Below, in pieces: positions 1-64,000 of a DNA stretch of 64,000 bases (the stretch's first letter is position 1; the number at the start of each line of letters is the position of its first letter). Source of the stretch: Styela clava. Its lineage: Eukaryota; Chordata; Ascidiacea; Stolidobranchia; Styelidae. A program made the translations under genes and the position numbers. The stretch lies in assembly GCF_964204865.1 (NCBI RefSeq), contig NC_135255.1, positions 20,489,135 to 20,553,134 on the forward strand. Direction: 5' to 3'. Under the pieces are notes generated by a model. That model did not search any database. It was not told where the DNA came from and saw only the letters and a program-made list of their open reading frames with translations.

Positions 1-3000
1 GTTTGCTAGATTCATCGGTAGAGTTCCTTCGCCTCCAAGTCCACGTATCTGAAACGAATAACTGGCTAACTATCTTCCATAACCGACATGTTCTTCCACT
101 AATTGAAGGCCAAGTTACGATTAAATTGCATGGGTATTTTGAAAACAGTTCTCGTACTTACAAACATTGATAAATGGGTTCAAAATGAGGGCTTCAATTC
201 AACCGGGACAATATTGAGGTCTGTGTCTTCTGACCAACTTGAATTGTTTCATTAAACACCAAAGCATCATTAGAAAATCGTCTATGGGGATTCCTGTGAT
301 GCTTCCATCACCTTGGTACCTGCTGTAAGCGTGTGTTTATTTCGCTCAATGGTTGATCCAGCACTGATGACTAGTAAGACATTGCACCTACAAATTGGTA
401 AGTACGTTACTAGATTATTTATTTACTACGATGGTTATATATCCAGTGATAAAAACTCACATCGTCATCCCCAAAGGGTTCAAACCCGCATGTTTATTCA
501 GGGATGAATAACGACGTGACTATAAAGTTGTGAAAAGGCAGCATGGAATACGTTCTGCGAAAATAGTCGTTTCGAGGGTCGAAGCATCGCTCTAAACAAT
601 TGGTGGGAAAATTACGGCCCGAAGATCGGCTCCGGTCCACCTAAGTGTTTCATCCGACTCACTTGTGTCTGCTGAGATTACGTTGGAAATATCGATGAAA
701 ATAATGCCATGATGACGACGATCATTACATTGAGCTTCTCATTATTATAGCTGTTTTTGTGAACAAACTGTTTTTTATTTATAGTTCGCCATATTGAGCC
801 TCCGGCCCAGTATCCAAATCTATTTTCTATAACTGACTAACCCAGAAAAAGGAATTGCCCACCGCTGCGCTAAACAGTACAGACATCGCATCGCTGATTA
901 CTGTGCGTGAAAGCCATGAGGAGAACTATGTGCAATCAGGTGGTCGTCAGGTCGTGGACTTATTTATGATCAAAACAATGGAATATGGAACATGAACGAA
1001 ATAATGCAACGACATCACTCTGCATAATCGGAATCATGGATGGACTACCACTGGACTCAAATGAACCTGATATTGAAATTGACCTAATTGTTTTTAATAA
1101 TATAAAGGTCGTCGCAATTGTCGCAAAGTAGTTCGCGCCACAGCCTCCCCTAAATACCACATTACCTTATCGCCCAATCGCCAAGCAGGATTCGCCATAC
1201 GATTTTCGCAACATTAATTCTGTACAAGTATTTTTATTGGAAACAATTACAAAATGAACATTGTTGGAAAAATTGCATTGCAAGCAAAATTAGCAGCAGT
1301 GGTTGGAGTCATACTTTCTCCGGAGCCGGAGTCAATGCTTTGAACTACCGAATATTAAAGCAGTAGACACATCAAACTTAAAAAAAAATTGTCGATTTGC
1401 TTTAAATATGGTTTAAATTTTGGCGCTCCGGGAGTATGTGTACCAAGATGACGCACATCCTGAACTCTAACCGGTACACATACTATGTTCAGGTTGTGCA
1501 CCATCTTGGTGCACATACTTCGGGAGCTCCCAAATTTTCACATAGCTTTGAAAACGCAACAATTCACTAACGTGGTTTTATTAATTTCAAATTAATTAAT
1601 CATCACAGATTCCCAGTGAATTTGCAATCAATTTTGAAATTTTACGAAAAATATAAGAACATTCATGAAAATTGGAACACACGTAAGGAACGATTGTATT
1701 ATTTAACAATAAACTTTTGCTACAAATAAGGCTTAAGACAAGCAGACATCATGAAATACAATGACTGTGAGGGAGACGTGGCAGGAAGGAATGGACACAA
1801 GGATAAATAAAGTAACTCAATGGTTGAACAGTAATTGGTGTTTCTCTCTAAACGAGGGAACGTTGGTCAGGGATGATAATATTCCAAAGGGGGGGTTCTG
1901 TCTGAGATTTCTATTTGCCAAGTTAGATCTGAACAGTTACCGTGTCCGACCAACCGCCGAAAAACGTGTATTTTCATGAGTTTTGAGGGTCTAAAAAAGC
2001 GTTTCAAGATGAAAAATGGCCATGCACATTACAGAAAGTTGCTGTCACTTTTTTTTACATTTCAAAAGGGAGGTTCCGACCCCCAAAACAACCCCCCTGG
2101 CTTCGCCCATGACGTTGGTTATCAACAAAGAATCTGAGTGAGCATTATGAGTTAATGTGTGGATACGTATCTTCAACTGGGCCAAGAAGAGGTTGTAGAA
2201 AAAGGTTGGGATAAGACCGTGAACAGGGCGGCATAATGTCCACTAGATGGTGCTACAAATCAATAAAAGCCAGAGAATTAAAGTGATTACACTCCGGCCA
2301 ACACATTCACTGTGATTTACCTTGAGGGTTAAATTCATTCCAGAGAGTACATACAGAGTTTCATCCTTGCTGCATTTAAATCAGAGGCATGCAAGGTTTT
2401 TCGAACAGGGGCCAAAAATTGTGCTTACCTAGACTTGCGGGTGACGTAAAAGTTTTTTTTTTGAACAATATTTACAGTGTTACAAAAGAAAAAGTGGAAA
2501 CCAATAAGCCTTGTGCCAAAACTAAATTTAACCACAATCTCAACAGATTCCTTGCGCTATTTTTAACTAAAACATCAAAGTTTGGTTTTAGTTTGGTTGT
2601 GCCAGCATCAGGCAGGCCATAGTTTGTCGTCAGGTATAGGACCATAAACAGGTAAACACATTCACCATGATTTGACCTGGGGGTCAGATTCCTTGCAGAA
2701 GGTACATACAAAGTGTCAACTTTCGTGCATTTAGACGAAGGAATTGGCCATGGGACATTAGGAACCACCTTGTTTTCCCGAACATAAGACTGTCTTATTC
2801 CAATTTTTTTTCGAAATTTAACACTAGGTTTTTTTTTTGAGGGATGTCTTATTCTATTTTCATTTATCAAAAACAAAATTACAAAGTAGAGAATTATGAG
2901 ATTTTCAAATATACAAAATATGAAAACCGAATTAACCTATATCCATTTACTTATAAATAACATGTTGACATCGAATAGATCTTATTTTAAAGGGAGGGCT

Positions 3001-4040
3001 TATATTGAAATAATTCTTAAAATTCAGGATAGGTCAGATTTTCGATGAAACACGTTATATGCCCCACAAATGCTGCTTGTCTGAAACCTTATTCATAGAA
3101 AAAATTACATAAAATAAGACAGAATTAAATTGCTCAAAGAGGCACAAATTGGCAGTGATTATTCCTTTACATTTACTGGAAACAATGAAAGAGATATTAT
3201 ATTTTAACTTTGTGAGACTAATACAGGTTGTGAAGCCAAAGTTTTTTGATGTAATGATTGAAAACTTAAGCGACTTCCATATACCATATATTTGATTCTC
3301 TCAGAGTTTTGAGTCGAGTTACAAAACTTAAAATTGCCAGTTTTGCGACACTTGGAGAAAAACAAGAAAATAAAAATTTATAGTCCCTCAAATAGAGTGC
3401 TTCCAGATAAACAAACTTTTGAGAAGGCACATTGCCCACAAAAGCTAAACAAAGTCAAATTTTCCTAACCAGGAACTAACCCCATCAAACTAGTCGACGA
3501 CATTTATGTGAAACTTGGAACAAGTCAAGGATGAATAAAACTGAAAGAAATCCATAGGGTATCGTACATCTACCACTCAAGCACTACACAACGTTCACTT
3601 AAACTTCACAAGGCAATTTCTCTCAAAATGAAAGAATCTCATGCGACTTTCAGGCAGGTCATCACTTTGACATGATGAAATAGGGGGATAAATTGTGAAA
3701 AAAATTTAAAAATCTTCACAAACTTATGAAAAGCAAATCACACACAAACACTAATTGTCCACTTTTCTTGACAAAGTTTACCACTCTAGATGGAAACTTT
3801 ATATGACTGCTGTACAGGGTGTCGACACTGGCAACCAATCAATAACACGAAAAGATTGAAAAAAGTCCACAACTCTTCACAGAATATTCATGCATGCATG
3901 ACTTTAAAAAGTTATTTTCTTCTTCTAAATACGCCGCTCTTTAAAATACCATTGATGTTAGTGTTACCGTAATTCCACAGGTACTAAATGAACAAAGTTC
4001 AACCTTTTTTGACAAGGAAATATCTCTCCATATGGCAACC
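1..4040. other. Intergenic region downstream of POLR2B, no gene seen
   Basis: I see no convincing coding sequence here. What can be seen is repeat debris. About 600-860 is a degraded hAT-like remnant that shares phrases such as 'gtgtttcatccgactcacttgtgt' in shortened form with sequences near 10970-11230 and 44200-44280. A short foldback MITE lies at 1423-1532. About 2385-2640 is an interspersed repeat also found at 15300-15900 and, inverted, at 41300-41551. About 3810 carries a mariner-like end (tacagggtgt). Short open frames in this stretch overlap these repeats and look random. Confidence 0.6.
1423..1532. mobile_element. Short foldback MITE (family A, short form)
   Basis: The two ends form an inverted repeat: ggcgctccgggagtatgtg on the left and cacatacttcgggagctccc on the right. 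The arms contain the family signature 'accaagatg(g/a)cgcac'. The whole element is about 110 bp and could fold into one hairpin. Related short or long copies lie at 14370-14607, 14940-15160, 17464-17700, 35455-35575, 40355-40590, 40700-40905 and 61540-61645. No coding capacity is present, so mobility would depend on an enzyme supplied elsewhere. Confidence 0.75.
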
Positions 4041-7000
4041 TCATGTGACCATCATACGAGGTGCGATAGACATTGACATCAATTCTTGGAAGAGTAATTT
4101 GCAAGCGTACGGCATTCTAACTTGCGAGATATGGGTTTTATTTTTACACCCTCTGCATTCAAAAGTGTGAGATCGTAGATTCGCAATTGCGATTAGGCCA
4201 CAAAGATTGCAAACATGGACACGGTATGGATCAGAAGCTTCAAATAACCGCTCTCGTAAAAATTGAGCAGCACCGTGAGCGATTTGACAATCGCGTTCCA
4301 TCTCTCCGAATCGGAGACCGCCATCTCTTGATCGTCCTTCCATGGGCTGTCTGTTTAAAATTTGAACTGGTCCACGAGCTCGGGAATGGATTTTGTCATC
4401 CACCATATGTTTTAAACGTTGATAGTATGTCGGCCCAAAAAATACTTGGGTGTTGATTTTATGCCCTGTATGGCCATTGTATAACACTTCATTGCCTCTT
4501 TGTTGGTATCCATAATCATGCAAAAGATTCGAAATCTTTTGGACGTTTACTGTGTCGTTAAAAGGTGTTGCGTCACCAATTTCACCTTTATTTGCCGACA
4601 CTTTTCCCTGAAGGCATTCGATTAAATGGCCGATTGTCATACGGGATGGGATAGCATGGGGGTTGACTATTAAATCAGGCTGGATTCCTTCACAAGTGAA
4701 CGGCATGTCCTCGGAACGGTACGTAATACCACACGTACCCTTTTGTCCATGACGACTAGCAAATTTGTCGCCAATTTGAGGAACTCTGACAGAACGAACT
4801 CGAATTTTCGTGAATTTATATCCATCTTGGTTAATACTAACCATCACTTGGTCCACAATTCCAGTTTCGCTTGTACGGAGAAAAGTTGACGCGTCACGTT
4901 TTGTATAACGCCGAGTCGTGCCTTCTAATTCATCGTCATTCTCCGGAAGTGTAACTGTTTTCCCTATAACAACATCATCACCTGAAACACGAACGCCAGG
5001 AGAGATTAAACCATCGTCATCAAGTTTATCGTAAATCGCATGTCGCATTCCACTGCATGAAGATCTTTCAGGGCGTTCGAATGTTTCTTCTTGGTCGTAA
5101 GCCTTCTTGCTTTCAGCGTCTTTGTACGAACGATAAAACACGGATCGGAAAAGTCCGCGATCTATGGAACTTTTATTCACAATAATAGAATCTTCTTGGT
5201 TATATCCAGTGTATGTAGAAATCGCTACGATTGCGTTTATCCCTGCAGGAAGTTCTCGGAAACGCAAATACTCCATGGAACGAGTCGTTACGAGTGGTTT
5301 TTGAGGGTAATACAACACATGAGCTAGTGTGTCCATACGTACATGAAAATTTGTGATGTACACCCCCATGGCTTGTTTTCCCATAGCACTTTGGTACGTG
5401 TTACGTGGGGATTGGTTATGATCAGGAAACGGGATAATGGAAGCGCATACGCCAAGTATCATAGCGGGATGGATTTCACAATGAGTATACGTCGAACAAT
5501 ATTGCTCTCCTTTGTCTTGCAAGTCCTCAGGAAACATGGCAAGCATGATTGTCTCCTCTTCTAGAGTGTCAATGTATTCGACCACCCCACTCGCGACTAA
5601 ATCCTGCCAACTGTAATTGTTGTATTCACTCTCTTTAAGCAGATCAATGTGACGTTTTTTGAGCAATAATTTTTGGTTTTCAACGATCAACAACGGACGA
5701 CAAATCCTACCAGCATCAGTATAAATTCGGATTTCTCGTTCACGGATGTCTCGTACCATTGAAACTTCAGAAACGATTATATCCATTTGTCGACGTAGTT
5801 TTCGTAATGTGTTCATCAATTGGTCAGGGTCTCGATGAATTCCAACCCAACAGCCATTCACAAAAATTTTTGTCGCATCAGCGATTGCAGAGGGCGAAAT
5901 TTCTTCTAAATTTTCCATAGACCATTCTTCCAGAAACTCCAAAATTGGGCTGGGTTGTGAGCCGACGGAAATATACGCCATGAGTGCCAAATTCTTCACC
6001 AAGCCTACAGCATGCCCTTCTGGGGTTTCAGCAGGGCATATCATACCCCATAATGTGTTATGTAATTGTCTAGGTTTTGCAAGCTTGCCATCTCGTCCAA
6101 TAGGGGAATTCAGTCTTCTGAGATGAGAGAGCGTAGAAGCGTAAGTCAATCTATTAAGTACTTGAGACACACCAGCGCGAGCTTGATGCGCTTTTTTCTG
6201 GTCCCCCCAGTTTCCGGTCGCAAGAGAGTATTTTAATCCATCAGTGATTATCCTTGTTTTTATTGCAAGTTCCAGATTAAAGTCTTTTCCTCTGTCGATG
6301 AACTTTTGTGCGTAGAGTCGTACTTCTTTCATTAACATTTTGAAAAGTCCGCGGAATAAAAACGCAAGCAGAGGACCGGCAAGATCAAGACGTTTGTTGC
6401 CATAGTGATCACGATCATCAAGTTCTCTTCGTCCAAGCGCCGCCACTAGTAGGCGATTCACAATATAACCAAGAAAATAGGCTTTTTTCGTCTCGCAAAA
6501 ATCACTAATTCCGACATGAGGTAACATCTCTTTCTGGAGAATCTCACGTGCATATTTAATTCTCTTTTCTTTTGTAACTCCTGGCTTAGCACCCCGAGAT
6601 CCAATGAAATTCAACGCGACGTTTTGCTCTTGAATGACGAAAGCTTCATCTAAAGACGGTTTCACCATTTCCATAATCTCTGGATCGTCAAAATCGTAAA
6701 TAATATGTTCAAGAATATCACGATCAGACACAAATCCCAGAGCACGAAAAACGATAATAATAGGAATCTCTTGACGAATGTACGGCACTATAGCAGTAAT
6801 CCTTTGTCCAATTGCACTTTTCTTAACCCCTTGGCCACCACGAGCAAGCATATTAACCCACATAGTACTGGTGGGTCTGGAACTGTGTTCCAAACAACTT
6901 CGAATTTCGGCAGTGAAAGCATATTTTGAATCTTTCTTTTTGAAGACGTATACAGTGTTGGCGGCCATTTTTTCCTGAGCAATTAAAACTTTTTCTGACC

Positions 7001-7453
7001 CGTTAATTATAAAATAACCTCCGGGGTCAAGGGGGCATTCATTTAACTCAGTCAAATCACGATCAGTCAAGTTACTCAGTAAACAATAAGTTGATCGTAA
7101 CATAATCGGGATTTTTCCTATAAAAGTTTTTTGATGCTGTGTCTCTATTGGTTCTTCATTATGTTTTATGACTGTCTTTGTAATATCGACATAAAGAGGT
7201 GCAGAATAGGTTAAATTTCGCAGCCGTGCTTCATTAGGCATCATAGGACTTGGAGCGCCATCTTTTTCCCAATGAGTAGGCTTTGATAGATAAATTTGCT
7301 CGAATTTGAGATGGTATTTCGTAGGAGTTACGAGTTCTGTGGTGGTGTGTTGAGCTTCGGCTTGCAGTTCGATCATGGGCGCATCCTCCACGATTCTCTG
7401 CACGGACATTTGAATGAATTCATCGAAAGAGTCCAGCTGTTGACGAACGAGAC
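4041..7453 (-). CDS. POLR2B: POLR2B coding exon 2 (residues 39-1175)
   Basis: This 3413-bp exon carries almost the whole enzyme subunit without interruption. Visible landmarks, in order, are [20 protein letters not shown] in the lobe/protrusion region, [32 protein letters not shown] in the fork region, [21 protein letters not shown] at the active-site and hybrid-binding region, [13 protein letters not shown], and a C-terminal zinc site CNLC...CRGC. The protein ends [15 protein letters not shown] plus three residues, like other animal RPB2. Acceptor: tattccag immediately before 7453. Confidence 0.98.
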
Positions 7454-10400
7454 CTGGAATACAAAAATAATTCATTATTGTGAAAATTTGGATATGGTTG
7501 TTGCTCAGAGCAATTTTATAGAAATTTGCACTCACTGATCAGTGAAAAACAACGATTTCTGAGAGGCCAATAAAATACTGAATCTACTGTGCACGAAGGA
7601 AGATAATGTACACTCAATGAGAAGTGAAAGCGACTCATCTCTGAGAAAACTAGACTACTCAAATGTCAAGAGATACTATACTAATATAGAATTAGTGTGC
7701 TTTTTCATGAGAACTTGCTCAGAGCAAAGTTATGGGCACTCACTCGGTAGTAAAGAGACTCATCTCTGAGCAAAGTTACAGGCACTCACTCAGAAGTAAA
7801 GAAGACTCATCTCTGAGCAAAGTTACGGACACTCACTCAGAAGCAAAGAAGACTCATCTCTGAGCAAAGTTACAGGCACTCACTCAGAAGTAAAGAGACT
7901 CATCTCTGAGCAAAGTTACGGGCACTCACTCAGAAGTGAAGAGACTCATCTCGGAGCAAAGTTACGGGCACTCACTCAGAAGTAAAGAGACTCATCTCTG
8001 AGCAAAGTTACGGGCACTCACTCAGAAGTGAAGAGACTCATCTCTGAGCAAAGTTACGGGCACTCACTCAGAAGTGAAAAGACTCATCTCGGAGCAAAGT
8101 TACGGGCACTCACTCAGAAGTAAAGAGACTCATCTCTGAGCAAAGTTACGGGCACTCACTCAGAAGTGAAGAGACTCATCTCTGAGCAAAGTTACGGGCC
8201 CTCACTCAGAAGTAAAGAGACTCATCTCTGAGCAAAGTTACGGGCACTCACTCAGAAGTGAAGAGACTCATCTCGGAGCAAAGTTACGGTCACTCACCCA
8301 AAGTATGAATCGTTGTATACATGGAAAACTACCGGTAATTTTTTTGTGCGGTCCAGCTAGATGTCTGAAGCTGGTTATATAACCCACCGACAAAAATGTT
8401 GCACACCCCTTCTCTAGCATAATGAACTCATCACACCCTATATTGCAGACATAGTTGAATAGCAGCATTCCAATTAAATACATAACAAAAGTTTTCATTG
8501 TTTTAAATCAGACAGAACAATCCTTTTTGTTACACAATTATGACAACATTTGATAGTAAACAAAAAAAAAATTCCATTGTTATGTATACAATTAAATTAC
8601 ATCGTCTTTTGTATTATTATGTAACAATATCCTTAGGATTAATATATCTAAGATTGCTTTTATTTACAAAATTATAAAACTCTTTAATATCCCCGGGTAT
8701 CACAAGCGAAGCGCTAAATATAAAGTTACATATTTAATTTAAACTGAGTTTGTCTTTGTTATATTTTTACTCAAAACAAAGATGTGTTTGTACTAATTAC
8801 ATTAAGGGTCAAATTGGTTTCTGAAATTTCTAATAAGGGGTTGTCTTCATGGACTGTTTGAGAGGATTTTTGAGGGTTGACCCGAAGAGGTTCTACACCT
8901 CGAAATGATGTAACATCGTTCATTTTTTTTTTTTTGCGGGGGGGCCAAACATATTTTTTATATTTTATTAAAGCAGAAAGTAAGGGATGTTTTGTTTTCT
9001 TTTGTAAAGGATGTAACATCGTTCAAGGCGGCTGATTTATGCTGCATTCTTGAAAATAGAAAACCGTCCTTTGTAGCAGAATTTTCAAATTTCCAAGGCT
9101 GTAGTGGGGGGCGTCAAAAATATTCGAAATTGGTATTCGCTTCGTTAAAAAAACTTGAAATGCCTGGTTTAATAAACGAGACACTCAGTATAGAGTTACA
9201 TATTTAATTTAAACTCCATTTCTCTTTGTTTCCATTCTCATCAAAACAAAGATATGTCTGTACTGATTACCTCAAGGGTCAAATGGGAATTAGTTCCTAA
9301 ATGTTATTTATTCTTGTTTTTGGAGAAACGCTAAAAAGTTTTTTGGGGAGAGGCCTTGTGGACTTATGCTGCAAGCCAATATGCTGCAAGCACCACTTAG
9401 AAATAGAAACTAGGGACTCTTTCCTGACATTTTTCTTTTCTAAACCCTCAAAAAGTATGTAATATAGCTCAAAATAAATAGGAGTTGCACCATACGCTTG
9501 AAAATCAAAATAGATTTTAGTCCCCCGAGTGACAAGGTGGGAAGGGGAATCAAAATGGGCGTGTTTAAGGTGTATCAATAAAGCAGAGTTTTTCCAAAAC
9601 TGCAGATGCTGTGGACAACAGGAAAGTCCAAAACAAATTGAATAGTCGAATAAATTCAAAATTGAACATACTCTAGATTTCAAGAATACTTTTCGTTTTA
9701 AAATATGTCCGTTCAAGAATCTGACAGCCAGATAAAATAGGAATTTCATTCCAACTTCTGACATTAAGTAGACAGAAAACATACCAATAGACAAGAGAAA
9801 CCTTCATGAAGTAGTGGATTTTACATAATCGAACTTTAAAAGAAAATTGAAATTTGTGAAATGGCACAATAACAATGCCAAACGATTGGGCCTATTTAGC
9901 TGTAATTTGCATTTTTGAAGCCACTATAGCCATCAAAATTTTAATATTATTTGATTACACATATATGAGTAAGCTCATCAAATAACAAAATAATGCAGGT
10001 AATTATTACATCACCATTGACCAATATAACTGTGTGACTCCAATGAAAGTAGGTCATTGTGTTAGTATAATGAGCTTCCTTGAGTTCTATGTGACATTTG
10101 AACCAAATAGGTGTGAGCTCATAAGAATATAGAGTTTCAAAAGACGCAAAAGTGGGAATTTAACAAAAAAAAGTTGGGAAGCACTGCACTGTGCCATCTT
10201 GTTCATTATCACATGACTAGCAATTAATCAATACATCACGTCTACTGTTTAGCAAGTCAATTGATCTATTGCCAAAATATAAAGTAACTAAACCAAACTT
10301 TGCGCCATTACAGGAAACCTAATGTTAACAAAAATAGCTTTCACACAATATAGACAAGGGATCGCTATAAGACAAACAAGAGAGGCGTTTGACTTTCATT

Positions 10401-13400
10401 GGCTTTAAAAAAGAGGGAATTGTGTGAAATGCCATTTTCAAGTTCCTGTAGAGATAACTAAAGCTATATAAATTCACCACATACATCAAATTGGCTGAGA
10501 TGAACAAACAAAGAAAAATTTGATTCCTTTGAAATTGGAGAAATAATTTGGCGAGAGGCTAATTTAAATTCTACTGTAAAGACGGCCAAAGTCGAACAAT
10601 TTATCTATTTGATTTATATGTTGGGACTTGGGAGTAAATCAAGAAAAAAGCTTTATCATGATACACAGTGGGCTTGGCACCGATAGGCCTGAATGGAAAC
10701 TTAATTAATCTTCCATTTAGAGTTATCGGGACTCTAATGGCCAAGCCTCGCTCTTTAAAAGGGTTCGAACCCAATGTATTACTCCCCCCACATCACAGAA
10801 AGTGATGAATAAATATTCAGTTTAAGCCACACACCCCTTTCTTAACAAGAACACCTTGAAATCGCTTCTATCTTATTGGCTGTTTATATTTACTAACAAG
10901 CCACGCCCCCAGTTGTAACTTATTAATATTTATCATGCAACAATTAAATGTCCCATGGGAAAACTATTGGTCTAGTTCAGGCCCACTGATATGTTTCATC
11001 CCGCCCACTTGTGTCCGCTGAAATTATGACTATAGTTTTTTATGGATATAATTTCCGGTGGAAATACCGTCATAAAGACCCCGATTGTTACATTGTGCTT
11101 CTTATTATATAAAGATTAGCGGTCTGTTGTAAATAAACTTATTTTTATCTATAGTTTCATATTGAGTTTTGATCCTCCCGCCCAGTTACCAAGTCTATTA
11201 ACTGGTCCACTCAGAAAGATAATTGCCCAATCATGGTTCACGTGAGATCACACAGTCAAACAGTAAAAGATAGGGCTCCAAAGACTGTCTACATAAGATT
11301 GGTAATTAATAGATAAGGACATTATGTTTCACACCATCACATTCACATATCTAAGCGGAGTGATGTGTTTCAATATCCCGCAAAGCAATGTACAAGATTA
11401 AAAATTGCAAACAGTGTTGTCCCGCTTCTCATAAAAATGAAGTTACACTATTAATTATTGATATAATATAGTCATTCTTTTATTATTGCAGCTCTCTCCC
11501 AAACCCATCAAATAGGCATGCCAGAATCAATGAATGCAAATTACATAAGCAGATCTGCTAAGTAACTCTTGTTCAAACCCCATAAAGCAACTCATTGGAC
11601 AAACATATTGATGGCAATGTGAAAATTTATTGGTTCTCACAAAATTTCTGCAATTGTCTCGTAAAGTCACATGAAATAACTCTTCAAATAATGCAATGAT
11701 AGTATTTGATGGTATTGAAATGTATTTAACTATCGCAGCATTTGCCAAATGCAAGGTGATTACAATTTGTGAAGACTACAGAACAAAAAAAAAAAATTCT
11801 CCATCTGAAGGTACAGACAAGACAGCATTCACTAATATGACAAACTATAAAGATGTGTAGTGTCAGTAACTAATAGCATTTTTGCAGTTGCCTGTAGCTT
11901 CAATAATGGATTATTTTCTTTCATTTCTGAGTGAATTCTTGTGCCCTTGCTTTCAGCAAATACTCTTATAAAAAGACCACAGTCTACTAAGAACAATTTA
12001 TCAAGGACTTATCTTGTGTGGCCCACTGATAAATAAATTAAAATATTCCAGACAGAACCCGTCAAGGGTTCGTGTTTAAAATAGCAAAGAATGCGTCACA
12101 TCACCATGGTATGTGTTGCCTAGGTAACGACTTCGATTAACTTGAGGTGAAATGAATTATAGTTTGACGTAACTAAGGGTGATGTGACTTCGGTATGTTA
12201 TTAATGTTGTAGACAACATAGACGTCATTATCCAAACAGTTAGAGTAATGGCCTAGCAGTTAAATGAAAGCAACGTTTCCCAGACTGCGGCCGTTGGGCA
12301 ATTACAACCCACATAACGATTTAAACTTAAGAAAGTTTAACACTTTGTTTTCATCTTTTTACGTTCCAGATATCGCCAATTGTTAATACATTCGTCAATT
12401 CAATTGAACCGGTATCCTGATTCCCATCTTTAGGCCCTTACGCTTCTAATTTTGGCCCTCTGTCAATCAGTGACTGCATTGGCATCGCGTTTACATTTCG
12501 GGTTCAAATCCCACCATCTTACCCAGGATGTAATAGATTGGGTAGGTAATGCAGAAATGGAATGGGTAATGCAGTAATGGAAACATTCCGGATTTCCAAT
12601 TCTCGTTAGATATCAATGGCTGCATGTATAAGGACCCTCTTCGGAGAAAAGGGGGTGAAAAAGCATCATAAAGACTACATATGTATGCCCATATCCCAGA
12701 AGTGAATTAAAGATTCAAACTAGAATTCGGTTGGAAATCGAAGACTTACTGATCGAAGGTTAGGGGATCCCCCAAAACAGTGGTCTTACTCCATAGTGAC
12801 ACCGTGTGTCCCATCACTAATTAATTAATAACTCGCTAATTATACGACATAATTCATCCAAAATCAATAGGCTTCTGATCCGAGCTAAGATGAATGCACA
12901 TGCAAAATTTGGAGCAGATTGAACCTCGCTTTCGTGAGATATCGCGTGCATCTAACACACAGACGTACAGACAAACAAATACCTATCAACATACTTACCG
13001 ATCAAGTTCGATAAGTAATAAAGACTTGCTTATGCAAATAGTTTGGTATTACGGGATTCAGATTCACAGTAATTTGAAATATTCTAAACTGAATGGCACA
13101 AATCATGATATAATATGAAAATTAATAAATTTTGTCCGAACAAAAAGTACATTTTACAGAAAAACAGGAATTTTGACTATCTGAAATAAAAAATCACTTT
13201 TTAAATTTACTTTAATAATAAATTCTTCTGCCATCTGTCTAAGAAGACATTGTGCAGCTTTTTATAATAAAAAATGTAGTTTGGAAGCTTATTTTTGAAT
13301 TACATAGAACTCTTATGTGTGTAGTTCTAATAGGTAACCTTCAAAACAAATCTGTTGGTTTGATTAATAACGTCAAGTACCGTAGTCGCCACAGGGCCAC

Positions 13401-16400
13401 AAGGGAATTACCGAACCTTACTCAAAAACTAAGTACACGAACTTTGATTAAACGATTAAAACTCCAGTCCTTCAAAACAGTATTAGCTACATATTTGCGA
13501 GTGCTTATACAGAATCTTGTTAAAAATAAAAATTGATGAATAATTTGCAGGACGGAGTGGAGTATGCAGTGGCGGTATCAGCAGGGATGTTCCAGGACAG
13601 CGACCCCAAAGGGCGCACCACGACGAACCAGTTCTGGGTGTGCCCGAAAATTATCAGAATTGTTTCGAACAAATGATTTCATTCAAAAGCACAGCATGTA
13701 GTCAAGTCCTATAGAGTTTACTATAGGGCATTTGGCAGTATGGTGTGATGAATCTACGCAAAGGTTAATATCGGTCGTGTTAACAAAATTAACAACCTCC
13801 CACTGTTTGGTCTGTTATGATTGAACCCACATAAACTGATAAAGTATTTCATGGATGTGATATCCTAGTGCAGTGTTTCCCAACCTCAATACATTCCTTA
13901 CTTTGAATATTTTGGATTTATTCACTCCTTCTTTATTATGCACGGAAACTCCTCTGGTTGGGCAACTAGAACAAAAGGCTCAACTATCTTGACATCATGA
14001 GTCAATATCCCATACCTAACACTACACCCAAGCTGTAATAGACTGAATAGGTAATGCCGATCCAAAAAACTCTGGTCCTTCAAAGCGATCCCATACGTGT
14101 GTTGCCAGTCATTTTTAATCCTATGTATTATGTGTCATGCTTGGGAAGACTTTTTGCTTTTTTTTTGCTGTATTACTAATTTTATTTAATACTCTAACGC
14201 AGCCAAATGTAACTTCAATTCACAGAGTGACTGTACCTATTTATTACTATAATATTTATTCATACACAAATTAAGAACCGGTACTTAGAACCTGACAAAA
14301 AAAATGGGAGTGCGACTTGTGCATAGCACTAACTAAAGATCCATTAATAAAGACCTAACAAATAACGGTGCTCCCGAAGTATGCGAACCAAGATGGCGGA
14401 CATCGGAACGTAACATGGGTAACGGGTTAGGGTTAGGCGATAATTTTCTTCCAATTTTCCTTATTTTAGTCCTATTATCAGTTCGAAGACTAGCGAAGAG
14501 CCTCCCGTAGTATTTATACCTAAAATTATGGCCTAACCCTAACCTAGTACACATATTACATTCCGATGTCCGCCATCTTGGTTCGCATACTTCGGGAGCC
14601 CCCAAATAACAGAAACGAAGTTTTTATACAATGCATCGATGGGATAAAGCGATCCTAATAGGTGAAAAGAGGAATTCAACAGAAAAGGTTAAGACCCACC
14701 GATCTTAATCCTCAAAAAACATTTTTGCATCATCAATCAGGCTAATTTTTTCAACTTCTCTCCTTATCTTTCCACCATTTTGTATCCAATCAATCAACCC
14801 CACAAAATAATCATCATACTTAAGCCTTACAAGCGTAATCCATAAAACAATACTTATTCTCAAAACAGAGAACAACGATCATAAAGAATGATTACCTTAG
14901 ACTGCCACATCAATGTATATTTATGTGCGCACAAATAATTATTGGTACTCCCGTAGTTTGTGTACCGAGTTAGGCCATAATTTTATTTCAATTTTCCTTA
15001 TTTTAGTTCTATTACGTCGGAGACTGTTTGTGTTAGCCAAGTGAATATACCCCCCCTACCAATAGGCTTCCGTCTCTTTACATCTCAACTTGATGTAAAA
15101 TGGGCAAACAAAATTAAGTTACCTGCATATTGGTTGGTACACACTTCTGGAGCGCCTAACTATTATAGTAATAATAAAGAACTAAAGAATATTAGGAATA
15201 GTACAGCAAATACAAACCAAAATTCCTCTGCAGGATGACAATTATCCTCGCCGGCAAGAAATTCCTTCCTGGGAAACGTGGGCCTAGTAGTTAGAGCAGG
15301 CGTGGGCAAGGTTTTTGAGGGGACAAAAATTTTGCCCACCTAAACCATGTAAGTGTGACGTTGAAAGTTTTATTTACATTTTATGAACAATATTTACAGT
15401 GATTCAAGAGTCTTGCTGCACACTAACATAAATATATTTCTGTAACGTTTCGTCTCACCAAGGTCAAACTTCTTTTTAGTTGAACTATGTATGTCTGAAG
15501 AAGTCTGACCTTGGTCAGACGAAACGTTACAGAAATATATTTGTGTTAGTGCGCAGCAAGACTCTTGAATCACTTAAGATTGTTATCTTTACTCTTGCTA
15601 CAGCATCCTTGCATTATATGCATACGAATCCGCCGACACAAAAGCATAGAAGAAGGATAAGTAGTTAGTCTCGCAGAAACCAAATCATTAGCAGAAATAT
15701 TTACAGTGTTACAAAAACAAAGGTAAAAAAACATTAAGCCTTGTGCCAAAACTAAATTTAATCGCCATAACAAATTCCTTCAGTTATTTTTAGCTAAAAC
15801 ATCAAAATTTGGTTTTAGTTTGGTTGTGACAGCATCAGGCGGGCCGGATTGAATTACCCAAGAGGTCGGATTTGGCCCGCAGGTTATATTTTGCCCCTGT
15901 CAGGTGTAGGGCTGATAATGTTGAGCAAATTTTCTGCATATTTTATTAGTGTTATCAGATGAACAGAACATGGCTTGGTTCCATATTCAAGATTATTAAT
16001 ATTCGAACGAGGTCCTTATCTTGTATATTATTCATAACACAAAAGCAAATCCCATTTGAATAATATCAATGTTAAAAATCCCATATTCAATTGCTTCCCA
16101 TGAATTTTAATATAGAAACAATGCGGAAATATTGGGACGTTCTGATTGGTGTATTTAAAGGGTGTGTCTAGGGATTGTTCAATAGAAAAACCAAAGCCAG
16201 ATTCGCATCTTGTAATGTATTGTTAGTGTATTGTGTGTTTATTGTATGAAAATTCCCTTAAATAGAAAACATGTCAAGTCACTAAGAAGTGAAAAAGACT
16301 CATCTCTGAGCAAAGTTACACACACTCGCACAAAAGTAAAGAAGGCTCATTTCTGAGAAAAGTTACACTCACTCAGGAGTGAAGGAGACTCATCTCTGAG

Positions 16401-19400
16401 CAAAGTTACACATACTACACTTACTAAAAAGTAAAGGAGACTCATAATCATCTCTGAGTAATTTTAAAGGTGACCACTAAAATTCCAAAAAACTACTATT
16501 TATGATTATAGTGTGGCAGTTATCGCTTTGGGATCAGATGCCAAATGTTTTCATCGGACCCCAAAAGGAGCATAACTCTGAATTTTTTACTTTCAATTGT
16601 CAAAAATAAGTCAAAACATACGGTAATCTATTAAAAAAAACTGCCATTGCCAAGGATTTTGCTATCAAAACTTAACTCGGGAGTTCAGACCAAAAGTCTG
16701 AAATCCGAGTCGAGAGTCTAAGTAAAATTTCATTATCACAAAACAAAACCGGTTGTCAGAATATCATTTTTTCAATGGTGCAAACAGTGCAAGGCAAAAT
16801 TTCCACTACGCTCAGGAAACAATGATATTACATAGAATTCCGCTCTCAAAAATTGATTTTAGCAGAATTCCGAGTTTGAGGGGTGTTGGAGCTGAATTTT
16901 TTTCCGACTCCACATCCCTAGTTGCATAACACTCCAAAAAAGCCGATAAGATAAGTTAAAATTTGGAAATTTACCACCACCAAACATAGTTTCAGAATCA
17001 AGCTTTCTTTCAACATCACAAGATAAAGTTAAACATTAACTCTATAACTTCCAAACTACACAAATCACGTCATTCAAACGATCCGCTTTGAAGGTGACTG
17101 TCTGGAAAATATTTACTCAGAAAACAATGTCTATACATTGAAAACAACACCACAATGTACCTAACTAAGCCTTATCTTCATGTGAGCAGTGTAAATAGAA
17201 GGGTAAAAATATAAGTAAACATACTGTAGCCCAATTTCAATTGTCATAAAATTCACATATCGTACATTTTTTTCACCACCCATATGTTTTACACCAAGTA
17301 TTATGTGTCAAAAAAAAAAACACAAAATTATTTGTCACATATAATTGTTGAATTGGAACAAATAAAAAGCACTTATGACATACACATTTTTCAAACCTAC
17401 TAAACCAGGTGGGATACATTTAGGGTTCAACCATAACTTAGGTTGAAGTGGCAACAAAAAAAGGGGGCTCCCGAAGTATGCGAACCAAGATGGCGGACAT
17501 CGGAATGTAATATGTGTACAAGGTTAGGGTTAGGCCATAATTTTAGGTATAAATACTACGGGAGGCTCTTGGCTAGTCTGCGAACTGATAATAGGACTAA
17601 AATAAGGAAAATTGGAAAAAAATTATCGCCTAACCCTAACCTGTTACCCATGTTTCGTTCCGATGTCCGCCATCTTGGTTCGCATACTTCGGGAGCACCA
17701 AAAAAAGATCACAACTGCAACGAGGTCTAAAAACTTGAAGACATACGAACCCCCTGTGAACTTCAACCTTACTCAATTAGGTGGCATATGACAGACATTT
17801 AGGGTTCTGTTAATAATTCAAGTTATTATGACAATAAAAAAAAATATTACAAAGGTCTAAACCAGGGGGCCGGCAACTTTTTGTCGCTCGCGGGCCAAAA
17901 TAAAGGGTTGCAAGTCATTGGCGGGCCGCACATATTTTTAGAAAGTTGAAAGCCGAATGGATGATACTTTTTATAATAAAAATCAAGCAAGGATACATCT
18001 CTCGAATAGAATATAGATTTATATCTTCATTGCATTGTGTCTCAAAATATTCCAATTGAATATTGTCGGCGCCATTAAACCCTTTACACTCAGCTTCACC
18101 TTTCTTCGTAATTGTGAATTTTATACTTGTTAGATTATAATATAATTTAGTCTACACACCTCTCACAATAAATTATGTTGAATAAAGAATATATTCGTCA
18201 AAACAGCTGTTTTGTTACTATGATTCAATGAAACCTCGAAGGCCGGATTATATTACTCCGCGGGCCGTAGGTTGCCGACCCCTGGTATAAACACTTGAGG
18301 ACATTCACACCTTCTTTAATCTAACACATAAACAGTTCCATATTTGAATGACCAAATTTATGGCAAATATATGAATACACTCTCAAGTACTACTAATTTG
18401 ACATGTAAAATTTTTAAGTGCATAGTTATGATATGGACATGGTTTTGTTCAACAGCACAACTTTTCATATTTAGTAACGCACGCAAGTAAAAAAAGATTT
18501 AATTTTAAATGGATAATTTCAAACAGAGTATGCACAAAACTTTGTATATTAATAGAGGCTAAATATAATAGGCCTATGCGATAATTCTTTTTGTTCCAGT
18601 ATCTCACAATCCCTTAGCATTGGTCGCTCGTGACTGCCCTTATGGACCGATATTGATTACTTTTGAGTGTGTGCACGACTTTGCTTTGAGCAAATTTCTT
18701 CGCAAAAAAACAATACTTTTTTGAGTGAAAATACTCTAATTTATCAATATGTTACATCAGAGATAAAATCAAATATATTTTCAAACATTCGATCAATATT
18801 GGCCATTTTAATCCCAAGCATATTATCATGTTACTGTATATTTATAGAGAAAACATTAATGATCTGAGAGTTACATTTTGCCCTCGGGGTCAGAAGACAA
18901 CGTGGTTTAGTGGTAGAATAGACAGCTTGCTAACTTCAGCAAATGCTGATTATAGCAATGGAGGAATTTTGATTAAATGTATTGTGAATTAGTGAATACA
19001 CTCTACAAATCTGTGTTTTCGTGAATTCCATTTTTTGACATTGGATTTCTTCCAAATATCACAGCACTGCTATACCAATCTAAAATACCAAGCTGTTCTG
19101 ACATGGAAACCTAAAATTTTTACGGAAGCTATTCCTGATTGAAAAAAAACATAATGAATATATCAAATACAAAATAGATGAATTTTTTTAGGCAAACTTC
19201 AATTACAATCTCTTTGCATGATCAGTATCCATTAAACCTGTGTTTCCAAACCTATGGGTCACCCCAGTAGTGGGATTCAATTTTTTTGTCAGCCGGTTCC
19301 ATCGCAAAAGTCATATTTTTTAGTCGGTTCTGTTACAAAAAGTCATTGACAGTAACCAGTAGTGCTAACCGGTTCGCTGATCTCATCAAATTCTGCGAGA

Positions 19401-20699
19401 CGGTTTTATAGAACCGGTGCGAACCAGCTGAATCCCACTACTGGTCACGATCCGAAACTGCGTCGCCTAAAAATCTTTTTGGGCCATTCGTTTTTTCAAC
19501 AGAAATCTAAAAGTTACTAATTTTATTTTATAGTAAATTTTATTGTTTATTTTATATTGGGTATTGAAGTGTTGCTCAATAGTAATTGTATGAGTGGAGT
19601 AATTGTATTGTGAGATACTAGGTTTCAAAACCACGCTGAGGGCAAACTAGCTCAGCTTTTTCACTTTGTTTTATATCAGTCATTCCATTTTTGCGGCCAC
19701 ATAGTATTAAAGTGATAAGTAAAAATAACATGATCTCTTTCAACGAATTAGTAAGTATATTTGTGAGCTTTCGTTAGATCATGGTCTAACTTCTTCAAAC
19801 AATACAAGATATAACTTAATAACAGCAATAATCCGAAGTAGAAAGTAAACAAGGAGAAAGGACCTGCAGTTCAATACACAATATCCAAGTTCCCTACATA
19901 GTATTACATGCCATTTAGTATTTGCGTCGAGAGATCTTACAGAATTTATTTTTTAGAAAATTTCGAGCCGCTTGAAAAAAATGGGTTGATAACCAATGCT
20001 TTAAACGATACAGTGGGAAAGCTGTATCATTGGTCAAATAGCCACACCCATGTCCGTTTCTATCATGATCTGGAAAAAATATTCAAAGTCTTGAAATAAC
20101 GATTTCTGGACATTTTATTGCTTCCTAAAGCTAGAGCAGTGATAGGCAACCTCCGGTTCTGAAAACACCTGCTATTTTGTTCTCGGATCTGGACCCCGTT
20201 AATCAAAGTGGCTACAGAAGTTCTTAAGTGTCAAGGATTCAACGAGAATATCGGTCAGCGACCGAAGACTTATCGATCGAAAGTTGTGGGATCCCCCAAA
20301 ACAGCGCTCTTACTCCATAGTGACACCTTGTGTCCCATCACTAATTAATCAATAACTCGCTAATCATACGACATAATTCATCCAAAATCAATAGGCTTCT
20401 GATCCAAGGTATGATGAATGCATATGCAAAATTTGGAGCGGATTGATCCTCGCTTTCGTGAGATATCGCGTGTATCTAACAGACAAACAAACAGACAAAT
20501 ACCTATCAACATACTTACCGATCTTAAGATCGATAAGTAATGAAAGGCAGAGGCATAAAACTTGCGAAAAAATACAAATCCTACCTTTTTCATCAAAGTA
20601 AGAGCTGATAACAATCCAGCAAGCTTCCTGCCATAATTCAGGCGAGATATCCTCTTCATCTTCCCCATCTCTCAGTTCAAGGTCATCGTCTTGAAACAT
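4041..20699 (-). CDS. POLR2B: DNA-directed RNA polymerase II subunit RPB2 (two-exon gene model)
   Basis: Second-largest subunit of RNA polymerase II, forming the active-site cleft opposite RPB1 in the nucleus. Joining 20699-20585 to 7453-4041 gives 1175 codons, matching the usual animal length of about 1174. Exon 1 encodes the acidic N-terminus followed by [18 protein letters not shown]. It ends one base into a Gly codon before a GT donor. Exon 2 begins after ...tattccag and finishes that Gly, reading [15 protein letters not shown], exactly the order in other animals. The open frame of exon 2 could start at a Met at 7535, but that start adds unrelated residues from the intron and is rejected. 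All catalytic landmarks are present and no frame break is seen. Confidence 0.97.
7725..8300. repeat. 46-bp minisatellite, about 12 copies, in POLR2B intron 1
   Basis: Tandem units read roughly 'gggcactcactcagaagt' + '(g/a)aagagactcatct' + 'c(t/g)gagcaaagttac'. The period is 46 bp. The middle units differ at only one to three sites, such as cggagc against ctgagc and gtgaag against gtaaag. Diverged units extend leftward to about 7600, close to the exon 2 acceptor. Unit-like sequence recurs at about 16270-16460 in the same intron and at about 42590-42640 in UTP14 intron 3. Confidence 0.9.
8710..9290. repeat. Imperfect local direct repeat pair
   Basis: About 8722-8830 and about 9188-9290 share a long similar stretch beginning 'agttacatatttaatttaaact', continuing through 'caaaacaaagat' and 'aagggtcaaat' with many substitutions. 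The spacing is close to 470 bp. A second shared phrase, gatgtaacatcgttca, occurs at about 8906 and 9009. This looks like an old local duplication. No terminal inverted repeat is apparent. Confidence 0.55.
12741..13021 (+). mobile_element. Retroelement 3' fragment / SINE (family R)
   Basis: The block runs from 'tactgatcgaaggttagggg' to 'gttcgataagtaat'. It includes 'cacatgcaaaatttggagca', 'cgctttcgtgagatatcgcg', a cagacagacaaa-type tract and 'cctatcaacatacttaccgat'. The same block, truncated at different points, lies at 20262-20542, 22763-22920, about 46100-46440 (inverted) and 50065-50200. Most copies end in gataagtaat. The structure resembles the 3' region of RTE-like non-LTR elements or SINEs, but no reverse transcriptase is present here. 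Confidence 0.65.
14370..14607. mobile_element. Foldback MITE (family A, long form)
   Basis: The left arm ggtgctcccgaagtatgcg and the right arm cgcatacttcgggagccccc are inverted copies, each continuing into 'aaccaagatggcggacatcgg'. The inner part carries ggttagggttagg on one side and cctaaccctaacc on the other, around 'ttccaattttccttatttta'. Nearly the same element, in the opposite internal orientation, sits at 17464-17700. Confidence 0.8.
14940..15160. mobile_element. Diverged foldback MITE, family A
   Basis: The copy begins ggtactcccgtagtttgtg and ends about tggtacacacttctggagcg. It retains 'aggccataattttatttcaa' and 'ttccttattttagttctatt', which tie it to the long-form family. Arms are more decayed than in the copies at 14370 and 17464, so it is probably older. 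Confidence 0.6.
15298..15905. mobile_element. hAT-like non-autonomous element hosting a foldback insertion
   Basis: The left end reads caggcgtgggcaaggttttt and the right end ttttgcccctgtcagg. The family contains 'gcctt(g)tgccaaaactaaat' and 'ggttttagtttggttgtg' and is also seen at about 2385-2640 and, inverted, at about 41300-41551. Those two relatives lack the 294-bp insertion found here at 15402-15695. I could not confirm the 8-bp target duplication. Confidence 0.55.
15402..15695. mobile_element. Foldback retroelement-like insertion with 13-bp target duplication and hammerhead-like core
   Basis: The segment is flanked by the same 13 bases, aatatttacagtg, at 15389-15401 and 15696-15708. Related repeats at about 2466-2486 and about 41490-41510 (inverted) have this target uninterrupted, so they are paralogous empty sites. 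Inside, 15402-15476 and 15490-15577 are near-perfect inverted arms. The right arm reads CTGAAGA at 15495-15501, then GTCTGACC-TT-GGTCAGAC, then GAAACG. That is a hammerhead-ribozyme-like core of the kind known from Penelope-like element repeats. No ORF for a reverse transcriptase is present. Confidence 0.7.
16270..16465. repeat. Diverged copies of the 46-bp minisatellite unit
   Basis: About four imperfect units carry 'gactcatctctgagcaaagt' with variable spacing and 'cactcactcaggagtgaagg'-like halves. They lie about 8 kb from the main array at 7725-8300 but in the same intron. They are much more degraded than the main array. Confidence 0.75.
17464..17700. mobile_element. Foldback MITE (family A, long form)
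   Basis: Left arm ggggctcccgaagtatgcg and right arm cgcatacttcgggagcacc are inverted. The inner sequence matches the copy at 14370-14607 in reverse orientation with only a few differences, for example 'actacgggaggctcttggct'. The similarity suggests recent activity of this family. Confidence 0.8.
17863..18284. mobile_element. hAT-like MITE (422 bp) with 8-bp target duplication
   Basis: The left end is cagggggccggcaac and the right end is gttgccgacccctg. Flanks are gtctaaac (17855-17862) and gtataaac (18285-18292), an 8-bp duplication with one mismatch. Eight-base duplications and CAGGGG-type ends are characteristic of hAT elements. A related, more decayed copy lies at about 41900-42331. There is no coding capacity. 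Confidence 0.8.
19265..19443. mobile_element. Small inverted-repeat element (hAT-like ends)
   Basis: The element starts cagtagtgggattcaattt and ends ctgaatcccactactg, giving inverted ends of about 15 bp. The interior has repeated ccggtt motifs (agccggttcc, aaccggttcgc, gaaccggtgcg). It appears inserted into an older hAT-like remnant whose pieces flank it (ccaaacctatgggtcac and gatccgaaactgcg). I could not define a clean 8-bp duplication. Confidence 0.6.
20262..20542 (+). mobile_element. Retroelement 3' fragment / SINE (family R)
   Basis: This copy resembles 12741-13021, from 'acttatcgatcgaaagttg' to 'aagatcgataagtaat', with the same 'cgctttcgtgagatatcgcg' core. It lies only about 45 bp inside POLR2B intron 1 from the exon 1 donor, in antisense to the gene. 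Confidence 0.7.
20585..20699 (-). CDS. POLR2B: POLR2B coding exon 1 (residues 1-38 plus first base of codon 39)
   Basis: The exon encodes an acidic N-terminus ([19 protein letters not shown]) and then [19 protein letters not shown], which is nearly invariant in animal RPB2. After the final GAAAAAG comes a gtaggatt donor. The phase (one base) fits the acceptor at 7453. No other match to the rest of RPB2 exists near here, so the partner exon must be the one 13.1 kb downstream on the minus strand. Reading past the donor runs into a repeat (20262-20542) and gives unrelated residues. Confidence 0.95.
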
Positions 20700-22175
20700 C
20701 CTGGTTCAAAGGTTGAAGGTCGTTGCAATGAAATGATTATTGTATCGGCGTATTTTAAGCTAGGTTTTATTCTAAGCTACAAAAAAACAAGCGAAAAATT
20801 GAATAAGCTGTCTTGTGAATGTGATGTGTGAATAATATAGAAATTTGTGACTGAAAGTAGGCGAGGCACCTGTTAATGGATTTATAACATAATTTGACAC
20901 AGAAAAAATAAAACACCACACTGTCAAAGAATAGCTAGGTGGAAAGGTCGTAGACAGAAAGTTGAGGGTGTTAACCCACATTTCTCTGCCTCTGGTCAGA
21001 CCCGCAAGCTTGACAATTGGAAATTTCAGGAGCCTTCCTCTCTGAAAATCCCTACTTACAACCCCTGTTAAAAGGTGCCTCTCCTACAAACAGCAATGTT
21101 AAACCAGATATAAATACAATATAGCACAGTAAATTTATTTGTGAAAGTTCGCAAAAATACAGAAATTGAATTAAAAGGTCTGAGTTTGATTCGATGAAAG
21201 GCCATCCCCGTCCCTGGAAAAAGATCTACATGACATTATTTTCACTGTGGGGCCACAAATAAACATAGATAAATGGATACTTGAACATGTGTAAAAAAAA
21301 AACTATATTGACAGCACGTTATAAATGTCCCAAAGAACACATAAATGACATTGCCCAGGTGTGTCTGCATTGACCAAAGGATCCCAAACTTTTTTACATT
21401 AATTAAAATTCTGTTGAATAAATCACAGCGTATTGAAAAGAAAATTCGACTTTGTTAGAGTTCGATCACTGGAAGGAAAAGTTTCACAATATTTGCACAT
21501 CAGTGCGATACATGTTTTTTTTTTCATGCACATAAATGGGTAGTCCCGAGGTATGTGAACCAAGATGGCAGACACCGGAACGTAGTATGTGTACCAGGTT
21601 AGGGTTAGGCAACGCAAACAAATTTAGTCATATATAGCCAGTCGAAATTTTCTCACGGTACTTTTAGTTTTAACAGATTGCATCATTTTGTGTTCAAAAT
21701 GCGGGCGGATAAGAGAAGAAACCACTGAAACAGGCAATTCAAAACATCGCATAATTTATATCGCTTACTTCTCACTGGTCTCACATTTAATATTAGATAA
21801 CAATGTTCGAATAGTTGTGTAATATTGAATACATTCCATAAATTATTGATGTTTCCATATCAGCACTTAGTTTCAAACTAAATTCCTGAACATTCAAATT
21901 ACTGACACTTAAAAAATAATACACCACTCTCATAGGAACTTATATAAAATACACCAACCTACATAATAACCCCCAACCTAACCTTACCCGGGCTACTCAA
22001 CTTGTAGATCGCGTCCTGGATCCAAAGCTAGTCGAGAAAGTGCGCGTTGATAAAGGCTGTTAAACTATAATTTCTGGAAAGATTGGACACCAATAATTTT
22101 GAAGTTTTGTTTGCGAATCTTCAGTGAAAACAGTTGAGTAGCCCTGATTTAACCCACAAATACGGCGTGTTCATA

Positions 22176-22376
22176 AAGGTCCTGTTACCATTTTCAATTT
22201 TGTTATGAATTCAGTTCTCAGTATATCTTAACCGGGCTTGTTTTATTTTAATCAGTGTTTTATAAAGTTATTTTACTTCATTTATGCACCTGTATGGCCA
22301 ACAAACTATAAATGGTATCGATAAATTCCTTTTGCAATTTGAAAACATTTTTATGACTTTATGAACACCCTACTGT
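22176..22376. mobile_element. Mariner-like MITE, family M
   Basis: Ends gtgttcataaaggtcctg and actttatgaacaccctac are imperfect inverted repeats. The interior 'tcaattttgttatgaa(t/g)tcag' and 'ggtatcgataaattcctttt' are shared with copies at about 38445-38650 and 53439-53766. The best preserved copy (53439) has cagggcgttcataaagt ends and TA flanks, as in Tc1/mariner elements. Confidence 0.6.
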
Positions 22377-22762
22377 AACATAATAAGGAAAAAGTAAACA
22401 TAAATTAGAAATTCATTTACGAGCAAGAAATCAGAATGGCAATAGATAAGGAATCAGTAAAGTACAAAATGCATTTGAATGAAATTTTCGAGTCAAGTAA
22501 AATTTTGTCAAATAATAAATAATCGAAACCAGGGACTCGCCAGAATAATTACCTCCAAACAGAATAGGCCTGATGCCGCAATTTTACACTTCAATGATTT
22601 AAAGATGATATTTTATCTAGAAGTACTGCAAGTATTTCACTAAGTCAAGTTAAATTTAGTTTTTCCAATCAGCGAAAAATCAATGGAACAAATTATGAGA
22701 AAATATGCTCAATATTGTACCGGAGAGTGGGAGCCGCGACGAACCGAAGCTGGGTATAATAG

Positions 22763-22920
22763 ACACCTTGTGTCCCATCACTAATTAATCAATTACTCGC
22801 TAATCATACGACATATTTCATCCAAAATCAATAGGCTTCTGATCCGAGGTATGATGAATGCATATGCAAAATTTGGAGCAGATTCATCCACGCTTTCGTG
22901 AGATATCGCGTGTAAAATTG
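22763..22920 (+). mobile_element. Retroelement fragment with 17-bp flanking duplication
   Basis: The family R block from 'acaccttgtgtcccatcact' to 'gagatatcgcgtgt' is flanked on both sides by gaagctgggtataatag (22746-22762 and 22921-22937). This is the form expected of target-primed insertion. The copy lacks the usual gataagtaat end, so the inserted RNA or cDNA was truncated relative to other copies at both ends. Confidence 0.65.
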
Positions 22921-23689
22921 GAAGCTGGGTATAATAGAGCAACGACACCTAATTTCCCAATTAAAAGTAGAAAAATTGGGAACTAATGAAATCGGCTTAC
23001 ACACGCATAACTCTGATCGCGCTAAACGGTTTGACAGTGATGATAAGAAGGATTTTGAGACACTTCTTACCGTTTTTAATGAAAGCAAAACATAACAAAA
23101 ATGGCTATAATTTTCATTAATTCTCTCCTGCAACGTTTTGCCGTGATAGGTGGTGTGAGTTACGATTTGTACGGTAGGCATTTACGATGAATTTTATAAA
23201 CTCATCATTTTAGAGCCGTTTTCAGGAGGCATCGGCTTATCTGCAAAGATATACGTATTACTGTATTTCGCTATTATCAGTGACTAATAGTTCTTGGTAG
23301 AGTTTAAATCAAATAGCCATCATTCCATTAGATTACCTCAAAGCAAAAGTGCTCCTGCAGTGCAAGCAATATACATGTTTGAATTATTTGGAAATCATTT
23401 TTCAAAATAATAAATAGATTCTGTGTCACATACGTAGGGGTGAGTGAAAGACATCAATAAAATAGAAACACAAATAAAAATTTGAAAATAGCAAACTACA
23501 CCATCTAGTGATGGCTATTTTAAATTAAATTTATACGATTATTCATAGATGCTAATTAAGAATTCAAGAACAAAGATAAAATTGTGGAAACATCAACAGT
23601 GCGACAAAATTATAAATTACAGCAAGAGCACATACATCAAGCTTTTTATTGAAAAACTAAGCTGGGACTCCATTCATCTCTTTGGAAGG

Positions 23690-24115
23690 GGGTTAACTAA
23701 ACAACTTTGGGGTAAATTTTGCAGGAGAGAAAAGGAGAGGAGAGAGGAAATTTATACTTTTCGCTACTAATCAAATTTCCCTCTAGAGTAGGGTATCCGG
23801 GGTAAATTTGTCCTCTAGGGAGAGGAGATTCAATTCGCCTTGGGGGTTAATTTTGCTACATAAAAATATACACTTTTCACTACTACACGCATATACTACA
23901 GCATCTCTTAGAAATAGAAATAATCTTTTCCTAGAGCAGGGGTTCTCAACTGAGGGTAAAACTCGACTTTTGGGATAACTTTTGACTTGCTTTGGGGGTG
24001 AATTTTCGCTACTGCATGAATACAAATTAAAGAAATCTTCCCAGGATGAAAGTTCTCAACTCTGGTTAATTTCATTACTGAGAAAATCCACACTTTTTGC
24101 TACTTCGCAAATAGA
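23690..24115. repeat. Diverged local repeats
   Basis: The phrase 'gggg(t)(t/a)aatttt(g)c' recurs at about 23709, 23797, 23846 and 23995. 'acacttttcactactacacg' near 23870 echoes 'acactttttgctacttcgca' near 24090. Units are too diverged to define one period. It may be an old tandem array. Confidence 0.4.
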
Positions 24116-25535
24116 GTGTACCGGTAAGTAAGAAATGACAGTAGTTTCTGATTTTATCTTCCAAAATAATCAGTGTCAGTTGTAAACAGTTTTAAAATTC
24201 AAATTTTTAAAGTAGAGCAAATATAAGTGTAGTGATGAATCAGTTTTAGTTAAATTGAGGTACAATAAAAAAATTCACACAAAAACTTTGAATTGGACAG
24301 TTTTAAATTTTATATGAACAGTCGCATAAATGAATCTATTTGCAGATGTTTTTGCGCAGTATGAAAAGTTATTGTTCCACCATTAGGATACGTTGGACTA
24401 GCAAAGTATTGAATAACATAAGATAAACAAAAAGTGGGGCAATGGAAATTTCCGCCAGTAGGGGTTAATTTGTGAAAGTGAGTCAACGGGTAATTTGAAT
24501 ATTGTCCCCACTTTATGAATAATCATCAAAAAATTTATAACATTTATAAACCCCCTAATATCATAAGCCTAATGAATGAAAAAATTTTTTGAGAACAACA
24601 TGGATAAAGAAAACTTTGTCAAATAAATATAAAGCAATTTTACGTGAGCAAAGGTGAAAAATTTGAAAGTCTGAACTCTGAACATGGATGAAAATCGATT
24701 ACAAACAATATTTCAAATTATTGATTTTCATTTAAGTTTGTTGCTTTAGGCAATTGAAATACAACAATGGCCAAAGATTAGACTAATTTTTTAATTGTTC
24801 TGTGATAAATTTGTGTGTAACTTCACATTTTTGTATTGGCATATGGAGGGCAATAATGATTTGTACAATTTTGTAAAGGGGCAACGGTATATAAAACTAC
24901 TGCTCTAAATTATCTATAACCCAAGAAAAAATATGTTCGTTGCCAAATGTAACTTTTCAAATTCAACATATATCCTATTCTAAATGCAGAATCAGGATAT
25001 TTTAAATAAAACAGCAACTTCCATTATCTAATTTTCTAAAAAAACACCTTCTTTGAATTACATTTCTTTTCCAATTTTTTAGATGTTGAAAGTCATCCCC
25101 TGATCATTAGAGCGTAAAAATTGTAAGCATCAATTACGGCACAGTATATTTGCTAAAATAGAGGAGTTATGTGTAGCATAGTACAAAATTGGAATTTAAG
25201 CATTAGGACGCAAATGTAAAATGGAGGCATTTGACTGCTGTGATTCAAATGGGTATATTAGTCACTATGTTATTCTAGAATACCAAAGTGTAATTGCTGA
25301 TCTGTAACTTAGCAGAATCGAGAGTCTATAATTTGAATTAAAATATTCTGCCAAATTGTATTTTATGGCATAGCAGAGTATAATTACTGAACCAGAACTG
25401 TGACACTGCGATTTCAACTATAAACATTCCGCTAATTTGTACTCCTACATACACAGCAATATGTAGGTACTATACTACACAACCCTCCTAAGATAAAATC
25501 AAAAAATAATTTAAACAAATAAAGAAAAAAGAAAT

Positions 25536-27284
25536 TTAAATTTCAGAATCTTTTCCAACAAGAAATTGTTCATCCGCGTCTTCATTTTCAAGATATAGTT
25601 CTGTTTTGCTATTCATAGAAGCGGGGTTAGGAAGGTCGTTGTCATTAACTTGCAACTTTGGAATCCTATCATCCATACCGATAGAGATATTACTATTAGC
25701 GGAACTAGTTTTTGTAGAGGATGAAGAATCAGACCCTTTTAGGAAGTCGTCAACTTTTTTTTTGTCTTCAACGATAAATAATGAAACAAATAAAAAGCCC
25801 CCTCCCCCTATAACACAGGCAAATAATGTAATGTACATTGATCGTTGATACGCCAGGTATCGACTCATATACGTATCAGGTTTTGCCGCTAATAAAGAGT
25901 CTGCGATAACGCCGAGTAAATATGGACTCCCAGCATCACCAAATAAATGTCCGACTAGTAATTGTACAGCGTTTGCAGTCGACCTTCTACTGGGCTGGCA
26001 AACGTACAAGGTCATATCGCTGATTAGAGTCCATGTGAAACAAATTGTTAAATCAGCAAAAAATACGAGAGTCCATGCGGCATTTATATTGACAGTCGCT
26101 AAATGTAATCCAATATACAGCAAAGGTGCACCAAGTAAAAGTCCAATAGCACATACAATAGGGTCAGCATATGCACATCCATTGAGCTTCCAACGCCGTG
26201 CGGATTCAGCGCCAATTCCAACGCCTCCAAAACCAGCGATGCATGTAATCAGCCCAAATATAAAACTGATGCCTGCGTAGTCACAATCGTCTTCCAAACA
26301 CGGTTCCAAAGCCCCGATTGCGATTTGGGAATACGCAAAATATGTTGGACCCCACAGAGTAAGTGATCCAACAACGAAAGCCATAAATGTGAAGCCAAGT
26401 GTGACAAAAATGAACGACTTATTTTTTGTAAGATAACTCAAATCGTTTAGGTAAGTATTCTGGTTTTTATCGACGTCTTTTGCTTTGGCTTCACACGCTC
26501 CTCTGGGCGGGTTAGGGCAGACAAAAATAAGGAGCAAAACTGCAACGATACCCAAACCAGGGGTGACTCGTAATGCCCATTCCCATCCTCCAAGAGCTTT
26601 TGCTACAGCAGAACCGACGATATAACCAAGACCGCTACCAACAGGTGTCGCAAAAAAGAATACCGACAACATTCTGGTACGATCCGCTCCAGCAAACATG
26701 TCTCCAATCAAAGTAGGGGCGATAGTCGAATACGATGCTTCCCCTATTCCGACAAGAGCTCTAGTAAGTAGAAACAGTGGAAAGTGTTCAGGTTTGGAAA
26801 TAAACGATGCGGCAAGAGTAAATCCTGACCACATCAGCATTCCAACGACCATAATAATAATTCGGTTGTATCTGTCTCCAAGGTACCCAAATAATGGAGC
26901 TACAAGCATATAACTGATTATGAAGACAGTTTGTAACAGTCCTGCCATTGCGTTGTTTATCTCAAAATTGTCTGTAATTTGAATCAAAACGCCAGCAATT
27001 GTGTAACGATCCATATAATTTAGAAGATTAATGAAAAATAGTATCCCAACTCCAGCGTATCGACGCCATTTTGGAATGTTTGCAAGTCCAGGCGGCTCAG
27101 AAGACTCACTATCTGATTGTATATGTCCGTTTAATTCCTTCCCTTGGTCCGCAGAAATCAATGCCGATGAGCTGTCCGCAACATTGGGGTCAAAATATTG
27201 ACTAGATGATGAACCAGTAGGTGAGTCCTCTCTTCGTACCCATACGTCGTTGCCATTGTAAGGTACGGGAGCCATTGTTTTCAC
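25536..27284 (-). CDS. SPNS1: Spinster-type major facilitator transporter
   Basis: A 582-aa major facilitator superfamily protein of the Spinster family. Vertebrate SPNS1 exports lysophospholipids from late endosomes and lysosomes. Visible features, in order, are a Ser/Pro/acidic N-terminal tail of about 70 residues, INLLNYMDRYTIAGVL in helix 1, the loop motif GYLGDRYNR between helices 2 and 3, GIGEASYSTIAPTLIGDMF, PVGSGLGYIVGS, LRVTPGLG, FIFGLITCIAGFGGVGIG, and a polar C-terminal tail of about 80 residues. About twelve hydrophobic helices can be traced. The gene is one uninterrupted exon with Met at 27284 (a second Met lies at residue 4). SPNS2 or SPNS3 assignment cannot be excluded by eye. 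Confidence 0.93.
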   Translation of the reverse strand: MKTMAPVPYNGNDVWVRREDSPTGSSSSQYFDPNVADSSSALISADQGKELNGHIQSDSESSEPPGLANIPKWRRYAGVGILFFINLLNYMDRYTIAGVLIQITDNFEINNAMAGLLQTVFIISYMLVAPLFGYLGDRYNRIIIMVVGMLMWSGFTLAASFISKPEHFPLFLLTRALVGIGEASYSTIAPTLIGDMFAGADRTRMLSVFFFATPVGSGLGYIVGSAVAKALGGWEWALRVTPGLGIVAVLLLIFVCPNPPRGACEAKAKDVDKNQNTYLNDLSYLTKNKSFIFVTLGFTFMAFVVGSLTLWGPTYFAYSQIAIGALEPCLEDDCDYAGISFIFGLITCIAGFGGVGIGAESARRWKLNGCAYADPIVCAIGLLLGAPLLYIGLHLATVNINAAWTLVFFADLTICFTWTLISDMTLYVCQPSRRSTANAVQLLVGHLFGDAGSPYLLGVIADSLLAAKPDTYMSRYLAYQRSMYITLFACVIGGGGFLFVSLFIVEDKKKVDDFLKGSDSSSSTKTSSANSNISIGMDDRIPKLQVNDNDLPNPASMNSKTELYLENEDADEQFLVGKDSEI

Positions 27285-28449
27285 GTATTTTGTTCGTTCA
27301 GAATCGGTTATAATGAATTTATAATTATGGTACTTCCCAACTATTGACCTATTATCATTAGTGAGAATAAAAATATGAAACTTGAAAAAATAAATAAATT
27401 TTTGTAAACAAATGTATTTTGGGCGACCTCATACAGTTATAGGGATTTAGAATATTATGTTTTTACAGGCAGCGATGGCTAACTAATCCCATACCCGATA
27501 TCAGGATATGGAATGGTTACCACAAGAGAGGCAGAGAGACGATAAAAACAAAATAAATAAAACTGATTACAGAATCAGGAAAGCAAACGAAACCTCAAGT
27601 AAAGTTTAAAACATACAGATTTTAGATTAAAAGGGCTGTCAAAAAAAGTAAAACGTGTTTGCTCACCCAAAAGTATTGAGTTATTTGAAGCGTGCACATA
27701 CTGACATACATGAAATCACGCAGACAATGTTCTTAACATCAAGTCCATGCTTTTAAACAATTAACACCTTCCACATTAGCTTCACTGTAACAGAGAGCAA
27801 TACTGCAATATGAAAATCCTAACTCTGTGACTTTATTCTAAAAGCTGAAAAGTTTGACCTGAACAGGCAACGAAACGCTGTGGTTTGGTGACATTTGTCA
27901 ATGCCTACTGTTTTTCTTCTCCCAGCTGCCCAGTCTCCTGTGGTTTCATTTGAATTTGAGATAATAATTTAATATCAGAATATACCGGTAGTCCAAGAAG
28001 CTTAAGCTTTATGTAGTTATGCTTCTAGGTAATATTAACCAGTTACCGGTACTCCAAACACAGAAACACTGACACAGAAAAACATAACCTACCGGTATTT
28101 AGTTTTACTGTTTTAAATAGGTACCGTAACATATTTCATGTATTTAGTCTAGTTCGACGTTATTCTATTGATATTTTTAACTTATCATTTTCTCAATTTC
28201 TATCATCTATTTATTATGTGTATCCGACTTTCCCAAGGGTGCCCAGCACGATAGGGTAACTAGCGTTGGTTTTTGACGTCTTCTCTTCTTTTTTTTTTTT
28301 GCCAAATTTAAATCCATTGCCAATTCGGATTTATGATATTGATAGTTTTGGTTTATCCAAATATATTATTTAAATTTAGTTGCACGAATCCCAATTTTCC
28401 AGGTAATTTAGGTGATATTATAGAGCGTCTTCTCTTCACCCTGAAATGC

Positions 28450-28735
28450 GATTTTAGGATAGGATAGGATTTACATATTTATCCCGGGGGAGAGGAAAGC
28501 CGATAAGACGGCTTATCCATATGGCGAACCACGGCCTCTCGTCCGGTTATCATTCCAAGTCGGGTATGGGATTAGTTTTTACTGTATTGTTTGTTTTCGG
28601 AAGCATGGACTTGGTGGTGGAGGAACCATCCCTGCATGGGATTCGAACCTGCGAACCCACGCAGAGTAATTAGAGGTGCGGTGGCGAGCGTATTCCTAAC
28701 GCTTAGCCCGTTGAGCCACACCGCCGCGCTTTTTT
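28450..28735 (-). mobile_element. tRNA-derived SINE (family S)
   Basis: Read on the minus strand from 28735, the head is ggcggtgtggctcaacggg, a polymerase III A-box-like start, followed by 'aagcgttaggaatacgctcg' and the B-box ggttcgaatccc. The body includes 'caagtccatgcttccgaaaa'-like and 'taaccggacgagaggccgtg'-like sequence, and the tail is 'ataaatatgtaaatcc'. Copies or pieces lie at 43597-43860, 58880-59190, 39425-39530, 36855-37010 and 55735-55800. It is not a functional tRNA gene. Confidence 0.8.
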
Positions 28736-29756
28736 TATTTCTTCCAATTTCCAGATTTCTGATTTTGGTGCACGGCCAAGAAATAAAATTACCGCTGGTC
28801 ATTTTTATACCATGGCAGAGAACTAAATTACATCACCTCATCTATTTATTTAATATCTGAATACCAAACTATCAATTAAAAATAAACGACTCTCAACCCT
28901 AGCCTATTCTTTACAATTGATTATTAAAAATAGATTTTGCGTAGTAAGAACGGAACCGGACACGCGGAGAATGGCCTTACATAACCCCTAGTTGTCTTTC
29001 GATCGTTCCAAACGTTCATATTCCAATAACAAAGAAATCTTGCTTTGCAAATTGTACTTTGATTTCAAAACAGATTCTTTGTTTAAATATAATTGCAACT
29101 TTCTTAGAATAACAAGCTTTCTTTCAGAGAAACTCGGTAACTCGTCTAAAGATCAGAGTATGAAGGTGAATGAACGCGAGAACCACTCAAGCGTGTCAGG
29201 TTATTGAACTCAATCGTGCGACTTTTGGCGGAAAACGTTTGTTATTCATTGATGACGTAACCTACTGCGGTGGCTTTTTTGATAAATCCCTTGAAATACC
29301 TCGAATATTAACTTATTTTGCATGGATTAAGGCTGAAAATCACAATTTTGCAGAATATTAAGACTTGTGTGAACGTTTTATAATGAAATTACGCAAAAGC
29401 ATGTGACACACGCTCAAAACGCATGACTGCTGGCTGCGAGAGACGCGTGAAAGCGAAACGTGGCCTCCAGCATCGCGCGACCGGCGTTTTTCTTACACAA
29501 AAGTGGGAAATTTTGCGGTGACGGCCGAACGGGTTTATTTGAGGTGAGAAAAGCAGTCGTACTTGAACTTGAATTAACTCAGTTACGCGGTCGGATCGAC
29601 GGTTATTATGAGTCAATGCTCGAAATAGTCCCCAATACGGGATAGACATTGCGAAGCCATGCGAAAGTGAAATTACGTTAGCGAGAGAGGGAATTTATTG
29701 CTTTTGACAAACCAGAAATATATAAATTAATAACGTACTAATCATCATTTAAAGCA

Positions 29757-29998
29757 GGGGTGTGCAACCAGCGACCCGCGGGCCAAATGCGGCCCGCAAT
29801 GAATGGTGTGCGTCCCACGAAACGAGTTTTTAATTTAATTCAATCGGTTACGTGTGAGTAATCCTTATCCTTTTGCGTTGCAGACTACTAATGTTTGTGC
29901 CTGCAACTATTAGGAAGCCTATGTTAAATAAAGGTTTAGCCTGCGGTTTCACCCAGTCATTTGTATCCGGCCCTCCTGTATTAAAAGTACACACCCCT
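29757..29998. mobile_element. hAT-like element (family caggggtgtg)
   Basis: Ends caggggtgtgcaacc and gtacacacccctg are inverted repeats. Just inside the left end is 'acccgcgggccaaatgcggc'. Related sequences lie at 48507-48852 and about 50870-51003, sharing 'ggtgaaaccg(t/c)(g)gg' text in one orientation. The 8-bp flanks do not match, so the ends may be altered. Confidence 0.6.
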
Positions 29999-30637
29999 GA
30001 ATCAAAATTTGGGTAATTTCTTCGAATTTCGGTCCTGCGCGTTGCCATATTTGGCACTGTGACTATATTCGAAAAAATTCTATTATTTTTGAATGTTTAC
30101 AGTTTTTAAAGACGGGCGCTACCGGACATACGTGAATTTGTTTAACAAATAAGCCTACCAGATACTGTAAATAACTGAATACCTTATGTTCACGATTCGA
30201 ATCTCATTAAAAATTCCCAACGGTGTAAAGCGATTGCAGACTTGCAGTGAAACGTAAAAGAAAGTTTTTCGGCGCACTTACACTAATCACAATTAGGCGT
30301 CGAATTTATCGCTCGCTTTAATTACGATAATTACTCAACGCTTTCACATCTGGTTAACAATAGCAAATACTCTCCTGATAATATTATTTATCATCTATCT
30401 ATTGATTTGCAACAGACAGCCGCTAATATTCACGGCATCCCACGGCGACGACAAATAAGTAACGGCTTTTGTGTTAAGATGTGCCATCGATTGTGTTTTT
30501 GTGATACTAATCTCTCATCCTACTTTGTACGCTTTTATATTGAGATCTGCTAAAACGACTTATCGACAATTCGGTGCTTTTATACAAACTGCAGATAACT
30601 TTGACATATTGCGCTAATTGTCCTAAGCAATCTGTAC

Positions 30638-31075
30638 ATGGGCTATTCCAAGTGACATTACAGGACAATTCCAGAAATTTTTCATGTTGTTAGATGCAAT
30701 ATATTCATACATTTTCAGCGACATCTTTTGTTTCATTCTCCCATCAGTTGCTTTATTGAATATGGAAAAAATTGCACAAAAGTTACACCCAAGACATACT
30801 TGTGGATATGAAAAATATAGCGTGACACTACAGGACGGTAAATCCACCATGCATTAACAGTAGGCCTACATTGTGTTGTGCTGTAAATTTTTGCGATGGT
30901 ACAGCATGAGCTTATAATATTTAGCTGAAGGACCCCTCTATGTGTTGCTCATTTCACCTAATGTGACACTGTAAATCCATGCCAATGATGTGCATATTGT
31001 ATGTGACACTACAGGACGTGACACCACAGGACATTTTTCCACTCCGGAATAGCGGCCTCTATCATCTCTCAAAAT
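30638..31075. mobile_element. Possible transposable element with repeated gtgaca-type motifs
   Basis: Outer ends gggctattccaagtgac and cactccggaatagc are loosely inverted. Inside, gtgaca(t/c)(t/c)acaggac occurs at about 30653, 30822, 31007 and 31020, all in the same orientation and mostly near the ends. Such subterminal repeats can be transposase-binding sites. I do not recognise the family, and no target duplication is clear. Confidence 0.45.
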
Positions 31076-31544
31076 TCTGGTAATAAATTGTTAAATGAGT
31101 GAAGAAATGTCTACAGCACTGCAAACATTTAAACTTTATTAACTCAAATTCAGTGAGTCCATTTCAAATGAAATAACTGTATCACACAATCAAACACTTT
31201 GTGTCACGAATCATCACAAAATATGTCAATTATACCAAAATTTCTACATTTTAGGCCATTTTTAAAAACCATCAAAAACCTGGGTGAAATTTTAACTTTT
31301 TCGGTGAAAGGAATGCAGTCCAATAAAATTCCAATGTTTTTTGTTGATATAAAAAATCCAAAAAAATTACTTTCACTACACTTTTACGTAATACAAGTCT
31401 CACTGGTGCCTTTTGCTCCTTACAAATCCAAATAAAAGTAGCCACTGATATCTAATGCTCTCAAGGCGTACTTCGCTGTCTAAGATATCTAAAAAATATC
31501 TTATAATCGCTCTACACGTACTTCGCTGTTGGCATTATCCAAGG

Positions 31545-32955
31545 CAGGGGTCACCAAACTTTTTTGACCGCGGGCCGGGTATGACTCAAATTGTGTTGAA
31601 ACGGGCCGGATGAATATTTTTGTCAATGCAATACAATAAATTCACAAATGTTGGGAATATCGCAGAATATAGATCGAGAACATCCTAGGAAAAAAAATTA
31701 ACAAGATTTCTATATCTAGACAACTATCCTGAGTTTAGCTGTTATCAAAACGTTGCTGTCATGAATTAGAAATGTTACAAAATCCGCGGCAAAAATTGTA
31801 CGCATCACGTCTGCTAACGACTGCATGCTGCAGCTTGGAATTCCATGAAATTTTGACATAATTTAGATAAAATAAACAACTATTATCTGGTATTTGAATT
31901 TTTTCATTAACGCATAAATTTCCCAACATTCGACGCTTTTAAAAATTACGCTCCAGTTATACGTAGTGCGAATTATTGATATTGTCTATGCCTGGACACC
32001 AATAAAATTTATATGGACGTGTGTATTTCTTGTCTAACTTGATACTTACCAATTTGTATGAAGTTCGTACAATCAGAACATCGTTAATTATTACCCACAA
32101 TGAACCACTGTCAAACTATCATGCACAACTCCAGCGTTTATTTGCGACGATCTTTCGGCGGTGTCAATGACCGTTGCCAGAATAAAATCCTGAAATTATC
32201 TCAATATACCATAGATGTGACGCACATCGAAAGATTAGTGATTGATATGTGTTATTTTTCCATATTTAGTACAGTTCTTATCAAAAAAGTAATACAATCA
32301 TTATGGAAAAATTTGGCTGTCGGGCGGTACTAAAATTCCGACATCTCCGTTATTTCTTGACCGTTTATTCCAAACTTGGTATTGTTTTCTATTTTTACTC
32401 AGATCTTTCCACTGGAGCAGTTTTTATTTAAATCGGATGAACTTCCATTTTTTTGTAACATACCTACATGAATATCCGCATTAAAGCAGTACAAAAGTTA
32501 GTGTGGCTTTTGAAATTTGAGGAGTACGCGAGGGATTACAGTACTGTTAGCACAAAATGCACATTCGACGTTTATTTTAGCACGAAAAACAAACAGTTTC
32601 GTCGAAAGCAAGCGCCACGAGTGTACAAGTGTATCGCAGAAAACGTTACGTACTGGTAGCATTCAAAGTCGCAAAAACGAAGTTTTGTTTACAACCACGA
32701 CTGAAAATCTGTCAGGGTGACAAAAGTGTATGAGCGGATGCGGAAAGGCCTATTATTACGTCACTTTTCTGCATCTTGCCGATTGGCCAATGTTACGAAA
32801 TAAACAAGGACGACCATGCTCGTGAAAATTTTCCTTGGAAAAAAATTTAGCCATTTTTGCGTGTTATTGCGGACCGGATAAAATGACGCCGCGGGCCGGA
32901 TAAAATGACGTCGCGGGCTGGATCCGGCCCGCGGGCCGTGGTTTGGTGACCCCTG
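31545..32955. mobile_element. hAT-like element (1.41 kb) with perfect 8-bp target duplication
   Basis: Left end caggggtcaccaaac and right end gtttggtgacccctg are perfect inverted repeats. The flanks are atccaagg at 31537-31544 and 32956-32963, a perfect 8-bp duplication. Subterminal gc-rich 'cgcgggcc' motifs are repeated near the right end. The interior has only short open frames with no transposase similarity that I can see, so it is non-autonomous or decayed. Confidence 0.88.
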
Positions 32956-33402
32956 ATCCAAGGCATATAAGCGCGTATTTTCATCTATCTCGTTTGGTTC
33001 ATTTGGTGAAAGAATTTTTGATAGAAAACCAAGAAACGTCCGATTTTCAGTGAATCGTTTGTATGAATGAATTTATGTCTTATTACAAAATCGCATTTAA
33101 ATAAAAACGTTTTTTTTTCTTTTTTTTTAGGGGGGAGGGAGGGGCATGCCCCCACATGCTATGCCTATGATACCCGATGCAGTGTGCCGACAAGAGTCCT
33201 ATCCAGGGACATCGTGTGATCGCGATAATCAGCAAACGTCTTCTTGTTTTAGTAGACGTATGCCATCATTTTTTTTTGTATTTGGCTCTTCGAAAGTTAT
33301 GTATTAGATTTATGTAATTATAGACTGTAGAGCAGGGGTTCCCAGACCGAGGCCCGATTACGGCCCTCGTAACAATTTAAAATGGCCCGCCTGACCTATA
33401 AC

Positions 33403-34533
33403 CAGGGTTACCATCTATCTAGAGCAGTGCTCTTCAACCTTTTTGTTATTGTGGAACCCCTGATATATTTTTTCGATTTTTATGGAAATTTAAATATTAA
33501 AATAAATTGGAAAAATTTAAAATAAAACACAAAATACTCTTAACACGAAATATTTGTAATTCAAATATTTCTAGCTCAACAGCGAAACAGAAAGAAGGTA
33601 AAAGCGTGAAATTCAGTGACTAGGTTGTTCTTGCATTTCCTTTGCAATCTTCTTGAATTGTCATACTCATGTCTACAATCTTTAAACAACTTCGCATGAA
33701 CATGCTAAAGCAAGAAATGATTCCCCTAAAAAATAACGTTGAGCCTCTAAGGAACCCTATAAACTGAAGGAACCCCACTGCATGTATTGCGGAACCCCCG
33801 TAGAAGAGCACTGACCTAGAGTCAAAAATAAGCACGGGTGTCAAACGATTATTTTGAGGGGTATCTGACAACGGCAGAAACGCAGAATAAAATGAGAAAG
33901 AAATCATACAAAATTCTCTTCCTTACTCCAATTTTTCATCTGCACACGTTTTTTTTTATTAGAAGTCGTTTCGAGCAAGGAAAGCCATGAAATCGCAAAA
34001 AGCAATGGAGCGCCATGATATCACAGCCCCGCGCAAACATTAAAATATGAAAAGCTATATAAAGGTACACATAATACACACATAAAACTTCCAGCATTCG
34101 ACATCTTCAACGGGAAACAGCAACCTAAAGGACGTCTGTGCCTAATAAGCCCATCTACTCCAAGATGTGCGTATCATATAAATTAATAAATAACATAAAC
34201 ACATACTTTCAAATATTACCATCACTGAGCCAAATCATTTATATTTAACGCTACCAAAATTTGCTTTAGCAGTTTTTGGTCTTTGAGATCAAGCTGTGCA
34301 TTTCTTATTTCAGAGCAACTGAAGTCTAAATTTACTCTAACTTGTATAAGAGCTCTGACAGACTGTTCGCTTAAGAGAGTTTTTTTCGTTGGTCATTCGT
34401 GTTTCTAAGACAAAATAACCACGCAACTCAAAAATAAGCACCTTCCTTAGACATAAGCACAACATTACTTTATGAGACATGGGTTTAGAAAATAAGCACA
34501 AATCTTAGAAATAAGCACGATATGGTAACCCTG
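33403..34533. mobile_element. hAT-like element interrupted by a second element
   Basis: Ends cagggttaccat and atggtaaccctg are perfect inverted repeats. Flanks are cctataac (33395-33402) and cttataac (34534-34541), an 8-bp duplication with one mismatch. 'aaataagcac' recurs several times toward the right end. The 389-bp element 33425-33813 lies 22 bp inside its left end. The outer element itself sits in an older remnant that begins caggggttcccagacc at 33333. Confidence 0.8.
33425..33813. mobile_element. Nested hAT-like MITE (389 bp)
   Basis: Ends cagtgctcttcaac and gaagagcactg are inverted. Flanks atctagag (33417-33424) and acctagag (33814-33821) are an 8-bp duplication with one mismatch. 'ggaacccc' motifs lie inside both ends (tgtggaacccctgat and tgcggaacccccgta), so this is a family typical of hAT MITEs. 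It inserted into the element at 33403-34533. Confidence 0.8.
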
Positions 34534-35454
34534 CTTATAACACTTTATAGTTTATGTGTTTACGTTCCAGATACCACCAATTGTTACGTCATTATCACAG
34601 ATAAAGTACGTGTATAATCGTAATAATTCAAGCAAAACATAAGTATCCATTTATGCGAGGCCGCATGCCAGATTTAACCTCATTAAGCGCTATCAGTCGC
34701 AAATTACGATGCTAGGTGTATCTAAAATCAAGCTTGCAGCCTATTTTAGTGACTATTTTTTATGCCGTGTCAATGCCTCTTACGTAGTGAGATTCATACT
34801 TTTTCTGAAACGAGGGAACCTGTTTTCGGTAATTTCAATACAAAGGTGAACCCATTCTTAGAATTTTTAATCCCGCCGCGGGATTTAACGGATTTTCCAG
34901 AGCGATAATATAAAAGTCCCAGACTCAGCAGAGAATCACAAGCAAGAATCAATTTGTGATAAAAACAGTATCGCAACACTGAATACCCTGCGTGGGCATG
35001 ACTGAATCAGCTTTCCCTCTCCGGGATAAATTATACGAAAATCCTACCTAATTCCAACCCTGGATTAGCAGATCACCCTTGTCGGTTCCATTACATTTGA
35101 ACCCACGACAATTGCACCTGCATACTATTGCACCTATGAAGTTTATTTTTGTTTTACGGATATTTGAACCCATACTAACCCTAACCCACGAGTTTTAGCA
35201 CCCGCATATAGATTGAACCCGCGAATATACACATGGGTTCAAATGTACGGTCACCTCCTTGTCCACAATTCCCAGCCCTTTAAACACGAATTAATCTATC
35301 TTGTTGGCTTTCCTCATCCCAAGATAATTAGTCACATACGCTAAACACCCTGAGCGGGCATGATTGAATAAGCTTTTTTCTTGTCAGATAAATTATAAAA
35401 AATCCTATCTTTGGTTTAGCAGAGCATATAAATCCACCATGCATGCCCAAAAAG

Positions 35455-35575
35455 GTGCTCCCGAAGTATGTGTACCAAGATGGCGCACAACCTGAACATA
35501 GTATGTGTACCAGGTGAGGGTTCAGGTTGTGCGCTATCTTGGTACAAATACTTCGGTAGAGCCCCCAAACAACTG
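35455..35575. mobile_element. Foldback MITE (family A, short form)
   Basis: Left arm ggtgctcccgaagtatgtg and right arm 'caaatacttcggtagagccc' are inverted. The inner arms read accaagatggcgcacaacc and ggttgtgcgctatcttggt. Total about 120 bp, close to the copies at 1423-1532 and 61540-61645. Confidence 0.78.
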
Positions 35576-35699
35576 AATTAACCCATACTAAACATCCGTC
35601 ATATTTCCGAGGGCTTTTCTCCCCACAGAATGAATATGGAAATCTTATCCAATCCCCATCAGAGCTAAGATCTGAAGCCCGACCCGAGATTTCGGGCCG

Positions 35700-36145
35700 G
35701 GTCAAGTCGGGCCTGAAATGTCAATCATTACGTTCGGGTCGGGCCTGAAATGTCAATCATTACGTTCGGGTCGGGCCTGAAATGTCAATCATTTTGTTCG
35801 GGCCGGGAATGTCAATCATTTTGTTCGGGCCGGGCCTGGAATGTCAATCATTACGTTCGGGTCGGGCCTGAAATGTCAATCATTACGTTCGGGTCGGGCC
35901 TGAAATGTCAATCATTACGTTCGGGTCGGGCCTGAAATGTCAATCATTTTGTTCGGGCCGGGCCTGGAATGTCAATCATTACGTTCGGGTCGGGCCTGAA
36001 ATGTCAATCATTTTGTTCGGGCCGGGCCTGGAATGTCAATCATTACGTTCGGGTCGGGCCTGAAATGTCAATCATTACGTTCGGGCCGGGCCTGGAATGT
36101 CAATCATTACGTTCGGGTCGGGCCTGAAATGTCAATCATTACATT
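35700..36145. repeat. 32-bp minisatellite, about 14 copies, inside a gc-rich inverted-repeat element
   Basis: The unit is 'aatgtcaatcatta' + 'cgttcgggtcgggcctga'. A second type replaces acgttcgggtcgggcctga with ttgttcgggccgggcctgg, and the two types are interspersed. The array is enclosed by ctaagatctgaagcccgac on the left and gggctcgatcttacctc near 36440-36455 on the right, loosely inverted. This suggests the array expanded within a transposon-like element. Confidence 0.88.
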
Positions 36146-36514
36146 CTGGTCAGGCTTTTCTATTGCTGACATTTTTTAAAATAAATATATGTTTATAACA
36201 AAATAGTACTAAAACTATGTGTGAATACTAAACAAAGGAATACTTGTTATGAAAGAAATAATTTGAATAAAACAGAGAAGAAGCTGTAATGGACCTTTCC
36301 GCGACCTTTGATACCCGAAAATATTCTTTCTATACTTTACCATACCCAGCTCGGGCCTGCAAATCCAGTTAATTAGTCGGGCTCGGGCCGGGTTTAATAC
36401 CCACGGGCCCGGGTCGGGCCGACTCTGGAATTTTTGGGCTCGATCTTACCTCTAAACCCCATATTTATTTCATAAACAAAAAATTCAATTGTCTCAACCT
36501 TTTTATTCCCAAAA

Positions 36515-39500
36515 TCATTTTTTATGTTTTTTATTTCCTTTTCTACGTTGCCTTCTTTTTTTCACACTTGTATCGACGACGTCATCAAATCCAATATTTC
36601 CGTCGTCATGCATGACTCGTTTCCTTTGCTGTGGTTTCGTGTCATCGAATGCGTCATCCTCGTCCATCGGATCGATTATGGCACCCATCACTGTCTTGAC
36701 CTGTGAATAAAATAGATTTTTTCATTTCAAGCAGTCAGGACTACCAAATCAGCTATTACTGCACATGACCTGAAAGGGAGGAAGTCTGAAGACTTAGAAC
36801 ACATTTCAACTCGACATTGTGGTGCAAAATGCTTCTGGGGAATAATTAGGTATGTGCAAGAGGATTGCTGGACGTAACCCCTTGCCGCCATGCATCTAAA
36901 ACCATTAACTGTTTATCTATTGTCGTACCCAAAATGAACAAGTAACGAGACAGGAGGTCGCTCTATGATTGAGCCATCTTATCGGATTTCCTCTCCCTAT
37001 GGAAAAATATGAAAACCAATAATTGTCACCTCGATGAAAATTCGAATCTGATTTTATTTCAATTCTCATTTGAATTGAAGACATAGATCCAGATCCTCGT
37101 CAGTTATTTCACACAATAATACCGCTCTTACCTTGGGTTCTGTCAGCTTCCTAAATGTTGAAGCTGTATTCCATGTTTTACCTAATGGTTGCCGTATGGA
37201 TCTCTCGTATTGCTCATCACTCGTAAATGGATGCGGTATCTGGAAAAATAAACAAAGACAATTAGTGGATGCAACGACCTGTTGGTTTGTGCATTGGCGA
37301 ACTATGATGTTATTGTAGGAAAAAGAGGATTTAAACCCCTCGCTCACATACTCCCACCCAGGGTGCAGCCAGGATTTTGATCAAAATCGTAAATTCCCAT
37401 TAACGGCGATTATGCACTCGTTAAAAGAGCTGACTTTTTTTAACGTATAATGACTTTTCTGTCACATAAAATATTCAATCTTTGACAACTATGAGTCAGC
37501 TACTGAAACCATCAGAGTAGAAAATGTCGTCCAGACTCCAATGAAAACATGACAAGCTCAGACTTTCAAGCCCAGATAGTCATCTCCAAAAAGCTAAAAT
37601 TAGGACACACTATAATCCCATTCTGTATGGAGTTGAAAAGTTCAGTGGCGCGATCGCCTAACGCGGTTATCAATCAGTACCTTGTTCAGACCAAAAGCGG
37701 TAATAAGCATCGTAAAAATGTTACCTACCTGATTAATCTGATGTTTGGCAATGTAGACGTTTCTTTTCTCATTGATAATTACCGGCCCAAGATGTTGGTC
37801 CTTTCGCGGTGGGGGAGGACATGGTTTTATGAAAAACTTCTTCCGTCTTCTTTTTGAGGGTTTTAATCCGACACCCCCCCACTCCCCCCATCCTGGGAGT
37901 GTTGAATCTTCCACTTTCGGTCTAGAGTCCGCGACCATTTTTCGTTTTTCGGAAATGAATTCTGCCATTACGTCGTCATCAGCAAAAGCCTCTTGAATCG
38001 TCATTCTATTTTTATCCTCCCCAGTTGGGGAATCCCCTTCCTCATCATGGTTTTGCACTAAAGTAGGTTCTTCTGAGAATATATTTTCAGTTGGGATCGT
38101 GAATACCTTATTTGGGTCGATGTAATCTAATTTTGGGTGATTTTTCCCTTTTTTATCAGTTTTTGACAAACTTTTGGCTTTATGTAATTCCGAAAGTGTC
38201 TCAATCTCGTTTTCATTTCGTAAAACTTGTTCCAAATCCTGTAATGTCTTTCGTCTGTCTGTTGTGACATCGAGTCCTTCTGGCTCCCCCATGTGTCCTT
38301 CACTATCTTCCTCGTCCTCGGATTCTTTTGTGACTTTTTCGTCGGCTTTTCGTAAATTTTTTAGAGCCGCTTTGAAATTTTTAATGCTCTCTTCTTGGAT
38401 AACTTTGTTGTCCTTGAAATATATAAAATAGAAATGCTTCAATATACAGGTCCCGTTACAATTTCAATTTTGTTATGAAGTCAGTTCTCAATATATCTTG
38501 ACCTGGTTTGTTATTTTTTTAATCAGAAATTGTCCAAGTATTTTTACTTCATTTAATACATCTGTGAAGGCCAAAACAATATATGGTATCAAGAAATTCC
38601 TTTTGCAATTTAAAAAATTTTAAGATTCAATGGAAACCCTATATGATAAATTGAGCAAATTGAATCACTCATATGGCTCAAATGTATGGGTGGCTCTCAA
38701 AGGGCGAGTTGCTAAGTGCGCTGCAACAATTAAAAGAACTGTGTTATACATAACTAAAATATGATTGAATATTTACATACTGTGTTTATTATAAATGTTC
38801 TATTGCTTCTTATTTCAAAAAGACAAGAAAGAATACTTGACCTTTTGCCTTCATTCCTTAGGCCTACATGTTTCAAAACTTCAAAAGACATAAAGTACAC
38901 ATCAACGATCACAATATTGAGTCTTATTTCAAAGCAGCAATTTTTTTATGGAACTCCGCCTTGAGTTTTTTTACTGATATTTTGGCGCCGCAGTACAAAA
39001 AAGTTTGGGAACCGCTGGATTGAAGGTCAAATAGCTAGTATGGCGGCCACTAGGGCTGGGAATTTCAGGGGAAACACTTTCACGAAATCGACCAAAAACT
39101 GATTCTGAATTTATCATTGTAAATTTTGATTATCAGCAAGACAGCAACCTTGGTACCATTATTTTTTACAATTATCGAGTCCTTACCCACACAGTTAGTA
39201 ATATTTTTTTGAATTAAACGCCGCAAGAGATAAATTAGAGATGACATAATCATATTTGACGAAAATGTACGGTATTAAGATGATTTGTACCTGAGATGTC
39301 AGGTAACGGTTAAAATAAATCATAACCGTTAACCATCTGAAATCGGTTAACCGGTTAACCATTTCCAGCCCTAGCGGCCACAGCTTTGCCGAGTGCCATA
39401 TGAAGGTATTCTCTTATATAATGATGGGATTTACATATTTATCTAAAGAAGAAGAACAACCAATAAGACGACTGAATCATATGACGAACCACGGCCTCTC

Positions 39501-42500
39501 TTCGGCCCACGTGCCAGGTATAGGCATATTAGTATCCACAACCCTGTTTACAATAATATTGAAGGCGACAACTGATTAGGGCATACCTGTTCCATGTTTG
39601 AATCCTCCTCATCAGAATCTTCTTCCAACATTTTCTTCAACTTCTTTCTGCTTTTGATTTCTTTTAACTCTTCCTGAAACAAAAATCCACCAGTGAAAAT
39701 TCAAACTCGTCTTACGACTTTCCAACGAAACTCTGTGCATTGAGGCTTCATGATATGGTAGGCTTCCTTTGTGTAGATATATATGAGCATTTCTCTTTTG
39801 TTAAAATTAAGCAAGGTAGCGTGTGATGTAGCAGGCAGGTTTCCTAGCACAGGGTTTCTCAAAGTAAGGTTCGCGACCCCTGAGCGTCTGTGATGACTGC
39901 ACAGAGGGGTCCGCATCGATATGAAAAGCGTCTTTAATGATTGATTTCAACCAAAATGCCAAATATCTTTTTGATTGAGCGTTACTTACGAATATTAATT
40001 GTTATAAGCAAAGCAACTAAAACATTATTGCCTTTTGCAACGGCGATATGTGAGGCAGCATTTCAGCTCTTATCAATAAGATGACAAGATACAGGTTGAG
40101 GAGTCGCCTCATCCATCACATGATTGAAGTTTTCGTTGTCGTTTTCGCAGTGGTATAAATACAATATTGTCCTTATTCACTAGACAAAGATAATTGGTAC
40201 GGCACATGATAGGGGGTCCGACTAAACTAAGATTCACAAATGGGGATCCACGGCCCTGAAAGTTTTGGCAACCCTGCCCTCGCAGATAACATATTATATC
40301 CACCACCTATAGTTAACATCAGCGCTCGACTCATCTTAAATTTTTGGACATGAGTTGGCGCTCCAGAAGTATGTGAACCAAGATGGCGGACACCTCAACA
40401 TAATATGTGTACCAGGTTAGGGTTAGGCGACAATTTTATTCCAATTTTCTTATTTTAGTTCTATTACGAGTTCGGGGACTAACCAAGTGACTCCCGTAGT
40501 ATTTGTACCTGAAATTATGGCCTAAACCCAACCTGATACACATATTACGTTCCGGTGTCCGCCATCTTGGTGCACATACTTCAGGAGCACCCATGAGTCA
40601 CCATTTATGGGAGACACAAAGTCATTCGAGACATCAAAATGAAATGTCTTGGATTTGTTGTCAATCGAGCGCCAGTGACACTTAACAAGTGATTGATTCA
40701 ACGGCTCTCCAGAAGTGTGAGTACCAATATGAACAAGTTTTGTTCGCCTACTTTACATCAAGTTGTGTAAAGGGACTGAAACCTATGGGCAGGAGGTGTA
40801 TTGACTAACACAAACAGTCCCCAAACTCGTAATAGAACTAAAATAAGGAAAAGCGTAATAAAATTATGGCCTAACCCTAACCTGATACACACACTACGGG
40901 AGTACCAATTCAACACAGATGACTTGTGACATGACTTGACTCAGTGCCTAGAGATTTCTAACCAAAACATACCTTTAATTCTTCTTCCTCATTTTCTGAT
41001 GAGTCATTATCAGATTCTTGTTTTTGCTTAGTCACCTTTTCTAATCCTAGAATAGCAGATTTACTCTTTGTATATAATCTATTTCCAGGTGAAAGGTCCT
41101 CTGTGCCCTGCAAAATGAAGAAATGTATGAATAATTAGTAACAAAGTGATTCTTCAGTAATTTTGTGATTCCATGTGAATATCCTTTTGAGTTTTTATGA
41201 CATAATAATATACCTCAAATTTAATTTGTCATTAACATTTGTCAGTTGTATGCAGTTTGCCAACGATATCACAGAGCGCACCGCGCGTTATATCACTGAC
41301 ATGGGCGAACTACGGCCTGTGGGCCAAACCCGACCCGTTGAGCCCGTCGGATGGTGCCACAACTAAACTAAAACCGAAGTTTGATGTTCAATCTAAGAAA
41401 ACTGCTCAGGTAATTTGTTGAAATTGCGATTAAATTCAGTTCGAACAAAAAGGCTTTTCCGGTTTCGTTTTTGTAACACTGTAAATATTGTTCATAAAAT
41501 GGAACTTTTACGTCACACTTACTAGGTGGTCCAAAACCTTGCCTACCCCTGGTATAACTATACTTTTGTTATTGTGGATAAATATTTGAAATGAAAAACC
41601 GACAACTGAAAACGCTTATTCGGTGTTCCGTAAAATTTTGTGATATAAAAAGTGTCCCGCGTTTCAAGAATGGTTGAAAATCTCTGCAATATTTACCTTA
41701 CTCCCCTCATCAATATTGTTCTCATCATTCAGTTTCTCTGCCTTCCCTTGCCTCAACCACGGATTATCTTTTGGCAAATATATTGTCTGCATTGATGCTG
41801 TCGGCGATACGAGAGTGCTCAGATCTGCGGACAAAAATAAAGTGTTGTTAGTCATTTAGGAATTGTTGCCTCTTTTGGCAAACAATTTGGTACTGTTCGT
41901 CGTTCACGGGCCAAAATTAAAGGTTGCAAGTCATTGGCGGGACGCACATATTGTTAGAAAGTTAAAAACCGAAGGAATAGCCAATGAATCACATTTTTCA
42001 CAAAGATTTCAGTTAAATTTCATGCAGCGCGCGAAAACAATTGAATATTTTCTGCGCCATTAAACCATTTGCACTCACCATCAACTTGTTTACGTTCTGT
42101 TGCCATTTGTCTAATTATAATCAATTAATAGGCTCATTAAACGAGTAATTGTGAATTATATACTTGTTAGGTTATAATACAATTTAGTGTCTCAAAACAA
42201 ATTCTGTTCTGTGAAGAATATAATCGTCAATACAGTTGTTTTGTTACTATAATTCAGTGAAGCGTCGCGGACCGAATTATATTGTTTCGTGAGCCGGATC
42301 TGGCCCGCGGGCTATAGTTTGCCGACCCCTGGTGTAAGACATTGGCAAAGACAGTTCTGAAAGAAAGACCTGAGTTCTCCCAAATACCACTCACCATTAT
42401 TTTTTTCATCCTGATCCTCCTCCTCATCAGAATCCTCAATCTTTGTTAAATTCTTCTGGACGAGCTCTGAATGAAGTTTTCTTTGATCCCCGAGTTGTAC

Positions 42501-45500
42501 TTTGGTCATTTCATCGTACTTCGCCATCAACATTCGGTTCTTTGCCCATTTGCTGCCTTGTCTGATTAAAAAAAATATTCAGGTTATGCCCACTCACTAA
42601 GAAGTAAAGAAAACTCGTCTTTACGTAAGGCTACAGTTGATCACTGCAGTGTACAAATACACAGACTACAAATTAGAGCTGTTATGAACATAGAGATGCT
42701 CAAATATATGTACACAAAGTCCAAAACCAAGTAGTATAGGAATGCAATCTGTCACAGTAGACTACCGGTACTGCAGTCTTCGCAACAATCGCCAAAGGTG
42801 CACAATTCTCAATAACGTCATAGCACACAAAAAAGAATCTCATGAAAAATATCTCGCTCTCACAGAAAGTTTCGAAATGAATAAAAGCAATAGCTTTCTA
42901 GTGAAAAAAATACAATCTTTGACTTGCTGAAAATTTTAAAACTATTGGTTCTTTTTTCATAACGATAAGAAGAAAAATACAAACAAAAATATTTTTTTTT
43001 TAAATTAAATGAATAGCCCATGAATAATGTTTACTTATGCCTCAAAACAAGACTTTATTCAGCTAAAAGTAACTCTCCCTCCCCAAATATATAAAAATAA
43101 TAACTTATGAATGGGTATTCACCTATGCCTCAAAACAGCTCTTTCCTCTGCTCTCGTTTTTTCAGCGTATTTCAGTTTTTCAGCTGCTTTTACAGGATCT
43201 TTTCTTTGAAGTTCTTCAAATTCTGTTACTGATTTCTTTTCCTTCTGTTTCCGAATTATCCTGAAATATAATTTGAATATTGATACTTGATAGTTGGATT
43301 TATCACCTTTAAACTAAACATAATGCGTGATGGCCTAGAGCAGTGGTTCCAAACCTTTTTAGCTCATGGCCGCCAGATTATGCCCCCCCAACCCAAATCC
43401 CCATTGTTTACCATTCCAATGGTATTGATAGTGTTATTTTGATTGGTAAATTCCAAATCCCATTATTTTCAAACAATTCATGCTCAACAAAGTGAAAACA
43501 CCCTGTGAAATAACCTTATCAAGCAATGAAACTAAGAAGGAGAGTTTTCTTGTGGTAGGAAGTTTCACGGTTGGGAGCCACTGGTCAGTCCCATGACACC
43601 AAGGGGGTCGTGCTGAGCGTTTGGAATACGCACAACGTCGCATTTCTGATTACCCTGTGTAGGTTCGAATCCCATGCAGGAATGATTATGTATGAGAGAA
43701 TTGCTGGACTCCTCAACACCGCAGGGTGGTTCATGTAACCGCTTGTTCTTCCACCATCAAGTCCATGCTTTGACATGGTAACCGGACCAGAAACGTTCGT
43801 TCGCTATATTATTAATCCGTCTTATCGACTTTCCTTATCCCCCCGAACAAATATGTAAATCCCATCCTAATAAGTTAGGTAGGAAATGATTCCAGTTCTC
43901 TCAAATATTAAGTAAATCGGAAACTAAAAAATGTACATAGGTACCTCAAATGCCTTCTGCTTTTTATTTTTCCTAATCTTCTATTCTTAGCCTCATGGTA
44001 TGAGAGTAGCGCTCGATGTTTTTGTAGTTCCGCACGTCTACGACGGGCTTCCTGAATTCCGATTGATTTCAAGGCTTCTTCCTCTGCAACAGAAAGTCCG
44101 TTTTCCGATCTCTCTTCGTATTTGTTACCCTGAAGAAATTTTTTTATACTCAAGTTAAAAAAATGGTATGCACTTAGATCAGGGGTGAGCAAATTACAGC
44201 CCAGGCCGCATCCATCCGACCGAAGTGTTTCATCAGGCTCACTTGTGTCTGCTGGAAATATGACTCTGATTTTTAAGGATATAAATTTCCGTTGAGGATA
44301 TAGATCAGGGTGGTCCAAACCCAGGCCCGCGGGCCACATGTGGCCCGCCGCTTCATCTGTGGCCCGCGTCACATTCGGAAAGTAATCAAAAAATCGCATT
44401 TCGTGTTGTTTTGTCATAAAATTAATCAGAAAAATCTTTTGACATATTGTCATCACTAATGTCACTGAATTAAATAGTGTTATGGCTAGTTGGGGAAACT
44501 AGCGAAGTTTAGTGATGTGCTTGGCAGTCTAAATTGTTATCTGGCTTTCTAACTTTTTGGTCAGGAATATATGCTAACAATATAGGCATCAGAGAAAACT
44601 AAAAATCGAATGCGGCTACTATTAGCCTAGAATGGCTATGCCTGATAACTATGTGTTTGCACAATAAAACTGTTTGTTTTGTATTGCACTGTTTACCTAT
44701 TTTTGGCACTATTGTGGCCCGCGAACAATGCAAAAATAATTTTGTGGCCCGCGGAGCCGACAACTTTGGACCACCCTGATATAGATGAAAATAACGCCAT
44801 AATGACCCCAATCGTTACACTGTGCATCTTTTTATTATTTAAACGTTGGCGGTTGGACTATTCAAACTGGAAAGAACGGAAAGTTTTCTTGTAAAGTAAA
44901 ATCAGTTCTACATCTGGCATTGTGACCCTCTGAAACTGCTATGTGGCCCCTGATTGGAAACCGCTGGTTTAAGCAATTACTGTTTATCTTCATTTTTAGG
45001 CATTTTTAATTTCAACCTTTTATTTTAGGGAATAATAGCGCGCAGGGTGGCGCTAACGCGCAATAAACGAAAGATGGGTTGTTGCGTTTTAACAAGGGTG
45101 TCTAAAATCTAAACGCACAATAAATGCCGTAGTGTAGCGCTAACGCGCAATAAACGAAAAATGGGTTGTTGCGTTTTAACAAGGGTGTCTAAAATCTAAA
45201 CGCACAATAAATACGCGCGGTGTAGCGCTAACGCGCAATAAAGGAAAGATGGGTTGTTGCGTTTTAACAAGGGTGTCTAAAATCTGAACGTACAATAATA
45301 GCGCGCAGGGTAGCGCTAACGCACAATAAGGGAAAGATGGGTTGTTGCGTTTTAACAAGGGTGTCTAAAATCTGAACGCACAATAATAGCGCGCAGGGTA
45401 GCGCTAACGCACAATAAAGGAAAGATGGGTTGTTGCGTTTTAACAAGGGTGTCTAAAATCTGAACGCACAATAATAGCGTGCAGAGTATTCCCTACTCAA

Positions 45501-48500
45501 AAAAGTAAATTTTTATTAAGTCATTATAAATTCTACAAACATATTCATGATTATAAATGATTAGTTGAGTCACGTTTATCAACATTATAAGAATAAAGTA
45601 ATCAATAATATCATATTTCATCATATAAACCGTGATTAATAAAAATACCACTGAGCTGTGTGATTATTACGACAGATTTTTATGAATAAATCAAGACTAA
45701 TTAACAGTTATAACTTAAAATTTTCATGTTCTAGGAGGTCGGAAGACTCAAATTTTGATTAAACATCCATTATATTTGATATTTTTAATATTTGAATTTA
45801 AGAATAATTCAGAAAAGTTTTATTATAAAAAAGTATACTTTTAATAAGCAATTGAAGCGTCACAGTATAATCTAAAACCAATTTGCCATTCTTGTGACAT
45901 AAATTATACTTTCGGTGCGTTTCAATCGGTCAAAAAAAAAGGAAAAAGGCCACTCAATTAAATGAGACCCAGTTCAGGTTTTCCTTCCTAATTTCATGCC
46001 ATGTATCAATCATTTTAATATTTTGTTACTGTGTGTTGTTTTTTTATATGTTTTGTGGGCATGTTGTAGGAATGCAAATTGCGTTGGATATTTACTATGG
46101 TAATTACTTATCGATTTTAATCGTTAAGTATGTTGATAGGTATTTGTCTGTTTATATGTATGTTTGTCTGTCTGTCTGTTTGTCTGTTAGATGCACGCGA
46201 TATCTCACGAAAGTGAAATTGAATATACTCCAATTTTGCATGTGCATTCATCATATCTCGTACCAGAAGCCTATTGATTTTGGATGAATTATGTCGTATA
46301 ATTAGCGAGTTAATAATTGATTAGTGATGGGACACAAGGTGTCACTATGGAGTAAGAGCGCTGTTTTGGGGGATCCCCTAACTATCTATCGATAAGTCTT
46401 CGGTCTCTGACCGATATTCTCGTTTATTATTTTGAAAAACGTGGAGCTGTTTTTCTCAGATCTCACAATTTTCATTGCGAGAAAGATCCCATTTTTTTTC
46501 CGTTCCATGAGGTCATTTTATTTGGTGTTACCAACCCGCAGGGGTAACAAGATTGGGAACCACTGACCTAAAATAGCGTCGTTAATTTCTGAAAACAGTA
46601 AAAATAAAGAATAAATCAAAACATTGGTCATCGTAAATTTTATTCATTTTCAAATTCAAATCATTTAAAATCTGAATGAGCAAAAAGGCCTTTTTTGATG
46701 AAAGCTGTAAACCAAAGTAGAAAACTAATCAATAACCACTGTTCATCATGACTTTCCGTGCATTTTTAAATTTTACTTTATTCCAGATAATGTAAGAAGT
46801 CTCGACTCTTAAGCCCTACATCAGTGTTTACTATTGGCGAACCTCATTGTGATAACCGCGAGGCAGTTTAGCAGTTATCTTTTTTTTAGAAACTGCAGAA
46901 TTGCCTTTTTTCGTTTTTGAAGCGAAACATTTTAAAAGTTGACAAATAATTTGTGTGCAGATAATTTTGTAACCCATTTCTATATCTCTTCAGAATAGCA
47001 AATGTGAATAATCGAAGGCTCGTACATTTAGTAATATTCATTATTATAAATGATTAGTTGAGTCACGTTTAGTAACAGCAAACGAACGAGTAACTCGTGA
47101 TATCATTTTTCATCACATAAACCATGATTAATATAACATTGAGCTGTGTGATAAGAGTGTAAGAGTGGGACATCACCATGTGTGGCAAAAATTTATGAAC
47201 GCCGTGCATATTAGAAAAGCATATGGATATGGAAATTTCTGGACAATACCCTTGTCTCCCGCATATTCAAACTCAGATGAAAAAGAAATATAATATTTTA
47301 AAAAAGGAATGGCGGAACTTCCTGAAAGACAGCCAATCACAACAAAATATGAATAACCTATGACCCTATTGTTACAATAATATTTGTATTCTATTCCCTT
47401 TTATCTAAAAAGTAACAGCTTTGATATCTATTCCATAAGATATGAAAACTGATAAGATGACTTGTGTCAAGATAGTGGCTTATTCCGTATTGGCCATCTC
47501 TTAGAGCAGGGTGGTCCAAGGTTGTCGGCTCCGCAGGCCACAAATATTTTTTTATTGTTCGCGCTAATAGAATTCGCATTAGATTTTTAGTTTTCTATGG
47601 TGCCTATATTATTGTTAGCATATCGACGCATGAAATCCAAATTGGGCTAAGTCCATTTTTCTAGTTTTGAGAAAAACACAAAAAACGTTTTTTTTTTGTT
47701 TCTTTTTTTTATTTCTCTAATACCTTACATCGAGGATGTCTAGTTTTTATGGTCCACCAAAGTTACAATGAAGGCCATATTTAGATGGTATAAAAAAATT
47801 TGTGCTCCGCCCCAATTTTTTTTTTTTTTTTTTTTTTGGACTTAACCCTTTTTGGCTCTCAATTTTCTGGACCAGAAACAATTTTATTGGACTTAGGGCC
47901 CCTTTATTATGTTATTATAGAGGCTGGTATGGACTTAGCGCTTTGTATTATATTTTTTGAGAGGAGCTATGTCCAAAAAACGGACTTAGCCTCAACTTAC
48001 AATGCAGTTATCCAGAGCTAAGTCCACTATAGTAGACACAGCTCTGTTTAGTTCTCAAATGCCCTAAAAAAATCAGGGTTATGTCCATAGCTGTCTTGAG
48101 ATCTAGTGCACCTAGAGATAAGGCAAATAGACCAAAATGTAGAGCTAAGTCCAGGAAAATCAGCAATTGAAAAATGTCATTTTTTGGAAAAGTGAACTTA
48201 GCACTGTTTGGTTTTGAGGTGTCGAATTATATTCCCGACCAAAAAGATAGAAAGCCAGATATTAATTTAGACTGTCAAGCACATCATCCAACTTCGCTAT
48301 TTGCCTCGGCTAGCCGTAAAACTAGTCAATTCAGTGACATTAGTGATGTAACAATATGTCAAAAGATTTTTCTGGGCAATTTTATTACGAAACAACACGA
48401 AATGCGATTTTTTGATTACGCTCCGAATGTGACGCGGGGCACAGATAATGAAGCGGCGGGCCACATGTGGCCCTCGGGCCTGGGTTTGGACCACCCTGTC

Positions 48501-49433
48501 CTAGAGCAGGGGTGTGTAACCTTTAATACAGGAGGTGCAGATAGAATTAACTGGGTGAAACCGTGGGTCGCACCTTTATTTAACATTTCTAGTAGGCTCA
48601 GTAGTTACAGAAACGAAAATTTTGAATATTGATCTTGTGACAAACGTTGTCTGCATAAGCTAGCTGTTAGGGCATTGTAAAGTCATAGATAATAAATTGG
48701 ACTTCGGTATAGGCTTCACAACGTATATTAAATTACTCGCTCGTACCAAATTAAATTAAAAAATTGTTTCCAAATTGGCGCTTCTCATCGGGTCGCACAA
48801 TCGTTCCGTGGGGGCCACAATTTTGCTGTGGGCAGCAGGTTGCACAGCCCTGTCTTGAAGAGTTTCAACCATAATATAACCTACCTTTAACAAAGCATAT
48901 ATCTGTTGTTCCAATGGAGTTTTTGGTTTGAACTTCTGAACAAAATCGTCAACGGTGTTAAGATGTAAATTTTCATGCTTAAGCGGGAATGATAATTGTT
49001 CTGAGTTGCGATTTCGTTTCACGATGTCGTCCCACCGAGAAACTTTTTCCGACGTCTGATCATACGCTGCATCTCTCTCCACCCGGTCTGCAGCCACTTT
49101 CGGTAACAAGGGGGCTAATTGGGTATTTGAGTTTTCAACTTTGGAGAGACCTTTTTTCAATAAATTAACGTTCACTGTTTCTTTTAAACTTTTTATAAGG
49201 TCATGAGCTTTGACTTTTGAACCCGCATTCAAAGAATAAATTGAAACATCATTAGTTGCTTCTGAACGCTGCTCATTTTTCAATTTTTTCTCGTCACTTT
49301 TGGATTCGATACCCAGCGAGTTAAGAAGATTATTATGCCTTTCTGCTTCATCGCCACTGTCGTTTTCTTCATCTGTAAACTCTCTCTCTTTTTCGTTGCT
49401 CTCAAATTTCTCGAGAGCATCCAAAGAATCCAT
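36515..49433 (-). CDS. UTP14A: U3 small nucleolar RNA-associated protein UTP14 (10-exon gene model)
   Basis: Nucleolar component of the small-subunit processome, needed for 18S rRNA processing; in yeast it activates the helicase Dhr1. Exons on the minus strand: 49433-48885, 44129-43945, 43260-43123, 42561-42395, 41824-41697, 41107-40973, 39673-39587, 38412-37729, 37239-37132, 36700-36515. All introns are GT-AG, phases agree throughout, and the product is 788 aa (human about 771). Landmarks are KTPLEQQIYALLK at the end of exon 1, EARRRRAELQKHRALLSY in exon 2, GSKWAKNRMLMAKYD in exon 4, NPWLRQ in exon 5, and TLPGWGEWGGVGLKPSKRR with VIINEKRN in exon 8. Acidic stretches lie in the middle, and the end is Lys/Arg-rich. 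A Met 18 codons upstream (49487) is an alternative start. The longest introns hold repeats. Confidence 0.95.
38445..38650. mobile_element. Mariner-like MITE remnant in UTP14 intron 7
   Basis: The sequence starts caggtcccgttac and ends ggaaaccctata. The inner 'tcaattttgttatgaagtca' and 'ggtatcaagaaattcctttt' match the family M copies at 22176 and 53439. Its left end lies about 30 bp from the exon 8 acceptor, so it probably covers the branch-point region. Confidence 0.6.
40355..40590. mobile_element. Foldback MITE (family A, long form) in UTP14 intron 6
   Basis: Left arm ggcgctccagaagtatgtg and right arm cacatacttcaggagcaccc. It has the long-form interior with ggttagggttaggc and 'attttagttctattacgagt'. 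A second, more decayed relative follows at about 40700-40905, starting ggctctccagaagtgtgag and ending about acacactacgggagtacc. Confidence 0.75.
40700..40905. mobile_element. Decayed foldback MITE, family A
   Basis: The element keeps the terminal ggctctccagaagtgtgag, 'actcgtaatagaactaaaat' and 'tggcctaaccctaacctgat', and ends near cactacgggagtacc. It lies in UTP14 intron 6, next to exon 6 and to another copy. Confidence 0.55.
41299..41551. mobile_element. hAT-like remnant in UTP14 intron 5
   Basis: This is an inverted relative of the repeat at 15298-15905, with 'cacaactaaactaaaaccga', 'taacactgtaaatattgttc' and the right end ccttgcctacccctg. It carries the target site interrupted in the 15.4-kb copy but has no insertion there, so it serves as an empty-site comparison. 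Confidence 0.55.
41900..42331. mobile_element. hAT-like MITE remnant in UTP14 intron 4
   Basis: Shares 'aggttgcaagtcattggcgg', 'gaaaacaattgaatattttc' and 'taaaccatttgcactcacc'-like text with 17863-18284. The right end tagtttgccgacccctg is well kept; the left end is decayed. It lies between exons 4 and 5 of UTP14. Confidence 0.7.
43341..43582. mobile_element. Small hAT-like remnant in UTP14 intron 2
   Basis: Ends cagtggttccaaacctt and ttgggagccactg are imperfect inverted repeats. Flanks do not give a matching 8-bp duplication, so only the ends support the call. A SINE lies immediately to the right. Confidence 0.5.
43597..43860 (+). mobile_element. tRNA-derived SINE (family S) in UTP14 intron 2
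   Basis: The plus strand reads tcgtgctgagcgtttggaa, then 'cctgtgtaggttcgaatccc' with the B-box, then 'caccatcaagtccatgcttt', 'gtaaccggaccagaaacgtt' and a tail 'aaatatgtaaatcccatcct'. It is antisense to UTP14. Head and body match 28450-28735 read in reverse. Confidence 0.75.
44306..44778. mobile_element. hAT-like MITE (473 bp) with perfect 8-bp target duplication in UTP14 intron 1
   Basis: Ends cagggtggtccaaac and ctttggaccaccctg are near-perfect inverted repeats. Flanks are atatagat at 44298-44305 and 44779-44786, perfectly matched. gtggcccgc-type motifs are repeated inside both ends. It interrupts an older hAT-like remnant whose parts flank it (starting caggggtgagcaaa at about 44181). A longer relative in the opposite orientation is 47507-48498. 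Confidence 0.87.
45030..45485. repeat. 88-bp minisatellite, about 5 copies, in UTP14 intron 1
   Basis: The phrase gggttgttgcgttttaac recurs at about 45076, 45163, 45251, 45339 and 45427, so the period is 87-88 bp. Each unit also has gtagcgctaacgc, caataaa and gtgtctaaaatct. Units differ at a few sites. Open frames read through the array because the unit lacks stops in one minus-strand frame. I see no reason to call them protein. Confidence 0.9.
46100..46440 (-). mobile_element. Retroelement 3' fragment / SINE (family R) in UTP14 intron 1
   Basis: This is an inverted copy of the block at 20262-20542. It starts 'attacttatcgattttaatc', runs through 'tgttgataggtatttgtctg', a tgtctgtctgtttgtctg tract and 'cgatatctcacgaaag', and ends 'cgataagtcttcggtctctg'. 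In this orientation it is in the sense of the family on the minus strand. Confidence 0.7.
47507..48498. mobile_element. hAT-like element (992 bp) containing a nested repeat-rich segment, UTP14 intron 1
   Basis: Ends cagggtggtccaaggttg and ggtttggaccaccctg are inverted. Flanks tcttagag (47499-47506) and tcctagag (48499-48506) form an 8-bp duplication with one mismatch. The outer parts match 44306-44778 in reverse. The middle (about 47644-48198) is absent from that shorter copy and is full of ggacttagc and gctaagtcc motifs, so it looks like another element nested inside. Confidence 0.75.
48507..48852. mobile_element. hAT-like element abutting the previous one
   Basis: The left end caggggtgtgtaacc directly follows the target duplication of 47507-48498, and the right end ggttgcacagccctg lies 32 bp from the UTP14 exon 1 donor. 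The family is shared with 29757-29998 and about 50870-51003. The flanks tcctagag and tcttgaag match only loosely. Confidence 0.6.
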
Positions 49434-49754
49434 GATTGTAATTATGATTGAAGACCGATAATTAGTAAATGATTTAACTAGATACAAGAAAAAGATTGAA
49501 AATTAATAGATGATTCACCACAGAATTCAATATTAACATGAAGAACATTAAAAAGCAAAGAATTATTCACAGAATAGAGCAATAAGCAAAGTCTAAATAG
49601 ATTAATATAATACAACAATATATAACATTTAAACTGATAACTAATCATTGAACAATACATATATTTATATCGGCGCAACATGCAGATAATTATAAATAGT
49701 TTTTCATTACATATGTGATTACTTGATAAAAGACTTTGTTCCAGACGTCTCGTC

Positions 49755-49891
49755 CAGGGGTGTAGCCAGCGGAGCGGTTTTGAACGTTGGAACCCCCGTT
49801 TTAAAATGCAAAAACGCTTTCTCTTACGACCTAACTTGGCAATTATAAATTTTAGAATCCGTCCATTTGACAATTCCTGGCTGCGCCCCTA
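49755..49891. mobile_element. Short hAT-like MITE (137 bp)
   Basis: Ends caggggtgtagccag and ctggctgcgccccta are inverted repeats. Flanks gtctcgtc and gtttcgtc form an 8-bp duplication with one mismatch. Pieces of the same family appear near 2070-2110 (ccccctggcttcgccc) and 37360 (cagggtgcagccag). Confidence 0.65.
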
Positions 49892-50064
49892 GTTTCGTCC
49901 CACAAACTTTTCCGACATTAAATTTGAGTTATCATTTTTTGAAATATTTTTATGGATATTTATTCATAGCACAAGCGCCATATATTGTTTGCCTGCCGGC
50001 AATACAACTATAACTGTGACCAAATAAATATATAAATTTACATGCATTTGTACGGTACCAAAAT

Positions 50065-50200
50065 CTGGTCTGACATATGATGAATGCACATGCAAAACCT
50101 GGAGCAGATTCAATCTCGCTTTCGTGAGATATTGCGTGTATCTAACAGACAGACAAATACCTATCAACATACTTACCGATTAAAATCGATAAGTAATGAT
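50065..50200 (+). mobile_element. Retroelement 3' fragment / SINE (family R)
   Basis: Short copy from 'gacatatgatgaatgcacat' to 'ttaaaatcgataagtaat', with the usual 'cgctttcgtgagatattgcg' and cagacagacaaa tract. It is truncated on its left, consistent with 5' truncation and a fixed gataagtaat 3' end. Confidence 0.7.
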
Positions 50201-51112
50201 AACTCAAACCATCTTATGCTGCTTTAAGGTCGGAAAAGTCTGTGAGACAGAAAGTGCGTGAATCTGATTACACTGCCTAGATTTGCAAGATCAAACCAAG
50301 AACGACCAAAAATCATTAATAATCATCTATTCTAAAATTTGAAAAAAAAATATCAATATTTCTTCGACTTCAATGTACATTTAAAGAAAATTCATAACGG
50401 GAGTCTTACCAGAATGACTGAATGTAGCTCATAAAATAGAGCGTGCTTGGCATGACAATCATTACCCATATATCCTCGCATATAAGCCAAGTTGAAAACT
50501 AAAAATGCAGCATATACATGCATAACTCTGATCGCACTATATAAAATTTAACTTATACGACTTAACACAAAATTTCACTAATTCCTTTCTGTCCCCATTT
50601 GCTTTGATAGGTGCGTACAACGTGTTATGATTTGTAGGGGCGCCTTATATGCTAATATTTATAAATTCACCATTTTAGGACTGTCGAATTATATGCGAGA
50701 TCATCTTATATGCAATGACATACAGTTTATTATTCACCATATTGAAAATACTCTGTATGGCCATAACATAGAAAATAAAACAGAATTTTAGGGTGAAAGA
50801 AAACTAACACTGGTTATCAAGCAGTATCAATCATATTCCCAAGACCCAAAAATCACACCATAATAAGCCAGATATAAATAACTGGGTGGAACCGCAGGGA
50901 CCCAACTTTTATTCAATAATGGCTATCTCATAGTTGCAGGCAAAAAAAAAATTCGCGGGGCGCACAATGTTTTATTGAAGGCCGCAGGTAGCACACCCCT
51001 GATTTAGCACATGCAAGTGCTTCTTATTTGTCTGCAGATCTGCAAACTCCTGAGCCCACATCCCTAGTTGTAAAAGTCAGAAATAATATTTAGAATGCTC
51101 TTCTTAAATCAG

Positions 51113-51814
51113 CTAATGTAACCAGTATATCAGAATGAGTATAATACAGATGGACACAACGGAAGCCATGATAAGCGAGTCCCTTTGCTTCCTCATTTTA
51201 ATTCGTCGAACGAGACTATTAAGAGCGGGGAACCGATTAGCAAGGTTATTCAATCTCGTTGTCATATTTTTGAAAATTTTTCGCTGCGTTCCCAAATTTT
51301 CTTTCGTTGCCATGGCGATGTCGATTGCCTCGCTGGCAAGGCGATCAGAGTTCCTTAAATGTTCGTTTTCTTTTAGATAAAGATCGGTACGTCGACTATT
51401 AGCTCCGCTTCCGCTTTTGTAAGCGTCGATATCACGTCGAACTGATCCGATTAAATCCTCCCTTTCACGATGAGCGACGATATTGCTCTTGGTCTTGGCA
51501 AATTCATGAGTGTAGTCTTGAAGTATGTCCCTGTGTCGTTGTAGAGTATGCATTGCAGAACTTGGACCGTTAATTGCTTCGCTGTGATTGGCCATCATGT
51601 CGTTTACGCCCGTTAATTTCGCCAGAAGTTGTTCGATTTCCATCGCCATGGTTTCAAACATTCGTTCGCTGCTCGAATTCCCAAGAAGAGGTGTATGGTC
51701 GCTTGCGTGGCTGCTATAACTTGTCCCGAGTTTGCTAAACGAGACTAGTTTTAGGTCGAGTTCGTTCTCAAGTCGGCGAGCTTGTTTCCTTAGGTCCTCC
51801 CATTGGTTCGTCAT
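51113..51814 (-). CDS. GOSR1: Golgi SNAP receptor complex member 1 (GOS28, Qb-SNARE)
   Basis: A 233-aa Qb-SNARE that acts in ER-to-Golgi and intra-Golgi vesicle fusion, anchored in the Golgi membrane by a C-terminal helix. The chosen Met at 51814 gives MTNQWEDLRKQARRLENELD, matching the start of animal GOS28. The open frame extends 16 codons further to 51862, but that extension does not resemble the family. Landmarks are DLKLVSFSKLGTSYS, MFETMAMEIEQLLAKLTGVN, LQRHRDILQDYTHEF, the SNARE region SDRLASEAIDIAMATKENLG through NRFPALNSL, and a hydrophobic tail ending IILILIYWLH. The coding region is one exon; vertebrate orthologues are split into many. Confidence 0.96.
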   Translation of the reverse strand: MTNQWEDLRKQARRLENELDLKLVSFSKLGTSYSSHASDHTPLLGNSSSERMFETMAMEIEQLLAKLTGVNDMMANHSEAINGPSSAMHTLQRHRDILQDYTHEFAKTKSNIVAHREREDLIGSVRRDIDAYKSGSGANSRRTDLYLKENEHLRNSDRLASEAIDIAMATKENLGTQRKIFKNMTTRLNNLANRFPALNSLVRRIKMRKQRDSLIMASVVSICIILILIYWLH

Positions 51815-52226
51815 TTTTCTCATCAAAAATTTCAAAAATTGTTCCGATGTAGAGACCACCAATATTCAAAATATGGAGTCACCCGGTAGAAATTCGCAAA
51901 CAATAAAACAGAAGTATGATAATATCCCAATTTGTGTACTACAATAATGAAGTATACAGTCTTTTCCAGTCGTCAGCCTCACATAGGGATAAATAGCAAC
52001 AGTTCCACAATCAGAATCACAGCGTTGGCTATCTTATTTCTGTAACAAGATAAATCTAAAATTCTAAAAAAATACATTTCATTATACAAACTATTTGAAA
52101 TCAAATTATATGTACATCGCGCAGATTCTCAAAAAAAAGTGCAGCTATAAGTAGAATCACAATTAAAAAAAATGGTGCATTTTACGAAAACTTTTCGCTA
52201 ACCAGAATGCCTAAAAAATTTAATTA

Positions 52227-52436
52227 CCATATATCCTCCCATATAAGCCAAGATAACTAAAAAAAAAGTTGCCAAACTTACGGGGCGGCTTATACGACCA
52301 TAGCTCTGATCGCACTAAAGCAACCTTTGCTGTGATAGGTGCGTGCAGCGTGTTATGATTTAAAGGGCCAGTTTTAATGTGAATTTTGATGATTCAACCA
52401 CTTTAGGGGGCCGGCTTATATTCGAGGATATATGGG
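52227..52436. mobile_element. TA-flanked MITE, Tc1/mariner-like (210 bp)
   Basis: Ends ccatatatcctcccatataag and the inverse of 'cttatattcgaggatatatg' face each other, with TA on both sides (52225-52226, 52437-52438). The interior contains 'tagctctgatcgcactaaa' and 'tgataggtgcgtgcagcgtg'. Decayed relatives lie at about 50466-50706 and 22975-23250. Confidence 0.75.
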
Positions 52437-52699
52437 TAGTAACATAAGTATAAAAACTCAAAATTTTCACCCAAAATATCAAATTTTATATGTAACACTC
52501 CCCCAGCTTATAATAACTCATTAGGAACAATTTAGTGACAAGAAAATTCAATTTTCACAAAATACATTCAAGTTTTCAAGTAATATACCAACTAACAGTG
52601 GACGGCTACAAATCACAGTGAAATGTGTCCAACCAGCAATGCATACTAACTACCTTTGATGTTATTATTTTTGAACTTGATGGCAAAATGCATTGAAAT

Positions 52700-53060
52700 A
52701 AACCACAAAATCAATGAAGTATAACTTTAACAGAATAGTCCCATTTGAACCGGGTGGGTAAAATTCTGACTGCCCGCCTCATTGGTTAAACCCAAGGAGC
52801 AATTGAGCATATATTGACAAAATCATCCTATTTAGAACAGATGGATAAAGTTCTGACTGCCATGCCTCATTACTTGAACCTTAAAAGCAATGGAGCATGA
52901 CTTTGACAGAATATGCCTAATTGAAACAAAGTAATAAAATTCTGACTGTCATGCTTCATTAGTTAAACACAAGATAGCATATATTATTGACACAATAATC
53001 CTATGTAGGATAAAATTCTCACTGCAATGCTTTGTTACTTGAACCCAAACAGCAATGAAA
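52700..53060. repeat. Diverged tandem repeat of about 100 bp
   Basis: 'aaaattctgactgc' or a close form occurs near 52760, 52855, 52936 and 53015, each followed by a version of 'catgcctcattacttgaacc' and later 'agcaatggagcatgactttg'. Three to four units can be aligned by eye with many differences. Confidence 0.6.
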
Positions 53061-53438
53061 GATATATAGACAGAACATTCTATGGGAATAGCCATAGCTA
53101 GAAAGTTGATTATCTGATTCTGGTTCCATGGACTTGGATATATGATAAAAAGTGAAACGCCAATATTTTCACAATGTTGTTAAAAGGCACCCTTGCTTCA
53201 ATCAAAAAAATATGTTACTAAACTCTACCATAAAAATCATTATTAAATTAATTATCATAAAATTATTCAACAGTGGACATTGGAACTACTACAGTGGCTA
53301 AATTAGAAAAAAATAAAATTGATTTGGGGTAATAAATACAGTGATTCAACAGTCTTTTATTACAATTAGGATTCTGCTACTACCATAAATTTGTACATGA
53401 AATGAGGTGTAAAACCTATATCTAATATGATATAAATA

Positions 53439-53766
53439 CAGGGCGTTCATAAAGTCTACATCATTACAATTATAAAGTCTGGTCTCAAGATTCGTTTATT
53501 TTAATCAGCGTTTATTTAAATTTCTTACATCATTCAATACACCTGTAGAGGAAAACAAACTATAATATAGTATCAATAAATTTCTATTCACACAATTTCT
53601 AAATTTTGTTATGAAGTCAGTTCTCAATATACCTTAACCAGGTTTGTTTTATCCGAATCAATGCTTGTTCATTTATTAATTAATACATAATGGCCATTAA
53701 ATATTTATGGTATAGATAAATTACCTTACAATTTGAGAAAAAATTTAGAACTTTATGAATACCCTG
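53439..53766. mobile_element. Mariner-like MITE (328 bp), family M
   Basis: Left end cagggcgttcataaagtc and right end actttatgaataccctg are inverted, with TA immediately outside both ends. The interior contains a partial internal repeat: 'agattcgtttattttaatca' and 'aggtttgttttatccgaatc' are similar halves. The best preserved of three copies in the window. Confidence 0.78.
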
Positions 53767-53809
53767 TATAATATGTGATATAAAAAAATTAAAATTGTGC
53801 AAAAAATAA

Positions 53810-55525
53810 CTATCTGTGCTTCGGAGATTTTCTTCCTCCTTTCCCAGATTTTCGTTCTTGCTGACTCGTTGCGGTAGTAGCGCTACTTTCTTCGATTTTT
53901 TCTTCTTCCAAAGTTGCGTCGAGCTCGACTAATAACGGTGGAAAATCTGCGTTCGTTTCTTCTAATAACTTATGAAATTCACTTCTATCCTCGATTATCT
54001 TTTTCACAGCGTTAAAAACTACAATGTCGCTAATCGCTGTGCTTGGATGAGCCGCTCCAGGTGTGATAAATACAGCTTGAATAATTCGAGAGCGAAGACG
54101 TTCGAATCTTGTCGACATTTGCTCAGCGGAAACTCGAGATAATTGCTCCAGACGTCGCATATCTTCCAAATCACGACATAGGTGTTTGATCTCCTCCGAC
54201 TGTTTTTTATCTAGCTCGCCACCTTTTTTAATTTTTTTGTGACTCTCCCTAATTTCTTTGCTCTGTTTGTCAGACTTTTCCTTCAATTTGTCAGCTTTTT
54301 GTTGAATCTCATTAAAAGCGTTCTTCAGGATTGTCAACTCATGTTCAGTTTCAGCATTCATATCGCTGTGTTTTCTTCTTTCCCGCAAGTCAGAGAACTT
54401 TTTCGACATTGTCCTAGCCTCTGCTAAAGCTTCGTTCATCTGAAATTCGGCTTTCTCAACTTGGGATGTCAATTTCATTACTTTGTTTTCAGTGCTTTCT
54501 AAATCACGCTGTAAAGCGTTTATGAAGCCGTCATTCATAACCAATTCTTTTTGCGACGTTTCAAGACGATCTTGCAACTCAGAAATTATTTGCTCTCTTT
54601 TAACAAGCTCTTCTCTCATAGCCATGACCTCGTCTTCAGGGGTTAATTTCTCGGGAGCCATCTTGTCGAATTGTTCTCGTAAAGCGTCTGCATCAGCATT
54701 AGCGCTTCGTAACGACTCGCGAACACTTTCGACTTTTTCGTCATATTCTTGTGGATTTTTTTGGAAAGAACCCTCTGGTTCAGAAATTGTTGTGCTTGTT
54801 TCGTCAACATAAATCAAAGGCTTTTTTGCTCCACTAGATGGCGTACTTGAGCGAGATTTCTGCTGCGATTCTCTTTCTAAGAATTCAATTTTTTCTTGGA
54901 ATTGAGAAATAATCTTATCATTCTTTTTGCATTCTTCTTCAAATGGTCCAAGACGAACAATTTCGTCCGTCAAAATTTGCGTTCTCTTACGCAGATCCGC
55001 CACAATTGCCTCTAATTCCGTTTCTTGAGTCGTTTTTATGACAACATTTTGTGCCAACTGTCTTCTAAGGTCAAATATTTCGTTATCTTTTTGTTTAGAA
55101 TCAATTTCGAAAGCACTCAAGCGGTTAATCTCATCGCCCATTTGTAGAAGGCGTTCTTCTTTTTCTCTTAGCATAGCCATGTACCAGGGTTGTTCTTTTT
55201 GTAACGTCTCCTGGACTTCCGGTTCAACCGTTTTTGGCCGTTCTTGCCGGTTAACAGGGCTTCCACTTTCGAGAATTTCACGAGATGACAATTTAACATG
55301 ACCCTCTGAACCATATCTGGTTGTCATTCGCATATTTCTCGGCGCCGATTTCGACCTCTCATTTATGGCTAAAGGAGAAATCGGTAAAATCTGATCTCTC
55401 GGGTTACCAGGTGCCGTATCAGGTCGTAAACTAAAATTATCCTCGCCGAAGCCGCTAGAAGATCTGCTGGTCATATTTTCGTAAATACTAGAGCCTTTGC
55501 GAGAAGTTTGGATAGAATGGCTCAT
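53810..55525 (-). CDS. Coiled-coil protein of unknown function (571 aa)
   Basis: One uninterrupted frame from Met at 55525. Residues 1 to about 110 are low-complexity and rich in Ser, Arg and Pro. About 112-132 reads EQPWYMAMLREKEERLLQMG, followed by INRLSAFE. From about 130 to 500 the sequence is mostly heptad-like coiled coil rich in Glu, Lys, Gln and Leu, broken near 230-260 by a Ser/Pro linker. The C-terminus is basic (GKGGRKSPKHR). The PWYM...LREKEERLL...LS.FE block faintly recalls CCDC27-like proteins, but I cannot confirm this, so no symbol is given. Codon use and length argue strongly for a real gene. No motor, kinase or membrane segment is visible. Confidence 0.85.
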   Translation of the reverse strand: MSHSIQTSRKGSSIYENMTSRSSSGFGEDNFSLRPDTAPGNPRDQILPISPLAINERSKSAPRNMRMTTRYGSEGHVKLSSREILESGSPVNRQERPKTVEPEVQETLQKEQPWYMAMLREKEERLLQMGDEINRLSAFEIDSKQKDNEIFDLRRQLAQNVVIKTTQETELEAIVADLRKRTQILTDEIVRLGPFEEECKKNDKIISQFQEKIEFLERESQQKSRSSTPSSGAKKPLIYVDETSTTISEPEGSFQKNPQEYDEKVESVRESLRSANADADALREQFDKMAPEKLTPEDEVMAMREELVKREQIISELQDRLETSQKELVMNDGFINALQRDLESTENKVMKLTSQVEKAEFQMNEALAEARTMSKKFSDLRERRKHSDMNAETEHELTILKNAFNEIQQKADKLKEKSDKQSKEIRESHKKIKKGGELDKKQSEEIKHLCRDLEDMRRLEQLSRVSAEQMSTRFERLRSRIIQAVFITPGAAHPSTAISDIVVFNAVKKIIEDRSEFHKLLEETNADFPPLLVELDATLEEEKIEESSATTATSQQERKSGKGGRKSPKHR

Positions 55526-56691
55526 CTTCTAACTGTGGTGCTTTTAATCCCACATGATAGCGAATATCTCAACAAAAAATACACTTTCTGACTTTGGAAA
55601 GAACTAATTCACCAGCGAGGCAGCAACACATCACCATACGCAAAATCAACAGCGTTTCCAAGGCGAGGGGTGATTGGAGTCGTCGGACTGACAGGTGGTC
55701 CTAGTTCGCCTTTTCCTGGGGATAAATAATCAGTATCAGTTTCGAACCCAGGCAGAGCGACCAGAGGTGCGATGTCAAGCGTATTCCCATTTCGTACAAA
55801 TTCTAAAGCAGTGATTTCTAACGGCCGGTCTGCGAAGTTTTTTTGTCGGTTCGCGAGAAATGCTGTTGTTTTTCTGCCAAACCGGAGACGCGTGCTTTTT
55901 CTGTTCTACATACTTTTAGTGATTAACATGACCATCCAAATATAAGGTGATTCATACTTCTTCGCCATGACATTCAGTAAGATATGAACCTATTGCGACC
56001 CTGCAGGTGGTCAAAAGACGTGCAACAAAAGCATGGGCCGCTGAGATCTTTTCCAGGTGAGGCACAGCAGGATTTGAGCTTGGTGACGGTTACGTTAACG
56101 ACGACTTTGTCATAATGTAATTTTTTTTTGAGGCGTCGAATAACCGCAGATATATTAATATGATGAACCCGACACATTGGACGAAAAAGAGAAAAAAAAA
56201 CTTGATTGAAGTTGTGATTCTACTTTACAGTCCAATAATATGAAAATATATGTTATTGTTTTTCTGTTCCAATCATATCAAATTTTTCCGTTCCGCGATA
56301 CATTATTATGCATAGTCATAAATTATTCCTGCTACAAAGTGCAATCGTGTCGTATGTATAATCAATTATGTTTATTAAATGTGTTTTTATCACAAAAAGG
56401 AGATTAAAGTCGATAATACATCCCGAATGAGATGGTTGACTTTCGTTTCCTTACACCCGCGATCTCCGCCTTATGATTTCAACATGGTTAGCCAGACCAA
56501 TAAGCATGCTCATTGGCCAGAGCTATCAGTCACTAGTCCATACTGAACCATTATATTATATATACGCTTTGTACTGAACTAAGCTTGTTTCTGAAATTTT
56601 CTGACTAATATATATGCCTTATCTAAGAGGGTAGGCGTGGTCATTTTCAAGAGTATTCCATACGGATCTTTTAGACTTGATTCCCATAAAC
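55526..56691. other. Intergenic region right of the coiled-coil gene
   Basis: No gene is seen. The 5' flank of the coiled-coil gene lies here. About 55735-55800 is a piece of the tRNA-derived SINE ('gtttcgaacccaggcagagc', 'agaggtgcgatg', 'agcgtattccca'). The rest is unremarkable AT-rich sequence. Confidence 0.55.
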
Positions 56692-57732
56692 CAGGGGTTC
56701 CCAAACCTATTTAGTCGCGGGCCAAAATTTTAAGGCGAGGATACTCGGGGGCCAGTAAAGGGGAGTGACCAAAAGAGCGCGACGTAACGGCTGGCGCTTG
56801 AATGCGCCCTGAAATTTTTTCTAAAAAATGGGCACGAAAATAGGGTGCAAGATTGGTTTTAGATACACGCAGTATCGCAGTTTGTTATGAAATAAAATTA
56901 ATAAGTATAATAGTTAGATGATAGAATACCCGAGAAATAACAAGTACGACTTTCAACAAGGACTTGCAACTGATAGCGACTAATGAAGTTACTTGCTCAT
57001 CTGAAATACGGCTCCTTATAAATGGCTACTCATATCATAGTCAAGTTTAATTTTCCATCCAGTAAAAATAACAAACAAAATTATGAGAAAAGTAAAATTG
57101 ACACACATTTTTACTGGAAAGCGAAGTCTCTGGGAACTGATTATTAAGCAGCGACACCCAAGGTTTGATATCTAATTAGGTTTGTAGTTGACTTTTTTTG
57201 AACATGTTCGTTTGACTTTTATATGAATCTAACAATGAATTAAATTTTGAAATACGCCGCTCACCCGTCAAATGATCGTAATTTGAAGAATGCTTCGTCT
57301 CATAATGGCGCTTGATGTTGTATTCTTTCAGAACAGGAATAGTTTGTTGACAAGGAAGACAAATCGCTGAAGTTTGATTCTTTTCAATAAAGAAATAAGA
57401 ACGCTGCCATTTATCCAAAAAACGTCTGTTTTCAGTGTCTAGTTTTCGTTTTTGTGACATCTTCAAGCTTTCTTAATATAGTGCTGATAACTAAAATACT
57501 GCCGTACGTAATCCTATTATAATTGAATTTTTATGATTATACACGCGCTCGAATTGTGGTAATGACGTAACAATTGGCGGCAACTAACAATTGACGCAAA
57601 AAGATGAACACATTTAAATTGTTAAACGTATTAGTATTTATTCGCTTTATAGTTTCACTAATGTTCGGCGGGCCATTTTAAATCGTCTTGCGGGCCGTAA
57701 TTGGCCCGCGGGCCGCGGTTTGGGAACCCCTG
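56692..57732 (-). mobile_element. hAT-like element (1041 bp) with perfect 8-bp target duplication and zinc-finger ORF
   Basis: Ends caggggttcccaaac and gtttgggaacccctg are perfect inverted repeats. Flanks are ccataaac at 56684-56691 and 57733-57740, perfectly matched. 'cgggcc' motifs are repeated near both ends. The only ORF with recognisable content is the 96-codon zinc-finger frame at 57176-57466. The catalytic part of a hAT transposase is absent. Confidence 0.92.
57176..57466 (-). CDS. N-terminal zinc-finger fragment of a hAT-type transposase
   Basis: The 96-aa frame starts with Lys/Arg-rich residues, then FLDKWQRSYFFIE, then a zinc motif CLPC-x14-H-x4-H (residues about 37-59, with EYNIKRHYETKH). 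This arrangement is typical of hAT-derived proteins such as GTF2IRD2, ZMYM6 and EPM2AIP1. The RNase-H-like catalytic domain and dimerisation region that should follow are missing. It lies inside the transposon at 56692-57732, so it is either a relic or a short DNA-binding product of a deleted element. Expression is unknown. Confidence 0.7.
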   Translation of the reverse strand: MKMSQKRKLDTENRRFLDKWQRSYFFIEKNQTSAICLPCQQTIPVLKEYNIKRHYETKHSSNYDHLTGERRISKFNSLLDSYKSQTNMFKKSQLQT

Positions 57733-57740
57733 CCATAAAC

Positions 57741-58647
57741 TGACAAAACAGAAAACCTAAATACGATCGAATCAATATTTATTATTATGTTTGTTTATAT
57801 ACAGAAACCACACTGGGTAAGACAGCCGTGAATTTTATTTGCAGAGAAAAAGTTTCAATAGACAGGACGACAAATTCAATACTGGATTATACGGTTAATA
57901 ATTGTAAAGGAATAATGAATAATATAAGTAAGTGAAAAAGTGAAGCAAGTTTTAAGGCAAACATTCTTGTGTTGTCTTTTATTTACCGCAATTCTAATCA
58001 AAAGCGAACTTTACCGATGAATCAAAATATTTAAAAATAAAACAATGAAAATAACAATGTCATAAATACAGAAATAGAAAAAGAGCATTAAAGAATAATA
58101 TAAGCTTGAATAATACGTTTATAGTCTTTGCTTAGTAGTACATTAGTCGATATTAACCTAATTATATAAAAATGAATAGTTTGTAAAATCAAGGGCCCTA
58201 GGAAATCACTATTTTTTTCAACAGGTATCTCTGCTTTTTGTTTTGTCTGTTTACTTTTCTATTGTTTTTGTCAGAGAACCAAAATAAATGATTGATTGAA
58301 CAAAAGTCATATCAGAACCCGTTTATCTATATGGATTACAGTAAAATACCAAGGAAGAGAGAGAAAGATAATTATGTTGTCAGCCTGAATACAAGCATTG
58401 AACCAATCAGGGTCAGCTCTCCCCATGTTCGCTAGTAAGATTCACAGTTAATTAAGACATTTGAACAATTTATAGAAAACGTTACTCCTTGGAAGGTTGA
58501 CTAATTTACAGAATATTTTCGGAATCGGTTTGAAAAATGGTTAAGACGTTTATAGTCAGGGTTCGAGTTCCTAACCCTAACTGTTTGCTTTTTGTCTTTT
58601 ATTTCATGCAGTCCGTCAACAGATTTCTATCAGGTTTTGGGCTGGTT
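57741..58647. other. Intergenic stretch left of the lectin gene
   Basis: AT-rich sequence with no gene or clear repeat. The 3' UTR and polyadenylation site of the lectin gene should fall in its right part, left of 58648 on the minus strand. No confident signal was chosen. Confidence 0.5.
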
Positions 58648-58827
58648 TTATATTTCACAGATAACACCAAACCTAAGATAGTGTGATGGAACATTGAAAA
58701 TACCCTGATCTGCATTTTCGTCTTTATTGATACTAAGAGCAACATTTGTCCACGATGTAGCGGATTTGGGATAGCTATCAATCCACACTTCATTTGGTAG
58801 AGCTTCCCCTCCCAAAAGCTGATTGTT
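58648..58827 (-). CDS. C-type lectin gene, terminal coding exon
   Basis: Acceptor ttttttacag, then 59 codons and TAA. The sequence starts NNQLLGGEALPNEVWIDSYP and ends HYLRFGVICEI, the C-terminal half of a C-type lectin domain with the last conserved Cys three residues from the end. It is in phase 0 with the donor at 59270. Confidence 0.85.
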   Translation of the reverse strand, partial: NNQLLGGEALPNEVWIDSYPKSATSWTNVALSINKDENADQGIFNVPSHYLRFGVICEI

Positions 58828-61800
58828 CTGTAAAAAATTAATAAACAGCTTTAAAATAGGATATAATAGAATTTACATAATTTATCGCGGGTGAAAGCAA
58901 AGTCGAGAAAACGGTTTAATCATATGACAAACCAGGGCCTCTCGTCCGGTTACCAATCCATGTCGGGTATGGGATTAGTCGGCCAGTTATATGTTTACGG
59001 ACGCATGGACTTGATGGTTGATAAAGACGACCAGTGGTCACGTTAACCACCCTACGGATGCGAGGAATCAAGCAATCCTCTCGCACACAACCATCCCCGA
59101 ATGGGATTCGAACCTGCGAACCCACGCCGGGTAGTCAGAGGTGCGATGGCGAGCGTATTCCTAACGCTTAACACGATGAACCACACCGCCTTCCCCTCTT
59201 GCTTAGTTTTGAGACAAAACAAGTTAAAATCTGTGTAGATTACGCAAATTTGCTACTCATTACACCTACTTTATACTGCATCCCAGTCCAAATAAAAATC
59301 GAAATCCGGCCAGCAGGGATCATTGAACGTAGATAAGTGAGCAGCATCTGGTAATGTTCAAAGTCGTGAATATTAGCCGGTATCCTGTTGTTCATTGATT
59401 TGCATATTGATCGAGCATCGTTGAAGGTGATATTCTGTGTTTTATACATAACTGCTCGGAAGCACTTGGAATTGTATATGACACCACAACCCCCTAAAAA
59501 CAACAAAATTGGGGTCATTTTAAATAATCACATAATCATAATCACACAGCGATGAAGTACCAGGTCATGATTCAGTTTGTGCCACATCTTGGTGCGCATA
59601 CTTCAGGAGTACCCATACTTGAGTATACGAATTAAAGCTGGATTCAAACATATGCGCCATGAAAATGCTAACTATCTGACAGATGTGGCGACCTTTTAGT
59701 CAGACTACCAAACCACAAAATACAAAAGAATTTACTGCTAGCCTTTTCTTTCTCATCAAGACTCTTTTTGATCAGTCTGGCGATTTCTGTAATAAAATGA
59801 CGTATTTTTGTTGTATGTATAAAAGTTGTTTTTTAAATCAGTTTTCTATTTATACAGTTCATATTCATATTTTACACTTTTACGCATATTACCTCACGCA
59901 CCTTTGCCCATCAAAATATATATAAATAATAATTTGAGAATGACATATAAATTGAAGGTCAAATAAGAGTGAAATGTTTGTATTATCATCATAATTTTAT
60001 TCATCAAACTAAGCAACTAAATCATCCCTATGACGTGCTGGTTGACCCCGGTCATTTGAAATGAAGAGTTGCTCCTTATATATCATGGGATATTAGTGTC
60101 TGCGCGTACAGTGGCTTGTTTGGAGGGGAAAGGCATAAATATGCGTCGTTTCAAAAAGACAAACTTGGAATTTATCTTGAAATAGGGCGAACTCACCGGA
60201 TCCATCGTTTTTCTGTCAAATAAAAACAAAATACAGGTCATCAGTAAAGTAATTATGACACGTTTCTATGCTGGATTTAATTCAAGAGTCTTTCTAATAA
60301 TGCAAACAGCGGCCCCACAAGGAAAAATTGTGCTGCCATCGGAAACGTTCCGATTTTGAATTGTGCGCGGCTCGCATAACGAGGTTTCAGTTTAGTCAAG
60401 TGCATCGTTTCCCAACGTTTTTTGGTCGCGGACTATTTTTTCGCCAGCGAAAATCTTTGCGGACTCAAGTTTCTTTAATTGTAAACGAACCCTGTGTGGA
60501 GAAACAATAACACCAAAAACAACATAATTTTAACGAAGTCTGTTCATTATTCACATTTACAAATTTTGAATGGGAACCTTGTCTCTGAACTCGCATCACT
60601 AGTTTGTCAAAATCAGAGTCTTTATTCGATAACGCACATCTAATTGGACAAGTAGTGGACATACGGTCGTTTCAATATTATGTTGATCTTGTTCTTGTTG
60701 TTATTTGACACAGAATAACACACTTAGTGGAAATATTAAAAAAAACGCCTTTTTCTTCGAATACTGGACCAATTGCTTTGAAATTTTCAGTGGTTGAAGA
60801 TAAAATTTTTCCCCAGAAGGCTAATACTTTTATTTATTTTAAATATTTCTGTTAGCTCTGTGAGATTTGTTTTTGTTTGCTATGAAGTCATTAAACGCTC
60901 TGCGGACATCGGACGCCATTTTGTGTCCTACTGTAGCCTACTGCTTCGCTCGGTGTGAATATATTTGTAGACTGTGATCTGACGGTACACCGTACTGTAC
61001 TGCGAACAGACGTGTCCATATATTTGGGCGTAGCTCTCTTGTGTTATCTTCTGGTTGCAGTTGTTTGCCATACTTGGGTTTTTATCATAGCCAGGGCTGT
61101 AAATACAGCTTTGCAAAGATAATATGCTGAAAAGTGCAAAAGAGCAACGCAAATATAACACTCAATTTTTACGTTTTTGTCCGTAAGCTGAGGGTGCGTC
61201 TCATGTTTTTGTCAGAAATCCGCAGGTACGCTGTGCAATCCAATCGTTTGATATAGCGAGGCGGGAATGACGTGCCGTGTTCAAGTCACGTGTTACAAGG
61301 TATGCTAAGTTTAATGTTCGAATATTTTACCCAGCCATACTCAGTAACCGGTAATTATTGACTCGATTAAATTTTATGTGAATAAACTTTTATTTTATGT
61401 TTTTCGTGAATTCTGACGTAAATTGTAACTGATACGTCCGTTTATGCCCGCAATGAATTTCTAAACGTGGAAGTGGCCTGCGACACTAAAAAGGTTAGTG
61501 ACCTAGGCTACATGAACTATATTACTGCATAGCCTTCGGACCTCCCGAAGTATGCGCACCAAGATGGCGCACAACCTGAACTCAGGTGTGAAGTACCAGG
61601 TCATGATTCAGGTTATGCGACATCTTGGTGCGCATACTTCAGGAGTACCCATACTTGAGTATACGAATTAAAGCTAGATTCAAACATATGCGCCATGAAA
61701 ATGCCAACTATCTGACAGATGTGGCGACCTTTTAGTCAGACTACCAAACCACAAAATACAAAAGAATTTACTGCTAGTCTTTTCTTTCTCGTCAAGACTC

Positions 61801-63819
61801 TTTTTGATCAGTCTGGCGATTTCTGTAATAAAATGACGTATTTTTGTTGTATGTATAAAAGTTGTTTTTTAAATCAGTTTTCTATTTATACAGTTCATAT
61901 TCATATTTTACACTTTTACGCATATTACCTCACGCACCTTTGCCCATCAAAATATATATAAATAATAATTTGAGAATGACATATAAATTGAAGGTCAAAT
62001 AAGAGTGAAATGTTTGTATTATCATCACAATTTTATTCATCAAAATAAGCAACTAAATCATCCCTATAACGTGCTGCCACTATGCCGGTCGACCCCGGTC
62101 ATTTAAAATGAAGGAAGAGTTGCTTCTTTGATATCATCAGATATTAGTGTCTGCGCGTACAATGGCTTGTTCGGAGGGGAAAGGCATAAATATGCGTCGT
62201 TTCAAAAAGACAAACTTGGAATTTATCTTGAAATAGGGCGAACTCACCGGATCCATCGTTTTTCTGTCAAATAAAAACAAAATACAGGTCATCAGTAAAG
62301 TAATTATGACACGTTTCTATGCTGGATTTAATTCAAGAGTCTTTCTAATAAAGCAAACAGCGGCCCACAAGGAAAAATAGTGCTTCCCGCGGAAACGTTC
62401 CGATTTTGAATTGTGCGCGGCTTGCAGAACGAGGTTTCAATTTAGTCAAGTGCAGCGTTTCCCAACGTTTTTTGGTCGCGGACTATTTTTTCGCCAGCGA
62501 AAATCTTTGCGGACTCAAGTTGCTTTAATTGTAACCGAACTCTGTGTGGAGAAACAATAACACCAGAAAAACAACATAATTTTAACGAAGTCAGTTCATT
62601 ATTCACATTTACACATTTTGAATGTGAACCTTGTCCCTGAACTCGCACCACCACCGTTGTCGAAATCAGAGTCTTATTCGATAACGCACATCTAATTGGA
62701 CAAGTAGTGGACATACGGTCGTTTCAATATTATGTTGATCTTGTTCTTGTTGTTATTTGACACAGAATATCACACTTAGTGGAAATATTAAAAAACCGCT
62801 TTTCTCTTCGAATACTGTACCAATTGCTTTGAAATTTTCATTGGTTGAAGATAAAATTTTTCCCCAGAAGGCTATTACTTTTATTCGTTTTAAATATTTC
62901 TGTTAGCTCTGTGAGATTTGTTTTTGTTTGCTATGAAGTCATTAAACGCTCTGCGGACATCGGACGCCATTTTGTGTCCTACTGTAGCCTACTGCTTCGC
63001 TCGGTGTGAATATATTTGTAGACTGTGATCTGACGGTACACCGTACTGTACTGCGAACAGACGTGTCCATATATTTGGGCGTAGCTCTCTTGTGTTATCT
63101 TCTGGTTGCAGTTGTTTGCCATACTTGGGTTTTTCAGAAATCCGCAGGTACGCTGTGCAATCCAATCGTCTGATATAGCGAGGCGGTGTTCAAGTCACGT
63201 GTTACAAGATATTCTAATAGTTTAATGTTCGAATATTTTACCCAGTCATACTCAGTAATCGGTTATTATTGACTCGATTAAATTTATAATGAATAAACTT
63301 TTATTTTATGTTTTTCGTAAATTCTGACGTAAATTGTAACTGATACGTAAGTTTGGTAAAACCGTTTATGTCCTGCGATGAATTTCTAAACGTGAAAGTG
63401 GCCTGCGACACTAAAAAGGTTAGTGACCTAGGCTACATGAACTATATTACTGCATAGCGTTTATAACCTATTACTCGTTGCGGACTCATTCAAACGCTCT
63501 GCGGACACATTTGAGACCGCGGACGCGGGTTGGGAAACACTGCACGTGCGAGTAATACCAATCCCTTTCCGTTGCAAAGTCGATAGCCGAGTCCTTTTTT
63601 ATAACGTCATAATGCTCTAACAGTTAGTTTGTGCGAAGCGAACAACGCATGTCCTAGAACAGTAATCAAATTTTTGTGCCTAACTAAGAATTTACTAAAG
63701 ATGTATGTTTGATGTACGAAATGTATAAAGACACCTGATAAAATAGCAACATAATTTTACCTCGCAATCTCCAACTTGAACGAGTTTCCCATTCACGATC
63801 TTGGAAACGCAGGCTCCAG
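58648..63819 (-). CDS. C-type lectin-domain protein, 3' part (5' end beyond window)
   Basis: Secreted or cell-surface lectin-like protein, ligand unknown. Proposed minus-strand exons are 63819-63761, a 16-nt microexon (62263-62248 or its identical copy 60212-60197), 59493-59270 and 58827-58648. The joined frame runs GACVSKIVNGKLVQVGDCE, KNDGSG, then the lectin domain with CGVIYNSKCFRAV, ITFNDARSICKS, FIWTGMQYK, VWIDSYPKSATSW and the final FGVICEI before TAA. Cysteines and the WIGL-like and W positions fit the C-type lectin fold, but EPN/QPD and WND calcium-sugar motifs are not evident, so sugar binding is doubtful. The first exon shown starts in mid-codon, so at least one more exon, probably with the signal peptide, is outside the window. 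Confidence 0.8.
58880..59190 (-). mobile_element. tRNA-derived SINE (family S) in the last lectin intron
   Basis: On the minus strand the head is ggcggtgtggttcatcgtg, then 'aagcgttaggaatacgctcg', the B-box ggttcgaatccc, the body 'accatcaagtccatgcgtcc' and 'gtaaccggacgagaggccct', and the tail 'ataaattatgtaaat'. It is the most complete copy in the window, about 310 bp, and in the same orientation as the lectin gene. Confidence 0.82.
59270..59493 (-). CDS. C-type lectin gene, first lectin-domain exon
   Basis: Acceptor gtttttag before 59493, donor gtaggt after 59270. It begins with two bases of a split Gly codon and reads GCGVIYNSKCFRAVMYK, ITFNDARSICKSMNNRIPA, HDFEHYQMLLTYLR and ISIFIWTGMQYK. 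The split codon needs one base from the preceding exon; the exon at 63819-63761 ends in phase 0 and cannot supply it, while the 16-nt microexon can. Confidence 0.88.
59558..61532. repeat. Tandem duplication, copy A (about 2 kb)
   Basis: This block is almost identical to about 61596-63460, offset 2036-2051 bp with small indels. It begins within a family A MITE ('gtaccaggtcatgattcag') and ends at 'actatattactgcatag'. It contains the microexon copy at 60197-60212 and most of a hAT-like element starting near 60402. About 120 bp around 61085-61205 is missing from copy B. Open frames such as 59683-59925 occur in both copies with one residue difference and are not recognisable proteins. Confidence 0.93.
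60197..60212 (-). CDS. Candidate 16-nt lectin microexon, copy A
   Basis: tttgacag / AAAAACGATGGATCCG / gtgagt: a full acceptor and a consensus donor around 16 bases. It encodes KNDGS plus one base of Gly. Sixteen bases supply exactly the phase shift needed between the exon at 63761 (phase 0) and the exon at 59493. Without it the lectin frame is lost. Confidence 0.65.
61540..61645. mobile_element. Foldback MITE (family A, short form) at the duplication junction
   Basis: Left arm ggacctcccgaagtatgcgc and right arm gcgcatacttcaggagtacc are inverted, with inner arms accaagatggcgcacaacc and ggttatgcgacatcttggt. The right half also begins copy A at about 59558-59620. The junction of the tandem duplication therefore lies in this element. 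Confidence 0.8.
61596..63460. repeat. Tandem duplication, copy B (about 1.9 kb)
   Basis: Near-identical to 59558-61532. It continues past the shared 'ctgcatag' into 'cgtttataacctattactcg' and the intact right end of the hAT-like element, so B keeps the original right flank. Differences from A are scattered single bases and short indels, consistent with a recent event. Confidence 0.93.
62248..62263 (-). CDS. Candidate 16-nt lectin microexon, copy B
   Basis: Identical in exon, acceptor and donor to 60197-60212. Using both copies in one transcript would add 32 bases and break the frame. One of the two must be skipped or used alternatively. Confidence 0.6.
62453..63542. mobile_element. hAT-like element in the lectin intron (1.09 kb)
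   Basis: Ends cagcgtttcccaacgtt and gttgggaaacactg are inverted, followed inside by 'tggtcgcggactattttttc' and 'tttgagaccgcggacgcg'. The 8-bp flanks (gtcaagtg, cacgtgcg) do not match clearly. Copy A has the left end at about 60402 but lacks the right end. No transposase is encoded. Confidence 0.6.
63761..63819 (-). CDS. C-type lectin gene, upstream coding exon
   Basis: Acceptor atttaacag before 63819, donor gtaaaa after 63761. It starts with two bases of a split codon and reads GACVSKIVNGKLVQVGDCE. Two Cys fit a short N-terminal segment preceding a lectin domain. The split codon shows at least one further exon to the right, beyond the window. Confidence 0.7.
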
Positions 63820-64000
63820 CTGTTAAATATGAAACATGATATTTTATTTTGAACAAAACCTACGGTGGAAATCCAGGCGCGGATTAATGCGAACCCGGTC
63901 TTGAAATGTACCGTGAACAGCGAACCTGTTCTCGGTGTAATTTAAATGTAGCAGTGCAGATATTAGCGAGAAAGATCAGATATTAGATATTTCAAATTTA

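Follow-up and report, generated by a model that had tools for sequence, protein, structure and literature searches.

The window analysed here, 64,000 nucleotides of the Styela clava genome, carries on its minus strand what appears to be one gene belonging to a large lectin-like family; its start resembles a signal peptide, and a 2-kb tandem duplication lies within its run of introns. The exons, splice sites and phases can be read directly from the sequence and are given below, together with the two halves of the duplication.

C6:20553976-20553907, just outside the window: first coding exon of the gene model, 70 nt, signal-peptide-like start (by eye)
63761-63819, minus strand: exon A, 59 nt, GACVSKIVNGKLVQVGDCE, needs one base at its start and ends in phase 0 (AG/GT sites in 25/30 fetched paralog stretches)
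62248-62263, minus strand: microexon m1, 16 nt, phase 0 to 1, KNDGS + G (AG/GT sites, genome-wide family match)
61772-61822, minus strand: exon C1, 51 nt, phase 1 to 1, EIARLIKKSLDEKEKTS (51 nt with AG/GT sites in 25/30 fetched paralog stretches)
60197-60212, minus strand: microexon m2, same letters as m1 (AG/GT sites)
59736-59786, minus strand: exon C2, 51 nt, EIARLIKKSLDEKEKAS (by comparison with C1 and with paralogs)
59270-59493, minus strand: first lectin-like domain exon, 224 nt (genome relatives by translated match)
58648-58827, minus strand: last coding exon of the gene model, 180 nt, ending ...FGVICEI stop
about 61580-63453, minus strand: duplication copy A, holding m1 and C1 (alignment)
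about 59551-61533, minus strand: duplication copy B, holding m2 and C2 (alignment)

Microexons are exons of up to about 27 nt, and the original prediction placed two identical 16-nt copies of one, with intact splice sites, at 62263-62248 and 60212-60197. Both are present there on the minus strand, identical at 16/16 positions, each preceded by TTTGACAG and followed by GTGAGT; in the alignment, the splice sites and near flanks of m2 equal those of m1 letter for letter. Within the window AAAAACGATGGATCCG has two matches, against 0.04 expected from shuffles when two mismatches are allowed. Across the 376.6-Mb assembly (379 contigs), a pattern of the microexon plus splice sites, with at most three mismatches, occurs at 85 sites or more, m1 and m2 included, and the reversed control at none; genome match counts are lower bounds, diverged sites being uncounted, and at least one of the 85 sites (C5:1143959) has no GT donor. 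When the segment was compared with its flanks against the genome, two of the best 40 of 57 candidates scored were the window's own. The 16-nt segment looks like a family-wide microexon and a real coding exon. A chance match or plain dispersed repeat was ruled out, as in each of the 23 paralog stretches having all three elements the segment comes after exon A and before exon C and is flanked by splice sites. Two other roles were rejected by eye: a start-codon exon, whose ATG frame hits a stop early in exon C, and a spliced-leader exon, the full acceptor being kept in paralogs.

The family was followed in 30 fetched paralog stretches, one of which (L035) is the window gene itself, under a strict AG/GT rule. 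A single 16-nt microexon match (at most three mismatches, AG/GT) is found in 26 of them, and exon A, one microexon and one 51-nt exon C occur in that order in 23. The other seven comprise L029 with exon A and microexon only, L036 and L037 with exon C only (probably because these stretches end too early), L041 and L052 with none of the three, L038 with the microexon, and L047 with exon A and microexon. By eye, the last two also have a 45-nt form of exon C (L047, oriented position 3571; L038, oriented position 3721), whose donor lies six bases earlier; its length is still a multiple of three and the frame is kept. An extra microexon match in L054, with five mismatches and encoding a stop, was dropped as chance. 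A match to the first-exon region lies upstream of exon A in 24/24 paralogs tested, L055, which also has exon A, being left out, and the exon order of the family is signal-peptide exon, A, microexon, C and lectin-like exons. For exon A with its flanks, 74 genome candidates were found and the best 40 scored, its own locus included. L055 holds an in-frame stop inside exon A (L055:802-860), and for this reason may be a pseudogene.

The introns next to the microexon are also conserved. Ungapped majority identity in ten-base bins, over 26-27 sequences including the window gene, runs upstream from far to near at 0.61-0.95 for the microexon, 0.39-0.92 for exon A and 0.47-0.87 for exon C, and downstream from near to far at 0.90-0.66, 0.84-0.50 and 0.92-0.62, respectively. 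The microexon has the best-conserved flanks in 9/10 bins, with exon C ahead in the first downstream bin. Because ungapped counting penalises indels, this is suggestive, and no more, of intronic signals serving the microexon.

Exon C was overlooked in the original prediction, which joined the microexon directly to the lectin-like exon at GGGGTTGTGG. That junction is open (182 aa), but exon C intervenes in 23/30 fetched paralog stretches, and as the main form it is most likely wrong; the gene model is corrected here to include exon C, intact in each half of the duplication. At least 68 exon C matches occur genome-wide, C1 and C2 included. These two differ at two sites, at both of which C2 has the state common among paralogs, so C1 looks like the derived copy. 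From the sequence, the duplicated unit is a two-exon cassette of 16 + 51 nt, and the proposed choice between two microexons holds in part: the frame does need exactly one microexon, but with exon C following the microexon and itself included in the duplication, the choice would be between two-exon cassettes.

Between exon A, which ends in phase 0, and the exon at 59493, which needs one base, a single 16-nt copy puts the frame right whereas 32 nt disrupts it, as had been proposed and as the computed splice forms bear out. Thirteen forms were computed, of which five are open to the end and eight have an early stop. With one cassette, the first exon (70 nt), A (59), microexon (16), C (51), lectin-like exon (224) and last exon (180) yield 199 aa, and A-m1-C1, A-m1-C2 and A-m2-C2 are each open at this length. 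A-m1-C1-C2 is also open, at 216 aa. When everything is included (A-m1-C1-m2-C2) the product is 80 aa, with a stop at codon 81 that lies, by arithmetic, 244 nt before the last exon junction, and A-C2, lacking a microexon, stops after 47 aa. The frame thus tolerates exactly one microexon, and exon C once or twice. Exclusivity as read from these sequences would be a property of the open reading frame, distinct from the behaviour of the spliceosome.

Such an arrangement appears only once among the matched family sites. Among the 85 microexon sites there are 11 same-strand neighbours within 8 kb, four of them within 5 kb; comparison of two lists places a listed lectin-like match between the neighbours in 10/11 pairs, which are for that reason separate genes, the window pair alone being without one. 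Among these sites, two microexons before one lectin-like exon are accordingly found in the window gene only. By eye, a doubled exon C before one lectin-like exon occurs, among the 68 C sites, in the window pair and one other gene, L056:1434-1714 (C5:3736433-3736713), where a single microexon is accompanied by two C exons spaced by 230 nt, matched at C5:3736440 and C5:3736670. These copies differ at one base, and the second has a poor pyrimidine tract, so it may be unused. Elsewhere in the genome (G000), contig C2 carries two opposite-strand microexon pairs, 9065391(-)/9067808(+) and 9196926(-)/9199345(+), each spaced at 2.4 kb; the two lie 131.5 kb from each other and probably reflect the duplication of a divergent gene pair.

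The 2-kb tandem duplication of the original prediction is present in the assembly, its halves similar rather than identical, and it is the only direct repeat of more than 1 kb in the window. Copies A and B differ by 65 substitutions over 1833 aligned sites (3.6%) and by 14 gaps, and a 129-nt stretch of copy B is missing from copy A; at about 1.8% change per copy, the duplication would be fairly young. The divergence is patchy. The longest identical run, 282 sites, was reached by 3/5000 permutations, and the sum of the top three, 697, by 0/5000. Four runs are of at least 100 sites. Among them, 62351-62173 contains m1, 62027-61792 contains the greater part of C1, and the 282-site run, 63169-62888, overlaps in part with a high-copy repeat. 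Such patchiness could result from gene conversion or from an allelic mosaic. Three repeat features lie at or near the boundaries of the copies.

61535-61649, minus strand: palindromic high-copy repeat, MITE-like, intact, about 115 nt, ending 1 to 5 bases before the start of copy B
59553-59613, minus strand: left part only of the same palindrome, at the end of copy B (read off the alignment)
62452-63542, minus strand: transposon-like insert in the intron before m1, with inverted ends CAGTGTTTCCCAAC...GTTGGGAAACGCTG (ends read, pairing computed)

The best 40 of 1588 candidates scored for the junction palindrome mostly cover query positions of about 5-13 to 123-128, and the stretch 61660-61520 folds as a hairpin at -81.8 kcal/mol. 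The insert, which we take to be hAT-like, contains a high-copy repeat at about 63096-62695 (best 40 of 4006 candidates scored). Copy B starts within it and lacks about 90 bases of its 5' end, while both inverted ends are present around copy A. Breakage at the junction palindrome would be a reasonable cause of the duplication.

The account we consider rather more probable than not is that the reading frame and mRNA decay enforce the use of a single two-exon cassette. The duplication would have copied a cassette consisting of a frame-changing 16-nt microexon and a frame-neutral 51-nt exon C; transcripts with one cassette (m1-C1, m2-C2 or m1-C2) would encode the 199-aa protein, and those with both would be thrown out of frame, reach a stop at codon 81 and be lost to nonsense-mediated decay. 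Exclusivity would then arise after splicing, by way of the frame, and the protein would be nearly the same for either copy (one Thr/Ala difference). Use of the exons in mRNA, decay of the two-cassette form and activity of the gene are what we infer from this structure. The 600-nt coding sequence has no lesion, where neutral change since the duplication would be expected to bring about 2.7 disabling lesions, with a probability of none of 0.07, at per-lineage rates of 1.8% for substitutions and 0.38% for gaps at each site, and assuming that 80% of coding indels disable and that 20 splice bases matter; this lends weak support to an active gene. Exon-defined splicing with equally good sites is expected to include both cassettes, and inclusion of both by default would leave most mRNA unproductive, which counts against enforcement by frame and decay. 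The patchy divergence also counts against it, and the intact frame, at a probability of 0.07 under these assumptions, is weak evidence of activity.

Skipping of m2 alone would make A-m1-C1-C2 the main product, a 216-aa protein with a 17-residue helix-like segment doubled. That form is in frame without a stop, exon C being frame-neutral; tiny exons are often skipped, and L056 shows exon C alone doubled in tandem in another family member. However, the splice sites and near flanks of m2 have the same letters as those of m1, and the second exon C of L056, with its poor pyrimidine tract, may be unused, so that we hold this outcome to be unlikely. A crippled gene, giving mostly decayed mRNA and drifting to a pseudogene, would fit the break in frame when all exons are included, and the family does contain a member with a stop in exon A (L055); the absence of any lesion despite the 65 substitutions and 14 gaps since the duplication makes this very unlikely.

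The remaining alternative, which we judge decidedly unlikely, places the error in the assembly, with two alleles of one cassette set in tandem. The 3.6% divergence, 14 gaps and long identical runs would fit two alleles as well, a fit that presumes a highly polymorphic animal. Against it, the junction has no homologous overlap and lies at the end of a complete palindrome, the right half of which is missing at the end of copy B. Nor was a leftover haplotig seen: apart from its own locus, the 201-nt exon A region is best matched over 112 bases at 92% (best 40 of 74 scored), and the lectin-like exon shares at most 68% protein identity with any other (best 150 of 540 scored). The contig is 24.3 Mb long, and no second direct repeat of this size lies in the window. 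Taken together these points weigh against an allelic artefact, none being decisive.

The repeats could in principle act as a ready-made splicing switch, each pairing of transposon-like arms leaving exactly one cassette in frame, although we hold this to be highly improbable. Pairing of the insert's 5' arm (about 63566-63500), which is unduplicated, with the 3' arm in copy B would loop out m1-C1, and pairing of the right arm of the junction palindrome with the left arm in copy B would loop out m2-C2. Because these long-range pairings cross each other (63.5/60.4 and 61.6/59.6 kb), both could form together only as a pseudoknot. The palindrome right arm pairs with its own left arm at -83.1 and with the copy B arm at -79.7 kcal/mol, compared with a best of -56.2 among 300 draws of random 100-nt partners; the insert 5' arm pairs with its own 3' arm at -52.3 and with that of copy B at -48.1 kcal/mol. 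Free folding of 4.1 kb gave 43/52 local palindrome pairs, 17/50 local insert pairs and no long-range pairs. Forcing the long-range pairs costs 24.2 kcal/mol for the palindrome and 13.7 for the insert, all local pairs of both repeats 13.8, long-range insert with local palindrome pairs 17.3, and local insert with long-range palindrome pairs 34.3. An arm-based switch is possible in these models yet unfavoured by folding, its palindrome half least of all; if true, a single duplication step would have both disturbed the frame and supplied the remedy.

Exclusion of tandem exons by the reading frame has been described before, and enforcement of this kind here would be an ordinary case of known exon duplication. 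In human, non-3n exons occur in 377 (60%) of the clusters of mutually exclusive exons (MXE) (PMC5740500). U2AF1 transcripts that include exons Ab and 3 together, or that lack both, contain stops and undergo decay (PMC5224494), tandem duplicated exon events have been surveyed in human (PMC9741552), and competing RNA structures arising from tandem duplication have been proposed under a docker/selector model (PMC6071210). As in frame/NMD-enforced MXE so described, a tandem non-3n exon gives a premature stop on joint inclusion; both copies of the microexon and of exon C keep AG/GT, and joint inclusion and joint exclusion of the microexon both break the frame, while exon C alone may double in frame. 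In contrast to U2AF1 and the human MXE, a frame-neutral exon is here duplicated along with the frame-changing one to form a two-exon unit, and the copies are so alike in coding sequence that choosing between them alters one residue at most. The docker/selector model is resembled in that one unduplicated arm faces two duplicated partner arms that flank the cassette, for two inverted repeats; the present case differs in that transposon-like ends form the arms, a docking arm sits between the two copies, and the long-range pairings are unfavoured by folding. The 16-nt exon, with its conserved intronic flanks, resembles other microexons, but appears obligatory in the family rather than optional, because skipping breaks the frame (as computed for the window gene). 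Four phrases for a duplicated microexon had no match in the open literature searched, and a search combining microexon, ascidian and lectin returned only an algal genome and nothing pertinent.

What is distinctive here is the two-exon unit, of which one exon forbids double use and the other permits it. The duplication shows how tandem exon copying meets the reading frame, the microexon forbidding doubling where its neighbour allows it, and the single microexon in 26/30 paralog stretches lets the family serve as a natural experiment, with genes before and after duplication, for asking whether the frame and decay are by themselves enough for such a gene to stay functional.

The lectin assignment is weak by sequence, and the term ‘lectin-like’ is kept throughout. 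A Pfam search of the 199-aa window protein returned no families at E up to 1, a search of solved structures gave no match for the lectin-like protein, and the window gene is absent from the 151 genome Lectin_C matches listed (150 of 697 candidates scored). Of nine family members compared with Lectin_C (PF00059), two match, with a best E of 0.0037, the window member giving an unrelated sub-threshold match only. A family profile from nine of 12 assembled proteins, some with a doubtful last-exon start, aligned over 100 columns with nine clear Lectin_C domains of the same genome at an E of 0.0011 and a probability of only 20.7%. The lectin-like exon itself has 540 genome candidates, the best 150 of which were scored, its own included, and encode a relative.

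Downstream of the last exon of the lectin-like gene, at 57200-57460, lies a frame with a Spin-doc type zinc finger, probably a transposon remnant. Minisatellites occupy 7718-8305, 35706-36155 and 45034-45488, with units of 46, 32 and 88 bases, respectively. At 4044-7481 the window also carries an RNA polymerase Rpb2-type subunit with seven Rpb2 domains; its 1146 codons form a single frame without interruption, an arrangement that seems unusual among animal genes.
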